Source: Ciceribacter thiooxidans (GTDB taxonomy: Bacteria; Pseudomonadota; Alphaproteobacteria; Rhizobiales; Rhizobiaceae). Taken from it: a stretch of 64,000 nucleotides of DNA. The notes beneath the pieces are model-generated. The model did no database searches and was not told the origin of the DNA. It saw only the letters and a program-made list of their open reading frames with translations. Of the stretch, positions 1 through 64,000 are shown piece after piece. The translations under genes and the position numbers were made by a program. How positions within the stretch are numbered: the stretch's first letter is position 1; each line of letters begins with the position of its first letter. The stretch spans positions 3,517,001-3,581,000 of the forward strand of contig NZ_CP059896.1 in NCBI RefSeq assembly GCF_014126615.1. Reading direction: 5' to 3'.

Positions 1-1276
1 TGTCGCCGTTGTACGGCTGAGTGGTCCAGCGACCTTTTCGGTGCTACGGACCCTCGTTGGAGAGCTCCCAGAACCCCGTTTTGCTGCTTTGAGATCGATC
101 CGGAGCCGTGACGGCCACCTGCTGGACACCGGACTTGTTGTCAACTTTCCAAACCCGGCATCCTTTACCGGAGAGGACTGTGCCGAGATCCATCTTCATG
201 GTGGAAAGGCGGTGGTCGCGGCGTTGCTTTCAGAGCTGGAGAGCTTTGAGGGATGCAGGATTGCCGAAGCCGGAGAATTCTCGAGACGTGCCTTCGAGAA
301 TGGTAAACTCGACCTGGTCGAGATAGAAGGCCTCGCCGATCTACTCACCGCGGAAACCGAGATGCAGCGGCGGCTCGCTGCCGAACAGAGCTTCGGCCGG
401 TTGTCGGCGGTCTACGAGGCGTGGCGTGAGCGGCTGCTTCATGCGAGGGCGATGATCGAGGCAGAGCTCGACTTCGCAGACGAAGGTGACATTCCTGGCA
501 GCGTCTCGGACCGTGTCTGGCCCGACCTCGGTGCGCTTGCCGAAGAGGTGAGGAAGCAGCTTGAAGCTGAGAGGGCGGGCGAGATCATCCGAGACGGCTT
601 CAAGGTTGTGATCGCCGGTTCCCCGAACGTCGGCAAGTCAAGTCTCTTGAATGCCCTTGCAGACCGCGAGATCGCGATCGTCACCGAGTACGCTGGTACG
701 ACGCGTGACATTCTCCACTGTGAACTCGACCTCGACGGCTTCGCCGTTCACCTCTTTGATACAGCGGGCATCCGCGAGACCAATGAACCGGTTGAGCAGG
801 AGGGTATACGTCGTGCCTTGGGGAAAATGGCGGAGGCCGATCTCATCCTTCATTTGAAGGACGCAAGCGCGGCCGCGGGCTCCGTCGAACTGGCCTACGA
901 CGGTAACGTTCCGGTGATTACTATCGGTACGAAGACCGACCTTAGAAACGATTCTTCTCCGAAACAAACATATGATTTGATGATATCCTCGGTTCAGAGA
1001 GCCGGGATGGAGGAACTGCGTCAAGTGATCCTCCGGAAGGTGCGGCAGAAAACCGATGTGATGTCGCTTGCAATTCCGAGCCGGATCCGGCAGAGACAGC
1101 ACTTGCGCGATGTGCTTACGAACGTTGAAGAAGCGATCAAAAGCGTCCATATCGGGCTCGAGCTCCGAGCCGAGTACCTCCGGCGTGCGTCAGACTCGTT
1201 AGGTAGGATTACCGGAAAAATCGACGTCGAAGCTATGCTTGGTAAAATATTCTCCGACTTTTGCGTCGGCAAGTGA
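1..1276 (+). CDS. mnmE: tRNA modification GTPase MnmE (5' end outside window)
   Basis: MnmE works with MnmG to install the carboxymethylaminomethyl group on U34 of wobble tRNAs. The open frame is continuous from base 2 (VAVVRLSGPATFSV...), so the start codon and about 15-18 residues lie to the left; the GTG at 41 is internal. About 424 residues are visible: N-terminal folate-binding part, then a G domain with GSPNVGKSS (about residue 205), DTAGIRE and TKTD, and the family's C-terminal CxGK motif (FCVGK) just before the TGA at 1274-1276. It is the first visible gene of an mnmE-mnmG-rsmG-parA-parB run. The stop codon overlaps a parS-like palindrome. Confidence 0.97.
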   Translation, partial: VAVVRLSGPATFSVLRTLVGELPEPRFAALRSIRSRDGHLLDTGLVVNFPNPASFTGEDCAEIHLHGGKAVVAALLSELESFEGCRIAEAGEFSRRAFENGKLDLVEIEGLADLLTAETEMQRRLAAEQSFGRLSAVYEAWRERLLHARAMIEAELDFADEGDIPGSVSDRVWPDLGALAEEVRKQLEAERAGEIIRDGFKVVIAGSPNVGKSSLLNALADREIAIVTEYAGTTRDILHCELDLDGFAVHLFDTAGIRETNEPVEQEGIRRALGKMAEADLILHLKDASAAAGSVELAYDGNVPVITIGTKTDLRNDSSPKQTYDLMISSVQRAGMEELRQVILRKVRQKTDVMSLAIPSRIRQRQHLRDVLTNVEEAIKSVHIGLELRAEYLRRASDSLGRITGKIDVEAMLGKIFSDFCVGK

Positions 1277-1289
1277 TTCACGTGAAACA
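1274..1289. promoter_or_regulatory. parS-like centromere site (15/16)
   Basis: TGATTCACGTGAAACA matches the bacterial parS consensus TGTTTCACGTGAAACA at 15 of 16 positions. It begins in the mnmE stop codon and runs into the mnmE-mnmG gap. parA and parB lie 2.6-4.3 kb downstream, so this is the expected neighbourhood for ParB loading. The single mismatch creates a GATTC (GANTC) site. Confidence 0.8.
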
Positions 1290-1338
1290 TGTGGCATCTA
1301 GACCCAAGTGAGATCTGCGGATGCGGAAGGTAGGAGAC

Positions 1339-3198
1339 ATGTGTTTTGATGTCGTTGTTGTCGGAGGTGGCCATGCCGGTTCCGAGGCTGCTGCTGCCGC
1401 TGCTCGGATCGGCGCACGAACTGCCCTCGTCACGCATCGTCGCGACACGATTGGTACAATGTCGTGCAACCCGGCGATCGGTGGTTTGGGTAAGGGACAT
1501 CTGGTTCGCGAAATCGATGCCCTCGACGGTCTGATGGGGCGTTGCGCAGACCGGGGTGGCATCCAGTTTAGGATGCTCAATCGGCGTAAAGGTCCAGCGG
1601 TGTGGGGTCCGCGGACCCAAGCGGATAGGAAGCTCTATCGAAACGCTGTGCAGGAGTCGCTCTTTGCACTCGATAATCTGGAAATCGTCGAAGGCGATGT
1701 CTTCGACATAGAACGTTCCGATTCCGAAATAAGATCGGTAGTTCTTCAGGATGGTCGCCGGATTTGCGCTCGCACGGTCGTGCTAACGACGGGAACGTTC
1801 CTGCGCGGGCTCATTCATATTGGAGATAGGAAGATTCCAGCAGGCCGCCTCGGCGAGGATCCGTCCGTCGGACTGAGTGCGACATTGGCGAAAGCTGGCT
1901 TGCGGCTCGGGCGACTGAAGACCGGAACGCCTGCTCGTCTCGACGGAACGACGATTGACTGGGCCTCGCTCGAGCGTCAGGCAGCTGATGCTGATCCGAC
2001 TCCATTTTCCTTCCTGACCGAAAAAATTACAAATCCGCAGATTACCTGCGGCATCACGCGCACGACGGAGCGAACGCACGCGCTCATTCGGGAGAACATC
2101 TACCGTTCAGCGATGTATTCCGGACAGATCGAAGGGGTTGGGCCTCGTTACTGCCCGTCGATCGAAGACAAGATTATGCGATTCGGCGACCGCGACGGCC
2201 ATCAAATTTTCCTTGAGCCGGAGGGGTTAGACGACAATACCGTGTATCCGAACGGTATTTCCAGTTCCTTGCCTGAAGAAGTCCAGGACGCTCTGATCCA
2301 CTCCATTCCCGGTCTTGAGAGAGTTCGAATTCTGCAGACCGGCTACGCGATTGAATACGATCATGTCGATCCGACCGAGCTCTACCCCACCTTGGAGGTG
2401 AGGAGTATGCCGGGTCTGTTCCTCGCGGGACAAATCAACGGCACCACCGGCTACGAGGAAGCAGGTGCTCAAGGGCTCGTCGCCGGGCTGAACGCCGCGC
2501 TCGTTGCCGGAGGCATTGCGCCCGTCGTGTTGAGCCGGACGAATTCCTATATCGGTGTGATGATTGACGATCTTACATCCCGGGGAGTGGCCGAACCTTA
2601 CCGCATGTTTACCTCTCGCTCGGAGTACAGGCTGACGCTCCGGGTTGACAATGCCGACGAGAGACTGACCCCTTTCGGAATCGAACTCGGATGTGTCGGC
2701 GCGGAGCGCGTCCGGCGCTTCTCGGCCTACCGCGGTGAAGTTGAAGATGCGTTGGCGCAGCTTTCGGCACGGACACTTTCTCCAACCGCCGCCGCGCAGG
2801 CTGGCATCGCTATAAACCAGGATGGACGTCGACGGACTGGCTTGGAGCTTCTTTCCTATCCCGGCGTGGACTTGAATGTGTTGCGCCGTGTTTGGAGTGA
2901 TCTCCCCGAGTGGCAGCCGAAGGTTCGGCAGGCGGTCGAGATACACGCCGCGTATTCGGTTTATCTCGATCGGCAGGAGTCCGATATAGCCGCCGTACGG
3001 AGGGAGGAAGGCCGAGTGATCCCGGCGAACTTCGACTACTCTCAACTGTCGGGGCTTTCAAACGAGCTCAGGCAAAAACTCGAGGCCTCTCGTCCGTGGA
3101 GTATCGCTCAGGCGTCAAGACTGGATGGAATGACCCCTGCCGCGCTTTCTCTGTTGATTGCGCATCTCAAACGCGCAGAACTCCGGATGGTCGGTTGA
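1339..3198 (+). CDS. mnmG: tRNA uridine 5-carboxymethylaminomethyl modification enzyme MnmG (GidA)
   Basis: FAD-dependent partner of MnmE in U34 tRNA modification. The N-terminus carries the dinucleotide-binding signature [14 protein letters not shown], followed by [14 protein letters not shown], and later [21 protein letters not shown], typical of GidA. I chose ATG 1339 (619 residues) because GGAAGG at 1325-1330 sits 8 nt before it; an in-frame ATG at 1321 would add six residues. The gene is 62 nt after mnmE and 5 nt before rsmG, consistent with one operon. Length is normal for the family. Confidence 0.96.
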
Positions 3199-3203
3199 AT
3201 ACA

Positions 3204-3839
3204 ATGCAAGAGAGTCTTCTTTTCGACCTGATCGGCTTGCGTGTTTCACGTGAAACGCTAGAACGGCTCCGTCACTTTGCGGAACTCTTCGAAAAATGGT
3301 CGCGAACGATCAACCTCGTGGCAGCGTCCACGCAGAGCGATATGTGGACGCGTCATATTGCCGACAGTGCACAGATCTTTGCTCTTTCACCAGAACCCAA
3401 GCAGTGGGTTGATCTCGGAAGTGGTGGGGGCTTTCCGGGCGTCATTACCGCCATTCTACTGGCGGAAGCAGGTGCTGGATGGGTCCATCTCGTCGAGAGC
3501 AATCATAAGAAGGCGGGATTCCTGCGCGTGGCCCTCAGTGAAACCGGTGCTCGGGGGAGTGTGCACGCTTGCCGGATAGAGGAAGCACACCGGCAAATCC
3601 AGCATTGCGATGCGATATCAGCGAGGGCGCTGGCCGTGCTCGATGTGCTGTTCGATTTCGCAGCTCCCTGGGTTGAGCGCAACCCTGATCTGCATTGCTT
3701 CTTTCACAAAGGGCGGGATTACCAGACCGAAGTGGACAAAGCTCATGGTCGTTGGTCTTTTGATCTGCTACAACACCAGAGTGCGATAGAGACGGACTCC
3801 GTTATTTTGGAGATCGCCCGTTTGACGCGGAAAATCTGA
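3204..3839 (+). CDS. rsmG: 16S rRNA (guanine-527-N7)-methyltransferase RsmG (GidB)
   Basis: SAM-dependent enzyme that makes m7G527 in 16S rRNA. The 211-residue product has the family core [11 protein letters not shown] (SAM-binding motif I) preceded by the [11 protein letters not shown] element. ATG 3204 lies 5 nt after the mnmG stop; a longer in-frame extension back into mnmG is ignored because it would overlap that gene by almost 300 nt. The first codons (for VSRET) contain a near-perfect parS site at 3242-3257, so the N-terminal protein sequence is constrained by a centromere function. parA follows 17 nt downstream. Confidence 0.95.
3242..3257. promoter_or_regulatory. parS centromere site (15/16) inside rsmG
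   Basis: TGTTTCACGTGAAACG matches the parS consensus TGTTTCACGTGAAACA at 15 of 16 positions, differing only in the last base. It lies in the 5' coding part of rsmG, about 600 bp upstream of parA. With the site at 1274 it forms a parS pair roughly 2 kb apart. Confidence 0.9.
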
Positions 3840-3856
3840 GCAGAGTCAGGTAACAC

Positions 3857-4651
3857 ATGGCTGGCGATAAGAACCGGATCATTACCATTGCCAACCAGAA
3901 GGGTGGCGTAGGGAAGACGACAACTGCAATTAACTTGGCCACGGCGCTTGCAGCTATCGGAGAGCGCGTGTTGATCGTCGATCTCGACCCGCAGGGAAAT
4001 GCCAGCACAGGTCTCGGAATCGAACGCAAGGAGCGCAGGTATTCATCCTATGACGTGCTGATCGGGAGTCGCCGCATAGAGGATGCTGCTTTGCAGACGG
4101 CGGTGCCAAATCTCTCCATCGTTCCGTCGACGCTCGACCTTCTGGGGCTGGAGATGGAGATCTCCCAGTCTGCAGACAGGGTCTTCAGGCTGAAGAACGC
4201 ACTCCAGGCAAAAGACGCTCAGGACTATACGTATATATTAATCGATTGTCCTCCGTCGTTTAATCTTCTTACGATGAACGCCATGGCCGCCGCGCATTCC
4301 GTTCTCGTCCCACTACAATGTGAATTTTTTGCTCTGGAGGGCCTCAGCCAATTGCTGGAGACGATCAACCAGGTCCGTCACAGCGTCAATCCGACCCTGG
4401 ACATCCAGGGTATCGTCCTGACGATGTTCGACTCCCGCAATAACCTGGCCCAGCAGGTGGTCTCCGACGTGCGTACGCATTTGGGTGAGAAGGTCTATTC
4501 GACGCTCATTCCCCGCAATGTGCGTGTTTCTGAAGCGCCCTCGTATGGAAAACCCGCAATTCTCTATGACCTCAAGTGCGCGGGTAGCCAAGCCTATCTC
4601 CAGCTTGCGTCCGAGGTCATTCAACGTGAGCGTCAGCGGCGAGCCGCGTGA
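3857..4651 (+). CDS. parA: chromosome partitioning ATPase ParA
   Basis: Walker-type ATPase that binds DNA non-specifically and moves ParB-parS complexes during origin segregation. The 264-residue protein opens with the deviant Walker A motif KGGVGKTTTAINL, then VDLDPQGNAS (Walker A' region) and YILIDCPPSF (Walker B). It is a short ParA without an N-terminal HTH, i.e. the chromosomal Soj type. It sits 17 nt after rsmG and 36 nt before parB. The neighbouring parS sites and the gid genes support a chromosomal, origin-proximal locus and not a plasmid repABC partition system. Confidence 0.96.
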   Translation: MAGDKNRIITIANQKGGVGKTTTAINLATALAAIGERVLIVDLDPQGNASTGLGIERKERRYSSYDVLIGSRRIEDAALQTAVPNLSIVPSTLDLLGLEMEISQSADRVFRLKNALQAKDAQDYTYILIDCPPSFNLLTMNAMAAAHSVLVPLQCEFFALEGLSQLLETINQVRHSVNPTLDIQGIVLTMFDSRNNLAQQVVSDVRTHLGEKVYSTLIPRNVRVSEAPSYGKPAILYDLKCAGSQAYLQLASEVIQRERQRRAA

Positions 4652-4687
4652 CGCTGTAATTCTGTTCTGTCAGATGGTGAGGCGAGT

Positions 4688-5572
4688 ATGAGCGACGATC
4701 TTTCCAAACGCCGGCTTGGGCGCGGCTTGGCGGCACTTATCGGCGAGATGGATCAGCCTCTCCCTGTCGGAACCGCTCGCTCTTCCGTCAATCCGGACCG
4801 GACTGTCCCGATCGAATTCGTTTCGCGCAATCCGCGCAATCCTCGTCGATATTTCGATGAGACGGAGCTGCAGGATCTTGCCGGGTCTATCCGCCAGCAC
4901 GGGATTGTTCAGCCAGTCGTGGTCAGGACATCCGGTGCCGACCGGTACGAAATAATAGCCGGCGAAAGACGTTGGCGAGCGGCTCAACTTGCCGGGTTGG
5001 CGGAAATCCCTGTAATCGTCAGGGATGTCGATGACCGGACAGCCTTGGAGCTCGCGATTGTCGAAAACGTCCAGCGCGCGGATCTTAATCCGTTGGAAGA
5101 GGCGCTCGGCTATGAGCAATTGATAGCGGAACATGGTTACACTCAGAATGATCTCGGCGAGATCATCGGCAAGAGCCGGAGCCACGTTGCCAACAGCCTT
5201 CGCTTGTTGAAACTACCCGACCAAGTACGAGATATGCTGGCCGAGGGAAGTCTGTCGGCTGGGCACGCAAGAGCGCTGGTGTCTACACCCGATCCGGTGA
5301 TCCTTGCAAAGGCAATCGCCACCAAGGGGCTTTCGGTGCGCGATGCCGAACGGCTCGCTCAGAACCAGATCAGGACTCACTCTGATCCGGCCGCGGCGGC
5401 GATACAGCGGGAAGCCAAGGATTCAGATACCATCGCGCTCGAGCGCAGCCTTTCCGACCGGCTCGGCCTTTCGGTGACCATCAGTCACAAAGGCGCCGGC
5501 GGTCAGATCAGGATCGGCTATAAGTCGCTGGATCAGCTCGAGGAAATCTGCCGCCTTCTGGAGGGGCGCTGA
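4688..5572 (+). CDS. parB: chromosome partitioning protein ParB
   Basis: ParB is a CTP-dependent DNA clamp that loads at parS. The 294-residue product starts with the usual chromosomal ParB N-terminus LGRGLAALIGE, followed by the ParB/Srx domain with IAGERRWRAAQLAGL (CTP-binding box), a helix-turn-helix region around GEIIGKSRSHVANSLRLLKL, and a C-terminal dimerisation part. Last gene of the mnmE-parB run. It converges on holA with only 10 nt between the stops and no obvious intrinsic terminator there. Confidence 0.96.
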   Translation: MSDDLSKRRLGRGLAALIGEMDQPLPVGTARSSVNPDRTVPIEFVSRNPRNPRRYFDETELQDLAGSIRQHGIVQPVVVRTSGADRYEIIAGERRWRAAQLAGLAEIPVIVRDVDDRTALELAIVENVQRADLNPLEEALGYEQLIAEHGYTQNDLGEIIGKSRSHVANSLRLLKLPDQVRDMLAEGSLSAGHARALVSTPDPVILAKAIATKGLSVRDAERLAQNQIRTHSDPAAAAIQREAKDSDTIALERSLSDRLGLSVTISHKGAGGQIRIGYKSLDQLEEICRLLEGR

Positions 5573-5582
5573 TCGAAAGACT

Positions 5583-6632
5583 TTATCGGCTTTGCTTGTT
5601 TCTGCGCGAGGCCTGCAACGTCGTCGAGAGAAGCGTTTGTAGGGCGAGGTTGTCTTCCAGGAGCGGTTTCTGTCGTGATTGCAGGATCGCGGCTTGCAGC
5701 TTTGTCGCCTCGCGCGAGAGGTCTGTGGAGTTCCAGTTCCTGAGTGTTCGCTCCACGATCGGCTTGCGCCTGAAATGTATTCCGCGGCCAAGACTCTGTA
5801 TAACCTGAGCCGGTTGCAGGCGTCGCTCCTCCATCTCCGTCCGCATGATATCGAGCTGCTGGAATTGCCTGAGGCAGGACTGAAGAACGAGGAATATCGG
5901 CGTCTTCGAAGTCGTGATCTTTTGCACTGCGTGAAGAAAGGCGTCTGGATCTCCGGTCAGTACGGCATCGACGACCTCATCGGTCGAAATGCTACTCGCG
6001 TCTCCGATAATATCCCTCACGTGCTCTTCATCAATGACCTCCCGGTTGAGGCAATAGAGAGCAAGTTTCCTGATCTCATTGCGTGAAGCGATCCTGTCGC
6101 CACCGAGCAGATCGAGCAGCAGTTCACGCGCAGCGGGTGTGATTCGCAGTCCCGCGGACGCGAGCTCATTGTCGACCAGAGCGTTTAACTGGCGGGCATC
6201 GTCTTGATAGCAGGCGATTGCCGCCACTGTCCTGGCGGCCTCCGCCGTCTTGCGCAGCAACGCCCCCTTCTTAAGGTCTCCAGCCTCTATTATGACGTGG
6301 CTCGTTTCCGGCGGGTTCTCGCTGAGGTATTGCAGACCGTCGACCAATACCTTTTCGTTGGCCGCATCCTTGATCCAGATAAGCTTTCCGCCACCGAAGA
6401 GTCCAAAGGCGTTTGCTTCGTCGATCAGGCGTCCTGGAGCCCCCTGAAGGTCACTGACGTCAAGACGGATGACCGAGAAGGGATCCTCGAGGTCCACTCC
6501 GGTGACCTTCGCAAGTTGGCTTGCCCGCTCGGAAACAAGCCCTCTATCGGGCCCGTAGATCACAAAGAGACGGTAATGCCTGGCCGATTTCTGGAGAAAA
6601 CTATCAAACTCGCCTGACTTTATCTCCGACAT
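5583..6632 (-). CDS. holA: DNA polymerase III subunit delta
   Basis: Delta subunit of the clamp-loader complex, which opens the beta sliding clamp. The 349-residue length and order of elements fit HolA: N-terminal AAA-like part with FVIYGPDRGLVSERA, a helical region, and a C-terminal collar domain (ITTSKTPIFLVLQSCLRQF). Sequence conservation in this family is low, so the call rests on overall pattern and on its position downstream of leuS-lptE, which is the usual arrangement. It starts 11 nt after the lptE stop, so the three genes are probably co-transcribed. Confidence 0.9.
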   Translation of the reverse strand: MSEIKSGEFDSFLQKSARHYRLFVIYGPDRGLVSERASQLAKVTGVDLEDPFSVIRLDVSDLQGAPGRLIDEANAFGLFGGGKLIWIKDAANEKVLVDGLQYLSENPPETSHVIIEAGDLKKGALLRKTAEAARTVAAIACYQDDARQLNALVDNELASAGLRITPAARELLLDLLGGDRIASRNEIRKLALYCLNREVIDEEHVRDIIGDASSISTDEVVDAVLTGDPDAFLHAVQKITTSKTPIFLVLQSCLRQFQQLDIMRTEMEERRLQPAQVIQSLGRGIHFRRKPIVERTLRNWNSTDLSREATKLQAAILQSRQKPLLEDNLALQTLLSTTLQASRRNKQSR

Positions 6633-6643
6633 CGCACGATTGC

Positions 6644-7159
6644 TCAGCGCCCAATGATCGTCGCGATATCGGCTCGGATAAGCTCGGCCAACTGATGAGC
6701 ACCCCGGTCTTCCGCATCGCGTATCGCGCGCAGCTTGGCAAACTCCTGCTCGGGATAGTCGACTGGTGCAACAATCTGTCGACGGCCGGCACGCAGGACC
6801 GTCCCGTCCGAGGTCCGCGTGAGCGTATAATCGGCCGAAACAATCACCCGTCCCGCTTTCGGAACGTCAGAAGATTGCTCGAGAAGTACTCCCATCGTCC
6901 TCGACTCGACCTTCATATCGACCGTGTACTGCGGAGCCGCCGGTTCTCCGGCACCTCCTCCCGTCAGAAATATCAATTGATTGCGGACCTCCTGGCCGAC
7001 TCGGCTGTCGGCCTGCGAGTAGGCGATCGACCCCAAGTTTTCCGCCCTGCCAGGCACTCCGTCATGCAGCGGACGAACCTGACAGCCAGCCACCCCCACA
7101 GCCAAGCTCAAGCCGAGCAAAATCCTCCGGATCTGACGAGCGATGCTTTCAGACGACAA
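6644..7159 (-). CDS. lptE: LPS-assembly lipoprotein LptE
   Basis: Outer-membrane lipoprotein that pairs with LptD to insert lipopolysaccharide. The 171-residue product has an N-terminal hydrophobic segment ending in the lipobox VAGC (Cys about residue 26), then a LptE-type fold with [17 protein letters not shown]. The start appears to be TTG at 7159: the frame opens inside the last codons of leuS, overlapping the leuS stop by 11 nt, with AGAGGAT 8-10 nt upstream. Such an overlap suggests translational coupling. The assignment is supported by the leuS-lptE-holA order seen across proteobacteria. Confidence 0.88.
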
Positions 7160-9776
7160 TGTTGACGATCCTCTGAGGTACCACGATGATCTTCTTCGGC
7201 GCCTGCCCGTTCAAGGCGACCTTGACGGCATCCAGGGCGAGGACCGCATTCTGTACCGAGATTTGATCCGCCTCGCGAGCGATTGTCAATTCCGCGCGCT
7301 TCTTTCCGTTGATCTGCACCGGCAGGACAATTTCGTTCTCGGTGACCAGGTCAGGATCGTATGTCGGCCACGGCGCCTGGGCGACCATGCCCGCATTGCC
7401 GAGCGCTCTCCAGCACTCTTCTGCCAAGTGTGGTGTCATCGGAGCGATCAGGTGGACGAGGATGTTCGCCGCGTCCTTGACCGCAGCTAGGTAGGCCCTG
7501 TCGGCACCACCGGCTGCTACTCTCGTCAGCGGGGTTGCGAGCGCGTTCACGAACTCGTAGATGCGTGCGACAGCCTTATTGAAGGCGAGCTTGTCGTAGT
7601 CGGCCTGAACCGCCTTCAGGGTCTTGTGCGCGATTTGCGATATGGCGAGCCCGTCGCCTTCCTTAGCCGGATTCGCGTTACACTCGCTCATTTGCTCGGA
7701 AGCTTCGGAAATCAGACGCCATGCTCGTTGTACAAAACGATGTGCGCCTTCCACCCCCGATTCCGACCAGATGACGTCGCGATCGGGCGGCGAATCTGAA
7801 AGCACAAAGAAGCGCGCGGTATCGGCCCCGTAGGAGGCGATGATGTCGTCCGGGTCGACCACGTTCTTCTTCGACTTGGACATCTTTTCGATTGAACCAA
7901 TCGTGACCTCTTCGCCGGTGGCGATCAGAACGGCGCGACGGATGCCATCGACCTCTTCGACGCGGATGTCGGCCGGCGCCACCCACTGGCCCTGTGCGCC
8001 GGAGCCGAGCTTATAGGTTTCGTGCACCACCATACCCTGGGTGAACAGGCCCTTGAAGGGTTCGCTGAGGTTCACGTGACCGGTCTCGCGCATTGCTCGG
8101 GTGAAGAAGCGCGAATAGAGCAGGTGCAGGATCGCGTGTTCGATACCGCCGATATACTGGTCGACCGGCAGCCAGTGGTCGGCGATCGCCGGAACGGTCG
8201 GCAGGTCCTCGTGCGGTGCCGTAAAGCGGGCGAAATACCAACTCGAATCGACGAAGGTATCCATAGTGTCGGTCTCGCGCCGGGCATCCTTCCCGCATTT
8301 CGGGCAGGCCACATGGCGCCAGGTCGGATGGCGATCGAGCGGATTGCCAGGGACGTCGAAGGCGACGTCGTCCGGCAGTCTGACCGGCAGGTCCTTCTTT
8401 GGCACTGATACGACACCGCAGTCGTCGCAGTGGATGACCGGAATCGGGCAACCCCAATAGCGCTGGCGTGAAATGCCCCAGTCGCGCAGGCGGAACTGCA
8501 CCTTGCGTTCGCCCTGCGGTGAATTGCCCAGCATGGTAGAAGACAGGCGGTCTGCCACCACCTTGAAGGCGACCTCCGTGTCGAGACCATTGAGAAAGCG
8601 CGAATTGATCATCACGCCGTCACCGTCATAGGCGGTGTCGCCGACCGTGAAGGTCGTAGCGTCGCCGTCCTTCGGCATAACCACCGGCACGACCGGCAGA
8701 TCATACTTGCGGGCGAAGTCGAGGTCACGTTGGTCGCCGGACGGGCATCCGAAGATCGCGCCGGTGCCGTATTCCATCAGCACGAAATTGGCGACGTAAA
8801 CCGGCAGTTCCCAGGCGGGATCGAAGGGATGGCGAACCTTGATACCGGTATCGACCCCCTTCTTCTCGGCCGTCTCCAGCGCGGCGAGCGAGGTGCCGGC
8901 CCGGCGGCATTCCTCGCAGAAGGCGGCGATCTCGGCATTGCCTTCGGCGACGGCCCTGGCCAGGGGGTGATCGGCCGCAATTGCCAGGAAGGAAGCGCCG
9001 AACAGCGTGTCGGGCCGTGTGGTGTAGACCGTGATCTCGGAATGCCCGTCCGGAGCCGCGCCGGCGATCTCCCAGCGAAGCGTCAGGCCTTCCGAACGTC
9101 CGATCCAGTTCTTCTGCATCAAACGCACTTTTTCCGGCCACTGGTCGAGCGTGTCGAGCGCATCAAGCAGGTCCTGGCTGAAGTCGGTGATCTTGAAGAA
9201 CCACTGCGTCAGTTCGCGCTGTTCGACGAGAGCACCAGAACGCCAGCCGCGGCCTTCGATCACCTGCTCGTTGGCGAGCACGGTCTGGTCGACCGGATCC
9301 CAGTTGACCTTCGACTGCTTGCGGTAAACCAGACCCTTTTCCATCATGTCGAGGAACAGATACTGCTGGCGATGGTAGTATTCGACGTCGCAGGTCGCGA
9401 ATTCACGGGACCAGTCCAGCGAAAGACCCATCGACTTCAGCTGGCCGCGCATCGTCGCGATATTCTGATAGGTCCAGTCCTTCGGATGAACCTTGTTCTG
9501 CATTGCCGCGTTCTCGGCCGGCATGCCGAACGCATCCCATCCCATCGGATGCAGGACGTTGTAACCGCGAGCGCGCTTGTAGCGGGCGACAACATCGCCC
9601 ATGGCGTAGTTGCGCACATGGCCCATGTGAATGCGTCCCGATGGATACGGGAACATCTCTAGCACGTAATATTTCTCGCGCTTGTCGTTGTTGTCCGTGA
9701 CGAAAACGCCAGCTTCGGACCATTTCGCCTGCCAACGAGGTTCGGCGTCGCGCGGATTGTAACGTTCGGTAGCCAT
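7149..9776 (-). CDS. leuS: leucyl-tRNA synthetase
   Basis: Class I aminoacyl-tRNA synthetase charging tRNA-Leu. The product (875 residues from ATG 9776, [16 protein letters not shown]) contains the HIGH-type motif as HMGH ([15 protein letters not shown]), a zinc-type module with CPKCG, an editing (CP1) domain with [10 protein letters not shown], and the KMSKS motif ([11 protein letters not shown]). An in-frame upstream extension of 20 residues is possible but less likely. First gene of leuS-lptE-holA. It is divergent from yggS, with about 200 bp between them that must hold both promoters. Confidence 0.98.
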
Positions 9777-9975
9777 TTGTCGCATTTCCGGAAAATCAAG
9801 GAGAGTCGGCGTGACCTTCACCACGAAACCGGCCAAGCGTCAAGTTTTCCGGGCACTTCGGTGGCGGAAAGCTCCGCCGGATACGCCGCTGCAGGTTGCG
9901 ATCGAAGCGGCTTGCTTCAGGGACGCACCAAGGGTGATTATATCGGCCGTGAGTCGATTGACCGGAAGGACAGAA

Positions 9976-10635
9976 ATGACAGTCACAGAGCAGCTAGACG
10001 GGGTGGTGGATCGAGTCGCTTCGGCGGCGAGAAGGGCAGGTCGTGAGCCGGATTCAGTGCAGCTCGTCGCGGTATCGAAGACCTTTCCGGCTGACGTGAT
10101 CCGCTCGGCGATTGCCCGTGGTCAGAGGGTGTTCGGCGAGAACCGCGTGCAGGAAGCGCAACAGAAATGGCCGCAGCTGAAGGCGGAGACTGGAGGGATA
10201 GAGCTTCATCTCATCGGGCCGCTGCAGTCCAACAAAGCTGCTGATGCCGTTGCGCTTTTCGATGTGATAGAGACGGTTGATCGAGAGAAGATTGCCCGTG
10301 TCCTGAGTGAGGAAACGAAACGGCAGGGGCGCTCACTGCGCTTCTATATCCAGGTAAACACAGGGCTCGAACCGCAAAAAGCAGGTCTCGCACCGGACGA
10401 GACCGTCGAATTCGTCCGGTTCTGTGACGAGGAACTCGGCATGAAGGTCGAGGGACTTATGTGCATTCCTCCGGCCGGAGAGAATCCCGGTCCGCATTTT
10501 GCGCTGCTTGCAAAGCTGGGCGCGGAGTGCGGTTTGAGCAAACTCTCCATGGGAATGTCGGGTGATTTCGATACCGCTATCGAGTTCGGGGCGACTAGTG
10601 TTCGGGTCGGATCGGCGATCTTCGGCACGCGGTAA
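9976..10635 (+). CDS. YggS family pyridoxal phosphate homeostasis protein
   Basis: PLP-binding protein of the YggS/PLPBP family with an alanine-racemase-like TIM barrel; family members buffer PLP and have no known enzyme activity. The 219-residue product carries VAVSKTFP (PLP-lysine region), FGENRVQEAQ, HLIGPLQSNK and the C-terminal SMGMSGDFDTAI with RVGSAIFG. ATG 9976 is preceded by GGAAGGA at 9963-9969; an upstream in-frame extension to 9811 is ignored because it lacks family similarity that I can recognise. It stands alone, divergent from leuS. Confidence 0.93.
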   Translation: MTVTEQLDGVVDRVASAARRAGREPDSVQLVAVSKTFPADVIRSAIARGQRVFGENRVQEAQQKWPQLKAETGGIELHLIGPLQSNKAADAVALFDVIETVDREKIARVLSEETKRQGRSLRFYIQVNTGLEPQKAGLAPDETVEFVRFCDEELGMKVEGLMCIPPAGENPGPHFALLAKLGAECGLSKLSMGMSGDFDTAIEFGATSVRVGSAIFGTR

Positions 10636-10749
10636 CCACCTCAGCGACGATAGCCCACGCAGGCCATAGGCTTTCGTCTGACTTTCCAGCTTGCGAGCGC
10701 CTGCCTAATATCCCGCCAATCTTGCAAAGAGTTGGTTCGGGAGGACGTC

Positions 10750-12657
10750 ATGGAGAGCAAGTACCGGGATACCTACCGCTCGTGGGAGCGTGATCCGGAA
10801 GCGTTCTGGGGGGAGCAAGCGGCCAAGATCGACTGGTTTCGCCCTGCCGACAAGGTGTTCGACGCGGGCATGGGCGCCTATGGTCGCTGGTTCGTGGGTG
10901 CGGAAACAAATACTTGCCACAACTGTCTTGACCGGCACGTTGCTGCTGGCCGCGGCGAACAGGCTGCAATCATCTACGATAGCCCGATGACGGGCGAGAA
11001 GAGGCGTTTCACCTACAACGAGGTGTTGACGGAAGTCACGGCGATCGCGGCCGTTCTCAGGAACCACGGCGTGACCAAGGGCGACCGGGTCATCATTTAC
11101 ATGCCTATGATTCCCGAGGCGGTCTTCTCCATGCTGGCCTGTGCGCGGCTGGGCGCCATTCACTCGGTTGTGTTCGGCGGGTTTGCAGCACATGAACTTG
11201 CGACTCGTATCGATGACTCGAAGGCGAAGGTGATCATCAGCGCGAGTTGCGGTCTCGAGCCCGGCCGTATCGTGCCGTACAAGCCACTTCTCGATCATGC
11301 TATCGATATGGCCCAGGTAAAGCCCGAATACTGCTTCGTTCTGCAACGCGATCAACTACATGCACCGCTGCGGTATGAGCATGGTGACGTCGACTTCGCC
11401 AAAGCTGTCGAAATCGAGCGGGCGAACGGCACCGACGTCCATTGCGAGCCCGTGCTCGCGACAGATCCGCTTTATGTCCTCTATACCTCGGGTACCACGG
11501 GACAACCGAAGGGCGTCGTTCGCGACAACGGCGGGCACATGGTTGCGCTACAGTGGACGATGGAGAACATCTACGGGGTCGCTCCCGGGGAGGTGTTCTG
11601 GGCGGCATCGGACATCGGCTGGGTCGTCGGTCATTCCTATATCGTCTACGCGCCTCTTCTTGCGGGAAACACCACGGTTATCTTCGAAGGCAAACCTGTC
11701 GGCACGCCCGACGCCGGAACGTTCTGGCGTGTTGTTTCCGAGCATGACGTGAAGGCACTATTCACCGCGCCTACCGCCTTCCGGGCCATCCGTCGTGACG
11801 ATCCCGACGGCGAACATATCCGGCGCTATGATCTCTCGGGCCTCCGTTCGCTGTTTCTTGCCGGTGAACGCGCCGATCCGGAAACGATCAAATGGGCGGA
11901 GAGGATGCTGGAGGTTCCGGTAATCGATCATTGGTGGCAGACGGAGACCGGCTGGCCGATGGCGGCCAATCCGGCGGGCCTCGGCCTTTTGCCGGTCAAA
12001 TATGGCTCTCCCACCGTGGCGATGCCCGGATATGCAATCGACGTGCTCGACGATGCCGGCCACCCCGTACTGAAGGGGACGCTCGGCAACATCGTCGTAA
12101 AACTTCCCCTGCCCCCCGGTTGCCTGGTCACATTCTGGAACGCGGAGGAACGTTTCCACTCCTCCTGTCTCGAGGAGTTTCCCGGTTACTACAAGACCGC
12201 CGACGCGGGGATGGTCGACGATGACGGCTACGTCTTCGTTATGGCCCGGACTGACGACATCATCAATTGCGCCGGCCATCGCCTTTCTACGGGTGCCATG
12301 GAAGAGGTCTGCGCCATGCATCCGGATGTCGCCGAATGCGCGGTCATCGGTATCGCCGACGACCTCAAGGGTCAGATTCCCTGCGGCTTCCTCGTCCTGA
12401 AGAACAACGTCTCGCGTGACTTTTCGACCATAGAGCGTGAAGTCGTCCAACTCGTCCGTGATGAGATCGGCCCGGTGGCAGCGTTCAAGACCGTCATGAA
12501 GGTCGAGCGGCTGCCGAAGACCCGATCCGGCAAAATCCTGCGCGGGACGATGCAGAAGATTGCCGACGGCCTGCCCTGGAAGATGCCGGCCACGATCGAC
12601 GATCCTGTCATTCTCGACGAGATCAGCGCCGTTCTCAGGCAACACGGTCACGGCTGA
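10750..12657 (+). CDS. prpE: propionate-CoA ligase (PrpE-type acyl-CoA synthetase)
   Basis: AMP-forming short-chain acyl-CoA synthetase that activates propionate, related to but distinct from acetyl-CoA synthetase. The 635-residue product shows the adenylation core YTSGTTGQPKGVVRD, HWWQTETGWP, and the C-terminal acyl-adenylate lysine motif [11 protein letters not shown]. The N-terminal YRSWERDPEAFWGEQA and CHNCLDRH are typical of the ACS/PrpE group; the shorter length and residues around the substrate pocket favour PrpE over Acs. ATG 10750 has GGGAGG 5 nt upstream. A true acs lies 1 kb further on, with trcR between them in the opposite direction. Confidence 0.85.
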   Translation: MESKYRDTYRSWERDPEAFWGEQAAKIDWFRPADKVFDAGMGAYGRWFVGAETNTCHNCLDRHVAAGRGEQAAIIYDSPMTGEKRRFTYNEVLTEVTAIAAVLRNHGVTKGDRVIIYMPMIPEAVFSMLACARLGAIHSVVFGGFAAHELATRIDDSKAKVIISASCGLEPGRIVPYKPLLDHAIDMAQVKPEYCFVLQRDQLHAPLRYEHGDVDFAKAVEIERANGTDVHCEPVLATDPLYVLYTSGTTGQPKGVVRDNGGHMVALQWTMENIYGVAPGEVFWAASDIGWVVGHSYIVYAPLLAGNTTVIFEGKPVGTPDAGTFWRVVSEHDVKALFTAPTAFRAIRRDDPDGEHIRRYDLSGLRSLFLAGERADPETIKWAERMLEVPVIDHWWQTETGWPMAANPAGLGLLPVKYGSPTVAMPGYAIDVLDDAGHPVLKGTLGNIVVKLPLPPGCLVTFWNAEERFHSSCLEEFPGYYKTADAGMVDDDGYVFVMARTDDIINCAGHRLSTGAMEEVCAMHPDVAECAVIGIADDLKGQIPCGFLVLKNNVSRDFSTIEREVVQLVRDEIGPVAAFKTVMKVERLPKTRSGKILRGTMQKIADGLPWKMPATIDDPVILDEISAVLRQHGHG

Positions 12658-12694
12658 TCGCCGGCACGTCGAGCCGCCACGCTTGGCAAACGAA

Positions 12695-12718
12695 AAAGCC
12701 CGCGACTGGCGGGGCTTT
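12695..12718 (-). terminator. intrinsic terminator of trcR
   Basis: The convergent gap between prpE and trcR holds an AAAGCCC...GGGCTTT inverted repeat. Read on the minus strand the right-hand arm runs into five T residues (GGGCTTTTT), so it fits a rho-independent terminator for trcR. On the plus strand the tail is poor. Confidence 0.7.
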
Positions 12719-12742
12719 GAAATGTCGGGCGATGAAAGCGGC

Positions 12743-13444
12743 TCAGTAGAGGTCGTCTTCTTCGTCGTCCTTGCGGTCCGATTTCAGCGACTTCAGCTTG
12801 GCGAAAACCGCATTGGCGTCGATTTCCTTCTCCTCGTCCTGAGAGAAGTCATAGCCAAGGTTTTCAGTCTCGGTCGCCGACTGGAGGGTTGCGCCGAGTT
12901 CGGCAGCGGTCGGCAACGGCCGGCCTTTGGATGCCTTCTCGACTTCCATATCGAGATCAATCTGGCTGCAAAGCCCAAGGGTGACCGGGTCCATCGGCGT
13001 GAGGTTCGCCGAGTTCCAGTGGGTACGGTCGCGAATCTGTTCGATCGTGCTCTTGGTGGTGCCAACCAACCGCGAAATTTGCGCGTCCTTCAACTCAGGA
13101 TGGTTGCGCACGAGCCAGAGGATGGCGTTCGGCCGGTCCTGCCGCTTGGAAACGGGCGTATAGCGGGGACCACGACGCTTGGAGTCCGGAACACGTACCT
13201 TCGGCTCCTGCAGCTTCAGCTTGTAGTTCGAGTCGGCTTCCGCGCGGGCGATCTCCTCACGGGAAAGCTGCCCGGTTGCGATCGGGTCCAGGCCCTTGAT
13301 GCCTTGCGCTGCCTCACCGTCCGCGATGGCCTTGACCTCGAGTGGGTGAAGCTTGCAGAACTGTGCGATCTGATCGAACGACAATGCCGTGTTATCGACC
13401 AGCCATACGGCCGTTGCCTTTGGCATGAGCAATGTCTGAGCCAT
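12743..13444 (-). CDS. trcR: cell cycle transcriptional regulator TrcR (DUF1013)
   Basis: Member of the alphaproteobacteria-restricted DUF1013/TrcR family; the Caulobacter protein associates with RNA polymerase and affects cell-cycle transcription and antibiotic tolerance. The 233-residue product begins MAQTLLMPKATAVWLVDNTAL, has the conserved centre GPRYTPVSKRQDRPNAILWL followed by a helix-turn-helix-like stretch (DAQISRLVGTTKSTIEQIRD), and an acidic C-terminus ending DDEEDDLY. ATG 13444 has AAGGA about 9 nt upstream. It is a monocistronic gene between two acyl-CoA synthetases and is divergent from acs. Confidence 0.88.
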   Translation of the reverse strand: MAQTLLMPKATAVWLVDNTALSFDQIAQFCKLHPLEVKAIADGEAAQGIKGLDPIATGQLSREEIARAEADSNYKLKLQEPKVRVPDSKRRGPRYTPVSKRQDRPNAILWLVRNHPELKDAQISRLVGTTKSTIEQIRDRTHWNSANLTPMDPVTLGLCSQIDLDMEVEKASKGRPLPTAAELGATLQSATETENLGYDFSQDEEKEIDANAVFAKLKSLKSDRKDDEEDDLY

Positions 13445-13680
13445 GGAAATAGTCCTTCTTTGCGTCCGCGCCGGGGGCCGCGGGCCGTGGGTATCAACCA
13501 CAATTTCCGGAGAATAATGAGCTGTATACCCTCATTAAACGGCAATTGCAATTCTTCCTAAAACGGATGACCTTTGTCTAATTGCTGGGTCTGTATGACC
13601 TGCTATGAATGTGGCACATATGGCCGAAAACGGGAGTTCGGCGTCCAGACCAATTGGCGTTTCTACATGAGGAGGAGTTC

Positions 13681-15636
13681 ATGTCAGCCAAAATCTATCC
13701 GGTCCTAAAGGCGGCGAGGAGCCGAGCCTTGGTCGACAACGAAAAATACCTGAAGTGGTATGAGGAGAGCACTGAGGATCCGGAGAAGTTCTGGGACAAG
13801 CACGGCAAGCGGATCGACTGGTTCAAGCCTTACACGAAGGTCAAGAACACCAACTTCAAGGGTAAGGTTTCGATCAAGTGGTATGAAGACGGTCTGACGA
13901 ACGTCTCTTACAATTGCATCGACCGTCACCTGAAGACCCACGGCGAGCGCACAGCGATCATCTGGGAAGGTGACAATCCATACATCGACAAGAAGATCAC
14001 CTACAATCAGCTTTACGAGCATGTCTGCCGCCTTGCGAACGTGCTGAAGGCGAACGGCGTCAAGAAGGGCGATCGCGTCACCATCTATATGCCGATGATT
14101 CCGGAAGCGGCTTACGCCATGCTGGCGTGTGCTCGCATCGGCGCGGTACATTCGGTGGTCTTCGGCGGATTCTCTCCGGAAGCTCTGGCGGGGCGCATCG
14201 TCGACTGTGAGTCGACCTTCGTTATCACATGCGACGAAGGCCTCCGCGGCGGCAAGCCCGTGCCGCTGAAGGAGAACACGGATACGGCGATCGATATCGC
14301 CGCGAAGCAGTTCGTCATTGTCAACAAGGTCCTGGTTGTTCGGCGTACGGGCGGCAAGATCGAGTGGGCTCCAGGCCGCGACATCTGGTATCATCAAGAG
14401 ATTGCCAAGGTGAAGCCCGACTGCCCGCCGGTCAAAATGCGAGCCGAGGACCCCCTCTTCATCCTCTATACCTCTGGTTCAACCGGCAAACCGAAGGGTG
14501 TCGTACATACGACGGGCGGCTATCTCGTTTATGCCGCGATGACGCACGAGTATGTGTTCGATTACAAGGACGGCGAGATCTATTGGTGTACGGCGGATGT
14601 CGGTTGGGTGACCGGTCACTCCTACATCGTCTATGGGCCGCTTGCGAACTGTGCGACGACGCTGATGTTCGAAGGGGTGCCGAATTTCCCCGATCAGGGC
14701 CGATTCTGGGAAGTGATCGACAAGCACAAGGTGAACGTTTTCTACACCGCTCCGACGGCGATCCGTTCGTTGATGGGCGCCGGCGACCATTTCGTGAAGC
14801 GGTCGAGCCGTTCGAGCCTCCGTCTGCTGGGGTCGGTCGGCGAGCCGATCAATCCGGAAGCCTGGGAGTGGTACTATAATACGGTGGGTGACGAGCGTTG
14901 CCCGATCGTGGATACCTGGTGGCAGACGGAAACGGGCGGCATCCTGATCACGCCGCTGCCGGGTGCTACGGACCTCAAGCCCGGCTCCGCGACGCGACCA
15001 TTCTTCGGAATCAAGCCACAGCTCGTCGACAACGAGGGCAATGTGCTTGAGGGGGCAGCCGACGGCAATCTCTGCATCGTCGACAGTTGGCCGGGTCAGG
15101 CAAGATCGATCTATGGTGATCACCATCGTTTCGCGCAGACCTACTTCTCGACGTACAAGGGCAAGTACTTCACCGGTGACGGGTGCCGCCGCGACGAAGA
15201 CGGCTATTACTGGATCACCGGACGCGTGGACGACGTTCTCAACGTATCCGGTCATCGGCTCGGTACCGCCGAAGTCGAGTCCGCCCTCGTGTCGCATCAT
15301 CTGGTCTCCGAGGCAGCGGTGGTCGGCTATCCGCATCCGATCAAGGGCCAGGGCATCTACTGCTACGTCACCCTGATGGCAGATCACGCCGGCGATGACA
15401 CGCTACGCCAGGATCTCCTCAAGCATGTGCGAGCGGAAATCGGCCCCATCGCCACGCCGGACAAGATCCAGTTTGCTCCGGGATTGCCGAAAACTCGCTC
15501 CGGCAAGATCATGCGGCGCATCTTGCGCAAGATCGCTGAGGACGATTTTGGCTCCCTCGGCGATACCTCGACGCTGGCCGATCCGAGTGTCGTCGACGAC
15601 CTGATCGCCAACCGGCAAAATCGCAATGGTCAGTAG
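13681..15636 (+). CDS. acs: acetyl-CoA synthetase (AMP-forming)
   Basis: Activates acetate to acetyl-CoA through an acetyl-adenylate. The 651-residue protein contains [27 protein letters not shown] (with the acetate-pocket tryptophan), the hinge [12 protein letters not shown] and the C-terminal [11 protein letters not shown], whose lysine is the usual protein-acetylation target. ATG 13681 follows a strong GAGGAGGAG ribosome binding site; the in-frame upstream ATG region lacks family similarity. A long terminator hairpin follows at 15657. About 236 bp separate it from divergent trcR. Confidence 0.97.
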
Positions 15637-15656
15637 ATGATCTGACAAGAGCGTTC

Positions 15657-15698
15657 AGAAAGGCCGTCCCACGATGTCGTGGGGCGGTCTTTCTTTTT
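15657..15698 (+). terminator. intrinsic terminator after acs (probably bidirectional)
   Basis: Arms 15657-15674 and 15677-15694 pair over 18 positions with only two G-U wobbles (AGAAAGGCCGTCCCACGA against its partner), and T residues follow. Being flanked by AGAA on the other side, it may also end the minus-strand nuclease transcript, which stops at 15701. Confidence 0.9.
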
Positions 15699-15700
15699 CT

Positions 15701-16144
15701 TTACTCGCAGGGGTGCGTATGTTTCCGGCCGCCGTCATACGGCTCAACAAGGCCGGAGGCGAGCAAGACATCCGCGACGCTTCGTCCATCCTCCAAGCGG
15801 ATATCGGCAAGCACTCGCCCGTAATATTTGTCGCCGGAAATTGAGAGCAGCGCGACCTTTCCTGTGATGAGGGAAGAGAGGGCATCCCGCGCCTGCCGCG
15901 CGGCAAAGCGGATCGCTTCGCATTTTGCGTGCAGTTCCGGTGCGTCAATTCCGCGCAGCCGCACATAGGTCTCGATGCTGTGTTCTGGCCACGGAGCGGC
16001 ATTGACCAGTAGCGTATCTCCATCGACGACGCGAATGAGCTTCGCTTCCACTGGCCCCGAGATCAAGTGGTTTTCGGACGCCGCCACGGGGCTCCCGGTC
16101 AAGGCCGTTAAAAGCAGGAGTGACGAAAGGGAAGTCGAGCGCAT
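15701..16144 (-). CDS. secreted thermonuclease (SNase-like) family protein
   Basis: Staphylococcal-nuclease-like protein predicted to act outside the cytoplasm. The product, about 147 residues from ATG 16144, begins with a hydrophobic Sec-type signal (SSLLLLTALTGSPVAASE). It keeps the fold's signature: VVDGDTLLV, YVRLRGIDAPE (first catalytic Arg), then YYGRVLADIRL (second catalytic Arg) and ASGLVEPYDGG. The start is uncertain; in-frame ATGs at 16174 and 16201 would lengthen the N-terminus. It lies just downstream of, and in the same direction as, the small SdhAF4-like gene. Substrate and role in the cell cannot be read from the sequence. Confidence 0.82.
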   Translation of the reverse strand: MRSTSLSSLLLLTALTGSPVAASENHLISGPVEAKLIRVVDGDTLLVNAAPWPEHSIETYVRLRGIDAPELHAKCEAIRFAARQARDALSSLITGKVALLSISGDKYYGRVLADIRLEDGRSVADVLLASGLVEPYDGGRKHTHPCE

Positions 16145-16197
16145 GAAAAGGAATATATTCCGATTAGCTTGCATCGACAATAGGTATTTATTCCCCG

Positions 16198-16428
16198 TCA
16201 AAAGTCGATGGCGCGACCCTTGATCTCCCAGTCGCCGAAACGTGCGGGATCAGGGCCACCTCGCCCACCGATCTCCTTTGCGGGTTCGACTGCAGCTTCA
16301 CTGCGGCGTCTTTCCTCGGCCTCCTTCAGCGCACGTATGGCCGCGGCAGATAAGTTCTTCTTCACAGGCTGCTCGGCGGCGGGGCTGTTGTCGGAGGGAG
16401 AACGCGGTTGGTCTTGCAGGGGTGTCAT
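16198..16428 (-). CDS. DUF1674 / SDHAF4-like succinate dehydrogenase assembly factor
   Basis: Small protein of 76 residues (82 if the upstream ATG at 16446 is used). The C-terminus GGRGGPDPARFGDWEIKGRAIDF-type signature (here split as GGRGGPDPARFGDW and KGRAIDF) is diagnostic of DUF1674, the bacterial relatives of eukaryotic SDHAF4, which helps flavinated SdhA during assembly of respiratory complex II. The N-terminal half is charged and likely disordered (ALKEAEERRR). No sdh genes are in this window, so the factor is unlinked from its presumed client. Confidence 0.85.
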   Translation of the reverse strand: MTPLQDQPRSPSDNSPAAEQPVKKNLSAAAIRALKEAEERRRSEAAVEPAKEIGGRGGPDPARFGDWEIKGRAIDF

Positions 16429-16550
16429 GTCCGTTCGTATCCGCATGTATCGGCGCTCGGCAACATTGAAATCGCCAGCTCAAATTTTAAATCATAATGT
16501 AGCTGCTGCAGCCGGTGATGTCCAACTGCAGAAAGTCTGAGGAGCAAAAC

Positions 16551-17510
16551 ATGAACTTCATGCGCACCGCGATGCTGCTCGCGTCTATGACGGCACTGTT
16601 CATGGGCGTCGGCTATCTGTTAGGTGGTCAGAGTGGCATGGTCATCGCGCTGATGATCGCCGCAGGCATGAACTTCTTTTCCTATTGGAACTCCGATCGA
16701 ATGGTGCTCGCCGCTTACCGGGCACAGGAGATTGACGAGAACAATGCCCCGGAATTCTTTCGGATCATCCGGGATCTGGCACATCGCGCGGGTCTGCCAA
16801 TGCCGCGCGTCTACGTTTTCGACAGTCCGCAGCCGAATGCGTTTGCCACTGGACGCAATCCGCAGAATGCGGCCGTAGCCGCCTCAACCGGCCTCCTGAA
16901 CCGCCTGACGACGGAAGAGGTGGCCGGCGTCATGGCGCACGAACTTGCGCACGTCGAGAATCGTGACACGCTGACCATGACGATTACGGCGACGCTCGCC
17001 GGCGCGATTTCCATGCTCGGTAATTTCGCTTTCTTCTTCGGCGGCCGCCGCGACGAGAACAACCCCCTCGGCTTGGTTGGGCTGCTCGTTACGATGATTG
17101 TCGCTCCTCTTGCGGCCATGTTGGTTCAGATGGCGATCAGCCGTACCCGCGAATATGCCGCGGACCGTCGTGGCGCCGAGATCTGCGGCGATCCCCGGTG
17201 GCTTGCGTCCGCCCTCCGCAAGATTGCGAACGACAGCGCCCAGATAGTCAACGAGGACGCCGAGCGTAATCCTGCGACGGCGCACATGTTCATAATCAAT
17301 CCCTTGAGCGGCGAACGCATGGACAACCTTTTTTCGACCCATCCAAACACGGAAAACCGCATTGCGGAGCTGATGCGGATGGCAGAAAGCACAGGCTCGG
17401 TATCGACGTGGTCCAATTCCGCTGTTAAGCCGACCCGCAAGTCGCGCTCTGTTCCAGATACCGGGCGTGGCCGCGTTGATTCGCAACCGCCCAAGGGACC
17501 GTGGTCTTGA
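16551..17510 (+). CDS. htpX: membrane zinc metalloprotease HtpX
   Basis: M48-family integral membrane protease involved in quality control of membrane proteins. The 319-residue product has two N-terminal membrane segments, the zinc-binding motif [11 protein letters not shown], two further hydrophobic segments ([32 protein letters not shown]) and the downstream [11 protein letters not shown] glutamate ligand region. ATG 16551 has GAGGAG about 7 nt upstream. The tail after residue 290 is rich in Ser, Pro and basic residues. Its stop overlaps the GTG start of rsmB, so the two are probably translationally coupled. Confidence 0.95.
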
Positions 17511-18907
17511 ACGACAGAGACAAGAATAAGAAAGCCAAGGTCGGCAAGGCAAGAAACAAGGATAGTCACGCTGATTTCCGCCGACCTGCCTTGGAAGAGA
17601 AAGCCGGGCTGGACGCGAGAATAGCGGCTGCCAAAATCCTTGCGGCTGTGGTCGATCGCCGGACACCTCTGGACGGTATGCTGGATGCGGAGCACGGCAA
17701 TCCGGCGTATAGAGCGCTCATCGAGCCGGATCGTGCGCTGGTTCGGGCGATAGTCCAGGCTGCGCTCAGGCATTTGCCGCGAATCGAAGCGATTCTCTCA
17801 TCGCTTCTCGACTCGCCTTTGCCTGAAGGCGCCCGATCGTTGCATCACCTGCTCGTGATTGCGATGACTCAGATGATGTATCTCGACGTTCCGGACCACT
17901 CGGCCGTCGACCTCGCCGTCGAACAGGCGACGCGGGACCCTCGCAACAGACGGTTTGCAAAGCTCGTCAACGCCGTGCTGCGCAGATTGGGGCGGGAGAA
18001 GGCGGAGCGCCTCGCGAGTGTCGCATCGCTTCCCTCAACGCCGAAATGGTTTTTCGATCGTCTTGTCAAAGTATACGGAGCCGATGTGGCAGCGCAGATT
18101 GCCGAGGTCCACGGTCGTCCCGCGCCTATCGATATCACCGTGAAGAGCAATCCGGAGGTATGGGCAGAGCGTCTTAATGGATGCGTTCTGCCGACGGGCA
18201 GTGTGCGCCTTGCCGAGTTTCGTGGTGGAATTCCGACGCTTGAAGGTTTTGCTGACGGCGAATGGTGGGTGCAGGATGCCGCCGCTGCTTTGCCTGCCCG
18301 GCTTCTTGGCGATATCTCCGGAAAGCGGGTGGCTGATCTCTGCGCGGCACCCGGCGGAAAGACGGCGCAGCTTATCCAGGCCGGAGCGATCGTCACTGCT
18401 GTTGAGCAGTCAGAAAGCCGCATACGGCGTCTGAAGAGCAATCTGAATCGCCTGCATCTCGAGTGCGAATGCGTGAACGCCAGTCTGCTTGATTTTCGGC
18501 CGTCCGAACTCTTCGACGGCGTTTTGCTCGATGCGCCCTGCTCGTCAACGGGTACTGCGAGACGGCACCCCGACGTGCTTTGGACTAAAGGTCCGGAGGA
18601 CGTGGCGAAACTCGCCAGCCTCCAGGAAACGCTTCTCCGGCATGCTCTGACGCTGGTGCGACCCGGCGGCCGTCTCGTTTTCTCGAACTGCTCGCTCGAT
18701 CCTTCCGAGGGAGAGGAGGTCGTCGCGCGCGTGCTCGCCGACACGCCCGGCTATCGCCGGGAGCCGATCGTCGCTGTCGACTGGCCGGGACTGGAGGATG
18801 CCGTGACTCCGCTCGGGGAGTTGCGAACCACGCCGGCGATGCTGACACCAGAGGACGCCGAAGGTGGAATCGACGGTTTCTACGCCTGCGTTCTCTCGCG
18901 CAGTTAA
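17501..18907 (+). CDS. rsmB: RsmB/NOP family 16S rRNA m5C methyltransferase
   Basis: RsmB-type enzyme, expected to make m5C967 in 16S rRNA. The 468-residue product begins at GTG 17501 inside htpX and has a basic N-terminus, a NusB-like RNA-binding domain (about residues 40-160), then a Rossmann methyltransferase with [13 protein letters not shown] (SAM site), [16 protein letters not shown] (motif IV catalytic Cys) and [17 protein letters not shown] (motif VI Cys). Both cysteines expected for m5C chemistry are present. It overlaps htpX by 10 nt. Confidence 0.9.
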
Positions 18908-19068
18908 CGGAATATTTACCAAAATCGTTGCCATCATCCGGTGAATAACGACTAAATCGCTCAGCGCGCCGGTCGTTCATGCGCATGCATTTCGTGGGTA
19001 CGAAATGGCGAGATCTCCGATGCGCATCTCGTCAGATTTCAGTGCTGCCGCGCTGTCATGGAAAAACA

Positions 19069-20745
19069 ATGCGATTCACGGAACGCCAAAGGCTGGTTTA
19101 TCTTTACCTCCGTGAAGCCTGGAGACGGATTTCCCGGCAAATTGCGATCGGGCACATCTCAGCTCTGCGCTTTGCAGGTTCGGGATCAGGTCGCCTGATC
19201 GTCGCACCCACTGACCTCAGGATCGTCGATCCGTTCGTGGCCGAAGAAATCCTCGTGCGGCGCTTTCCCCTTGCGGGCAAGATTCTGGACGCGGGTGACC
19301 GGTCGCCCTTCGAATTCGAACCACCTTCACAGTTGTTTGCAGTTCGTCTGCATTCCTTCGCGTGGCTCAGGCACGTACGCGCAGACAAATCACCAGGCGC
19401 CTGCGCCAATGCTCGCGCCATAGTTGATGACTGGATTCGATCCCACGGCACCCGCATTGGCGGACTTTCGTGGGACGCGGACGTAATCTCGCAGCGTGTC
19501 ATTTCTTGGTTATCGCATTCTCCGGTTGTCCTGCAGGACGCTGAAGCCGGCTTCTACCGACGTTTCCTAGGCAATCTCGCCTTTCAGATCCGCTATCTCA
19601 ACCAAATCGCTGATCATGTACCGGATGGGCTGCCGAGACTGAGAGTCCGGATTGCCCTCGCAATGGCTTCCATTTGCATGCAGATGCGAGGCATTTCCGT
19701 TCGCCGGGCGGCCCGACATCTCGACCGCGAGCTCGACCGGCAGATTCTCCCGGACGGCGGCCACATTTCGCGTAATCCGAACGTGGCCGTCGAACTCTTG
19801 TTCGATCTCCTGCCACTGCGCCAGACCTATATTAATCTTGGCCACGAAATACCAGTAAAGCTCATTCCGGCCGTCGACAGGATGTACCCTGCGGTACGCT
19901 TCTTTCGGCACGGCAGCGGTGATCTCGCTCTCTTCAACGGCGCAACCTCGATTCTCGCCAACGAGCTGATGTCCGTACTGCGCTACGACGAGACCGCTGG
20001 GCAACCCTTCAAGTCGCTGCCACATTCGCAGTACCACAGGCTCGCCGGTGGCTCGGCGGTAATCCTGGTCGACACCGGTTATCCGCGATCCACCGAGCTG
20101 TCGAAGACAGCCCATGCGGGCTGTCTCTCCTTCGAGCTTTCCTCCGGACGCCATCGCCTCATCGTCAACAGCGGTTCTCCCCGATTCGCGGGCGAGAGGC
20201 TGCGCCAGCTCGCGCGAACCACCGCCGCGCATTCCACCGTTTCGGTCAGTGAGACCTCTTCGGCGACGATTTCGCGTTCTCCCTTTCTCGGTCCTCTGAT
20301 GATATCGGGCGTAACCGCGGTCGAGGTCACACGACAAACGGCAGCCGACGGCAGTGACCGGCTTTGCGCCCGTCACAACGGCTATCTTGTCAATTTCGGC
20401 CTCTGGCATGAGCGGGAACTACGGCTGAACGAGGCGGGCACGAAGGTCGCGGGGCGTGATCGCTTTCTGATGGTGAATGGCGAGCCACTACAAAGCGCGC
20501 CGCCTCCTGAAAGTGTTGCCCGCTTCCACATCCATCCGGCGGTGCATCTCGAACAGGTGGACGATCGTGTTGTTCATCTGATCGCTCCGGATGGCGAGAT
20601 CTGGATGTTCTCCGTTCCGACAGGTGAGGTGGTTATCAGCGAGGACGTCTTCTTTGCCGATGCTTCGGGCGCACGTGCCTCCGAACAGCTCGAAATCGTC
20701 TTTGACGGCCCGGAAATCCGCTGGTTTCTCACCCATAAGGCTTAG
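19069..20745 (+). CDS. heparinase II/III family protein
   Basis: Protein of about 558 residues with a helical N-terminal half ([29 protein letters not shown]) and a C-terminal beta-rich Hepar_II_III-like domain ([38 protein letters not shown]). The family contains polysaccharide lyases, but this cytosolic-looking version without a signal peptide is common as a rhizobial core gene of unknown substrate. I placed the start at ATG 19069 ([18 protein letters not shown]); the in-frame ATG at 18979 would add 30 residues of unlike composition. It sits between rsmB and purH, each separated by about 100-160 bp. Confidence 0.85.
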
Positions 20746-20840
20746 GCCAGTTTCCTCTCGTTGCGAGCTATGCTAGGCGGCTGCCACACATGTTATTTTC
20801 CGCGCTGCCGCAGCACGCCCATCAGAATGGAGCAAAAACC

Positions 20841-22457
20841 ATGGCCGTCGTTTCCAAGAAAATACCCGCTCCCGACCGGGTCAAAATCCAATCTGCCCTT
20901 CTCTCGGTCTCAGACAAGACCGGCATCGTCGATCTGGCCCGAGCGCTGAACGCGATGGGTGTACGACTTCTGTCAACCGGCGGTACTCACAAGGCGATTG
21001 CGGGTGCCGGCCTGCCGGTGACCGACGTCTCCGACGTCACCGAATTTCCGGAAATCATGGACGGACGAGTGAAGACGCTTCATCCGCGTGTCCATGGCGG
21101 TCTTCTCGCGATCCGCGACGACGTCGAGCACCAGCAGGCGATGCAGGAGCACGGTATTGATGCCATCGATCTCGCCGTCATCAATCTCTATCCGTTCGAG
21201 GAGGTTCGAGCCGCTGGAGGGGATTATCCGACGACCGTCGAGAACATCGATATCGGCGGCCCGGCGATGATCCGCGCGTCCGCGAAGAACCACGCTTATG
21301 TAACAATCGTAACCGATCCTGCGGATTACGAGCCTCTGCTTGCGGCGCTCACGTCCGACGATTGCCAGACAACCTATGCCCTTCGCCAGCAGTTCGCAGC
21401 GAAGGCATTCGCGCGGACGGCCGCCTACGATACGATGATCTCCAACTGGTTTGCCGATGCTCTTTCGATCGATGTTCCGGTGTATCGCACGATCGGCGGC
21501 GTTCTGAAGGAGAAGATGCGCTACGGCGAAAATCCGCATCAAAGTGCGGCATTCTACGTCACCGGTGACGATCGCCCGGGCGTCGCGAATGCTACCCTGC
21601 TACAGGGCAAGCAGCTCTCCTATAACAACATCAACGACACCGACGCGGCATTCGAGCTGGTGGCTGAGTTTGCGCCCGAAAACGGGCCGGCCTGCGCAAT
21701 CATCAAGCACGCCAATCCCTGCGGCGTCGCAACCGGGCCGACGCTCGTCGATGCCTACAAGCGCGCCCTCGCCTGCGATTCCGTTTCTGCCTTCGGCGGC
21801 ATCATCGCACTCAACCAGACACTCGACGCCGCGACCGCTGAAGAGATCGTCAAGCTCTTCACCGAGGTGATCATTGCGCCCGATGTCACTGAAGAAGCCA
21901 AGGCAATCATCGCCCGGAAAGCAAACCTTCGCCTCCTGACGACGGGTTGCCTCCCCGATCCGCGAGCGGCTGGCATCACGGCGAAGACCGTTTCCGGCGG
22001 GTTGCTGGTCCAGTCTCGCGACAATGTCGTCGTCGAAGATCTAGACCTTCGTGTCGTCACCAAGCGCGCGCCGACGCCGACCGAACTCGAGGACATGAAA
22101 TTCGCGTTCAAGATCGCCAAGCACGTGAAGTCGAACGCGGTGATCTACGCCAAAGATGGGCAGACAGCGGGTATCGGCGCAGGCCAGATGAGTCGTGTCG
22201 ATTCTGCGCGCATCGCCGCAATGAAGGCGCAAGACGCCGCCACGGCACTGGGCCTCGCACAGCCTTTGACGAGGGGTTCGGCGGTTGCCTCGGAAGCCTT
22301 CTATCCCTTTGCCGATGGTTTGCTCGCTGCCATCGCCGCAGGTGCGACGGCTGTTATCCAGCCGGGCGGCTCGATGCGCGATGAGGAAGTGATCGCGGCG
22401 GCTGACGAACATGACGTAGCGATGGTATTCACCGGCATTCGGCACTTCCGCCACTGA
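20841..22457 (+). CDS. purH: bifunctional AICAR formyltransferase / IMP cyclohydrolase
   Basis: Catalyses the last two steps of IMP synthesis. The 538-residue product has an N-terminal IMP cyclohydrolase (MGS-like) domain with [15 protein letters not shown] and [11 protein letters not shown], followed by the AICAR transformylase domain with [12 protein letters not shown], the catalytic Lys-His pair in [11 protein letters not shown], and the C-terminal [12 protein letters not shown] 20841 ([14 protein letters not shown]) is preceded by GGAG; an in-frame ATG at 20790 is discounted. A rho-independent terminator follows at 22483. Confidence 0.98.
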
Positions 22458-22482
22458 TCATGGCAGCCCTGTTGCCTTCTTG

Positions 22483-22516
22483 GAGCCCGGTTTCGGCCGG
22501 GCTCTGTCTATTTTTG
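22483..22516 (+). terminator. intrinsic terminator of purH
   Basis: GAGCCCGG (22483-22490) pairs with CCGGGCTC (22497-22504) around a 6-nt loop and a T-run follows (TTTTT at about 22511). It overlaps the 3' end of the convergent MFS gene. Confidence 0.8.
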
Positions 22517-23914
22517 GCTCGTCGTGGGACTACTGACAGCCGGGTAAGGCGTGGCAAGCAACACGACAAAACCGCCCCCCAGGTAGATGAGAATGCTCGC
22601 CATCCCGACACGTGGTGAGCCGGTCCAATAGGTCAGCATCGAGAAGCTCAGGGTGGCCATAAAACTCGTGACGCGTCCGGACAGTGCATAAATGCCGAAG
22701 TAGCGCCCCGCTTCCTTCGGGGGAACACTGCGGGCGAGGTAAGAACGCGACGAAGCCTGAACGGGGCCGAAGGCTAGCCCGATAAGAACACCGAACAGGA
22801 TATAGGTCTTCTCCGCGGCTGTTCCGAAAATACCGGGTGTGGACATCGCGGAGAGGTCGATGATGCCAAAGAACGTGTAGCCCGGGCCGGTCGAGATGAT
22901 GCCGAACGTAGCGACGATCAGCAGAACCAGGCTGAGAAGCACTGTGAACTTCGAGCCGAACCGCCGGTCGATCGAACCGGCTACCAGACAGCCGAAGATC
23001 GCGACGACATTTAGAATTATGCCGTAGAGCCCGATTTCCATCGTCGACCACTGGAACATTGCCGCCGCAAAGACGCCGCCCAGCACCAACAGGCCGTTCA
23101 CACCGTCCTGGTAGATCATGCGCCCGATCAGGAAGCGCGCGAGACCGGCTCTCGCCCTCAGTTCACCAAGCGTGTTGCCGAGTTCGCTCAAGCCGGTTCT
23201 CACGGCTTCGCGGAATGGTTTGCCCTTGGTCGCGTCCGGGGTGAAGAAGAACATCGGCAGGATGAAAACGAAATACCAGAGAGCCGATATCGGTCCCGTG
23301 ATGCGCGCATCCTCGCCGGTAACCGGGTCCAGTCCGAAAAGTGGCGGTCGGCCGATCAGTGTCATTCCTGTCTCCGGGTTCGCCGCAAGCAGCGTCACCA
23401 CAGCGATGAGAACGATGATCCCGCCGAGATAGCCGAGACCCCAAGCGATATTGGAGATCCTGCCCACCGTCTGCGGCGTAACGAGACGAGGCATCATGGA
23501 GTCGTTGAAAACGACGGAGAATTCGGCCGACACCGTGGCGAGAATGATCAAAATGACTGGGACGATAACCGGCGAACCCGGGGCAGCGGTCCAGAGCAAG
23601 CTGAGACTGATGATCTTGATGACTGCGAAAAAGGCAATCCACGGCTTGCGGCTGCCCGACTGATCGGCAATCGATCCGAGGACAGGCGAGAGAATGGCGA
23701 TGATGACGGACGCGATCGTCGCCGTATTGCTCCACGTCGCTTGGGCGGAAACCGGGTCGGCGGTCATTCTCGAGACGAAGTAGGGTCCGAAGATGAATGT
23801 CGTAACCACTGTAAAAAAGGGCTGGGCTGCCCAATCGAACAGCATCCAGCCCAAAATTCCGCGGGCGGGCACCTCTGCGGTTCCCGCTGCCGACATCTCC
23901 GTTTCAACCGTCAC
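22508..23914 (-). CDS. MFS transporter, UMF1 (Atg22-like) family
   Basis: Integral membrane protein of about 468 residues with roughly 12 hydrophobic segments. The N-terminal GWMLFDWAAQPFF matches the GW.LYDWA..(A/P)F signature of UMF1/Atg22-type major facilitators, and GSIADQSGSRKPWIA fits the cytoplasmic loop 2-3 motif. Members are suspected effluxers of amino acids or other small solutes, but the substrate is unknown. Start choice is open: TTG 23917, GTG 23914 (with GGGGAAGAG upstream) or ATG 23896. It is convergent with purH; upstream gdh is transcribed in the same direction, stopping about 30 nt before it. Confidence 0.85.
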   Translation of the reverse strand: MTVETEMSAAGTAEVPARGILGWMLFDWAAQPFFTVVTTFIFGPYFVSRMTADPVSAQATWSNTATIASVIIAILSPVLGSIADQSGSRKPWIAFFAVIKIISLSLLWTAAPGSPVIVPVILIILATVSAEFSVVFNDSMMPRLVTPQTVGRISNIAWGLGYLGGIIVLIAVVTLLAANPETGMTLIGRPPLFGLDPVTGEDARITGPISALWYFVFILPMFFFTPDATKGKPFREAVRTGLSELGNTLGELRARAGLARFLIGRMIYQDGVNGLLVLGGVFAAAMFQWSTMEIGLYGIILNVVAIFGCLVAGSIDRRFGSKFTVLLSLVLLIVATFGIISTGPGYTFFGIIDLSAMSTPGIFGTAAEKTYILFGVLIGLAFGPVQASSRSYLARSVPPKEAGRYFGIYALSGRVTSFMATLSFSMLTYWTGSPRVGMASILIYLGGGFVVLLATPYPAVSSPTTSQK

Positions 23915-23947
23915 CAAACTCTTCCCCGAATGTTTCGGGGGAGAGTG

Positions 23948-26900
23948 TCACCTTGTCTTTCCGTGCGCAAGATCGGTGAGAAGACCCGCGGCAACTGCGA
24001 TTTTCGAAAGGCTGGGGTCGCCGCTCTCCGTGATCGCAACCAGCTCGGTGACAAGTCGATCAATGCGCTGTTGATCGGCCTGGCGCCACGCGGCGATCGG
24101 GTCCCTTTCCTTCGCGTAACGCGACAGCGCTTCGGCCACGATGTCGCGCCTTGCCGCACCGATCTGATGGATGCTGCGGGTCAGCGACAGGCTCTCGTAA
24201 TGATCGGTCGTGGCGACACGGTTCGCCGCTGCGAGGACCCGTTCGATGCTGAAGGCCGCCGAGGCCGCGAAGTAGCTGCTGACCGTGCGTGCGATTGTTG
24301 CGCCCGTTCGCCCTGCAATTTGCATGACCTCCGGCACCAACAACAGGACCGACAGGCGAACGACGTCGCCGGCAATATCCTCCGGTGCTCCTGCCTGCAC
24401 GAGCTCGGCGACTTCCTTGTCGAGCCTTTGACGCAGGTCTTCGGGCAGCGCAGTCCCAAACGACTGCTTCAACGATTTGACGGACGACTTGAGGCGGGCA
24501 AGCGCTTCGGTGATCGTGCCAGCGGAAAGGCCTGTTTCGACGAGCAGACGTGATACGCCGGTATAAACGTCTTCTACGGCTGCGTAGAGCCTGTTCTGCA
24601 GTTCTCCCGGTACCTTCGCATCCAAAGCATCGATGCGCGCCCACAGATCCGTCAGGTCGAGACCATCCCTGACAAGCAGCGCCGCCTTCACCACATCGGC
24701 CGGAAGAACACCGGTCGCATCTGCTGTGGTGACGACAAAGCCCGGACCTCCGCGATTGATCACGTGATTGGCCAGTACGGTGGCAATGATCTCCCTGTGC
24801 AGACGGTGGCCGGCGATCTCTGCCGCAAAGGTCTTGCGCATCTTGGCAGGAAAATAGTTGAAGAGCGTTGTCGCGCAGTACGGGTCATCCGGCAGCTCCG
24901 AGGCCACCAGTGAGTCGAAGAGAACGATCTTGGCATAGGAGAGCAGAACTCCGATCTCGGGCCGGGTCAATGCCTTTCCTTCGGCATAGCGTTCGGCGAG
25001 CGCATTGTCGTCGGGCAGGGTTTCGACCTTGCGATTGAGCCGTCCCGCTGCCTCGAGCGAGGCCATTAAGCGACTCAGTTCTTCCCGGTTGCGAACGCCC
25101 TTTCGCTCCGTCAGCGAGATCGCCAACGGCTGCAAGTAGTTGTTGCGCAGAACGAGGGAAGCGACTTCATCGGTCATCTCGGCGAGCAACTTGTCGCGCT
25201 TTGCCATAGTGAGACGATCTTCCGCCACCGCTGGCGCCAACGCGATCTTGATGTTGACCTCGACGTCGGAGGAATTCACGCCTGCCGAATTATCGATCGC
25301 GTCCGAATTCAGGCGCCCGCCGCTGAGAGCGTAGGAAATCCGCCCGCGCTGGGTCACACCGAGGTTTGCCCCTTCGCCGATAACCCTGGCGCGAACTTCG
25401 TTTCCGTTCACGCGGATCGCGTCGTTGGTCCGGTCGCCGACCTCCGCGTCCGTTTCCCCCGCGGCCTTGATGTACGTACCGATGCCTCCGAACCAGAGAA
25501 GATCGACAGGTGCCTTCAGGATCGCCGTCATGATTTCGAAGGGTGTTGCGGTCGTTTTTTCGAGGCCGATCACTTCGGCCGCTTCCGCCGTCAGGTCTAC
25601 GGATTTGACCGTGCGGGAAATGATCATCGCGCCTTTTGAAAGTGCCTTGCGATCGTAATCCTGCCAGCTCGACCGCGGCAGGGCGAACAGCCGTTTGCGC
25701 TCGGCAAAGGAAAGGTCTGTATCCGGATTCGGATCAATAAAGATGTCGCGGTGGTCGAATGCTGCAACGAGGCGGATCTTTTCGGAGAGCAACATTCCGT
25801 TGCCGAAAACGTCACCTGACATATCGCCAACGCCTGCGACCGTGAACGGCGTCGTCTGTATGTCGAGGTTCATCTCGTGGAAATGCCGCTTGACCGCTTC
25901 CCAGGCGCCCCGTGCGGTGATGCCCATCTTCTTGTGGTCGTAACCCGCGGAGCCGCCCGATGCGAATGCATCGTCCAGCCAGAAACCGGCCGCGCGTGCA
26001 AGGGCGTTTGCCGTATCGGAGAAGGTTGCCGTGCCTTTGTCGGCGGCAACGACGAAGTAGGGGTCGTCGTCGTCAAGCCGTACCGTGTCGTCCGGCGGTA
26101 CGATCTGTCCACCCTGAATATTGTCGGTGATCGACAGCAGCGTTGTGACGTAGGTCTTGTAGGCTTCCTTGCCTGCGTTCAGATATTCGTCGCGGCTTCC
26201 GCTCGCCGGGAGCTGTTTGGGGAAGAAGCCACCCTTGGCACCCACCGGCACGATAACGGCGTTCTTGACTTGCTGGGCCTTTACGAGCCCCAGTACCTCC
26301 GTTCGGTAGTCCTGCGCGCGGTCGGACCAGCGCAGCCCGCCACGTGCGACCTTGCCGAACCTGAGGTGGACGCCCTCCACTTCGACGCCATAGACGAAGA
26401 TCTCGCGGAACGGGCGCGGTTCCGGCAACCCCTCCAAACGCTGGGGGTCGAACTTGAACGCGAGCATCGCGCGAGGCTCGCCATGTAAGGTCTTCTGGAA
26501 GAAATTCGTCCTGAGCGTCGCGTCCACCGCATTCAGATAGCGGCGAAGAATGCGGTCTTCATCAATGCTGGGCACGGCAACGAGCGCATCCAGCAGCTCC
26601 TGTCGGCTGTCATTGACTTTCCGCTGTCGGCTCTTTTCGCTGAGAGCGGGATTGAAGATGTCACGGAACAGCCTGAAGATCGACGCGGCGATCTGCGGAT
26701 ACTTGTTCAGCGTTTCGGCAATGTGGTTTTGCGAATAGACGATTCCGCACTGGCGGAGATACGCTGCATAGGCGCGTAGGACCGTGACCTCTCGGGCAGT
26801 CAGCCCCGCGGTCATGACCAGACGGTTGAAGTTATCGTTGCCGATGGTGCCGGTGAAGGCACTGACGAACGCGTCCTCCAGCAGTTTTCCATCACGATCG

Positions 26901-28732
26901 ATGTCGAATGCTCCGCCGCCCCGGACTTCCAGCTCCATGTCGTGCAATACGACGAGGTTACGACTCTCCGCCGCTGAGACATGGATGTCGAAGGTACGTT
27001 CACTGATGACACTGAAGCCTAGGTTCTCGAGAAGTGGTACGCGCCGCGACAGCGGCAGATGTTCTCCGGCATGAAAAATCTTGAGATAGAGGAGGCTTCC
27101 TTTCTCCGACGCTTGGGTATGGAAGCCGATACTGACAGGCTGGCCCTCGAGGCAGGCGTTGATGTGCCGCAGATCAGCCACCGCTTCTTCGGGAGTAAAG
27201 GCCTCCTGATACGCTTGGGTGACGGTAAGCGCCGGAGCGCTCGATCCCGCGAGGACCGCAAAGCGATCCGCCCAGCGCGCGGTGATCGCGCGGACCTCTT
27301 CCTCAAGCCGTGCTTGCGGTATACGGGGCGTTTTGCCTTCGTTGCGGCCGATGATGATATGGACGCGCGCGACCCCACCTTCCGGGAAGGCCGGATAGTA
27401 GGCCGAGACATGGCCCTGATAGGCGTCCTTGAAGTAGTTTCCGATCTTTTCGCGTACGAGAGAATTGTAGTCCTCTCGAGGAACGTAGACGATGAGGGAG
27501 ACGAACCGATCGAAATGGTCGATGCGCGGCAGGACGCGGACTCTCGGGCGCTCCGAAAGATCGTTGATTTGTTCGCAGAAGCGGGCGAGCAACTCTGCGT
27601 CGATCTGGAAAAGGTCGTCGCGGGGATAGGACTCGAGCGTGTTCTGCAACATGCGGCCGGAATGGCTTTGCGGGTCAAATCCGAAGTATTCGACCACTTT
27701 CTCGACCTTGGCTCGCAGCAACGGAATCTGGCTTACCGAGCGGGTATAGGCGGTGGCGGTGAAGAGGCCGACGATGCGAAGCTCCCCCACCACTTTTCCG
27801 GACGCGTCGAAACGCTTCACGCCGACATAGTCCATGTACGCCCGCCGGTGCACAACAGACTTCACATTCGCCTTTGTGACGATGAGAAAATCCGGGCCCT
27901 GTAGAAATTCGAGGATCTCGGGTGTCGTCGTGACAGCTTGCTTGCCGTGACGGAGAACGAGAACCTCCGGATCCGCGAGGATGCCGAGACCGCGCCCCTT
28001 GCCACGCTCCAGTTTGGCGTCAGGACCGTCGCCCGTGTACACGTATTCGCGCATCCCGAGGAAGGTAAAATTGTCATTCCTGAGCCAATCGAGAAAGGCC
28101 AGCGCTTCGTCGCGCTCTGCTTGCCGACGGCCCGGCGCGACCTGCCTCACTTCTTCCATTGAGGTCTCCAGGATCGCAAGCATTGCCTGCCAGTCACTGG
28201 AAGCCATTCGGACCTGTTCGAGGACGAAAGCGAGGCGCTTTTTCAGCGCGTCGGCCTGTTCGTTCGTGAGCGGTGCAAGATGGAGTTGAATGTAGCTGAC
28301 GCGATGCGCTGGATCGGTCGGCTTGTCTGGCCGGAAGAGCTCGATGGTCCTGTCCGGCCCCGTCACCAGAATCGGGTGAATTGCGAGGAAGATGTCGCGA
28401 TGCAGGCTGGTAACCTCGCCCATCACAGAATCGTAGAGGAAGGGTTTGTTCCGATCGACGATCGAGAGCACGCTCGCCGGTGTACCGAAGTGCTCAACGC
28501 CGGGGACAGGCTGGATCGTGATCTTCGGTTCCTGCCCGTCCCAGGCTGCGACATCGTCTGCCGCTCGTACAGCCGAAGAAGCAAGCATCTGAGGCGTGTA
28601 GAGAGCGAGATCGTCGGCGCTCGCCCGGCCAAACAGAATATCGGGATCGATGAAATGCTTCCCCAGTTCCCCAAGCTGTTGGCGGGTCAGATCCCAATTG
28701 TGATCTCGCTTGGATTTCCTGCTTGCGACCAT
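23948..28732 (-). CDS. gdh: NAD-specific glutamate dehydrogenase, large (180 kDa class)
   Basis: Very long (1594 residues) NAD-dependent glutamate dehydrogenase of the L-180 class, which mainly deaminates glutamate to 2-oxoglutarate. The N-terminal about 700 residues form the ACT-like regulatory part; the catalytic core is recognisable at GKVARGGLRWSDRAQDYRTE and GGFFPKQLP, with the NAD-binding segment at VIGEGANLGVTQRGRI; a long helical C-terminal region follows. The frame is intact throughout. It is divergent from pdxY across about 170 bp that contains a triple GANTCGTGT cluster. Together with amtB-glnK at the right end of the window it covers nitrogen assimilation and glutamate catabolism. 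Confidence 0.95.
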   Translation of the reverse strand: MVASRKSKRDHNWDLTRQQLGELGKHFIDPDILFGRASADDLALYTPQMLASSAVRAADDVAAWDGQEPKITIQPVPGVEHFGTPASVLSIVDRNKPFLYDSVMGEVTSLHRDIFLAIHPILVTGPDRTIELFRPDKPTDPAHRVSYIQLHLAPLTNEQADALKKRLAFVLEQVRMASSDWQAMLAILETSMEEVRQVAPGRRQAERDEALAFLDWLRNDNFTFLGMREYVYTGDGPDAKLERGKGRGLGILADPEVLVLRHGKQAVTTTPEILEFLQGPDFLIVTKANVKSVVHRRAYMDYVGVKRFDASGKVVGELRIVGLFTATAYTRSVSQIPLLRAKVEKVVEYFGFDPQSHSGRMLQNTLESYPRDDLFQIDAELLARFCEQINDLSERPRVRVLPRIDHFDRFVSLIVYVPREDYNSLVREKIGNYFKDAYQGHVSAYYPAFPEGGVARVHIIIGRNEGKTPRIPQARLEEEVRAITARWADRFAVLAGSSAPALTVTQAYQEAFTPEEAVADLRHINACLEGQPVSIGFHTQASEKGSLLYLKIFHAGEHLPLSRRVPLLENLGFSVISERTFDIHVSAAESRNLVVLHDMELEVRGGGAFDIDRDGKLLEDAFVSAFTGTIGNDNFNRLVMTAGLTAREVTVLRAYAAYLRQCGIVYSQNHIAETLNKYPQIAASIFRLFRDIFNPALSEKSRQRKVNDSRQELLDALVAVPSIDEDRILRRYLNAVDATLRTNFFQKTLHGEPRAMLAFKFDPQRLEGLPEPRPFREIFVYGVEVEGVHLRFGKVARGGLRWSDRAQDYRTEVLGLVKAQQVKNAVIVPVGAKGGFFPKQLPASGSRDEYLNAGKEAYKTYVTTLLSITDNIQGGQIVPPDDTVRLDDDDPYFVVAADKGTATFSDTANALARAAGFWLDDAFASGGSAGYDHKKMGITARGAWEAVKRHFHEMNLDIQTTPFTVAGVGDMSGDVFGNGMLLSEKIRLVAAFDHRDIFIDPNPDTDLSFAERKRLFALPRSSWQDYDRKALSKGAMIISRTVKSVDLTAEAAEVIGLEKTTATPFEIMTAILKAPVDLLWFGGIGTYIKAAGETDAEVGDRTNDAIRVNGNEVRARVIGEGANLGVTQRGRISYALSGGRLNSDAIDNSAGVNSSDVEVNIKIALAPAVAEDRLTMAKRDKLLAEMTDEVASLVLRNNYLQPLAISLTERKGVRNREELSRLMASLEAAGRLNRKVETLPDDNALAERYAEGKALTRPEIGVLLSYAKIVLFDSLVASELPDDPYCATTLFNYFPAKMRKTFAAEIAGHRLHREIIATVLANHVINRGGPGFVVTTADATGVLPADVVKAALLVRDGLDLTDLWARIDALDAKVPGELQNRLYAAVEDVYTGVSRLLVETGLSAGTITEALARLKSSVKSLKQSFGTALPEDLRQRLDKEVAELVQAGAPEDIAGDVVRLSVLLLVPEVMQIAGRTGATIARTVSSYFAASAAFSIERVLAAANRVATTDHYESLSLTRSIHQIGAARRDIVAEALSRYAKERDPIAAWRQADQQRIDRLVTELVAITESGDPSLSKIAVAAGLLTDLAHGKTR

Positions 28733-28768
28733 TGAGCCTTTCCTCCCTTATGCTCCAGCCTACAACGT

Positions 28769-28820
28769 GACTCGTGTACGCGTGTTTAATACCGACTCGT
28801 GTAAAATTTCCACACGAATC
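28769..28820. promoter_or_regulatory. three GANTCGTGT motifs in the gdh-pdxY divergent promoter
   Basis: GACTCGTGT occurs at 28769-28777 and 28794-28802, and its inverted variant ACACGAATC (GATTCGTGT on the minus strand) at 28812-28820. Each contains a GANTC, the CcrM methylation target in alphaproteobacteria. The last two copies form an inverted repeat around AAAATTTCC. They lie 37-88 bp upstream of gdh and 84-135 bp upstream of pdxY. A shared regulator site or methylation-sensitive promoter is an inference. Confidence 0.5.
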
Positions 28821-28903
28821 CGGCATGAAATTAAAAACAACATCATGATTTTGCATTTTTGTGGCTATTAGACGACAAAAACCATGGGTGAGGGATGTCA
28901 GAC

Positions 28904-29785
28904 ATGAACAAAAGCCCGGCCGGCGCGGTGATTGTTATCTCCAGTCACGTGGTTCGGGGATCTGTCGGCAACCGTGCTGCCGTTTTTGCGCTGGAAACGC
29001 TCGGGCATCCGGTCTGGGCTGTGCCGACCGTCGTCCTGCCCTGGCATCCGGGACATGGAAGGGCGACGCGGCTTTCCTTTCCGGACGACGGCTTCGACAG
29101 CATGATCGAGGACCTGATCGACGCGCCGTGGACTTCTGAAGTGAGCGCTGTACTCACAGGCTACTTCGGAAGCGCTGCGCAGACCCGCTCCGTTGCACGC
29201 CTGATCACGACGCTTAAGGCGAGAAATCCCGACCTCCTTTATGTCTGCGATCCGGTGGTGGGGGATATAGGAGGTCTCTATGTTCCCGACGACACCGCCG
29301 AGGGAATCCGCGACAACCTGGTTCCGCTTGCGTCGATTGCAACGCCCAACCGGTACGAACTTGGCTGGATGGTGGGGAGCCCACTCGAAACCAATACGGA
29401 CATCATCGATGCGGCGCTGTCTCTCGGTCCGGCGCGAACGGTGGTGACGTCGGCGGTACCGATGATGGCGGGCGGGGTCGGTAACCTTCTGCTTTCCGGC
29501 CGGCACGCCCTGCTGGCTGAGCACCGATGGATCGACAACTCGCCGAATGGCTCGGGTGATCTTTTCGCCGCGGTCTTCCTTTCTCGCCTTCTCTCTGGGA
29601 TGCCCGACGAGCGCGCACTCCAACTGGCGACTGCGAGTGTTTACGAGATGCTGGCGCGGACGATGAAACGCGGGAGCGACGAGCTGACACTTGAAAGTGA
29701 TGCCTCGAGCCTAGTGTCGCCGATGGCGCTTGTTCAGGTTCGACGAATTATGCACCGTGCTTTAAAGCCCGCGTCTCCTTCGTGA
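28904..29785 (+). CDS. pdxY: pyridoxal kinase PdxY
   Basis: PfkB/ribokinase-superfamily kinase that phosphorylates pyridoxal to PLP in the salvage pathway. The 293-residue product has VVRGSVGNRAAVFALETLG (substrate-binding start), YVCDPVVGD and the C-terminal NGSGDLFAAVFL, the conserved anion-hole/catalytic Asp motif. I chose ATG 28904 because GAGGG lies 9 nt before it; ATG 28895, three codons upstream, directly abuts that sequence. It is divergent from gdh and about 85 bp before a carbonic anhydrase gene in the same direction. Confidence 0.93.
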   Translation: MNKSPAGAVIVISSHVVRGSVGNRAAVFALETLGHPVWAVPTVVLPWHPGHGRATRLSFPDDGFDSMIEDLIDAPWTSEVSAVLTGYFGSAAQTRSVARLITTLKARNPDLLYVCDPVVGDIGGLYVPDDTAEGIRDNLVPLASIATPNRYELGWMVGSPLETNTDIIDAALSLGPARTVVTSAVPMMAGGVGNLLLSGRHALLAEHRWIDNSPNGSGDLFAAVFLSRLLSGMPDERALQLATASVYEMLARTMKRGSDELTLESDASSLVSPMALVQVRRIMHRALKPASPS

Positions 29786-29870
29786 AAGACGGGAGAAAAC
29801 GGAACATCGACAACTCCTACAAGAATGTTGCGGGTGCGCATTGCATCTCATTTCAGAGCGCTATAATCCA

Positions 29871-30518
29871 ATGTACATGCTGCGTTTTCCAGATTCTCTT
29901 GTTACCGGGTACCGCAACTTTATGACGGGGCGCTACGTCGATGAGCGCGAACGTTACCGTGTGCTGGCGGAGACCGGCCAGAAACCCCAGACGTTGGTGA
30001 TTGCCTGTTGCGATTCTCGGGCAGCGCCAGAAACCATTTTCGGCGCGGGCCCCGGTGAGCTTTTCGTGGTGCGCAACGTTGCGAACATGGTTCCTCCATA
30101 TGAGCCTGACGGTCAGTATCACGCGACGTCAGCGGCACTCGAATTCGCGGTGCAAGCGCTGAAGGTGCGTGACATCATCGTCATGGGGCATGGACGGTGC
30201 GGAGGCATTCGCGCCGCGCTCGATCCAAACGCGGAACCTCTTTCTCCCGGTGACTTCATCGGCAAGTGGATGGGGCTGCTGAAACCCGCCGCTGAGCAGA
30301 TTCAGACGAACTCCGTCATGACGGCAGGCGAGCGGCAAACGGCCTTGGAGCGTGTCTCGATCCGCAATTCGATTGCGAATCTCAAGACTTTTCCGTGCGT
30401 GAAGATTCTCGAGGAGCGCGGAAAGCTCAATATTCACGGCGCCTGGTTCGACATCGGTAATGGCGAACTCTGGATCATGAACCGCGAGACGCGCGACTTC
30501 GAGCGTCTCGAGTTTTAG
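29871..30518 (+). CDS. beta-class carbonic anhydrase
   Basis: Zinc enzyme interconverting CO2 and bicarbonate. The 215-residue product contains the two zinc motifs of the beta class: ACCDSRAAP (Cys and Asp-Arg dyad) and HGRCGG (His, Cys), plus FVVRNVANMVPP. Two ATGs, 29871 and 29877, are possible starts. A TATAAT at 29862-29867 is so close that transcription would begin near 29874, which would favour the second ATG on an almost leaderless mRNA. It is convergent with the lytic transglycosylase gene, with 7 nt between stops. Confidence 0.94.
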   Translation: MYMLRFPDSLVTGYRNFMTGRYVDERERYRVLAETGQKPQTLVIACCDSRAAPETIFGAGPGELFVVRNVANMVPPYEPDGQYHATSAALEFAVQALKVRDIIVMGHGRCGGIRAALDPNAEPLSPGDFIGKWMGLLKPAAEQIQTNSVMTAGERQTALERVSIRNSIANLKTFPCVKILEERGKLNIHGAWFDIGNGELWIMNRETRDFERLEF

Positions 30519-30525
30519 GTCTACG

Positions 30526-31347
30526 TTACCGCCCGTCGATCTGTGCCCCGATATAGGCAATGGCCTGTTGGTAAACTGATGCCGCGTTCCAGCCTTGGAG
30601 CGCGGCGAAATTCGACTCGCCCGGTTGATATCCCGCGCCGGCCTGCCAGCCGTGACCGCGCAGGAAATTGGCGGTGGAAGCCAGGGCGTCAGCGCGTGAG
30701 TGCACAAGGTCGACGCGCCCGTCTCCGTCGCCGTCGGCACCGAAACGGACGACATTGCGCGGCAGGAATTGTGTCTGGCCGATTTCGCCGTGGGCGGCAC
30801 CTCTGGCATTGAGGGCCAAAGACTTGCGTCCGACGAGCTGGAGTGCGGCATAAAGCTGATCGGTGAAGTAGTCGGTTCTGCGGCAGTCATAGGCAAGGGT
30901 GGCGACGGCAGAGAGCGTGTGCTCGTTGCCCATATATCCCCCGAAGCCAGTCTCCATACCCCAGATGGCGATCAGTGGACCAGCGGGAACCCCGTATCTG
31001 CTCTCGATCCTGGAAAACAACGAAGCATTGTTCTTTTTCATCGCCTTGCCGCGGGAAATAATAACCGCACCGCCGCGCTTTTTCATGAACTGGTCAAAAG
31101 AAAGCTTGAAGCTCTTCTGCCCGCGGTCCGCACGAATGGTGTTGGTATTATACGAGACCGTCGCGAAAACCTGGTCCAGCAACCTTGCACTTACACCTTG
31201 TGCGGCCGCTTCCTGCTTGAAGTCCTGAATCCAGTCAGAGAACCCTGCGGATGTCTTGCCGCATTGAGCTGCGCTGGCGGTGCTGATCGTTGCGCCACCC
31301 ATAACCATTGCCAGAAAAGCGGCCGTGGCAAACTTTGAGAATTGCAT
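30526..31347 (-). CDS. lytic murein transglycosylase (MltB family)
   Basis: Periplasmic peptidoglycan-cleaving enzyme. The 273-residue product from ATG 31347 (GAGGTC upstream) opens with a Sec signal peptide (FATAAFLAMVMGGATISTASA), then the SLT_2/MltB domain with PLIAIWGMETGFGGYMG (catalytic Glu in MET), TLSAVATLAYDCRR, GEIGQTQFLPRNVVRF and the calcium-like loop DGDGDGRVDL. It lacks a lipobox, so it is soluble in the periplasm and not a lipoprotein like E. coli MltB. It lies downstream of asd in the same direction after about 165 bp. Confidence 0.92.
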   Translation of the reverse strand: MQFSKFATAAFLAMVMGGATISTASAAQCGKTSAGFSDWIQDFKQEAAAQGVSARLLDQVFATVSYNTNTIRADRGQKSFKLSFDQFMKKRGGAVIISRGKAMKKNNASLFSRIESRYGVPAGPLIAIWGMETGFGGYMGNEHTLSAVATLAYDCRRTDYFTDQLYAALQLVGRKSLALNARGAAHGEIGQTQFLPRNVVRFGADGDGDGRVDLVHSRADALASTANFLRGHGWQAGAGYQPGESNFAALQGWNAASVYQQAIAYIGAQIDGR

Positions 31348-31470
31348 GGAGACCTCGTGTTCCGCGCCCTGAACCTTGCCGGCGAACATGCCAGCCAGCA
31401 TTGATTCTGTCACGCGGTAGTTTCAGACTTGTTGGTTACTTGAGAGTGCGGCCTTCGGTGAAGGTTTTGT

Positions 31471-31502
31471 GCCCCGCCGCCTGCTGGTGCCGGCGGCGGG
31501 GC
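31471..31502. other. strong GC hairpin downstream of asd, no T-tract
   Basis: GCCCCGCCGCC (31471-31481) pairs perfectly with GGCGGCGGGGC (31492-31502), 11 bp with a 10-nt loop, just 10 nt past the asd stop. On the asd strand the following bases are ACAAAACC, so it is not a standard rho-independent terminator; it may protect the mRNA 3' end. Confidence 0.6.
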
Positions 31503-31511
31503 GAACGACCA

Positions 31512-32546
31512 CTATTTTTCTGCGTTCTTTGGCTTTATCAGGCCTCGATTGACGAGCAGTTCTGCGATCTGCACCGCGTTGAGTGCTGCGCCCTTGCGGA
31601 GATTGTCGGACACGACCCACATGTTGAGGCCATTCTCGACCGTCGCGTCCTCGCGAATACGGGAGATATAAGTCGCATCTTCGCCGGCACACTCGACCGG
31701 CGTGACGTAACCGCCGTTCTCGTGCTTGTCGACAACGAGGCAGCCGGGGGCTTCGCGAAGGATGTCGCGGGCCTGATCGGCCGTGATTTCGTTCTCGAAC
31801 TCGATGTTCACCGACTCCGAATGTCCGATGAACACGGGGACGCGGACCGCGGTGCAAGTGACCTTGATCGCGGGATCAAGCATCTTCTTGGTTTCGGCGA
31901 GAACCTTCCATTCTTCCTTGGTGTAGCCGTCTTCCATGAAAACGTCGATGTGCGGAATGACGTTGAAGGCAATGCGCTTCGTGAATTTCTTCGCTTCGAT
32001 CGGATCGGCGACGAAAACGGCGCGGGTCTGGCTGAAGAGTTCGTCCATTCCCTCCTTGCCGGCGCCCGATACCGACTGGTAGGTGGATACGACCACTCGC
32101 TTTATCTTTGCCGCGTCGTGAAGTGGCTTCAGGGCGACCACCAGCTGGGCGGTCGAGCAGTTCGGATTCGCAATGATGTTACGCTTCTTGAAATCGACAA
32201 CGGCGTCCGGGTTTACTTCCGGTACAATCAGCGGAACATCGGCGTCGTAGCGCCATGCAGACGAGTTGTCGATGACAACGCAGCCCTGGGCTCCGATCTT
32301 CGGCGACCATTTCTGCGAAATCGTCCCGCCTGCCGACATGAGGCAGATATCCGTGTCGGAGAAATCGTAGTTCTCGAGGTTCTGTACCTTCAGCGTCTTA
32401 TCGCCAAAGGATACCTCCGTGCCCTGCGAGCGGGCCGATGCGAGTGCAACAACCTCGTCCGCCGGAAATCCGCGCTCAGCGAGAATGCCGAGCATTTCTC
32501 GCCCCACATTGCCGGTGGCACCTACAACTGCAATCTTGAAACCCAT
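31512..32546 (-). CDS. asd: aspartate-semialdehyde dehydrogenase
   Basis: NADPH-dependent enzyme making aspartate semialdehyde, the branch point to lysine/DAP, threonine, methionine and isoleucine. The 344-residue product starts MGFKIAVVGATGNVGREM (nucleotide-binding motif), has the catalytic cysteine in ANPNCSTAQLVVALKPLHD, the SGAGKEGMDEL segment and a C-terminal GHSESVNIEFE. An in-frame extension of 153 codons upstream is rejected because it runs through a promoter, a leader peptide and hairpins. AGGA lies 5 nt before ATG 32546. The long 5' leader (about 245 nt) and its Thr/Lys-rich small ORF suggest attenuation by pathway end products. Confidence 0.97.
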   Translation of the reverse strand: MGFKIAVVGATGNVGREMLGILAERGFPADEVVALASARSQGTEVSFGDKTLKVQNLENYDFSDTDICLMSAGGTISQKWSPKIGAQGCVVIDNSSAWRYDADVPLIVPEVNPDAVVDFKKRNIIANPNCSTAQLVVALKPLHDAAKIKRVVVSTYQSVSGAGKEGMDELFSQTRAVFVADPIEAKKFTKRIAFNVIPHIDVFMEDGYTKEEWKVLAETKKMLDPAIKVTCTAVRVPVFIGHSESVNIEFENEITADQARDILREAPGCLVVDKHENGGYVTPVECAGEDATYISRIREDATVENGLNMWVVSDNLRKGAALNAVQIAELLVNRGLIKPKNAEK

Positions 32547-32641
32547 GTTTCCTGCTCTCTTTCTTTCTCTCCACGACTGGTGAGGGGAAACATGCGGCAA
32601 TCGCCTTGTTTCCGTGTCCCCGGCCTTGCCGGGGAGAGAGC
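32544..32641 (-). promoter_or_regulatory. asd mRNA leader with competing stems that can hide the start codon
   Basis: On the asd strand: (a) TCCCCGGC (32635-32628) pairs with GCCGGGGA (32624-32617), 8 bp with a 3-nt loop; (b) GGAAACA (32613-32607) pairs with TGTTTCC (32592-32586); (c) CATGTTTCC (32594-32586) is a perfect 9-nt complement of GGAAACATG (32552-32544), which contains part of the Shine-Dalgarno and the whole asd ATG; (d) GCTCTCT (32641-32635) complements AGAGAGC (32560-32554). Stems b and c are mutually exclusive. No T-run follows stem a. Confidence 0.55.
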
Positions 32642-32655
32642 GGAGGCCAGAGACG

Positions 32656-32775
32656 TCAGACGGTTTTCGTCGTCGTTTTGGCCTTGGTTGCGGATGAACG
32701 GGAGGCAAATGCACTCTGCCCGGCCATTTGGGCCAGGTCGGACGCCGCAAGAATTTGCAGACTGTGACGGTGCAT
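32656..32775 (-). CDS. 39-residue candidate leader peptide of asd, Thr/Lys-rich C-terminus
   Basis: Short ORF beginning ATG 32775, preceded by AAGGGA 7 nt upstream and by a good promoter about 25 nt upstream, and ending in TGA at 32656. It starts MHRHSLQILAASDLAQMAGQ and ends ATKAKTTTKTV: five Thr and three Lys codons in the last ten. Threonine and lysine are end products of the pathway that Asd feeds, as expected of an attenuation leader peptide in the manner of thrL. A GC hairpin begins 21 nt after the stop and the asd start is 110 nt downstream. I do not recognise it as a known family; its function is inferred from position, promoter, RBS and codon content. Confidence 0.6.
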   Translation of the reverse strand: MHRHSLQILAASDLAQMAGQSAFASRSSATKAKTTTKTV

Positions 32776-32799
32776 GAGTGAATCCCTTTTCCGGCCGAG

Positions 32800-32828
32800 C
32801 TATTAAGGCGTTTTTTGGCGGAGTCAAG
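32800..32828 (-). promoter_or_regulatory. sigma70-type promoter of the asd leader
   Basis: CTTGAC (32828-32823), a 17-nt spacer, then TAATAG (32805-32800) on the minus strand. This fits the alphaproteobacterial housekeeping pattern CTTGAC-N17-CTATAT well. Transcription would begin near 32793, giving about 18 nt before the leader-peptide ATG. Confidence 0.65.
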
Positions 32829-33112
32829 TGGAAGAGCAAGACCTTTGCGATAAGACGACCATCGGACGCCGAACATGCAAACTTGTGGCTCGGTCCGGGA
32901 AGCCTGTGTGTCATCGGCATAATCTTCCTTCGGGAAACGAAGGACAGGACATCCACACATAAGCGTTTTTTGTCTAGGATGAGTTAGCCTGTTCAACGAA
33001 GGCACGGTGAAGAACTGCCTGGCCCCTTCCTTGTCTGCCCTAAGACCGATCTTGCGGCACGGTGATGTTTGTGAAAGATGGGGTATTGCTTCCCCTTTCC
33101 GGCGTTCCAGTC
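32829..33112. other. intergenic region between asd promoter and acetyltransferase gene
   Basis: No convincing gene was found. Small ORFs here (for example 32778-32987 on the plus strand) overlap the asd promoter and lack ribosome binding sites or recognisable motifs. The stretch must contain the promoter of the acetyltransferase gene at 33113, but I cannot point to clear -35/-10 boxes. Confidence 0.5.
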
Positions 33113-33670
33113 ATGTCTTTCATTCTGCGTGAAACCGAGTCGACGGATCTCTCATCGATAGCTGCGATCTATGCCGACGCTGTGCTCACTGGCACCGCCA
33201 GCTACGAACTTGTTCCGCCGACAGCGGAGGAAATGGCCTCGCGCTTCGCCGCGATAACCGGGCAGGGATACCCGCATATCGCCGCCACCGATCAGGTGGG
33301 CACGGTTCTCGGATACGCGTATGCGTCCGCGTTCCGCACCCGGCCCGCATACCGGTGGCTCGTCGAGGATTCGATCTATCTGGCGCCGGAAGCTCAAGGC
33401 CGGGGGATCGGCAAAGCGTTGTTGAGAGAACTGATCGGGCGCTGCACGGCACTCGGCTTCCGACAAATGGTCGCTGTCATTGGCGGTGCGAGTCCCGCCT
33501 CTGTTCGCCTCCATGCCGTGTGCGGTTTCCAAATGACAGGCACACTGATCGGGACAGGCTTCAAGCACGGTCGGTGGCTCGACACCGTTCTCATGCAACT
33601 GCCTCTTGGTGAAGGCAATGCAACGGCGCCGGACGAGATGTCTTACCCGGGATCTCTGTTTTCAGGCTAG
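33113..33670 (+). CDS. GNAT N-acetyltransferase, phosphinothricin/methionine sulfoximine type
   Basis: Acetyl-CoA-dependent acyltransferase of 185 residues. The sequence LRETESTDLSSIAAIYADAVLTGTASYE, the RPAYRWLVEDSIYL segment and the acetyl-CoA loop APEAQGRGIGKALL are characteristic of the Pat/Bar-like subgroup that acetylates phosphinothricin or methionine sulfoximine. The natural substrate here is not certain. ATG 33113 is used; an in-frame ATG at 33062 adds 17 residues that do not look like the family. It is convergent with the DUF2794 gene, with one base between the stops. Confidence 0.85.
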   Translation: MSFILRETESTDLSSIAAIYADAVLTGTASYELVPPTAEEMASRFAAITGQGYPHIAATDQVGTVLGYAYASAFRTRPAYRWLVEDSIYLAPEAQGRGIGKALLRELIGRCTALGFRQMVAVIGGASPASVRLHAVCGFQMTGTLIGTGFKHGRWLDTVLMQLPLGEGNATAPDEMSYPGSLFSG

Positions 33671-33671
33671 C

Positions 33672-34067
33672 CTATTCGACCAGCTTCAGTTTCTTGTCGA
33701 AGATCTTGAGAACCTGTGCCAGTTCGTGTCCGCGCTTGAGCACCCGGCCGCTGGTGTGAATCACCGAATAGGCGCCCTGTTTGGCGGCAAGCTTCGGATC
33801 TTTTTCGATGCGATAAAGTGGCAGTTCGCCGGACCTCTTGAACACTGAGAAGACGGCCCTGTCCTTCAGATGGTCGATCGCGTAGTCACGCCATTCGCCC
33901 TCGCCCACCATGCGTCCATAAATCCAGAGGATTGAATCGAGCTCTTTGCGGTGGAAGGTGACCGGAAGCGGATCACGGCTCTGGCGGTAGTCCTGTAGGC
34001 TGACGATAGGCGCCGAATGGCTTGCCTGCGGTGAGTCCGTGCGCGGCGAATCCGGCTGATCGCTCAT
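33672..34067 (-). CDS. DUF2794 domain-containing protein
   Basis: Conserved alphaproteobacterial protein of 131 residues and unknown function. The family core is visible as VTFHRKELDSILWIYGRMVGEGEWRDYAI (residues about 37-65) followed by FSVFKRSGELPLYRIEK and a C-terminal KIFDKKLKLVE. No signal peptide or membrane segment; the N-terminal 30 residues are polar and likely disordered. ATG 34067 or the ATG immediately before it (34070) may be the start. Nothing in the neighbourhood suggests a function. Confidence 0.85.
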   Translation of the reverse strand: MSDQPDSPRTDSPQASHSAPIVSLQDYRQSRDPLPVTFHRKELDSILWIYGRMVGEGEWRDYAIDHLKDRAVFSVFKRSGELPLYRIEKDPKLAAKQGAYSVIHTSGRVLKRGHELAQVLKIFDKKLKLVE

Positions 34068-34321
34068 CAAGACTTCCCCGAGTTCTCGGTTGTGACAGAT
34101 GGGTGACAGTTTGCCTCAGGCAGCACAAAAAGCAAGCCTGTGTGCAAATAAGTGAAGCACACTGCCTTTCTTTCCATCGCCGCATTTTGGTCAAAACAGC
34201 GCCCCATTTGCAACCGAAGCTGGCGTTACTGAGTTGGCGCGCCGCGCCAAAGGTCCGGTCTGTCGCATTGACCCCTTACCCCCAGCCCCCAATGCTTCTA
34301 GGCCGGACCACCCCTCAGGGG

Positions 34322-35071
34322 CTAGGTGCCATCGTTGCCGATGATCATCGTCGCGCCGAGAATGGCGGACGGCTCTCCTTCATCACTCGAAGTCTGAAGT
34401 AGGACGGCGCAACCGTCGTTACTGTCCTTTGCCATGACTTTGGCCGGCAGCACGAGGTGCAGTTCGTTTCCCTCCCACATTCCGACCGTCTGAACGTCGG
34501 TGACGCTGTTCCAATAGGCGACTTTCTTACCGACGTTCTCGCCTTTCAGAACATCGACGATCTCCTTCCGGCGGAAGTAGACAATGACGACGTCTGCCTT
34601 TCCCTGCCCTCTGCCGACAGTAATCGTCAATTCTTCGTTCTTGCGCGCTGCGCGGACGGCCACCGAAAGACCGAGCCCCTGTTGCCGCATTCCGTCCAGC
34701 TTGCGCGTAACCTCGTCCGCATCAGTACCTTTCAGATGATCGCGGCCATTGAGAACGGCTTGCGGCGTGTAGACGCCGCTACGTCCCAGACTGCGGGCAT
34801 AAGCGTATTGGCGTCCGGTATTTTCAGGCGTGGCCAGCGTATCGTTCCAGCCGAGATAATTCCAGTAGTCGACGTGATAGGCGAGCGCTACGATATCGCC
34901 CTTCCGCACGAGTTTCTCGAACGCTTCGTCGGCCGGGGGGCAGGAACTGCAGCCCTGCGAGGTGAAGAGCTCAATAACTCCTCGGGGCACTACGGCGTCC
35001 TGGGCCTCTGCGGAGGTGCCGGTAAAAGTCAGGCAAACCAGGACACAGCGGGCGAACACAATCGAGGTCAT
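34322..35071 (-). CDS. DUF1223 domain-containing secreted protein (thioredoxin-like)
   Basis: Exported protein of 249 residues. ATG 35071 is followed by a signal peptide (VFARCVLVCLTFTGTSAEA). The DUF1223 hallmark is VIELFTSQGCSSCPPADEAF, a thioredoxin-like CxxC (CSSC) near the N-terminus, followed by ALAYHVDYWNYLGWNDTLA and TPQAVLNG. A periplasmic redox role is plausible from the CxxC but no function is established that I know of. It is transcribed toward the DUF2794 gene, with about 250 bp between, and lies downstream of acnA. Confidence 0.87.
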   Translation of the reverse strand: MTSIVFARCVLVCLTFTGTSAEAQDAVVPRGVIELFTSQGCSSCPPADEAFEKLVRKGDIVALAYHVDYWNYLGWNDTLATPENTGRQYAYARSLGRSGVYTPQAVLNGRDHLKGTDADEVTRKLDGMRQQGLGLSVAVRAARKNEELTITVGRGQGKADVVIVYFRRKEIVDVLKGENVGKKVAYWNSVTDVQTVGMWEGNELHLVLPAKVMAKDSNDGCAVLLQTSSDEGEPSAILGATMIIGNDGT

Positions 35072-35228
35072 TCCATCGAACCCGTTTACTCGGTGGCTTG
35101 TGCGGCTCGCGCGTTGTCGCGAGCCGACAGCCGACAAATAGTCACACGCCAGCAATACTCGTTCATGCTTTCAACGAGAAGTCACGATGGGGTGAGGCCC
35201 TTGTTTGTGATCACAGGGCAAGAAAATA

Positions 35229-35251
35229 CCGCCGGGAACATGTCCCGGCGG
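35229..35251 (-). terminator. intrinsic terminator of acnA
   Basis: CCGCCGGGA (35229-35237) and TCCCGGCGG (35243-35251) form a perfect 9-bp stem with a 5-nt loop, 24 nt past the acnA stop. On the minus strand the stem is followed by TATTTTCTT. Confidence 0.85.
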
Positions 35252-35275
35252 CTCGTATTCTCATGCGAGCGGAAG

Positions 35276-37974
<2,699 letters not shown>

Positions 37975-38241
37975 GAACCCCGCTTATTCTGATAGCCAAC
38001 ACATTCGTGCGGACGCCTATGCACTTCATGCACATCAGGATGCGGGTACGGCCATTTCCGCTGTCCGCACGTGAAAGTCGCGAGTGCAACCCCAAGTTCG
38101 GCACAAGGATGATATTCACGCCGACCGCTGGCGTGGTTGCAGGTCTTATAGATAATTTCTAAGAAGGGCACCAGACCAACGAATGGTGAATTTCTACAAA
38201 TTTTTGCAGGGCCCGAAGGGTCTCCGCTGGAAGGCTGAAAC

Positions 38242-38888
38242 ATGCGGCTGAGTGCCGAAAATCTCTCCGCGAGGCGCGGCGAGGACTTCATCTTCGAGGA
38301 CATTTCCTTCGCACTCGGTGCGGGCGAAGTAATGATCTTAACGGGGCGGAACGGGTCGGGAAAATCGACGCTCCTTCGGGTGCTGGCGGGTTTGCTGAGA
38401 CCGGAGGGAGGCCGCGTGGACTTTATCGCCGCGGGAGATCACGAGAGCCGCCCTGCACGCGAGGCAAGTCATTATCTCGGCCACCGCAACGCAATGAAGC
38501 AGGAGCTGACGGTATCGGAGAACTTGGTCTTCTGGAAAGAATTCCTCAGGGATTTCGATGGGGGAAGGGGATAGCGGTCGACGATGCCGCCCATGCCGTC
38601 GGCCTCGAAGGTATTGCACATCTTCCGTTCGGCTATCTTTCCGCCGGACAGCAACGACGCTTCGCCATGGCGAAACTGCTCGTGGCTTACCGGCCTGTCT
38701 GGATTCTCGATGAACCGACCGCGGCACTCGACGCAAGTGCCGACCAGATGTTTGCCGGCCTGGTCCGCGATCATCTCGCAACCGGTGGGATCGCGATCGC
38801 CGCAACGCACCAGCCGCTGGGACTTGACGCCGCCCGTGAACTGAAAATGACCGGGTTCTCCGGCGCCCCAGGAGGTGTCTGGCAATGA
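38242..38888 (+). CDS. ccmA: heme exporter ATP-binding protein CcmA (apparent 1-nt frameshift)
   Basis: ATPase of the CcmABCD machinery that releases holo-CcmE during cytochrome c maturation. The first frame (from ATG 38242) carries Walker A TGRNGSGKSTLLRVLAGL and stops at 38572; the second frame contains the ABC signature YLSAGQQRRFAMA, Walker B WILDEPTAALD and a switch His in AATHQPLG, ending at 38888. Adding one G to the five-G run at 38560-38564 joins them as DFDGGKGIAVDDA, giving about 215 residues, normal for CcmA. The stop overlaps the ccmB start. As ccmB-G are intact, a missed homopolymer base is the likeliest cause; if real, the cell could lack c-type cytochromes. Confidence 0.92.
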
Positions 38889-39544
38889 TGGCGCTCTTCC
38901 TGCGTGATCTCAAGCTTTCCGTCCGGGCCGGTGGCGGCGCGCTGATCGGTGTGCTGTTTTTCATGACGGTCGTCGCCGTGATCCCGTTCGGCGTTGGACC
39001 TGATCTCAACCTGCTTTCGCGTATCGGACCGGCAATCGTCTGGATCGGCGCCCTTTTGTCTGCTTTGCTCGGGCTTGACCGGCTTTTCCAGGCCGAGCGC
39101 GACGACGGATCGCTGGACCTGATGCTGATGCAGGAGTCACCTCTGGTCGTGACGGTTTTCGTGAAGTGTTTGGCGCATTGGACTGCGACGAGCCTGCCGC
39201 TCGTCATCGCCTCGCCTTTGCTTGGCCTTTTCATGAACATGAACGAGATCGCGATCGGGGCGGTGATGCTGACCCTGCTCGTCGGTTCGCCCGCCATCAC
39301 GTTTATCGGTGCGGCAGGTGCGGCTGTGGCCGTGGCGCTTCCGCGCGGTGGCCTGCTCGTGTCCATCCTCGTACTTCCGCTTGCCATTCCCGTGTTGATC
39401 TTTGGCGTCAGCGCGTCCTATGCCGCGGTCGAGGACCCCGCCCCATTTATGCCGCCCTTTCTCTTTTTGATTGCGATCGTACTCTTCTTCGCCGTGATCG
39501 GCCCTGTGGCCGCTGCCGTCGCCTTGCGCAACGCCTCGGATTGA
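38885..39544 (+). CDS. ccmB: heme exporter protein CcmB
   Basis: Integral membrane partner of CcmA in the ABC-type complex that frees heme-loaded CcmE. The 219-residue product starts MMALFLRDLKLSVRAGG and has six hydrophobic segments, including GALIGVLFFMTVVAVIPFGVG and IGAAGAAVAVALPRGGLL. The ATG overlaps the ccmA stop by 4 nt (ATGA), so translation is coupled. ccmC follows 45 nt downstream. Confidence 0.95.
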   Translation: MMALFLRDLKLSVRAGGGALIGVLFFMTVVAVIPFGVGPDLNLLSRIGPAIVWIGALLSALLGLDRLFQAERDDGSLDLMLMQESPLVVTVFVKCLAHWTATSLPLVIASPLLGLFMNMNEIAIGAVMLTLLVGSPAITFIGAAGAAVAVALPRGGLLVSILVLPLAIPVLIFGVSASYAAVEDPAPFMPPFLFLIAIVLFFAVIGPVAAAVALRNASD

Positions 39545-39589
39545 TTGGTATCAATTGCAGCAAAACGGCAGTCAGGTTAGAAGTGTTCT

Positions 39590-40357
39590 ATGAACCAAGC
39601 GAGCCTTACCATCTCCAAGATTACCGACCTTGCAAACCCCACCCGTTTTCTCGCACTTGCCAGGCGCGTGATTTCGTGGCTCGCGGTCTTGACCGCGCTG
39701 CTCTTCGTGGCTGGCCTCTATCTGAGTTTCACGACCGAGGGCGATTATCAGCAGGGCATGACGGTGCGCATCATGTATGTGCATGTGCCTGCCGCCTGGC
39801 TCTCGATGATGTGCTACACCGTCATGGCAATTTCCGCCATCGGAACGCTCGTTTGGCGTCATCCATTGGCTGACGTCTCCCACAAATCCGCAGCGCCGCT
39901 TGGTGCGGCATTCACGTTCATCGCTCTTCTCACCGGCTCCCTCTGGGGTAAGCCCATGTGGGGTACGTGGTGGGTCTGGGATGCCCGGCTCACCTCGGTC
40001 TTCGTGCTGTTCCTGATGTATCTCGGGCTTATCGCACTCAATCGTGCCGTGGATGATCCTTCCAAGGCTGCGCGGCTCAGTGCGGTACTCATTCTCGTCG
40101 GCTTCGTGAATATCCCGATTATCAAGTTCTCAGTCGAATGGTGGAACACGCTGCACCAGCCGGCGAGCGTGATACGCATGGGCGGCCCGACGATCGACGC
40201 GGAATTCCTGCGGCCGCTACTGGTGATGGCGATCGCCTTCACCCTCCTCTTTTTCACGCTGCACATCGCGGCCATGCGTAACGAAATCTGGCGCCGGCGC
40301 ATCGCCGTCCAGCGACGACTCGCCGCACGTATGGCAGGGCGGGAGACCTCGCAATGA
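39590..40357 (+). CDS. ccmC: heme transport protein CcmC
   Basis: Membrane protein that attaches heme to the chaperone CcmE. The 255-residue protein has six transmembrane segments and the tryptophan-rich WWD-type periplasmic motif (WGKPMWGTWWVWDARLT) flanked by conserved histidines (YVHVPAAW and SVEWWNTLHQPAS), which bind heme. It sits in ccmA-B-C-D-G order, overlapping ccmD by the ATGA type (40354-40357). Confidence 0.97.
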   Translation: MNQASLTISKITDLANPTRFLALARRVISWLAVLTALLFVAGLYLSFTTEGDYQQGMTVRIMYVHVPAAWLSMMCYTVMAISAIGTLVWRHPLADVSHKSAAPLGAAFTFIALLTGSLWGKPMWGTWWVWDARLTSVFVLFLMYLGLIALNRAVDDPSKAARLSAVLILVGFVNIPIIKFSVEWWNTLHQPASVIRMGGPTIDAEFLRPLLVMAIAFTLLFFTLHIAAMRNEIWRRRIAVQRRLAARMAGRETSQ

Positions 40358-40527
40358 GCCATGAGTTTTATATCTATGTATCTTATGGCGTGACAGGTAT
40401 TGTCATTCTGGCTTTGATCGGGTGGGTCTGGCTTGATGGCCGTGCACGGCAACGTGAACTGAAGGAACTGGAAGCGGCCGGCGTTCGCCGCCGCTCGGCG
40501 ACGGTGGCTGGTGATCGGCAAGCATGA
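40354..40527 (+). CDS. ccmD: heme exporter protein CcmD
   Basis: Small membrane protein of 57 residues, too short to stand out on length alone. It begins MSHEFYIYVSYGVTGIVILA with one transmembrane helix, followed by a basic cytoplasmic tail (RARQRELKELEAAGVRRR). CcmD stabilises the CcmABC complex and aids CcmE release. The start overlaps the ccmC stop and the stop overlaps the ccmG start, both in ATGA arrangement, which supports a real, translated gene. Confidence 0.93.
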   Translation: MSHEFYIYVSYGVTGIVILALIGWVWLDGRARQRELKELEAAGVRRRSATVAGDRQA

Positions 40528-41129
40528 GTGAAAGACTGAGGGAATCCCCGGAAAAGGGCAGAGGAGGCGTCGGCCGCTACGCTTTGGCCGTCGTGCCGCT
40601 GGCCGTTTTTCTTGTCATCGCCGGCACTGCCGGCAAGATGCTCTACGATCAGGATTTCAACGGCAAGAGCACGTCGGAGATTCCCTCCGCTCTGATCGGC
40701 ACCAAGGCACCCGATCTCGAATTGCCCGCGCTTGAAGGGGCAGGGGTACCGGCGCTCACTTCCGAGGTTCTCGCGGGCAAGCTGACATTGGTCAATGTCT
40801 TTGCGTCCTGGTGCGTTCCCTGTCGGCAAGAGCATCCGATCCTGAAGGAACTCGCTAAAGATCCGCGGCTTACGGTGGTCGCGATCAACTACAAGGACAC
40901 GACCGAAAACGCGCTTAAGTTCCTCGGCGAGCTTGGAAATCCCTATAGCGCCATCGGCGTCGATCCCAACGGCAAGGCAGCGATTGACTGGGGCGTCTAC
41001 GGAATTCCCGAATCTTATCTCGTCGATGCTGGCGGGACGATTGTCTATAAGCGTGTCGGTCCCTTCGATGCGCTCTCGCTCGAGAAAGGGCTATATCCGG
41101 CGATAGAAAAAGCGCTGGCAAAAGGCTGA
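40524..41129 (+). CDS. ccmG: thiol:disulfide interchange protein CcmG (DsbE)
   Basis: Membrane-anchored periplasmic thioredoxin that reduces apocytochrome c haem-binding cysteines. The 201-residue product has an N-terminal membrane anchor (RYALAVVPLAVFLVIAGTAG), then the DsbE fold with VNVFASWCVPCRQEHP (active-site CxxC is CVPC) and the conserved GVYGIPESYLVD segment with cis-Pro. Last gene of the ccm cluster; ccmE, F and H are not in the window, as is common in rhizobia. It converges on the UPF0314 gene with one base between stops. Confidence 0.95.
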   Translation: MSERLRESPEKGRGGVGRYALAVVPLAVFLVIAGTAGKMLYDQDFNGKSTSEIPSALIGTKAPDLELPALEGAGVPALTSEVLAGKLTLVNVFASWCVPCRQEHPILKELAKDPRLTVVAINYKDTTENALKFLGELGNPYSAIGVDPNGKAAIDWGVYGIPESYLVDAGGTIVYKRVGPFDALSLEKGLYPAIEKALAKG

Positions 41130-41130
41130 T

Positions 41131-41724
41131 TCAGAGGCCAGCCTGCCATGCCCTGATGGCTTCGATGGGCCAGAGAAGCATCAGCACGTTCAGCGTCAGG
41201 TTGTCGCGGATCAGCCATCCCACGTAGATTTCCAGGAACACAGCGATCGAGACAGTCAGCCAGACCGGCGCTCGGGCGGCGAAAAGGAAACCGACGGCCA
41301 TGAACGCCGTATCCATCGTGGAGTTCAGGATACTGTCACCCTGATAGCCAATCGCCATCGTCGCCGTGCGATATCGGTCGATGACGAGCGGAGAGTTTTC
41401 CACCAGCTCCCATGCCGCCTCAATCAGGGTCGCTAACGCAAGTCGCATGGACAATGGCCGGCGTCTGAAGAGGACGAAAGCGAGAAGATAGAACAGGAAG
41501 CCGTGAATGATGTGTGACGGCGTGTACCAATCTGCGAGATGCTGCGAATTTCCTGCAGTGTTCACACCGGGCTCGAAGAGCTTGATATAGCCGCATTCGC
41601 AGATAGGTATTCTGCCCATCAGGTGAAGGATGCCGATCTGTGCAAGGACGATCAGGCCGACGGCGAATAGCCAGAGGCGGGTCGCTTTGTGACGATCCTG
41701 CGGATCGAGCGCGGTGATCGTCAC
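41131..41724 (-). CDS. UPF0314 / DUF2585 membrane protein
   Basis: Conserved rhizobial membrane protein of 197 residues and unknown function. I set the start at GTG 41724, which overlaps the yciB stop (GTGA), instead of the upstream ATG buried in yciB. Five or so hydrophobic segments are visible; family-like blocks are [35 protein letters not shown] and [18 protein letters not shown] with [10 protein letters not shown]. Coupled to yciB at the end of the dapF-mtaB-ftsY-yciB run. Confidence 0.85.
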
Positions 41725-42368
41725 TTTGTCTCCTCCGTCCGTTCCTCGAGTGTGTGGCGCATGATCAGCGGCATTTGCGCGAGCGTGAAGAGGATCGTGA
41801 TCGGCATCGTGCCCCAGACCTTGAAATTGACCCACACCTCGTCGGAAAAGTTGCGCCACACCGCCTCATTCAGGACGGCAAGGAAGAGAAAGAAGACACC
41901 CCAGCGCAGTGTCAGCTTCCGCCAACCGATGTCATCGAGCTGGAAGGCTGCGTTGAAGACATAGCCGAGCAGTGACTTGCCGAAGAAAAGCCCGCCGAGC
42001 AGGACCGCGCCGAAAAGAGTGTTCACGATCGTCGGCTTCATCTTGATGAAGGTTTCGTCCTGAAGCCAAATTGACAAAGAACCGAACACCAGCACGACAA
42101 TGCCCGAGACGAACGGCATGATCGGCAAGTGTCGGAAAACAATCTTCGAAACAACCAACGAGGCCACCGTCGCGGCCATGAACAATGCCGTTGCGATGAA
42201 GAGCGGCCCCCCCACAGTGGAAAGCACCGGGAACGCCTTCGCTAGCCATTCGCCGCGAAGATTACCAAAGAAGAAGATGATCAACGGGCCCAGCTCAAGC
42301 GCTAGCTTGAGGAGCGGGTGGTGCTTCTCGGCGGCAGTCGGTTCTGTGTCACTATGGCTGGATGTCAT
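41721..42368 (-). CDS. yciB: inner membrane-spanning protein YciB (septation protein A family)
   Basis: Integral membrane protein of 215 residues of the YciB/IspZ family, linked to cell envelope and septation in other bacteria, though its biochemical role is unclear. Hydrophobic segments start with [18 protein letters not shown], and the family signature [19 protein letters not shown] plus [20 protein letters not shown] is present. It lies 62 nt downstream of ftsY and overlaps the following UPF0314 gene. Confidence 0.92.
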
Positions 42369-42429
42369 TGTCTTTGCCTGTCATACTTTCTTGCTTGAGC
42401 GCCGCGCGTTCGTTTTCCCGCCTCTTGCG

Positions 42430-43734
42430 TCAGCCTCCGAGACCCGCAATCGCCTTGGCGAAGTCATCCGCCTCAAACGGTTCGAGATCATCGATCCCCT
42501 CGCCGACACCGATGAAATAGACCGGCAACTTGTGCTTGGCGGCGATGGCGACGAGAATGCCGCCGCGCGCCGTGCCGTCCAGCTTTGTCATCACGAGCCC
42601 GTTGACGCCCGCAATGTTGCGGAAAATCTCGACCTGCGCCATCGCGTTCTGGCCAGTGGTTGCATCCAGTGTCTGGAGCACCGTATGCGGCGCGTCTGGG
42701 TCGAGTTTGCCGAGCACTCGGACAATCTTCTCAAGCTCCGCCATCAGTTCCGTCTTGTTCTGCAGGCGACCGGCGGTATCGATGATGAGGACGTCCGACT
42801 TCTCCGCCTTGGCCTTCTCGAACGCCTCGTAGGCCAGCCCGGCAGCGTCGGCGCCGAGCTTGGTGCCGATGAAGGTCGAGCCCGTGCGGTCTGCCCAGAT
42901 CTTAAGTTGCTCGATTGCGGCGGCGCGGAAAGTGTCACCGGCGGCCAGCATGACCTTCAGGCCGGAACCTGAGAGTTTCGCCGCCAGCTTGCCGATCGTC
43001 GTGGTCTTGCCGGTGCCGTTGACGCCGACGACCAGGATGACGTGGGGCTTGTGGCTGAGGTCCAATTGCAGGGGGCGGGCGACGGGTTTCAGAACCTTGG
43101 TAATCTCGCTTGCCATGATGTGGGAGACATCTTCGCCGGTGACATCCTTGCCGTAGCGCTCGGAAGACAGCGTGTCGGTGATGCGCATCGCCGTCTCGAC
43201 GCCGAGATCGGCCTGGATGAGCAGGTCCTCGAGGTCCTGAAGCGCGTCGTCGTCGAGTTTGCGCTTGGTGAAGAGCGCTGTGATCTGTCCTGTCAGCTGC
43301 GAAGACGTGCGCAGCAATCCGGCCCGCAGACGTTGGAACCAGGAGAGTTTTTGAATAGGCTTGTCCGGCACCTCCTCCGGCGCAGTCGTACCCAACGCAA
43401 ATCCCTTCGGGAGGTTATGTTCGGCGAGGCCCGTCAGTTCCTCTTCTTCGGCCGGAGGGATTGCGTCGGACTCTTCTGATGCGATCGCTGCATCGGCATC
43501 CGAGGGCAGTTCCGGTGCTTCGTTATGGTCGGCGGCTCCGGGGCGCCCGCCCTCATGTTCGTCAGGGGATAGGGCCTCCACAACGTCTTCGGACGTCGTG
43601 TCGGCCACGGCCTGTTCTTCCGCGGCTTGCTGCGGAGCCTCGTCCGAGGCCGGAGCGTCTTGTTCGGCAGGCGCCGAGCCGGTCGGCTTGTCCTTGCCGA
43701 AGGTGAAGACCTTTTTGATGAAGCCGAGCGCCAT
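42430..43734 (-). CDS. ftsY: signal recognition particle receptor FtsY
   Basis: GTPase receptor that docks SRP-ribosome complexes at the membrane. The 434-residue product has an acidic, Ala/Glu/Pro-rich A domain (residues about 20-125), then the N domain (LSWFQRLRAGLLRTS) and the G domain with GVNGTGKTTTIGKLA (P-loop), DTAGRLQNK, TKLDGTARGG and the closing GVGEGIDDLEPFEADDF. It lies 18 nt after mtaB on the same strand. Its partner ffh is divergent only 2.6 kb away. Confidence 0.97.
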   Translation of the reverse strand: MALGFIKKVFTFGKDKPTGSAPAEQDAPASDEAPQQAAEEQAVADTTSEDVVEALSPDEHEGGRPGAADHNEAPELPSDADAAIASEESDAIPPAEEEELTGLAEHNLPKGFALGTTAPEEVPDKPIQKLSWFQRLRAGLLRTSSQLTGQITALFTKRKLDDDALQDLEDLLIQADLGVETAMRITDTLSSERYGKDVTGEDVSHIMASEITKVLKPVARPLQLDLSHKPHVILVVGVNGTGKTTTIGKLAAKLSGSGLKVMLAAGDTFRAAAIEQLKIWADRTGSTFIGTKLGADAAGLAYEAFEKAKAEKSDVLIIDTAGRLQNKTELMAELEKIVRVLGKLDPDAPHTVLQTLDATTGQNAMAQVEIFRNIAGVNGLVMTKLDGTARGGILVAIAAKHKLPVYFIGVGEGIDDLEPFEADDFAKAIAGLGG

Positions 43735-43751
43735 GAACAGTCCGTTCGAAA

Positions 43752-45026
43752 TCAGGCAGCCGAGCGGCCAGCCAATTGCATTTCCAGATTCTTGCCATTG
43801 TGACCGGTGATCGTGACCGTCACAAGATCGCGCGGCGCCAGCCCCGAGGCGTCAACCAGCGAGAAGTTTTCCGTATGGCCCATGCCGTTATTTTCGACAA
43901 GGATCGTCTGACGGGTTCCGACCATTGACGTCAGGTGCGCGGTATGAAGCTTTTGGGCGCTGTCGCGCAAGCGTGCCGCTCTCTCCTTCACCAGCCCGCG
44001 ATCGAGTTGCGGCATTCGCGCCGCCGGCGTGCCCGGACGCGGACTGTACGGGAAGACGTGGAGATGGGCGATCCCCATCTCCTTGGCAAGACTTGCGGCA
44101 TTCGCGAACATCTCCTCCGTCTCGGTCGGAAAGCCGGCGATCATGTCCGCTCCGAATGCAACGTCCGGCCGCAACGCACGGACCTTTCTTGCGAAATCGA
44201 CCGCGTCCGCGCGGCTGTGGCGACGCTTCATTCGCTTCAGGATCAGGTCATCTCCATGCTGCAGAGAGAGATGGAGGTGCGGCATGAAGCGCGGTTCGTC
44301 GGCGATGAGATCGAACAAGTGACCGTCGACTTCGATACTGTCGATCGAGGAGAGGCGTAGCCGCCGGATTTCCGGCACCTGCTTCAGCAGCGTCTTTGCC
44401 AGCAGACCGAGACTCGGCCGGCCGGGAAGATCGTTGCCGTAGCTTGTCGCGTCGACGCCAGTCAGTACCACTTCGCGGTAGCCGTTTTCAACAAGCCTGC
44501 GAGCTTGTTCGACGATTGCGCCCATAGGAACCGAGCGGGAATTGCCGCGTCCGTAAGGTATGATGCAGAAGGTGCAGCGGTGGTCACAGCCGGTCTGCAC
44601 CTGCAGAAAGCCGCGGACGTGACCGTCGATATGCGCGACCATTTGCGGCGCCGTTTCCGAAATGCTCATGATGTCGTTGACGCGGATCTTTTCCTCGCCT
44701 TCGACCCCGAAATCCGGCATCCCCCGGTAATATTCGGCTTTGAGCTTCTCCTCATTGCCAAGGACGGCGTCGACTTCGGGCATGGCGGCAAAGCCCCGGG
44801 CATCGGTCTGGGCGGCGCAACCGGTCACCACGATCCGGGCATTCGGGCTTTCGCGACGGGCGCGGCGGATCGCTTGGCGGGCCTGCCGGACAGCTTCGCC
44901 GGTAACTGCGCAGGTATTGACCAGAATCGCGTCGTTGAGGCCAGCCTTGGCCGCTTCAGCCTTCATGACTTCGGACTCGTAGGTATTGAGTCGGCAGCCG
45001 AAGGTAATGACCTCAATCCCGCTCAC
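43752..45026 (-). CDS. mtaB: tRNA t6A37 methylthiotransferase MtaB
   Basis: Radical-SAM methylthiotransferase that converts t6A to ms2t6A at position 37 of ANN-decoding tRNAs. The 424-residue product has the N-terminal UPF0004 domain with three cluster cysteines ([29 protein letters not shown]) and the radical-SAM CxxxCxxC motif in [18 protein letters not shown], then a C-terminal TRAM-like part. The C in GCRLN (rather than GCQMN) favours MtaB over MiaB. It overlaps the dapF stop by 4 nt and precedes ftsY. Confidence 0.92.
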
Positions 45027-45937
45027 GAAGCGGATGCTCCGCTTTCAGAGGATGTGCTGCGCTGCCAGGCGCCGGTCGCCGGATCGAGCGTACCGGACCA
45101 TTCCCACTCGGCGGGGCCGGTCATGACCACATGGTTATCACGTTCGCGCCATTCGATCGTGAGCGTCTGCCGGTTCGGGCTGGAAGCGACAGTAACAGTC
45201 ACCCTGCGGCCGGTCCGGCCGGTGCGTGCGCCGCTGACGGCAGCCGCACATGCGGCTGAACCGCAGGCGAGTGTCAGTCCCGCCCCCCGTTCCCAGGTAC
45301 GGGTCGTCATTGCGTCAGGTGCAGTCACTTGCGCCAGTGTGATGTTTGCCTTTTCAGGGAACATCGGATGATTTTCGAGAAGCGGACCGAAGCGGTCGAG
45401 ATCGAACGTCATCGGATCGCGATCGACCCAGAAGATCGCGTGCGGATTGCCCATCGATACGGCCGAGGGCGAATGCAGGATCGGCGCGTCGATTGGGCCG
45501 ATCTGCAATTCGATGCGGCTGGTGTCGTGAAATTCCTCGGCAAGTGGAATGCGGTTCCACTCGAAGACAGGTTCGCCCATATCGACTGAAATGGTACCGT
45601 CCTCATGCTCGACGGCATTCAGGATGCCGGCGATGGTCTGAAATGTGAAGGTCTTGCGTCCTGTCTCGGCTGCAAGCGCCTGCACGACGCAGCGCGTTCC
45701 GTTACCGCAGGCCTGCGCCCGCGTGCCGTCGCAGTTCAGGATATCAATGTAAGCGTCGGTGCCAGACAGCTTCGGATCGTGGATCGCCATGATCTGGTCG
45801 AACGCCGTTTCCGGGTTGCCGGCGAGGCTGACGGCGGCTGCGGGCGAGACCCGGTCGACACGGCCGCGCATGTCGACGACCAGGATCTTGTTGCCAAGCC
45901 CGTTCATCTTTGCGAATTCGACCGTCGCTGCCGTCAT
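45023..45937 (-). CDS. dapF: diaminopimelate epimerase
   Basis: PLP-independent epimerase converting LL- to meso-diaminopimelate for lysine and peptidoglycan. The 304-residue product has the two catalytic cysteine motifs: ACGNGTRC (residues about 78-85) and [18 protein letters not shown] (about 225-240), plus [15 protein letters not shown] at the start and [11 protein letters not shown]. First gene of the minus-strand run dapF-mtaB-ftsY-yciB-UPF0314, with a 4-nt overlap to mtaB. It continues the pathway started by asd in this window. Confidence 0.97.
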
Positions 45938-46099
45938 GCTGATACTTTCGATGGTTGTCGCCGCTTATATGGCGGAAAAGCGCCGGAATTACCAGTGCGC
46001 TTCGTGATCGGCCAGAGCCTCACCGGAACGAACTACCGCCGTCCGGTAGGGCCAAACGCGCAGATTCGAGGGGCGCATTCGTCATGGAGGGCTGAAATA

Positions 46100-46129
46100 C
46101 TTGACTCCGGCGCGGTTTTCCTGTTTATC
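46100..46129 (+). promoter_or_regulatory. candidate promoter in the dapF-ffh gap
   Basis: TTGACT at 46101-46106 (CTTGAC from 46100), 17 nt, then TTTATC at 46124-46129. A GACTC (GANTC) overlaps the -35. It would start a transcript near 46136, about 190 nt before ffh. Confidence 0.45.
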
Positions 46130-46135
46130 GCCAGC

Positions 46136-46251
46136 AAATCTGCGACGAGATTGAGACTCCGAGCCGCCGACCGGGACCCGTAAAGGTATAAAGAGATCCC
46201 GGAGGTCAACATCCGACAGCGCGTTGCGCTCTCGGGTGCTTTTTGGTTTTT
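46136..46251 (+). ncRNA. candidate small RNA or attenuated ffh leader
   Basis: The dapF-ffh intergenic region (45938-46325, 388 nt) has no credible protein gene. It contains the promoter-like boxes above and, 75-115 nt downstream, a terminator-like hairpin: CCGA-C-AGCGC (46213-46222) against GCGCT-C-TCGG (46226-46235), one mismatch, then GTGC and T-runs at 46240-46244 and 46247-46251. Between them GACC/GGGA (about 46169-46176) can fold with TCCC...GGTC (46197-46207). A roughly 115-nt RNA or a terminator before ffh are both possible. It lacks the GGAAG tetraloop signature of SRP RNA. Confidence 0.35.
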
Positions 46252-46325
46252 CGTCTTGTTTTCGTCGGAGAAAAGACCAACGTTTCGGCAATTCTCGACG
46301 AAACCGGAACGATAAGGAAGAGCCG

Positions 46326-47882
46326 ATGTTTGAAAACCTCCAGGACCGCCTTGGATCCATTCTGAATGGACTGACCGGCCGTGGCGCACTGTCCGAAGCG
46401 GATGTCTCCGCCGCGCTGCGCGAGGTGCGTCGTGCACTTCTGGAGGCTGATGTCGCGCTCGAAGTTGTGCGCTCGTTCACCGACAGGGTCCGCGAAAAGG
46501 CTGTCGGCGCGGCGGTGGTGAAATCGATCAAGCCCGGACAGATGGTCGTCAAGATCGTCCACGACGAACTCGTCGAAATGCTGGGCTCCGAAGGCGTTTC
46601 GATCGATCTCAATGCACCGGCCCCGGTCGTCGTCATGATGGTCGGCCTGCAAGGCTCCGGCAAGACCACGACCACGGGCAAGATTGCCAAGCGTCTGACC
46701 GATCGCGAGAAGAAAAAGGTCCTGATGGCCTCGCTCGACACGCGTCGTCCTGCTGCCCAGGAACAGCTGCGTCAGCTCGGCGTGCAGACGGGCATCGACG
46801 TGTTGCCGATCATTGCCGGCCAATCGCCGACCGATATCGCAAGCCGCGCCGTACAGGCCGCCAAGCTCGGCGGTCACGACGTCGTCATCCTCGACACAGC
46901 GGGCCGCACGCATATCGACGAGCCGCTGATGGTCGAGATGGCCGAGATCAAGGCCAGATCCAAGCCGCACGAAATTCTTCTCGTTGCCGACGCTCTGACC
47001 GGTCAGGATGCCGTCAATCTCGCCCGCAATTTCGACGAGCGCGTCGGCATCACCGGGCTCGTGCTCACCCGCATGGACGGTGACGGCCGCGGTGGTGCAG
47101 CGCTTTCGATGCGCGCGGTTACCGGCAAGCCGATCAAGCTGATCGGCGTCGGCGAAAAGATGACGGAGCTCGAAGAGTTCCATCCGCGGCGCATCGCCGA
47201 CCGCATTCTCGGGATGGGCGACATCGTTTCGCTGGTCGAGAGGGCGGCCGAGACGATCGATGCCGAGAAGGCGAAAGCCATGGCCGAGAAGATGGCCAAG
47301 GGCAAGTTCGACCTGAACGACCTCGCCGAACAGTTGAAGCAGATGCAGAAGATGGGCGGCATGGGCGGCATCATGGGTCTTATGCCCGGCATGGCCGGCA
47401 TGAAGGACAAGATGGCCGCCGCTGGGCTGAGCGACAAGCTGTTCGGTCGCCAGATTGCCATCATCCAGTCGATGACCAAGGCGGAGCGGGCCAATCCCGA
47501 CATTCTCAAGCATTCCCGCAAGAAGCGCATCGCGGCCGGCTCCGGCACCGACGCCGCCGAAATCAACAAGTTGCTCAAGATGCATCGTCAGATGGCCGAC
47601 ATGATGAAGGCCATGGGCGGCAAGAAGGGCGGCGGCATGATGAAGCAGATGATGGGCGGCCTCGCTGGCAAGATGGGTCTTGGTGGCATGGGCGGGATGC
47701 CGGATCTGTCGAGTATGGATCCGAAGCAGATCGAGGCACTTGCCAAACAGGCGGAGGCGGCGGGTATCAATCCGGGTGCTCTTCCGGGGATCGGCGGCGG
47801 ATTGCCAGGACTTGGCGGGAAGCTGCCCGGTCTCGGTGGCGGCGGGTTCCCGGGCCTCCCCGGTTTGCCGAAGAAGAAGTGA
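46326..47882 (+). CDS. ffh: signal recognition particle protein Ffh (SRP54)
   Basis: Binds signal peptides and SRP RNA and targets ribosomes to FtsY. The 518-residue product begins MFENLQDRLGSILNGLTG (N domain), has the G domain with GLQGSGKTTTTGKIAK, DTAGRTHIDE, TRMDGDGRGGAAL, and the methionine-rich M domain (QMQKMGGMGGIMGLMPGM, RKKRIAAGSGT). The C-terminal 70 residues are unusual in composition: Gly/Met repeats (GMGGMP) then a Gly-Leu-Pro-rich tail ending GLPKKK. Divergent from dapF; chorismate mutase follows 14 nt after the stop. Confidence 0.97.
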   Translation: MFENLQDRLGSILNGLTGRGALSEADVSAALREVRRALLEADVALEVVRSFTDRVREKAVGAAVVKSIKPGQMVVKIVHDELVEMLGSEGVSIDLNAPAPVVVMMVGLQGSGKTTTTGKIAKRLTDREKKKVLMASLDTRRPAAQEQLRQLGVQTGIDVLPIIAGQSPTDIASRAVQAAKLGGHDVVILDTAGRTHIDEPLMVEMAEIKARSKPHEILLVADALTGQDAVNLARNFDERVGITGLVLTRMDGDGRGGAALSMRAVTGKPIKLIGVGEKMTELEEFHPRRIADRILGMGDIVSLVERAAETIDAEKAKAMAEKMAKGKFDLNDLAEQLKQMQKMGGMGGIMGLMPGMAGMKDKMAAAGLSDKLFGRQIAIIQSMTKAERANPDILKHSRKKRIAAGSGTDAAEINKLLKMHRQMADMMKAMGGKKGGGMMKQMMGGLAGKMGLGGMGGMPDLSSMDPKQIEALAKQAEAAGINPGALPGIGGGLPGLGGKLPGLGGGGFPGLPGLPKKK

Positions 47883-47896
47883 GACGAGACATCGCC

Positions 47897-48217
47897 ATGA
47901 TCGCTCCACACGTCAAGGAACAGCTCGCGAGCTACCGCCAGTCGATCGACAACATCGACGCCGCTCTCGTGCATATGCTCGCCGAACGGTTTCGATGCAC
48001 GAAAGCGGTCGGCGTTCTCAAGGCCCAATACGATTTGCCGCCGGCCGATCCGGCGCGCGAGGAATACCAGATCGAACGTCTTCGCCGTCTGGCGCAGGAT
48101 GCCCATCTGGATCCGGATTTCGCAGAAAAGTTCCTGAATTTCATCATCAGGGAAGTGATCCGGCATCATGAAGCAATCGCTGCCGACATCGGCAGCAATT
48201 CGGAAAAGACCGCCTGA
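47897..48217 (+). CDS. chorismate mutase (AroQ type)
   Basis: All-helical AroQ-class chorismate mutase converting chorismate to prephenate for Phe/Tyr synthesis. The 106-residue product has the family pattern [22 protein letters not shown] (Arg and Asp of the active site), [20 protein letters not shown] and a C-terminal helix ending [17 protein letters not shown] 47897 is chosen; a GTG at 47879 overlapping the ffh stop would add six residues. Located between ffh and rpsP, an order typical of rhizobia. Confidence 0.88.
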
Positions 48218-48254
48218 ACAGCCGGCGGAAAAGAAAAGCCCAAGGAGTAAAGAA

Positions 48255-48632
48255 ATGGCACTGAAAATTCGTCTCGCCCGTGGCGGTTCCAAGAAGCGTC
48301 CGTACTACCAGATCGTCGTGGCCGACGCCCGCTCGCCGCGCGACGGTCGTTTCCTCGAGAAGGTCGGCGCATGGAACCCGATGCTTCCGAAGGACAGCGA
48401 AAAGCGCATCGAACTGAACGTTGAACGCATCAAGGAATGGGTCGCAAAGGGCGCCCAGCCGACCGACCGCGTGCTGCGTTTCATGGCCGAGGCTGGCCTC
48501 GCCACCCGCGACGCCCGCAACAACCCGGAAAAGGCAAAGCCGGGCAAGAAGGCTGTCGAGCGTGTAAAGGAAAAGGAAATGAAGGCCGCTGAGGCAGCCG
48601 CTGCTGCTGCTGAAGCAAGCGCCGCGGAATAA
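48255..48632 (+). CDS. rpsP: 30S ribosomal protein bS16
   Basis: Small-subunit ribosomal protein. The 125-residue product begins [20 protein letters not shown] and keeps [20 protein letters not shown] and [16 protein letters not shown]. Beyond the usual 80-90 residue core it has a Lys- then Ala/Glu-rich tail ([19 protein letters not shown]). AAGGAG precedes ATG 48255. A strong terminator follows at 48654, so rimM-trmD may be expressed at a different level or from their own promoter. Confidence 0.97.
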
Positions 48633-48653
48633 TTTCCATTCCCTTGAATTCCG

Positions 48654-48682
48654 ACGGGCGGCAGTATCTGCCGCCCGTTTTT
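48654..48682 (+). terminator. intrinsic terminator after rpsP
   Basis: ACGGGCGGCAG (48654-48664) and CTGCCGCCCGT (48668-48678) pair perfectly over 11 bp with a 3-nt loop, followed directly by TTTTT (48678-48682). Confidence 0.93.
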
Positions 48683-48748
48683 CGTTTCTTTTCGCCATGC
48701 TTCGTCCTAAGAAGACTGCATGACGGCGATGTTGGATTATCGGTACTC

Positions 48749-49321
48749 ATGACGACGCTTAAGAATCCTGTACTGATGGCTACAGTGGGCGCCGCCCAGG
48801 GGCTCCGCGGAGAGGTTCGGGTCAGAACGTACACGGCTGATCCGATGGCGCTGGGCGATTACGGCAACCTGCGAAGCCTGGATGGCCGGGTCTTCGAGAT
48901 TCTGGAGATTCGCGAAGCCAAGAACGTGGTGATCGTGCGCTTCCGCGGCGTGAATGATCGCAATGCTGCCGAGGCTTTGAACGGACTCGAGCTCTATGTC
49001 GATCGGGACGCGCTTCCGGACGGCGATCTCGAGGACGACGAATTCTACTATGCCGACCTCGAGGGTCTCGACGTCTACGATAGTGCTGGAAAGCACTACG
49101 GCGCGGTGTCCGCTGTCTTCGATTTCGGGGCGGGCGATCTGCTGGAAATCAAGGGACCGGGCAAGCGCCCCGTGCTCATCCCGTTTTCGGAAACAGCGGT
49201 GCTCGAAATAGACCTCGAGAGTGGCCGTCTGCTGATCGATCCCGTGGCGGCTGGTCTCGAGGAGGAGCGTAAGACGCCACGCCGTAAAGGATCTGACCTG
49301 AGTGGTTCGGACGAGGAATGA
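48749..49321 (+). CDS. rimM: 16S rRNA processing/maturation factor RimM
   Basis: Ribosome maturation protein that binds S19 during 30S head assembly. The 190-residue product has the N-terminal beta-barrel with [21 protein letters not shown] and the PRC-barrel with [13 protein letters not shown] and [16 protein letters not shown] 48749 (MTTLKNPVL) is used; the upstream extension runs through the rpsP terminator. It lies in the classical rpsP-rimM-trmD order, with trmD 10 nt downstream. The C-terminus is basic and likely flexible. Confidence 0.95.
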
Positions 49322-49331
49322 GCGGTCGGAC

Positions 49332-50036
49332 ATGAGCTTTCGAGCAACAATCCTCACGCTCTACCCGGAGATGTTTCCCGGTCATCTCGCTTACTCGCTT
49401 GCGGGCCGGGCGCTGGAGCGCGGCCAGTGGGTGGTGGAGACCGTTCAGATACGAAATTTCGCCACAGATCGGCACCGGACGGTCGACGACACGCCTGCCG
49501 GCGGCGGCGCCGGCATGGTGCTCAAGCCCGATGTGCTGGCGCGAGCGATTGACGACGTGGCGAAGGATGACCGCCCGAGGCTGCTTATGAGCCCGAGAGG
49601 TCGCCCGTTGACGCAGCGACGGGTGAGGGAGCTCGCTTCCGGTGACGGCGTTGTGATCGTCTGTGGCCGTTTTGAAGGCGTCGATCAGCGCGTCATCGAC
49701 GCTCGCGGTTTAGAAGAGGTCTCGATCGGCGATTATATCCTCTCAGGCGGCGAGCCGGCGGCGCTTGTCGTTCTCGATGCTGTTGTCCGCATTTTGCCGG
49801 GGGTGATGGGCAACGAGCTATCCGGGGTCCACGAGAGCTTCGAGGGTGGGCTTCTGGAGCATCCACAGTATACCCGTCCGCAGGTGTTCGAAGGCCGAGA
49901 AATCCCCGCGGTGCTGACGTCGGGCAATCACGGTGCAATCGAGACGTGGCGACACGAGCAGGCGCTTGCCCTTACGAAGGAGAGGCGAGCGGACCTTCTG
50001 GCTACCGATACCGCATCTCAGCCAGTGACGAAGTAG
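49332..50036 (+). CDS. trmD: tRNA (guanine-37-N1)-methyltransferase TrmD
   Basis: SPOUT-class enzyme making m1G37 in tRNAs, needed to prevent +1 frameshifting. The 234-residue product has [33 protein letters not shown], the trefoil-knot SAM loop [28 protein letters not shown] and the C-terminal [16 protein letters not shown] 49332 lies 10 nt after rimM. The last 19 nt overlap the convergent TSUP permease gene, so no separate terminator is present. Confidence 0.96.
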
Positions 50037-50764
50037 TAGCCGGCGAGCGCCAGCCCCAAAACCACGACAATCCAGCGCAACAACGCCTGAGGAGCACGTC
50101 TGGCGACACCGACGCCGGCATATCCGCCCAGCGCTACGGCAGGCACCATGATGGCGGCGTGGAGCCACGAGATTGCGCCGGCAGACGTAAAGACGATGAT
50201 CGCCACGGCGGCGATGACGATCGACAGAAAGTTCTTCAGCGCGTTGAGACGATGATAGTCGCCGCCGCTGGCAAGTCCCAGCGAGGCGAGCATCATGATG
50301 CCCATACCGGCGCCGAAGAAACCTCCGTAGAAGGACGTTACGGTTTGCAGTGCAAGACCGAGGGGGCTCGCGGGATGGCTCTCACCCGCATTCTTGGGGC
50401 GGAGCTTGGGGCCCGCCGCGAAGATCGCGGTCGCCGCGATCAGCAGCCAAGGCACCATCGCTCGAAAAGCAGGATTCGAGAGCGAAACCAGGAAGAGAGC
50501 GCCACCGAGGGAACCTGCTGCCGAGACGAGCGCCAGCACGATCGCAGCTTTTCCGATCGCCTTCAGTTCGCGCAGATATGCGAGCGTCGAGGTAATGTAA
50601 CCCGGGAACTGGGTGATTGACGAAGTGGCGTTGGCGGCAATTGGCGGAAGGCCGGCGAGCGTCATGGCTCCGAATGTCAGAAACGTACCGCCGCCGGCGA
50701 TGGCATTGATCACGCCCGACAGGAAACCGGCGACAAACAGAAGTACGATGACGGCCAAGGTCAT
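50018..50764 (-). CDS. TSUP family transporter (sulfite exporter TauE/SafE-like)
   Basis: Integral membrane protein of 248 residues with seven to eight hydrophobic segments. The repeated family signatures are seen as [20 protein letters not shown] in the N-half and [20 protein letters not shown] in the C-half. Substrates in this family are organosulfur compounds, sulfite or small carboxylates; which one applies here cannot be told. It converges on and overlaps trmD by 19 nt, and is divergent from rplS across 261 bp. Confidence 0.87.
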
Positions 50765-50853
50765 GATCTCACCCCTCCAGATGCAGGGAATGCATATTCG
50801 TTCTCGCCGCCGCCGACAAGCTCATCCAGAAAGGACAAATGAGGCCGCAGGGG

Positions 50854-50882
50854 GTGACAAGCAGGTTTGTTTCGTGTATTGG
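50854..50882 (+). promoter_or_regulatory. candidate rplS promoter
   Basis: GTGACA (50854-50859), 17 nt, TATTGG (50877-50882). A transcript starting near 50889 would carry about 137 nt of leader before rplS. Confidence 0.4.
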
Positions 50883-51025
50883 CACGCGCGGAAATGGGCT
50901 TTTGCCCGTCTGCCACAACAAAGAACCGCGTAACCGCTCCGACCCATCCGGGTCAACATTCCGAGGCATGACCAAGGGATCACAGTCGAGCGCTCTGGCT
51001 GTTTCAGAAGAAATCGAGGTTAGAC

Positions 51026-51544
51026 ATGAACATCATTCAGCAGCTGGAAGCCGAACAGGCCGCCAAGATCGAAGCCAAGCGCAAGCTCCCGGAATTCTCC
51101 CCGGGCGACACGCTGCGCGTCAACGTCACCGTCAAGGAAGGCAACCGTACCCGCGTACAGGCCTACGAAGGCGTGTGCATCGCACGTTCGGGCGCCGGCA
51201 TCAACGAGAGCTTCACGGTTCGCAAGATTTCCTACGGCGAAGGCGTCGAGCGCGTATTCCCGGTCTACTCGCCGCTCGTCGAAAGCGTCGAAGTCGTTCG
51301 TCGCGGTAAGGTCCGTCGCGCCAAGCTCTACTACCTGCGCGATCGTCGCGGCAAGTCGGCTCGTATCGTCGAGAACACCGGCACCCGTGCTCGCAAGCTC
51401 AACGAAAACGAACGTGCTGCGGTCGCCGAGGAAAAGGCGCGCATCGAAGCTGAGAAGATCGCAGCTGCCCAGGCTCTCGCTGCCGAAAAGGCAGCCGCTG
51501 AAGCCGCTGAAAAGGCTGCAGCCGCCGAAGGCGCAGCAGAGTAA
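51026..51544 (+). CDS. rplS: 50S ribosomal protein bL19
   Basis: Large-subunit protein at the 30S-50S interface. The 172-residue product begins [20 protein letters not shown], has [39 protein letters not shown] and [15 protein letters not shown]. The core is normal; an extra 45-residue tail is almost entirely Ala, Glu and Lys, likely a charged helix, and similar in composition to the rpsP tail. In many proteobacteria rplS follows trmD directly; here a TSUP gene on the other strand intervenes. A strong terminator follows. Confidence 0.97.
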
Positions 51545-51585
51545 CTTCTTGAAGGAACGGCTTCGGTCGTTCTGATCGATCCATG

Positions 51586-51619
51586 GCCGGAGCATCGGGA
51601 TAGATGCTCCGGCTTTTTT
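51586..51619 (+). terminator. intrinsic terminator of rplS
   Basis: GCCGGAGCAT (51586-51595) pairs perfectly with ATGCTCCGGC (51604-51613) around an 8-nt loop, followed by six T (51614-51619). Confidence 0.95.
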
Positions 51620-51785
51620 GTTCATGAGGCTTCGGTCTACTTTTGCCCGGTGCGAGGCCGTTCTGCGGCACCTGTCGGGCCAAAGAACTCACATTGCGGC
51701 ATATCCCGGAACCAGGGAGTCCTTGCTCTTGCAACGGTAGAAGAAATTGTGACACTCTGGCGCTGCCACAATTCAGGAGACCAGA

Positions 51786-52583
51786 ATGTTTGTCCGCCGC
51801 GCCGTTCTTGCCGGTCTGTCCTCCCTCTTGCTTGCCCCCTTCGCATCGTTTGCAGCCGATCTGCCGGATCTCGGTGGCAGGACGGTCGTGGTGGTGACGG
51901 AAAATGCCTATCCGCCGCTGCAGTTTGTCGACCCGAAGACCGGTGAGGCTGTGGGTTGGGAATACGACGCGATGAACGAGATCGCAAAGCGCTTGAACTT
52001 CAAGGTCGAGTATCAGAATACGTCTTGGGATGCGATGATCCAGGCGGTCTCGGACGGACAGTATCAGGTCGGCATGACCGGTATCACGATCAAAGACGAT
52101 CGCAAGGAAAAGGTCGACTTTTCGGATCCTTACATGCGGTCGCAGCAGTTGATGCTCGTGCGCGGAGACGAGACGCGTTTCAACGATGCCAAGAGTTTTG
52201 CGGCACTTGAAGGCGGCCTCGTCGGAGCCCAACCCGGCACCAGTCCTTTCTATACCGCAGTCTATGAGATCCTCGACGGGAATGAACAGAACTCTCGGAT
52301 CAAGCTGTTCGAGACATTCGGCGCAACCGTTCAGGCGTTGAAGGTCGGCGACGTCGACCTCGTGTTGACCGACAGTACGGCGGGCGAAGGTTATGTCGCC
52401 GCCTCCAACGGCAGTTTGAAGATTGTCGGTGAGCCGCTTGGCACAGAAGATTTCGGCTTCATTTTCCCGAAGGGGTCCGATCTCGTTGGGCCGGTCAACA
52501 CGGCCATCGCTGCGCTAAAGGCGGACCGCACGTTCGAGACGCTGAACAAGAAGTGGTTCCTCGACTACAAGATGGGCGAATGA
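51786..52583 (+). CDS. ABC transporter substrate-binding protein (polar amino acid type)
   Basis: Periplasmic solute-binding protein of family 3. The 265-residue product has a signal peptide (RRAVLAGLSSLLLAPFASFA), then VVVVTENAYPPLQFVDPKTG and the family signature GWEYDAMNEIAKRLNFKVEY, plus QYQVGMTGITIKDDRKEKVD. The ligand is probably a polar amino acid, but it cannot be specified. CAGGAGA lies just upstream of the ATG. The permease follows 37 nt later. Confidence 0.92.
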   Translation: MFVRRAVLAGLSSLLLAPFASFAADLPDLGGRTVVVVTENAYPPLQFVDPKTGEAVGWEYDAMNEIAKRLNFKVEYQNTSWDAMIQAVSDGQYQVGMTGITIKDDRKEKVDFSDPYMRSQQLMLVRGDETRFNDAKSFAALEGGLVGAQPGTSPFYTAVYEILDGNEQNSRIKLFETFGATVQALKVGDVDLVLTDSTAGEGYVAASNGSLKIVGEPLGTEDFGFIFPKGSDLVGPVNTAIAALKADRTFETLNKKWFLDYKMGE

Positions 52584-52620
52584 CCACGTTCCTCCGTAAT
52601 CCGGGCGGGGCGCTTGTCTG

Positions 52621-53445
52621 ATGGGCTTCCAGACTTTGACGGGTGCGAGTGACCGAGGCGATCGGCCATGGTGGCTGTTCGCTTTTGTCCTGATTGCAGT
52701 CGCCATTGCCGCGATTGTCGTCTTCAACGATCTGTATACGCAAGTCTTCCAGACAGTCGCGGCCGGATTGGGGGTAACGATCTTCGTCACGCTTGCTGGT
52801 TTCGGGCTGGCGATGGTCCTGGGGCTGCTTATTGCGCTGCTCGGTATGGCGCAGAACAATGTCATGCGTCAGGTCGCACGCTTCTATGTCGAAGTCATCC
52901 GTGGCGTGCCGATTCTGGTGTTGTTGTTCTACATCGCCTTTGTGGGTGCTCCCGGGTTCGTCGCGCTCTACAACGTGATTACCGCGCCACTGGTTGCGGC
53001 TGGCCTTGGTGAGCCGCTGGTTGTGCGCGATATTTCGTTGATGTGGCGGGCCATTATCGCGCTGATGATCGGCTATTCAGCATTTATCGCGGAGATATTT
53101 CGCGCCGGATTCCAGTCGATCGACAAGGGCCAGGTCGAAGCGGCGATGGCGCTTGGTCTCAATCGCTATCAGCGGTTCCGTCTCGTGGTCTTTCCGCAGG
53201 CGATCCGCGTGGTCTTTCCGCCACTGTCGAATGACTTTGTCGCCATGGTCAAGGACTCGTCGCTGGTCTCCGTTCTCGGAGTCGCCGACATTACGCAGAT
53301 GGCCAAGGTCTATGCTTCCGGCTCCTTTCGCTTCTTCGAGACGTATTCGATCGTCGCCTATATCTATCTGCTGCTAACGGTAGGACTATCGCTTATCCTC
53401 CGCCGTCTCGAACGCCGGATGCGAGGGAAGTACGCGGCGGCCTGA
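52621..53445 (+). CDS. ABC transporter permease (polar amino acid type, HisM/GlnP family)
   Basis: Inner membrane permease of 274 residues with about five transmembrane segments. The N-terminal LGVTIFVTLAGFGLAMVLGL is typical of HEQRo-type amino-acid permeases and the cytoplasmic EAA loop is EAAMALGLNRYQRFRLVVFP. It follows the substrate-binding gene at 37 nt. No ATPase gene is present on either side, so the complex must borrow an ATPase encoded elsewhere. Confidence 0.92.
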   Translation: MGFQTLTGASDRGDRPWWLFAFVLIAVAIAAIVVFNDLYTQVFQTVAAGLGVTIFVTLAGFGLAMVLGLLIALLGMAQNNVMRQVARFYVEVIRGVPILVLLFYIAFVGAPGFVALYNVITAPLVAAGLGEPLVVRDISLMWRAIIALMIGYSAFIAEIFRAGFQSIDKGQVEAAMALGLNRYQRFRLVVFPQAIRVVFPPLSNDFVAMVKDSSLVSVLGVADITQMAKVYASGSFRFFETYSIVAYIYLLLTVGLSLILRRLERRMRGKYAAA

Positions 53446-53482
53446 CTGGTCGATCGATCCATACGGGAGCGCAATTTGATTG

Positions 53483-53502
53483 CCGGTTTTCGCGAAAACT
53501 GG
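53483..53502. repeat. 20-bp palindrome upstream of leuC
   Basis: CCGGTTTTCG directly abuts CGAAAACTGG, a palindrome with one mismatched pair. It lies in the 262-nt gap between the ABC permease and leuC, about 200 nt before leuC. It may be part of a dispersed palindromic element or an operator; a genome-wide count would tell. Confidence 0.4.
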
Positions 53503-53707
53503 TATGAGCGCGCCGATGGAATCTAAGTTCGGATGTCTCGCGCCTCATATTTTCGTGCTGCAGGACCGCAAGCGGTTGCCGGCACGGTTTTTTGCGCGCG
53601 TCTCCGGGGCGCTAAACAGCCGCCTATCCTGATCGGCCGACCTTTTGAGCCGCAGGCGATTTCCGCCCGCCAAGATCCCGCTCCATTCACTCACGGAAGT
53701 TGACATC

Positions 53708-55117
53708 ATGAGCGCACCCCGCACCCTTTACGACAAGATCTGGGACGACCATCTGGTCGACCAGCAGGACGATGGCACCTGTCTGATCTACATCGATCGC
53801 CATTTGGTCCACGAGGTCACGAGCCCGCAGGCGTTCGAAGGCCTTCGTATGGCCGGCCGCGCTGTTCATGCGCCGCAGAAGACGCTGGCGGTCGTCGATC
53901 ACAACGTGCCGACCACCCCCGATCGCGCCGAGGGCATTAAGAACGAAGAGAGCCGGATCCAGGTCGAGGCACTCGCCAAGAACGCCGCCGATTTCGACGT
54001 CGAGTACTATTCCGAAAAGGACAAGCGTCAGGGCATCGTTCATATCGTCGGCCCCGAGCAGGGCTTCACGCTTCCGGGCATGACCATTGTTTGCGGTGAC
54101 AGTCACACGTCGACGCACGGGGCCTTTGGCTCACTCGCGCACGGCATCGGCACGTCGGAGGTCGAACATGTGCTGGCGACCCAGACGCTGATCCAGAAGA
54201 AGGCGAAGAACATGCTGGTGCGCGTCGACGGCAAGTTGCCGGAAGGCGTCACCGCCAAGGACATCATCCTCGCCATCATCGGCGAGATCGGCACCGCAGG
54301 CGGTACCGGCCACGTCATCGAGTTCGCCGGCGAGGCGATCCGGTCGCTGTCGATGGAAGGCCGCATGACGGTTTGCAACATGACGATCGAAGGCGGCGCT
54401 CGCGCCGGCCTGATCGCCCCGGACGAAAAGACCTTCGAATACATCAAGGACAAGCCGCGCGCGCCGAAGGGCGAGGCCTGGGATCAGGCCGTCGCCTACT
54501 GGAAGACGCTGCATACGGATGAAGGCGCGCACTTCGACAAGGTTGTCGTGCTCGACGCCGCCAACCTGCCGCCGATCGTCTCCTGGGGCTCCTCGCCGGA
54601 AGACGTCGTGTCGATTGAGGGCGTCGTTCCGAACCCGGACGAGATCGCCGATGAGAACAAGCGCGCCTCCAAGTGGCGGGCGCTCGATTACATGGGCCTG
54701 AAGCCGGGCACGAAGATGACCGACATCGCCATCGACCGCGTCTTCATCGGTTCGTGCACCAATGGCCGCATCGAGGATCTGCGCGCCGCCGCCAAGGTAC
54801 TGGAAGGCAAGAAGGTGGCGTCCACGGTCTCGGCCATGGTCGTGCCGGGCTCCGGTCTCGTCAAGGAACAGGCGGAAGCCGAGGGCCTGGACAAGATCTT
54901 CAAGGATGCCGGCTTCGAATGGCGCGAACCGGGCTGTTCGATGTGCCTCGCGATGAACGACGATCGTCTGAAGCCCGGCGAACGTTGCGCCTCGACGTCC
55001 AACCGCAATTTCGAGGGTCGTCAGGGCTATAAGGGTCGGACACACCTCGTCTCGCCCGCCATGGCTGCCGCCGCCGCCATTGCCGGTCACTTCGTCGACG
55101 TCCGCGACTGGAAATAA
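53708..55117 (+). CDS. leuC: 3-isopropylmalate dehydratase large subunit
   Basis: Aconitase-family [4Fe-4S] enzyme that isomerises 2- to 3-isopropylmalate in leucine synthesis, with LeuD as small subunit. The 469-residue product begins [17 protein letters not shown], has the cluster ligands in [21 protein letters not shown], [14 protein letters not shown] and [13 protein letters not shown], and the substrate loop [15 protein letters not shown] 53708 is used. leuD and leuB are not in the window. A terminator follows at 55142. The upstream 262 nt have no Leu-rich leader peptide. Confidence 0.97.
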
Positions 55118-55141
55118 CGAGGCCGTCACACGTGTTTCTGA

Positions 55142-55168
55142 ATGCCGCTCCAAACGGGGCGGCATTTT
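55142..55168 (+). terminator. intrinsic terminator of leuC
   Basis: ATGCCGCTCC (55142-55151) pairs with GGGGCGGCAT (55156-55165) over 10 positions (one G-U) with a 4-nt loop, then T residues to 55168. Confidence 0.85.
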
Positions 55169-55233
55169 GCGTTCGATAGCCTCCCGACCTGTGGCATGCT
55201 GCGTGCACGGAAAGCGACGAGGGCATAGCGGCG

Positions 55234-55782
55234 ATGAATGATGATGGCGGCCCGGCGGCAATCAAGATGCAACGGCGGGTCTTCCTGTTGCGACATGCGA
55301 AATCAGATTGGCCGGGCGGGACCGAGGACTACGAACGTCCGCTTGCAAAGCGCGGCCGAAAGGCGGCCTTGCTCATCGCAGATTACTTGGTGAAGAAGAG
55401 CCTGAAGCCGGACCTCGTGCTCGTCTCCGGAGCGCGACGAACGCAGGAGACCTGGGCTATTGTCGAGAGCCGGCTGACAAGGACTGCCGAGATACGCATT
55501 CTCAGGACACTGTACGACGCACCTGCGGAGCGCATTCTTGCGCTTCTGAGGGATCTCGATCCCAGATATCGTGAGGTGTTGGTGCTCTCCCACAATCCCG
55601 GCCTCCAGGAGGCCGCACTTCGGCTCGCCGGCAAGGGGGAAGGGGATGCGTTGACGCGCCAGCGAGAGAAGTTTCCCACGGCAGCGCTCGCCTGCATCCT
55701 TTTCGACGTGGCAGGTTGGAGCCAAATTGGCGAGGGGAACGGATACCTCGAGCGGTTCGTCGTACCGCGATCGCTCGCATGA
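55234..55782 (+). CDS. SixA-like histidine phosphatase
   Basis: Histidine phosphatase superfamily member of 182 residues. The catalytic RHG-type motif is LLRHAKSDW (Arg-His), with a second Arg in SGARRTQETW and a second His in LVLSHNPGLQEAA, the SixA arrangement. SixA in E. coli dephosphorylates phosphohistidine proteins; the target here is unknown. The start is probably ATG 55234 (GAGGG 9-13 nt upstream); ATG 55267 (MQRRVFLLRH) is an alternative. It converges on the L,D-transpeptidase gene. Confidence 0.85.
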   Translation: MNDDGGPAAIKMQRRVFLLRHAKSDWPGGTEDYERPLAKRGRKAALLIADYLVKKSLKPDLVLVSGARRTQETWAIVESRLTRTAEIRILRTLYDAPAERILALLRDLDPRYREVLVLSHNPGLQEAALRLAGKGEGDALTRQREKFPTAALACILFDVAGWSQIGEGNGYLERFVVPRSLA

Positions 55783-55799
55783 ACCGCTGACGGCAGGCC

Positions 55800-56351
55800 C
55801 TAAAGAATGCGAATACGTGTGCCACGACGGAAATGACGGATGAGGCGCAGCATGTCTTCGCGCCTAACCGCGACGCAGCCCTCGGTCGGCGTATAGCCGG
55901 GGCGTGCCAGATGAAAGAAGATCGCCGACCCGCCCCCTCGCCGGCGTGACGAAATATTCCAGTCCATGACCAGGCATATGTCGTACAGTGTGTCGTCGCG
56001 CATCAGCCGTTCGTGGCTTGCAGCAAAAGGTGCCGAAACCGGCCGGTTGTAGGCGGCATGTTGCGGCGCGTCGCACCACAGCATGCCGGCCTTTGTCCGG
56101 ACCATGGGCAAGGCGGTGACGAGATTCCTGATTCGGTCGCCCCGGAAATAGCCGCCCAACAGCCGCATCGTCGCGCGGGGGGACCCTCCATCACCCTCCT
56201 TCTTGCAGAGAACCGTGCCGGCTCGACCCCAGGCGGCGGGCAGACGAAGGATACCGAATTGCAGGATGGCCCGCGAGCGATCACGTGGTGCGGCGCGAAG
56301 CACGACCGGTTGGTCGCCGCTGGCAGAGTGTTTGCGAAGGGACGACTTCAC
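55800..56351 (-). CDS. L,D-transpeptidase family protein (YkuD-like)
   Basis: Protein of about 183 residues carrying the YkuD catalytic core: a conserved His in AIFFHLARPGYTPTEGC and the nucleophile Cys in TEGCVAVRREDM, where family members usually have S/T-x-G-C. The frame remains open far upstream over the antisense of cenR; I set the start at GTG 56351, where recognisable family sequence begins (VLRAAPRDRSRAILQFG). No clear signal peptide is seen with this start. It is divergent from cenR, the presumed envelope regulator, with 126 nt between them. Confidence 0.75.
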   Translation of the reverse strand: MKSSLRKHSASGDQPVVLRAAPRDRSRAILQFGILRLPAAWGRAGTVLCKKEGDGGSPRATMRLLGGYFRGDRIRNLVTALPMVRTKAGMLWCDAPQHAAYNRPVSAPFAASHERLMRDDTLYDICLVMDWNISSRRRGGGSAIFFHLARPGYTPTEGCVAVRREDMLRLIRHFRRGTRIRIL

Positions 56352-56477
56352 GAGATTTTGCCTTGCCTGTGACTCGTTGTATTCATAGCAGCGGAAACGA
56401 TAATAAAGCGCTTGGTGCTGCCGAACCCGGATTTTAGATCCGGCACGGAAAGCGGGCGTAACACAAGAGGCGAAATC

Positions 56478-57161
56478 ATGACGGCGCGGACGATTCTTCT
56501 TGTAGACGATGACGAAGACCTGCGGCAAACGCTCATCGAACAATTGTCGCTTTACGAGGAATTCTCTCTTCTTCAGGAAGAGACCGCGGCAAGGGGTATC
56601 CAGACGGCTCGCAACGCACAGGTCGATCTTCTCATCATGGATGTCGGTCTCCCCGACATGGACGGGCGAGAGGCAGTGAAATTGCTGCGCAAGAACGGAT
56701 TCAAGGCGCCTGTTATCATGCTCACCGGGCATGACACGGATTCGGATACCATCCTCGGGCTGGAAGCGGGCGCGAACGATTACGTAACGAAGCCATTCCG
56801 TTTTGCCGTGCTGCTTGCGCGTATCCGAGCCCAGCTTCGCCAGCACGAGCACAGCGAAGACGCCACCTTTACGGTCGGTCCCTATCTGTTCAAGCCGAGC
56901 CAGAAGCTGTTGACCACGGAAGATGGCAGGAAAATCCGCTTGACCGAAAAGGAAGCGGCGATCATCCGTTATCTTTACCGGGCCGACCAGAAGGTGGTCA
57001 CTCGCGACGTGCTTCTGGAGGAGGTCTGGGGTTACAATTCCGGCGTAACCACCCATACTCTGGAAACCCACGTCTATCGACTGCGCCAGAAAATCGAGCA
57101 AGATCCCTCGAATGCCGAAATTCTGGTGACAGAGAACGGCGGTTACAAGATCGTCCCCTGA
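56478..57161 (+). CDS. cenR: OmpR-family response regulator CenR
   Basis: DNA-binding response regulator of 227 residues. The receiver domain has ILLVDDDEDLRQTL (acidic pocket), phospho-acceptor Asp about residue 55 in LLIMDVGLPDMDG and the YVTKPF lysine; the C-terminal winged helix has LTEKEAAIIRYLYRA, GYNSGVTTHTLETHVYRLRQ and LVTENGGYKIVP. The whole reads like CenR, the cell-envelope regulator of Caulobacter and rhizobia. Its kinase CenK is not in the window. ATG 56478 has AGAGGCGA upstream. A cNMP-binding protein gene follows 15 nt later. Confidence 0.8.
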   Translation: MTARTILLVDDDEDLRQTLIEQLSLYEEFSLLQEETAARGIQTARNAQVDLLIMDVGLPDMDGREAVKLLRKNGFKAPVIMLTGHDTDSDTILGLEAGANDYVTKPFRFAVLLARIRAQLRQHEHSEDATFTVGPYLFKPSQKLLTTEDGRKIRLTEKEAAIIRYLYRADQKVVTRDVLLEEVWGYNSGVTTHTLETHVYRLRQKIEQDPSNAEILVTENGGYKIVP

Positions 57162-57176
57162 TTCGGAAAGGCCGCA

Positions 57177-57632
57177 ATGGCGCTGAGCGACGACATAGAG
57201 CTGCTTTCATGTGTGCCCCTGTTTCAGGGCCTCGACAAGGACCAGTTGCGCCTCATTGCCTTCGGTGCCGAGCATCGTACCGTCGCAGCGGGGCAAGCCC
57301 TGTTCCGCGAAAGGTCTCCGGCCGAATGCGCTTACGTCTTATCGAGAGGGCGGCTGGAGTTATCGATCTTTGGGCGAGGGGGAAAACCGAAGGTCGAAGC
57401 AGTCGCCGATCGGGGAATGATGCTCTCCGAACTGGCGCTCGTGACCATGGTCGAGCGAAAGTATACGGCGATCGCATTGGAGGACTGTGAAGTGATCCGT
57501 ATTACCCGGGCCATGTTCCACCGCCTGCTGGAGGAGTATCCCGCCATGGCCGCAGTCGTGCAGGAGCGCATCCGGCTGTCGCTGCGGTCGCTGGTCGAAG
57601 GAAGCGCCGCATTGGCGCCACGCTTCGAATAG
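57177..57632 (+). CDS. single-domain cyclic nucleotide-binding (Crp-like) protein
   Basis: Protein of 151 residues made of one cNMP-binding beta-barrel: LLSCVPLFQGLDKDQLRLIA, TVAAGQALFRERSPAECAYVLSRG (split: AAGQALFRE and AYVLSRGRLEL), and MLSELALVTMVERKYTAIAL, where the phosphate-binding cassette would lie. There is no C-terminal DNA-binding helix-turn-helix. GGAAAGG precedes the ATG and the gene is 15 nt after cenR, so the two are likely co-transcribed. Ligand binding is uncertain because the cassette Arg is not in the classical RSA(T) context. Confidence 0.85.
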   Translation: MALSDDIELLSCVPLFQGLDKDQLRLIAFGAEHRTVAAGQALFRERSPAECAYVLSRGRLELSIFGRGGKPKVEAVADRGMMLSELALVTMVERKYTAIALEDCEVIRITRAMFHRLLEEYPAMAAVVQERIRLSLRSLVEGSAALAPRFE

Positions 57633-57640
57633 ACAGGTCT

Positions 57641-58444
57641 TCAGGCCGAAAAACGTGCCGTCACAGGAACGTGATCCGACGGCCTTTCCCACCCGCGAGC
57701 CTCCTTCAGGACTTCAATGCTGTCGAGGTGCGCTCCGAGATCCGGGGACGACCAGATATGGTCCAACCGCCGGCCGCGGTCGGCTGCTGCCCAGTCTTTC
57801 GCCCGATAGCTCCACCAGGTGTAGAGCTTTTGGGACGGATCCACGGATTGCCGCATCAGGTCGAGCCACCCTCCGCGGCTGACGACTTCCAGAAGACCGT
57901 CGGTCTCGGCCGGCGTATGGCTGACGATCTTCAGCATCTGCTTGTGAGACCAGACGTCATTCTCGAATGGCGCAATGTTGAGATCTCCGACAAGGATCGA
58001 TGAGATGCCTGGCTCCGCATCTGCTCGCAGGGACTTCATCTCGTCCACGAATTTGAGCTTGTGTGCAAACTTGGGATTGACTGTCGGGTCCGGCTCGTCG
58101 CCACCCGCGGGAACGTAGAAATTATGGAGGCGAATACGCTTACCCGACCACTCGAATATCGCGGATATATGGCGTGCGTCACCCATTCCGCAGTAGTCTT
58201 GGCGGTGATTCTCGCTGAGTGGCAGTCGTGAAACGATCGCCACCCCGTGGTAACCTTTTTGCCCGTGAAGAATGATGTTGTCGTATCCGAGCTCCCGAAG
58301 AGCATCCGCCGGGAACTCGTCATTTTGGCATTTGATTTCCTGAAGGCACAGGATATCGGGTCTGAACTGCTCAAGGAATTGCACGACAATCGGCAACCGC
58401 AGCCGCACGGAGTTGATGTTCCATGTGGTGATCGAAAGAGCCAC
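57641..58444 (-). CDS. xth: exodeoxyribonuclease III (AP endonuclease)
   Basis: Magnesium-dependent AP endonuclease / 3'-5' exonuclease in base-excision repair. The 267-residue product has the EEP-fold signatures TTWNINSVRLRLP, CLQEIKCQNDEFP (catalytic Glu), FYVPAGGDEPD, VGDLNIAP (Asp-Asn), and YTWWSYRAKDW...RGRRLDHIW with the terminal SDHVPV His. Converges on the cNMP gene with 8 nt between stops. It is downstream of lolA after 140 nt on the same strand. Confidence 0.94.
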   Translation of the reverse strand: MALSITTWNINSVRLRLPIVVQFLEQFRPDILCLQEIKCQNDEFPADALRELGYDNIILHGQKGYHGVAIVSRLPLSENHRQDYCGMGDARHISAIFEWSGKRIRLHNFYVPAGGDEPDPTVNPKFAHKLKFVDEMKSLRADAEPGISSILVGDLNIAPFENDVWSHKQMLKIVSHTPAETDGLLEVVSRGGWLDLMRQSVDPSQKLYTWWSYRAKDWAAADRGRRLDHIWSSPDLGAHLDSIEVLKEARGWERPSDHVPVTARFSA

Positions 58445-58584
58445 TGCGATTTTCTCCTTCTCGCGGACGGTAAGCGGTCAGCAAACGTGCATGCAGAATT
58501 AGGAGGTTCTATTCGCCGTGGATAGTCGAGAGCCGGACGCTCTGACGGCGATGCGGCCCTTCTCCACAAGACAATCCGGAGATG

Positions 58585-59244
58585 CTAGCGTTTCTGGCTG
58601 TGAACGTCGCTGTAGGGGATTTCGAAGACGCTCGGGTCGAACACCGTTCCCGTCTTCACGTTGAAGATCATGACGGTGGTGTCCTTCGCCTGAGCGTCGG
58701 TTATGGTCCACTGGCGCAGGTCGAAAGTCTTGGGATCGAACATGAGGGTGATCGTCGAATCGCCGAAGATCGTCCTGTCGCCGAGAACGATCGTGGTCAG
58801 ATCCGATTCCTCCTTGACGTCCCTGACCATCTGATGCCCGAGATCGATCCTGTTGGAGAGGAGCAGGCTGAGAGGAGTCTTCGAAAGGGGATATAGGTCC
58901 CAGGTCTTCAGCTTGGTGTTGCCTATGACGACGTTCTTGCCATCCGCAATCACCCGCATCGGCGAAGGCTTCTCATAGTTGAAACGCAGCTTTCCCGGAC
59001 GTTCAATGAAGAACTTGCCACCCGTCTGTTCGCCACGTGGGCCAAACTGAACGAATTCGCCCATCATTGTTCTGACGGATGAAAAATGGTCGGCGATTTT
59101 CTGTGCGGCGTCTGAGGCGCCGGTGGCAGCAAATGCGGATAGGGGTAGGGCGGCCGTGAGCAATGCAGCCGCACCGGCAAGGACGGTTCGGCGCGTTGGG
59201 TTTTCCGTGAGAATGGTCCTGGGCCCTGTTTTCACGTGAATCAT
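58585..59244 (-). CDS. lolA: outer-membrane lipoprotein carrier protein LolA-like, with twin-arginine signal
   Basis: Periplasmic chaperone that moves lipoproteins from LolCDE to the outer membrane. The 219-residue product has a signal with a twin arginine (NPTRRTVLAGAAALLTAALP, cleavage about ASA/AFA), then the LolA fold: SSVRTMMGEFVQFGPRGEQTGGKF (split: SSVRTMMGEFVQ), IERPGKLRFNYEKPSP and KTWDLYPLSKTPLSLLL. Tat-type export is an inference from RRTVLAG; LolA is usually Sec-exported. It lies downstream of ftsK, about 104 nt, and upstream of xth. The start overlaps a weak parS-like palindrome (59228-59243). Confidence 0.88.
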   Translation of the reverse strand: MIHVKTGPRTILTENPTRRTVLAGAAALLTAALPLSAFAATGASDAAQKIADHFSSVRTMMGEFVQFGPRGEQTGGKFFIERPGKLRFNYEKPSPMRVIADGKNVVIGNTKLKTWDLYPLSKTPLSLLLSNRIDLGHQMVRDVKEESDLTTIVLGDRTIFGDSTITLMFDPKTFDLRQWTITDAQAKDTTVMIFNVKTGTVFDPSVFEIPYSDVHSQKR

Positions 59245-59348
59245 TAGGTACTCCTCGATTTAACTCTGCATCGCCGAAAAACGCGGCGCGATGATGGCCA
59301 TTGTCAGCCATGGGCGGCGGTTGGCCGCTTGCTTCGGCGAGGTTGCCG

Positions 59349-62033
59349 CTAGCGCTCGATGATATCCGCCTCGGTCGGTACGAGAATTTCTCGTTTTCCG
59401 GCGTGGTTGGCAGGCCCGATCAAGCCCTCCTGTTCCATGCGCTCGATCAGTGATGCCGCCCGATTGTACCCGATCCCGAGTCGCCTCTGGATATAGGAGG
59501 TCGAAGCCTTGCCGTCACGGAGTACGATCGCCACGGCCTGGTCGTAGGGATCATCGGAGTCGGCCAGGTTGGCGGTACCGGCAGGTCCGGCATCATCGTC
59601 ATCCTCGTCGTCAGCCGTGATCGCATCGAGGTATTGCGGTGCGCCCTGGGTCTTCAGGTAGGCCACGATCTCTTCGACTTCGTTGTCGGACACGAACGGG
59701 CCGTGCACGCGTTGAATCCGGCCGCCTCCGGCCATGTAGAGCATGTCGCCCATGCCGAGCAGCTGCTCGGCCCCCTGTTCGCCGAGAATGGTGCGACTGT
59801 CGATCTTCGAGGTGACCTGGAAGGAAATGCGGGTCGGGAAGTTCGCCTTGATCGTACCGGTAATGACGTCGACGGACGGCCGCTGGGTCGCCATGATGAC
59901 GTGAATGCCGGCGGCTCGTGCCATCTGGGCGAGCCGCTGCACTGCTCCTTCGATATCCTTGCCGGCGACCATCATCAGGTCGGCCATTTCGTCGATGATG
60001 ACGACGATGTAGGGGATTGGCTGGAGGTCGAACTCTTCCGTCTCATAGATCGCCTCGCCGGTCTGCCGGTCGAAGCCAGTCTGGACGGTACGCGTCAGGA
60101 TTTCGCCTTTGGCGAGCGCCTGTTCGACGCGGCTGTTGAAGCCATCGATGTTGCGCACACCGATTTTCGACATCTTCTTGTATCGCTCTTCCATTTCGCG
60201 GACGGTCCACTTGAGCGCCACGACCGCCTTCTTGGGGTCGGTGACCACCGGCGACAGCAGATGCGGAATTCCGTCGTAAACGGAAAGCTCGAGCATTTTG
60301 GGGTCGATCATGATCAGGCGGCACTTTTCCGGCGGGAGCCGGTAGAGCAACGACAGGATCATCGTGTTGATCGCCACCGATTTGCCGGAGCCGGTCGTAC
60401 CGGCCACCAGAAGATGCGGCATCTTGGCAAGATCGGCGATTACCGGTTCGCCGCCGATGGTCTTGCCGAGGGTCATTGCCAGCTTCGCCTTGCTGGCCTC
60501 AAAATCGTGACTTGCGATGAGTTCGCGCAGATAGACGGTTTCGCGGGTCTGGTTCGGAAGTTCGATGCCGATTGCGTTGCGTCCGGGAACAACGGCGACG
60601 CGGGCCGCAATAGCGCTCATCGAGCGGGCAATGTCATCGGCGAGGCCGATTACGCGTGACGACTTGATCCCCGGGGCAGGTTCAAGTTCGTAAAGAGTGA
60701 CCACGGGACCTGGCCGAACGTGGATGATTTCGCCTCGGATGCCGAAGTCCTCCAGAACGCCTTCCAGCATGCGGGCGTTCTGCTCCAGCGCATCCGCCGA
60801 GAGCGTTGCATCGCGGCCAATGGTTTTCGGTTCCGCGAGAAGATGCACGGAAGGAAGCTGGAAGCCTTCAGGACGGATGAAAGAGGTCTGTGCCTCCTTC
60901 TCGACCCGCGCGCCGGGCTTTGGCCGCGCGGGAGGTGCAGCAACGCGAGGGGAAACGCGACCGCCTGTGGGCGGCCTCGTGTTGCTCGACGGAGCCTCGC
61001 TCCAGTCATCGTCATTGTCCGGAAGAATGCCCGCAGGACGGACGTCGTCCAGATCGAATGGCGGATCGTCGTCGTTGAAGTCCTCGTCCGTGTGATCACC
61101 CATCATCGGAGGTGGTGCGAGGATGGTCCGTTGCCGCCCGGGTCCGGCTTGCGGCACCGTCTCCATCGGTGGTTCCCGCCGAGTTGCGGCCCCGCTCTTG
61201 GCCCGAGCCGGTTCGTTCAGCGGGCCGAATTCATCTTCGTTGAAGTCGTAGGGTTGGTCGAACCGGTTCCGGTTGTGTTCGCGCGGCTTTAGCCCCAGAA
61301 GGCGTCGGATCCGGGCGCTGGCCGTGTACCAGCTGTGGGCAATCGCTCCGAGTGCCAGCCAGCCGCCATCGTCCTCGTCTGCCTCATCTTCGAATGCAGG
61401 TTCGATCCGCGTCGCTTTCAGCTGTTTGACCGGTGCGGTGTTTGGTTCGTCTTCGTCCGCCTTGCCGACCAGACCGGCGGCAAAGAGCAGTGACCAAACC
61501 GCAGGGCCGGCCAGGACGGCGCCGACGATCATGGAGGCCGTCCCCGTAGGATAGCTGCCTATAAACAGCCCCGGGAAGCGAAGGATCGCGTCGCCCAGAA
61601 CACCGCCAATTCCATTTGGAATTGGCCAGGTCAGGGGTGGCGGAAAGCATCCGATGACGGCTGAGGAGAGAAGCGACCCGACTGCCCAGGCGCCAAGGCG
61701 CGCAGGAAAGCGATGGATCGGACGGCTGGTAATAAGCGCCAGCGACCAGGCGAGGACCGGAAGCAACGCAATGACGCTCGCAAGGCCGAGAAATTGCAGC
61801 ATGAGGTCCGCGAAAGCAGCGCCACTGCGGCCGAGCACGTTCGTCGGTTCGTTGGCTGTCGCGTAGGAGAAACTCGGATCCGAGACGTTCCATGTTGCCA
61901 GTGCCGCGACCGCGAGCATCAGGAGTACAAAAAGCGCGGAGCCGGCCAATGTGAGAAGTTGGCGAAGGAGGAATGCCGTCAAGGCGGGACGGTCGCCGTG
62001 CTCTCCCATCATAACCGAGTTACCTCTGTTCAT
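59349..62033 (-). CDS. ftsK: DNA translocase FtsK
   Basis: Septum-anchored DNA pump that aids chromosome dimer resolution and segregation. From ATG 62033 ([13 protein letters not shown]) the product is about 894 residues: four transmembrane segments in the first 200, an acidic Pro-rich linker (about 230-430), the motor domain with [16 protein letters not shown] (Walker A) and [14 protein letters not shown] (Walker B), and a C-terminal winged-helix gamma domain ([19 protein letters not shown]) that reads KOPS. In-frame ATGs at 62060 and 62114 are alternative starts. A CtrA-type box lies 98 bp upstream. FtsK, parABS and cenR/trcR make this a cell-cycle-rich window. Confidence 0.95.
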
Positions 62034-62130
62034 GTCGTGCCTGCCCGTTTCGAGATTCATTCGCGCGTATGACGGCGTTCTGTGGCTTTTCGGCGCTCTC
62101 GCCCTTCGCCGCATAGTAACGGAGGGACGG

Positions 62131-62146
62131 TTAATGGCTCATTAAC
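62131..62146. promoter_or_regulatory. CtrA-type box TTAA-N7-TTAAC upstream of ftsK
   Basis: TTAATGGCTCATTAAC: TTAA (62131-62134), seven bases, TTAAC (62142-62146). It is centred in a perfect GGTTAATG-GCT-CATTAACC palindrome (62129-62147), so it reads as a CtrA full site on both strands. It is 98 bp upstream of the chosen ftsK start. CtrA control of ftsK is an inference. Confidence 0.6.
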
Positions 62147-62190
62147 CATCCAGCGGCATCCGCGACCGTTGGCGGTATGTTCGCAAAGAG

Positions 62191-62220
62191 AAAAAGCCCA
62201 GGCGGGAAGGCCTGGGCTCG
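62191..62220 (-). terminator. intrinsic terminator of amtB
   Basis: AGCCCAGGC (62195-62203) pairs with GCCTGGGCT (62210-62218), 9 bp with a 6-nt loop; on the minus strand the stem runs into TTTTT. It is about 70 nt past the amtB stop. Confidence 0.9.
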
Positions 62221-62287
62221 GGAAGTGTCGTATGACGACCGCGTTGTAAGCAGAGCTCGCGCCGGACAAGCCGACGCGAGTCCGGTC

Positions 62288-63649
62288 TCAGCTGTGGTAG
62301 GCAGCTTCGCCGTGGGAGGAAAGGTCGAGACCTTCGCGCTCGGCTTCCGGAGTCACGCGCAGGCCGATGATCAGGTCAGTTACCTTGTAAAGGATAACCG
62401 AGCCGATACCCGTCCATGCGATGGTGGTCAGCACTGCCACGATCTGAACGTAAACCTGATGGCCCATCGTCACACCTTCACCATAGCCAATGCCGCCGAG
62501 GCTTGCAGAGGCGAGGACGCCGGTGCCAACGGCACCGAACATGCCACCAACGCCGTGAACACCGAAGACGTCAGCCGTATCGTCATAGCCGAACTTGTTC
62601 TTCACCACGGAGACGAAGAAGAAGCAGAGCGGAGATACCAGCGCACCGAGAACGATGGCGCCCATCGGACCAGCAATACCGGCAGCAGGTGTGACGGCAA
62701 CCAGACCGGCAACCATGCCGGAGATTGCGCCGAGCATGGAGGCCTTGCCGCGAACGATCTTTTCGACCAGCGACCAGGAAAGGGTTGCTGCAGCCGTTGC
62801 CACGAATGTGTTGACGGTTGCGAGCATTGCACCACCGGTTGCTTCCAGGTTGGAGCCGGCATTGAAGCCGAACCAGCCGAACCACAGCATGGCAGCGCCA
62901 ACCATGGATAGTGTCAGAGAATGCGGAGCCATCATGTCCTTGCCGAAGCCGATACGCTTGCCAACCATGATTGCACCGATGAGACCGGCAACACCGGCGT
63001 TGATGTGCACGACCGTGCCGCCAGCAAAGTCAAGTGCACCAAGGCCGAAAAGGAAGCCGTTGGCATCCCAGACCATGTGGGCAACCGGGAAATAGACGAA
63101 GGTTACCCAAAGCGCGCAGAAAAGAACCGATGCGCCAAATTTGATGCGCTCGGCATATGCGCCGATGATGAGTGCAGGCGTAATGGCCGCAAAGGTCATC
63201 TGGAACAGCATGAAAATGTATTCCGGAATGACGGCATCAGAGAAAGTGGCTGCGGTGCTGTCCGGCGTAATGCCAGCCAGGAACATCTTGGCAGTACCAC
63301 CGAAGAACGGGTTGGTCGACCCGCCAAAGGCGAAGGAATAGCCGTAGACGACCCAGATGATCATCACGGTGCAGGCGATCACGGTTGTCTGCATGAGTAC
63401 GGACAGCATGTTCTTTGTCCGAACAAGGCCACCATAAAACAGTGCCAGACCCGGGATGATCATGAAAAGCACGAGCAGCGTGCTCAAAAACATGAATGCC
63501 GTGTCGCCCTTGTTTGGAACCGGCGCTGCGGCAGCTGCTTCGGCAACAGCGGGCGCGGCCTCCTGAGCGAAGGCCACGACTGGAGCGAGAAGCGCAGCAG
63601 CGCCAAGGCCGATCCGGGCGCAGGCGGAAGAAAACTTATTAAATGACAT
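62288..63649 (-). CDS. amtB: ammonium transporter AmtB
   Basis: Trimeric ammonium channel. The 453-residue precursor has a signal peptide (GLGAAALLAPVVAFAQE), an Ala/Pro linker and about eleven membrane segments, with GLALFYGGLVRTKNMLSVLM, DFAGGTVVHINAGVAGLIGA (pore His region) and VHGVGGMFGAVGTG (second pore His). The C-terminus VTPEAEREGLDLSSHGEAAY is the GlnK-responsive tail. It lies 27 nt downstream of glnK, the usual operon, probably driven from a nitrogen-regulated promoter beyond the right edge. Confidence 0.96.
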   Translation of the reverse strand: MSFNKFSSACARIGLGAAALLAPVVAFAQEAAPAVAEAAAAAPVPNKGDTAFMFLSTLLVLFMIIPGLALFYGGLVRTKNMLSVLMQTTVIACTVMIIWVVYGYSFAFGGSTNPFFGGTAKMFLAGITPDSTAATFSDAVIPEYIFMLFQMTFAAITPALIIGAYAERIKFGASVLFCALWVTFVYFPVAHMVWDANGFLFGLGALDFAGGTVVHINAGVAGLIGAIMVGKRIGFGKDMMAPHSLTLSMVGAAMLWFGWFGFNAGSNLEATGGAMLATVNTFVATAAATLSWSLVEKIVRGKASMLGAISGMVAGLVAVTPAAGIAGPMGAIVLGALVSPLCFFFVSVVKNKFGYDDTADVFGVHGVGGMFGAVGTGVLASASLGGIGYGEGVTMGHQVYVQIVAVLTTIAWTGIGSVILYKVTDLIIGLRVTPEAEREGLDLSSHGEAAYHS

Positions 63650-63676
63650 CAGAAAGACTCCCCTAGCGGCCGTTCT

Positions 63677-64000
<324 letters not shown>

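Follow-up and report, generated by a model that had tools for sequence, protein, structure and literature searches.

Aspartate-semialdehyde dehydrogenase (Asd) feeds the synthesis of lysine, diaminopimelate, threonine, methionine and isoleucine. In Escherichia coli, thrABC is controlled by the leader thrL, which carries codons for Thr and Ile and has an intrinsic terminator at its end. The asd leader analyzed here resembles thrL in that its peptide carries codons for aspartate-pathway end products and its RNA can form alternative hairpins, but its codons are for Thr and Lys, its target is asd and it has no terminator in the window (the whole stretch of 64,000 nt of Ciceribacter thiooxidans DNA that was analyzed). 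According to the available passages of PMC10117765, trpL/rnTrpL of Sinorhizobium meliloti, a related bacterium, is likewise a leader-peptide attenuator; it differs in being a Trp attenuator with a 14-residue peptide encoded by a leaderless ORF. The candidate leaders of actinobacterial cys operons, as presented in part of PMC1262725, share with this locus a run of regulatory codons near the stop and the lack of an intrinsic terminator; they differ in their Cys codons and in belonging to Actinobacteria, and their authors weakly suggest Rho. In 2023, S. meliloti SEP5 was reported to be translated, was suggested to be a possible leader peptide and had its conservation described as restricted to Sinorhizobium (passages of PMC10117765). 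Those passages are without RNA structure or mechanism, whereas the tail described below spans the order and beyond. Our Sinorhizobium loci (tail SKTTAKTTTKTV) share SEP5's six and three and, for this reason, we take both as the same element; S. meliloti itself is not among the loci. This short S. meliloti passage was the only one on an asd leader in these bacteria that we found in open-licence papers, and the available parts of PMC1273637, PMC2965389, PMC4117421, PMC12218461 and PMC10454058 mention none. The initial annotation had guessed that a rhizobial asd leader would be novel; one had already been suggested for S. meliloti (PMC10117765, in the passage cited), and what has not been in print, as far as the open-licence papers searched show, is the breadth of the leader, the conservation of its tail only and its RNA architecture. 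These findings widen the published view of the peptide as confined to Sinorhizobium.

On the minus strand of the window, the locus consists of a promoter (32800-32828; CTTGAC at 32828-32823, a 17-nt spacer and TAATAG at 32805-32800), the leader's ribosome-binding site AAGGGA (32783-32788), the leader ORF MHRHSLQILAASDLAQMAGQSAFASRSSATKAKTTTKTV of 39 codons plus TGA (32656-32775), 109 nt and asd (31512-32546), whose identity is secured by NCBIfam matches above cut-off to NF011456 and TIGR01296. The candidate sensor codons form the tail ATKAKTTTKTV (32659-32691), conserved in relatives. The promoter, ribosome-binding site and ORF are all present as initially annotated, translation gives the five Thr and three Lys that had been read in the last ten sense codons, and asd was rightly named; the distance to it, given as 110 nt, is 109 nt. 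In the window, asd itself has only a weak Shine-Dalgarno (SD) sequence. A generic sigma-70 scan did not recover the promoter because it requires T as the sixth base of the -10 element, where TAATAG has G. Nevertheless, TTGAC lies 20-60 nt upstream of the place of the leader start in all 61 Rhizobiaceae-type loci (window included), and the TA of the -10 element is found at the window's spacing in 58 of them. A short translatable ORF on the same strand, between a promoter and a biosynthetic gene, is the layout of ribosome-mediated leader-peptide attenuation. The divergent neighbour of the asd leader (33062-33670, plus strand) encodes an acetyltransferase resembling ArsN1/phosphinothricin N-acetyltransferases, below the NCBIfam cut-offs.

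Conservation was analyzed in 81 loci, namely the window and the best 80 of 591 confirmed stretches from an Asd protein scan, a choice that biases the set to near kin. By title, the 80 loci belong to Rhizobium, Sinorhizobium, Agrobacterium, Ciceribacter, Shinella, Neorhizobium, Martelella, Brucella, Mesorhizobium, Hoeflea, Roseibium, Pseudovibrio and others. One record titled 'MAG: Arenimonas sp.' has an Asd 95% identical to that of the window and a Rhizobiaceae-type leader, and is probably a mislabelled or mixed bin. An ORF with a Thr/Lys-rich tail ends 77-165 nt upstream of asd in 81/81 loci. By one rule throughout, 7-11 of the last 14 codons are for Thr or Lys in 74 of them, and six are in the other seven, of Agrobacterium type (tail IRITAKTTIKTV, aligned with the others); the reverse strand of the set reaches at most 4 of 14, which excludes chance for the tail. 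Within the last twelve residues (972 in the 81 loci), Thr makes up 45% and Lys 25%, versus 5.9% and 4.7% in the long ORFs of the window. The remaining residues include Ala (84), Val (75), Ser (42), Ile (39) and Met (12), with Ala and Val occupying fixed places in most tails. Isoleucine and methionine likewise derive from aspartate semialdehyde. The N-terminal part of the peptide varies between genera and only the tail is kept. Start codons were assigned for 79 of the 81 loci (66 ATG, 7 GTG and 6 TTG; L056 and L099 have none assigned), and an SD-like word precedes it in 74 of the 79, under a rule that favours starts having such a word. Thus, the comparison with relatives proposed in the initial annotation showed that both the ORF tail (81/81) and the promoter (TTGAC, 61/61) are conserved, and a conserved cluster of end-product codons near the end of the ORF is a hallmark of attenuation.

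The distribution of the leader extends well beyond these near relatives. Asd was searched in 120 genomes of the order (119 matched) and 144 of the class (132 matched), and 80 upstream stretches were examined, 50 in the order (46 families with one locus each and 4 further loci) and 30 from as many families outside it; these loci were hand-picked, mostly for stronger Asd matches. With a cut-off of at least 7 Thr/Lys in the last 14 codons, fixed after the scores were known, a Thr/Lys-tail ORF was found in 24/50 loci within the order (21/46 families) and in 3/30 loci of the class outside it, and the reverse strand reached a maximum of 6 in the 79 loci that yielded a value. In the other 53 of the 80 loci, no Thr/Lys-tail ORF ends within 260 nt upstream of asd. 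Within the family, a covariance model (R1) gave candidate matches at E ≤0.01 in 101/151 genomes, some of them weak and all counted irrespective of whether asd follows, and gave none at that threshold in the remaining 50. In the window's genome, the one Thr/Lys codon pattern searched occurs a single time, and protein-family searches with three leaders returned nothing above cut-off. With roughly one in two sampled families of the order having it, the leader provides a testable rule for how two competing end products may be balanced at a shared step.

The near-invariance of the tail DNA within Rhizobiaceae-type loci, together with its pairing in a hairpin (1:2, see below), could be taken to mean that what is conserved is no more than a structured RNA, with an incidental ORF. 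Several observations make this very improbable. First, across families, Thr is kept in one frame via varied codons (ACC 95, ACG 55, ACA 12 and ACT 7 in the 27 wider-sample tails), so that it is the amino acid and not the DNA that is conserved. Second, no stop codon interrupts frame 0 over the 27 codons upstream of the tail in 61/61 Rhizobiaceae-type loci, against 45 and 21 for frames 1 and 2. In addition, SEP5 is covered by Ribo-seq according to the passages of PMC10117765. The frame comparison of the tail itself agrees, with a mean of 8.3 Thr plus Lys in 12 codons in frame 0 of the 108 leader-bearing loci, against 2.2 and 0.2 when the other two frames are read, frame 0 being in this case the one picked for its richness.

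The RNA between the leader codons and asd holds several elements that can pair in alternative ways, as drawn from folds, alignments and counts of paired cells. Segment 1 is the GGCC within the tail codons (32680-32683, minus strand, as for all these elements) and provides the 5' arm of hairpin 1:2, which surrounds the Thr/Lys codons. Segment 2, or CU1 (GUCUCUGGCC, 32645-32654), begins one base past the stop codon and has segment 1 or segment 3 as partner. CU2 (GCUCUCUCCCCGGC, 32628-32641) pairs through its 3' half with segment 3 and through its 5' half with GA2; segment 3, or GA1 (GGCCGGGGAC, 32616-32625), pairs with either segment 2 or CU2. A variable hairpin GGAAAC...GUUUCC (32586-32613), with no U run after it, is followed by GA2, the purine strand AGAGAGC (32554-32560) located 7 nt upstream of the asd start, whose partner is the GCUCUCU of CU2. 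Pairing was counted on 60 distinct Rhizobiaceae-type sequences (the 61 less one identical row), with L085, which has an extra base in segments 2 and 3, registered by hand, and L082 lacking an anchor for the 1:2 count. Pairs are formed in 595/600 cells for 2:3, versus 183-356 when slid by 1-3, in 420/420 for CU2:segment 3 (3:4), in 419/420 for CU2:GA2 and in 289/295 for the outer part of hairpin 1:2. Alignment A1 (49 of the 61 Rhizobiaceae-type rows), in which 13 first bases of the 14 of CU2 are invariant, split the GGCC between columns, and pairs were for that reason counted on anchored strings and on a second alignment (A2, 30 rows). In A2, 2:3 is paired in 99.0% of cells, versus 30-60% when slid, and hairpins 1:2 and 3:4 in 97.7%. 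The changes seen in pairs are one-sided (G-C to G-U and similar), some of them preserving both alternative pairings, and no two-sided change occurs within the Rhizobiaceae-type loci of A2; what these loci show is therefore conservation and not covariation, on which they are uninformative.

Duplex strength was compared with that of asd loci that have no leader, and gives a clearer signal than the switch test described below. The mean z of the 2:3 duplex is -1.50 in the 27 wider-sample leader-bearing loci and -1.35 in 19 representatives of the close relatives, versus -0.19 in the 53 leaderless loci, where the stop position had to be assumed; for CU2:GA2 it is -1.05 (46 loci) versus +0.05 in the leaderless controls. 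Taken singly, many loci do not reach significance; 19/46 fall below -1.64 for 2:3 and 12/46 for CU2:GA2, with 5/53 and 4/53 in the respective controls. Rfam includes families named Thr leader, lysine riboswitch and asd motif. With Rfam 15, no family fits the leader, the region 32500-32900 giving only two unrelated matches below the gathering scores. At gathering scores, the only match in the whole window lies away from the leader and is an ffh sRNA (RF01793; 46195-46246, plus strand; 63.8 bits).

We further analyzed the pairings by folding the nascent RNA as far as segment 3 in three ribosome states (no ribosome, one stalled on the Thr codons, or one that has reached the stop codon). In most of the Rhizobiaceae-type loci among those listed, 1:2 and 3:4 form without a ribosome, stalling gives 2:3, and a ribosome that occupies the stop codon gives 3:4, so that, in the model, these leaders behave like an attenuator. 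The exceptions within this group are L051 with an upstream stall, L067, L070, L073 and L076, which are partial with a downstream stall, and L032, L043 and L044, in which 2:3 forms even without a ribosome; outside the group, 2:3 is likewise present in the absence of a ribosome in L084, L091, L092 and L094, and upon stalling it scarcely appears in L103, L105 and L110. The three-state switch score was reached by 0/40 shuffles in all five Rhizobiaceae-type representatives, and likewise in L158, L168 and L188. Over the 45 loci tested, the score was equalled by no more than 2 of 40 shuffles in 13, and 32 failed, which means that the calculation does not establish the switch for most loci outside the Rhizobiaceae-type group. 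An automatic count of the five segments on full transcripts was dropped, as the hairpin finder chose differing hairpins between loci.

Taken together, the conserved tail, the alternative pairings close to its codons and the published translation of SEP5 (in the passages of PMC10117765) support sensing well, and we assign a probability of roughly 85% to a ribosome-sensing leader that controls asd. The thrL-like attenuation first proposed for the locus is well supported as far as Thr/Lys sensing goes and fails on the terminator. None was found downstream of the leader on the minus strand between 32000 and 33400, and a scan of the 108 leader-bearing loci returned a terminator-like site between leader and asd in only seven (L098, L104 and L109, from Brucella, and L095, L100, L133 and L188), the other 101, window included, being without one. 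The leader is genuine and widely conserved, and is best filed under attenuation in the broad sense and not as a terminator attenuator of the thrL type. Since the window has no terminator and a conserved helix, CU2:GA2, sits at the asd start, translational control is favoured.

The output could be arranged as follows. Translation of the leader peptide would sense charged tRNA-Thr and tRNA-Lys and, in some lineages, respond to Ile/Met codons too. With Thr or Lys in short supply, the ribosome would stall on the tail and break 1:2, setting segment 2 free; free segment 2 is calculated to pair with segment 3 in the nascent RNA of Rhizobiaceae-type loci, with CU2 looped out. If kinetics allow, CU2 would then be kept away from GA2 next to the asd start, and translation of asd would proceed. 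With both amino acids ample, a ribosome at the stop codon would cover segment 2, or would depart and let 1:2 reform, leaving segment 3 to pair with CU2 and CU2 to close the asd start region. That the output lies at asd translation through this sequence of steps we consider an even bet. Equilibrium folding of the full leader was discarded as support for translational switching, as it came out in the opposite direction. In the 61 Rhizobiaceae-type loci, the 25 nt upstream of asd were unpaired at 0.44 with a stalled ribosome, 0.59 with the ribosome at the stop codon and 0.47 with none; from stop to stalled, the start region opened by more than 0.05 in 0/61 loci and closed by more than 0.05 in 44/61. 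In the window alone, it was 0.45-0.47 unpaired in all ribosome states. The effect is partly trivial, since an upstream ribosome leaves more RNA free to pair; notwithstanding, it contradicts opening of the start, leaving kinetics as the only way in which a translational switch could work. Also counting against this output are the weak SD sequence of asd, the lack of two-sided changes in the pairs and the failure of 32 of the 45 loci in the switch test. On the strength of this 61-locus count, we gave less weight to translational control and to the boldest reading set out below, and more to transcription attenuation and simple coupling.

Coupling has that count in its favour, as the asd start is least paired when the ribosome occupies the stop codon. 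The ORF might then merely tune or couple asd translation, the ribosome at its stop loosening the asd start, or might encode a trans-acting peptide of the kind reported for peTrpL, with no sensing of Thr or Lys; detection of tagged SEP5 by Western blot, as given in the passages of PMC10117765, would suit either version. We regard this as unlikely, because conservation is restricted to the tail beside the switch, with the remaining peptide free to vary, and because the tail is composed specifically of Thr and Lys.

Premature termination of transcription is possible but doubtful as the general output. The sensor would be the same and 2:3 would act as antiterminator, with Rho or a weak hairpin ending transcription as in thrL and trpL. 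The switch seen in nascent RNA suits such an output equally, and folding at full length gives translation no preference over it; against it stand the 101/108 loci devoid of a terminator-like site and the position of the CU2:GA2 helix at the asd start. A few loci speak for it. In the three Brucella loci, a GC-rich hairpin, GCGGGTTTTT, is followed by TTTTT about 50-30 nt upstream of asd; judged on its sequence, it is a possible intrinsic terminator, a counterpart of which was not found in Rhizobiaceae-type loci. In L188, from outside the order, GGCCGCACCAGATGCGGCC followed by a T-rich stretch forms a strong terminator about 110-80 nt upstream of asd, and its 5' arm is complementary to segment 2, just past the leader stop. 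This locus looks like a classical attenuator in which segment 3 is the 5' arm of the terminator, and may represent a variant of this sensor that acts on transcription.

It is tempting to speculate that the leader is an ancient alphaproteobacterial switch in which a single leader senses between two and four amino acids derived from aspartate and regulates asd via two crossing helices formed co-transcriptionally, the Brucella loci and one family outside the order having been re-plumbed to a terminator. We hold this only tentatively, at somewhat less than even odds. Such loci would offer a natural series in which the sensor is constant and the output may shift between translation and transcription.

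The codons of the tail deserve a further comment. Tail Lys is encoded by AAA in 205/247 cases, versus 13% of the 313 Lys codons in the long ORFs of the window, where AAG is preferred; the rarer codon may sharpen sensing, or RNA pairing may instead fix the letters. In the Agrobacterium-type loci (L045, L056, L067, L068, L070, L073 and L076), Ile codons stand at places where the others have Thr, hinting at possible Ile sensing, and in most of these loci the likely start is a TTG located 39 codons upstream of the stop.
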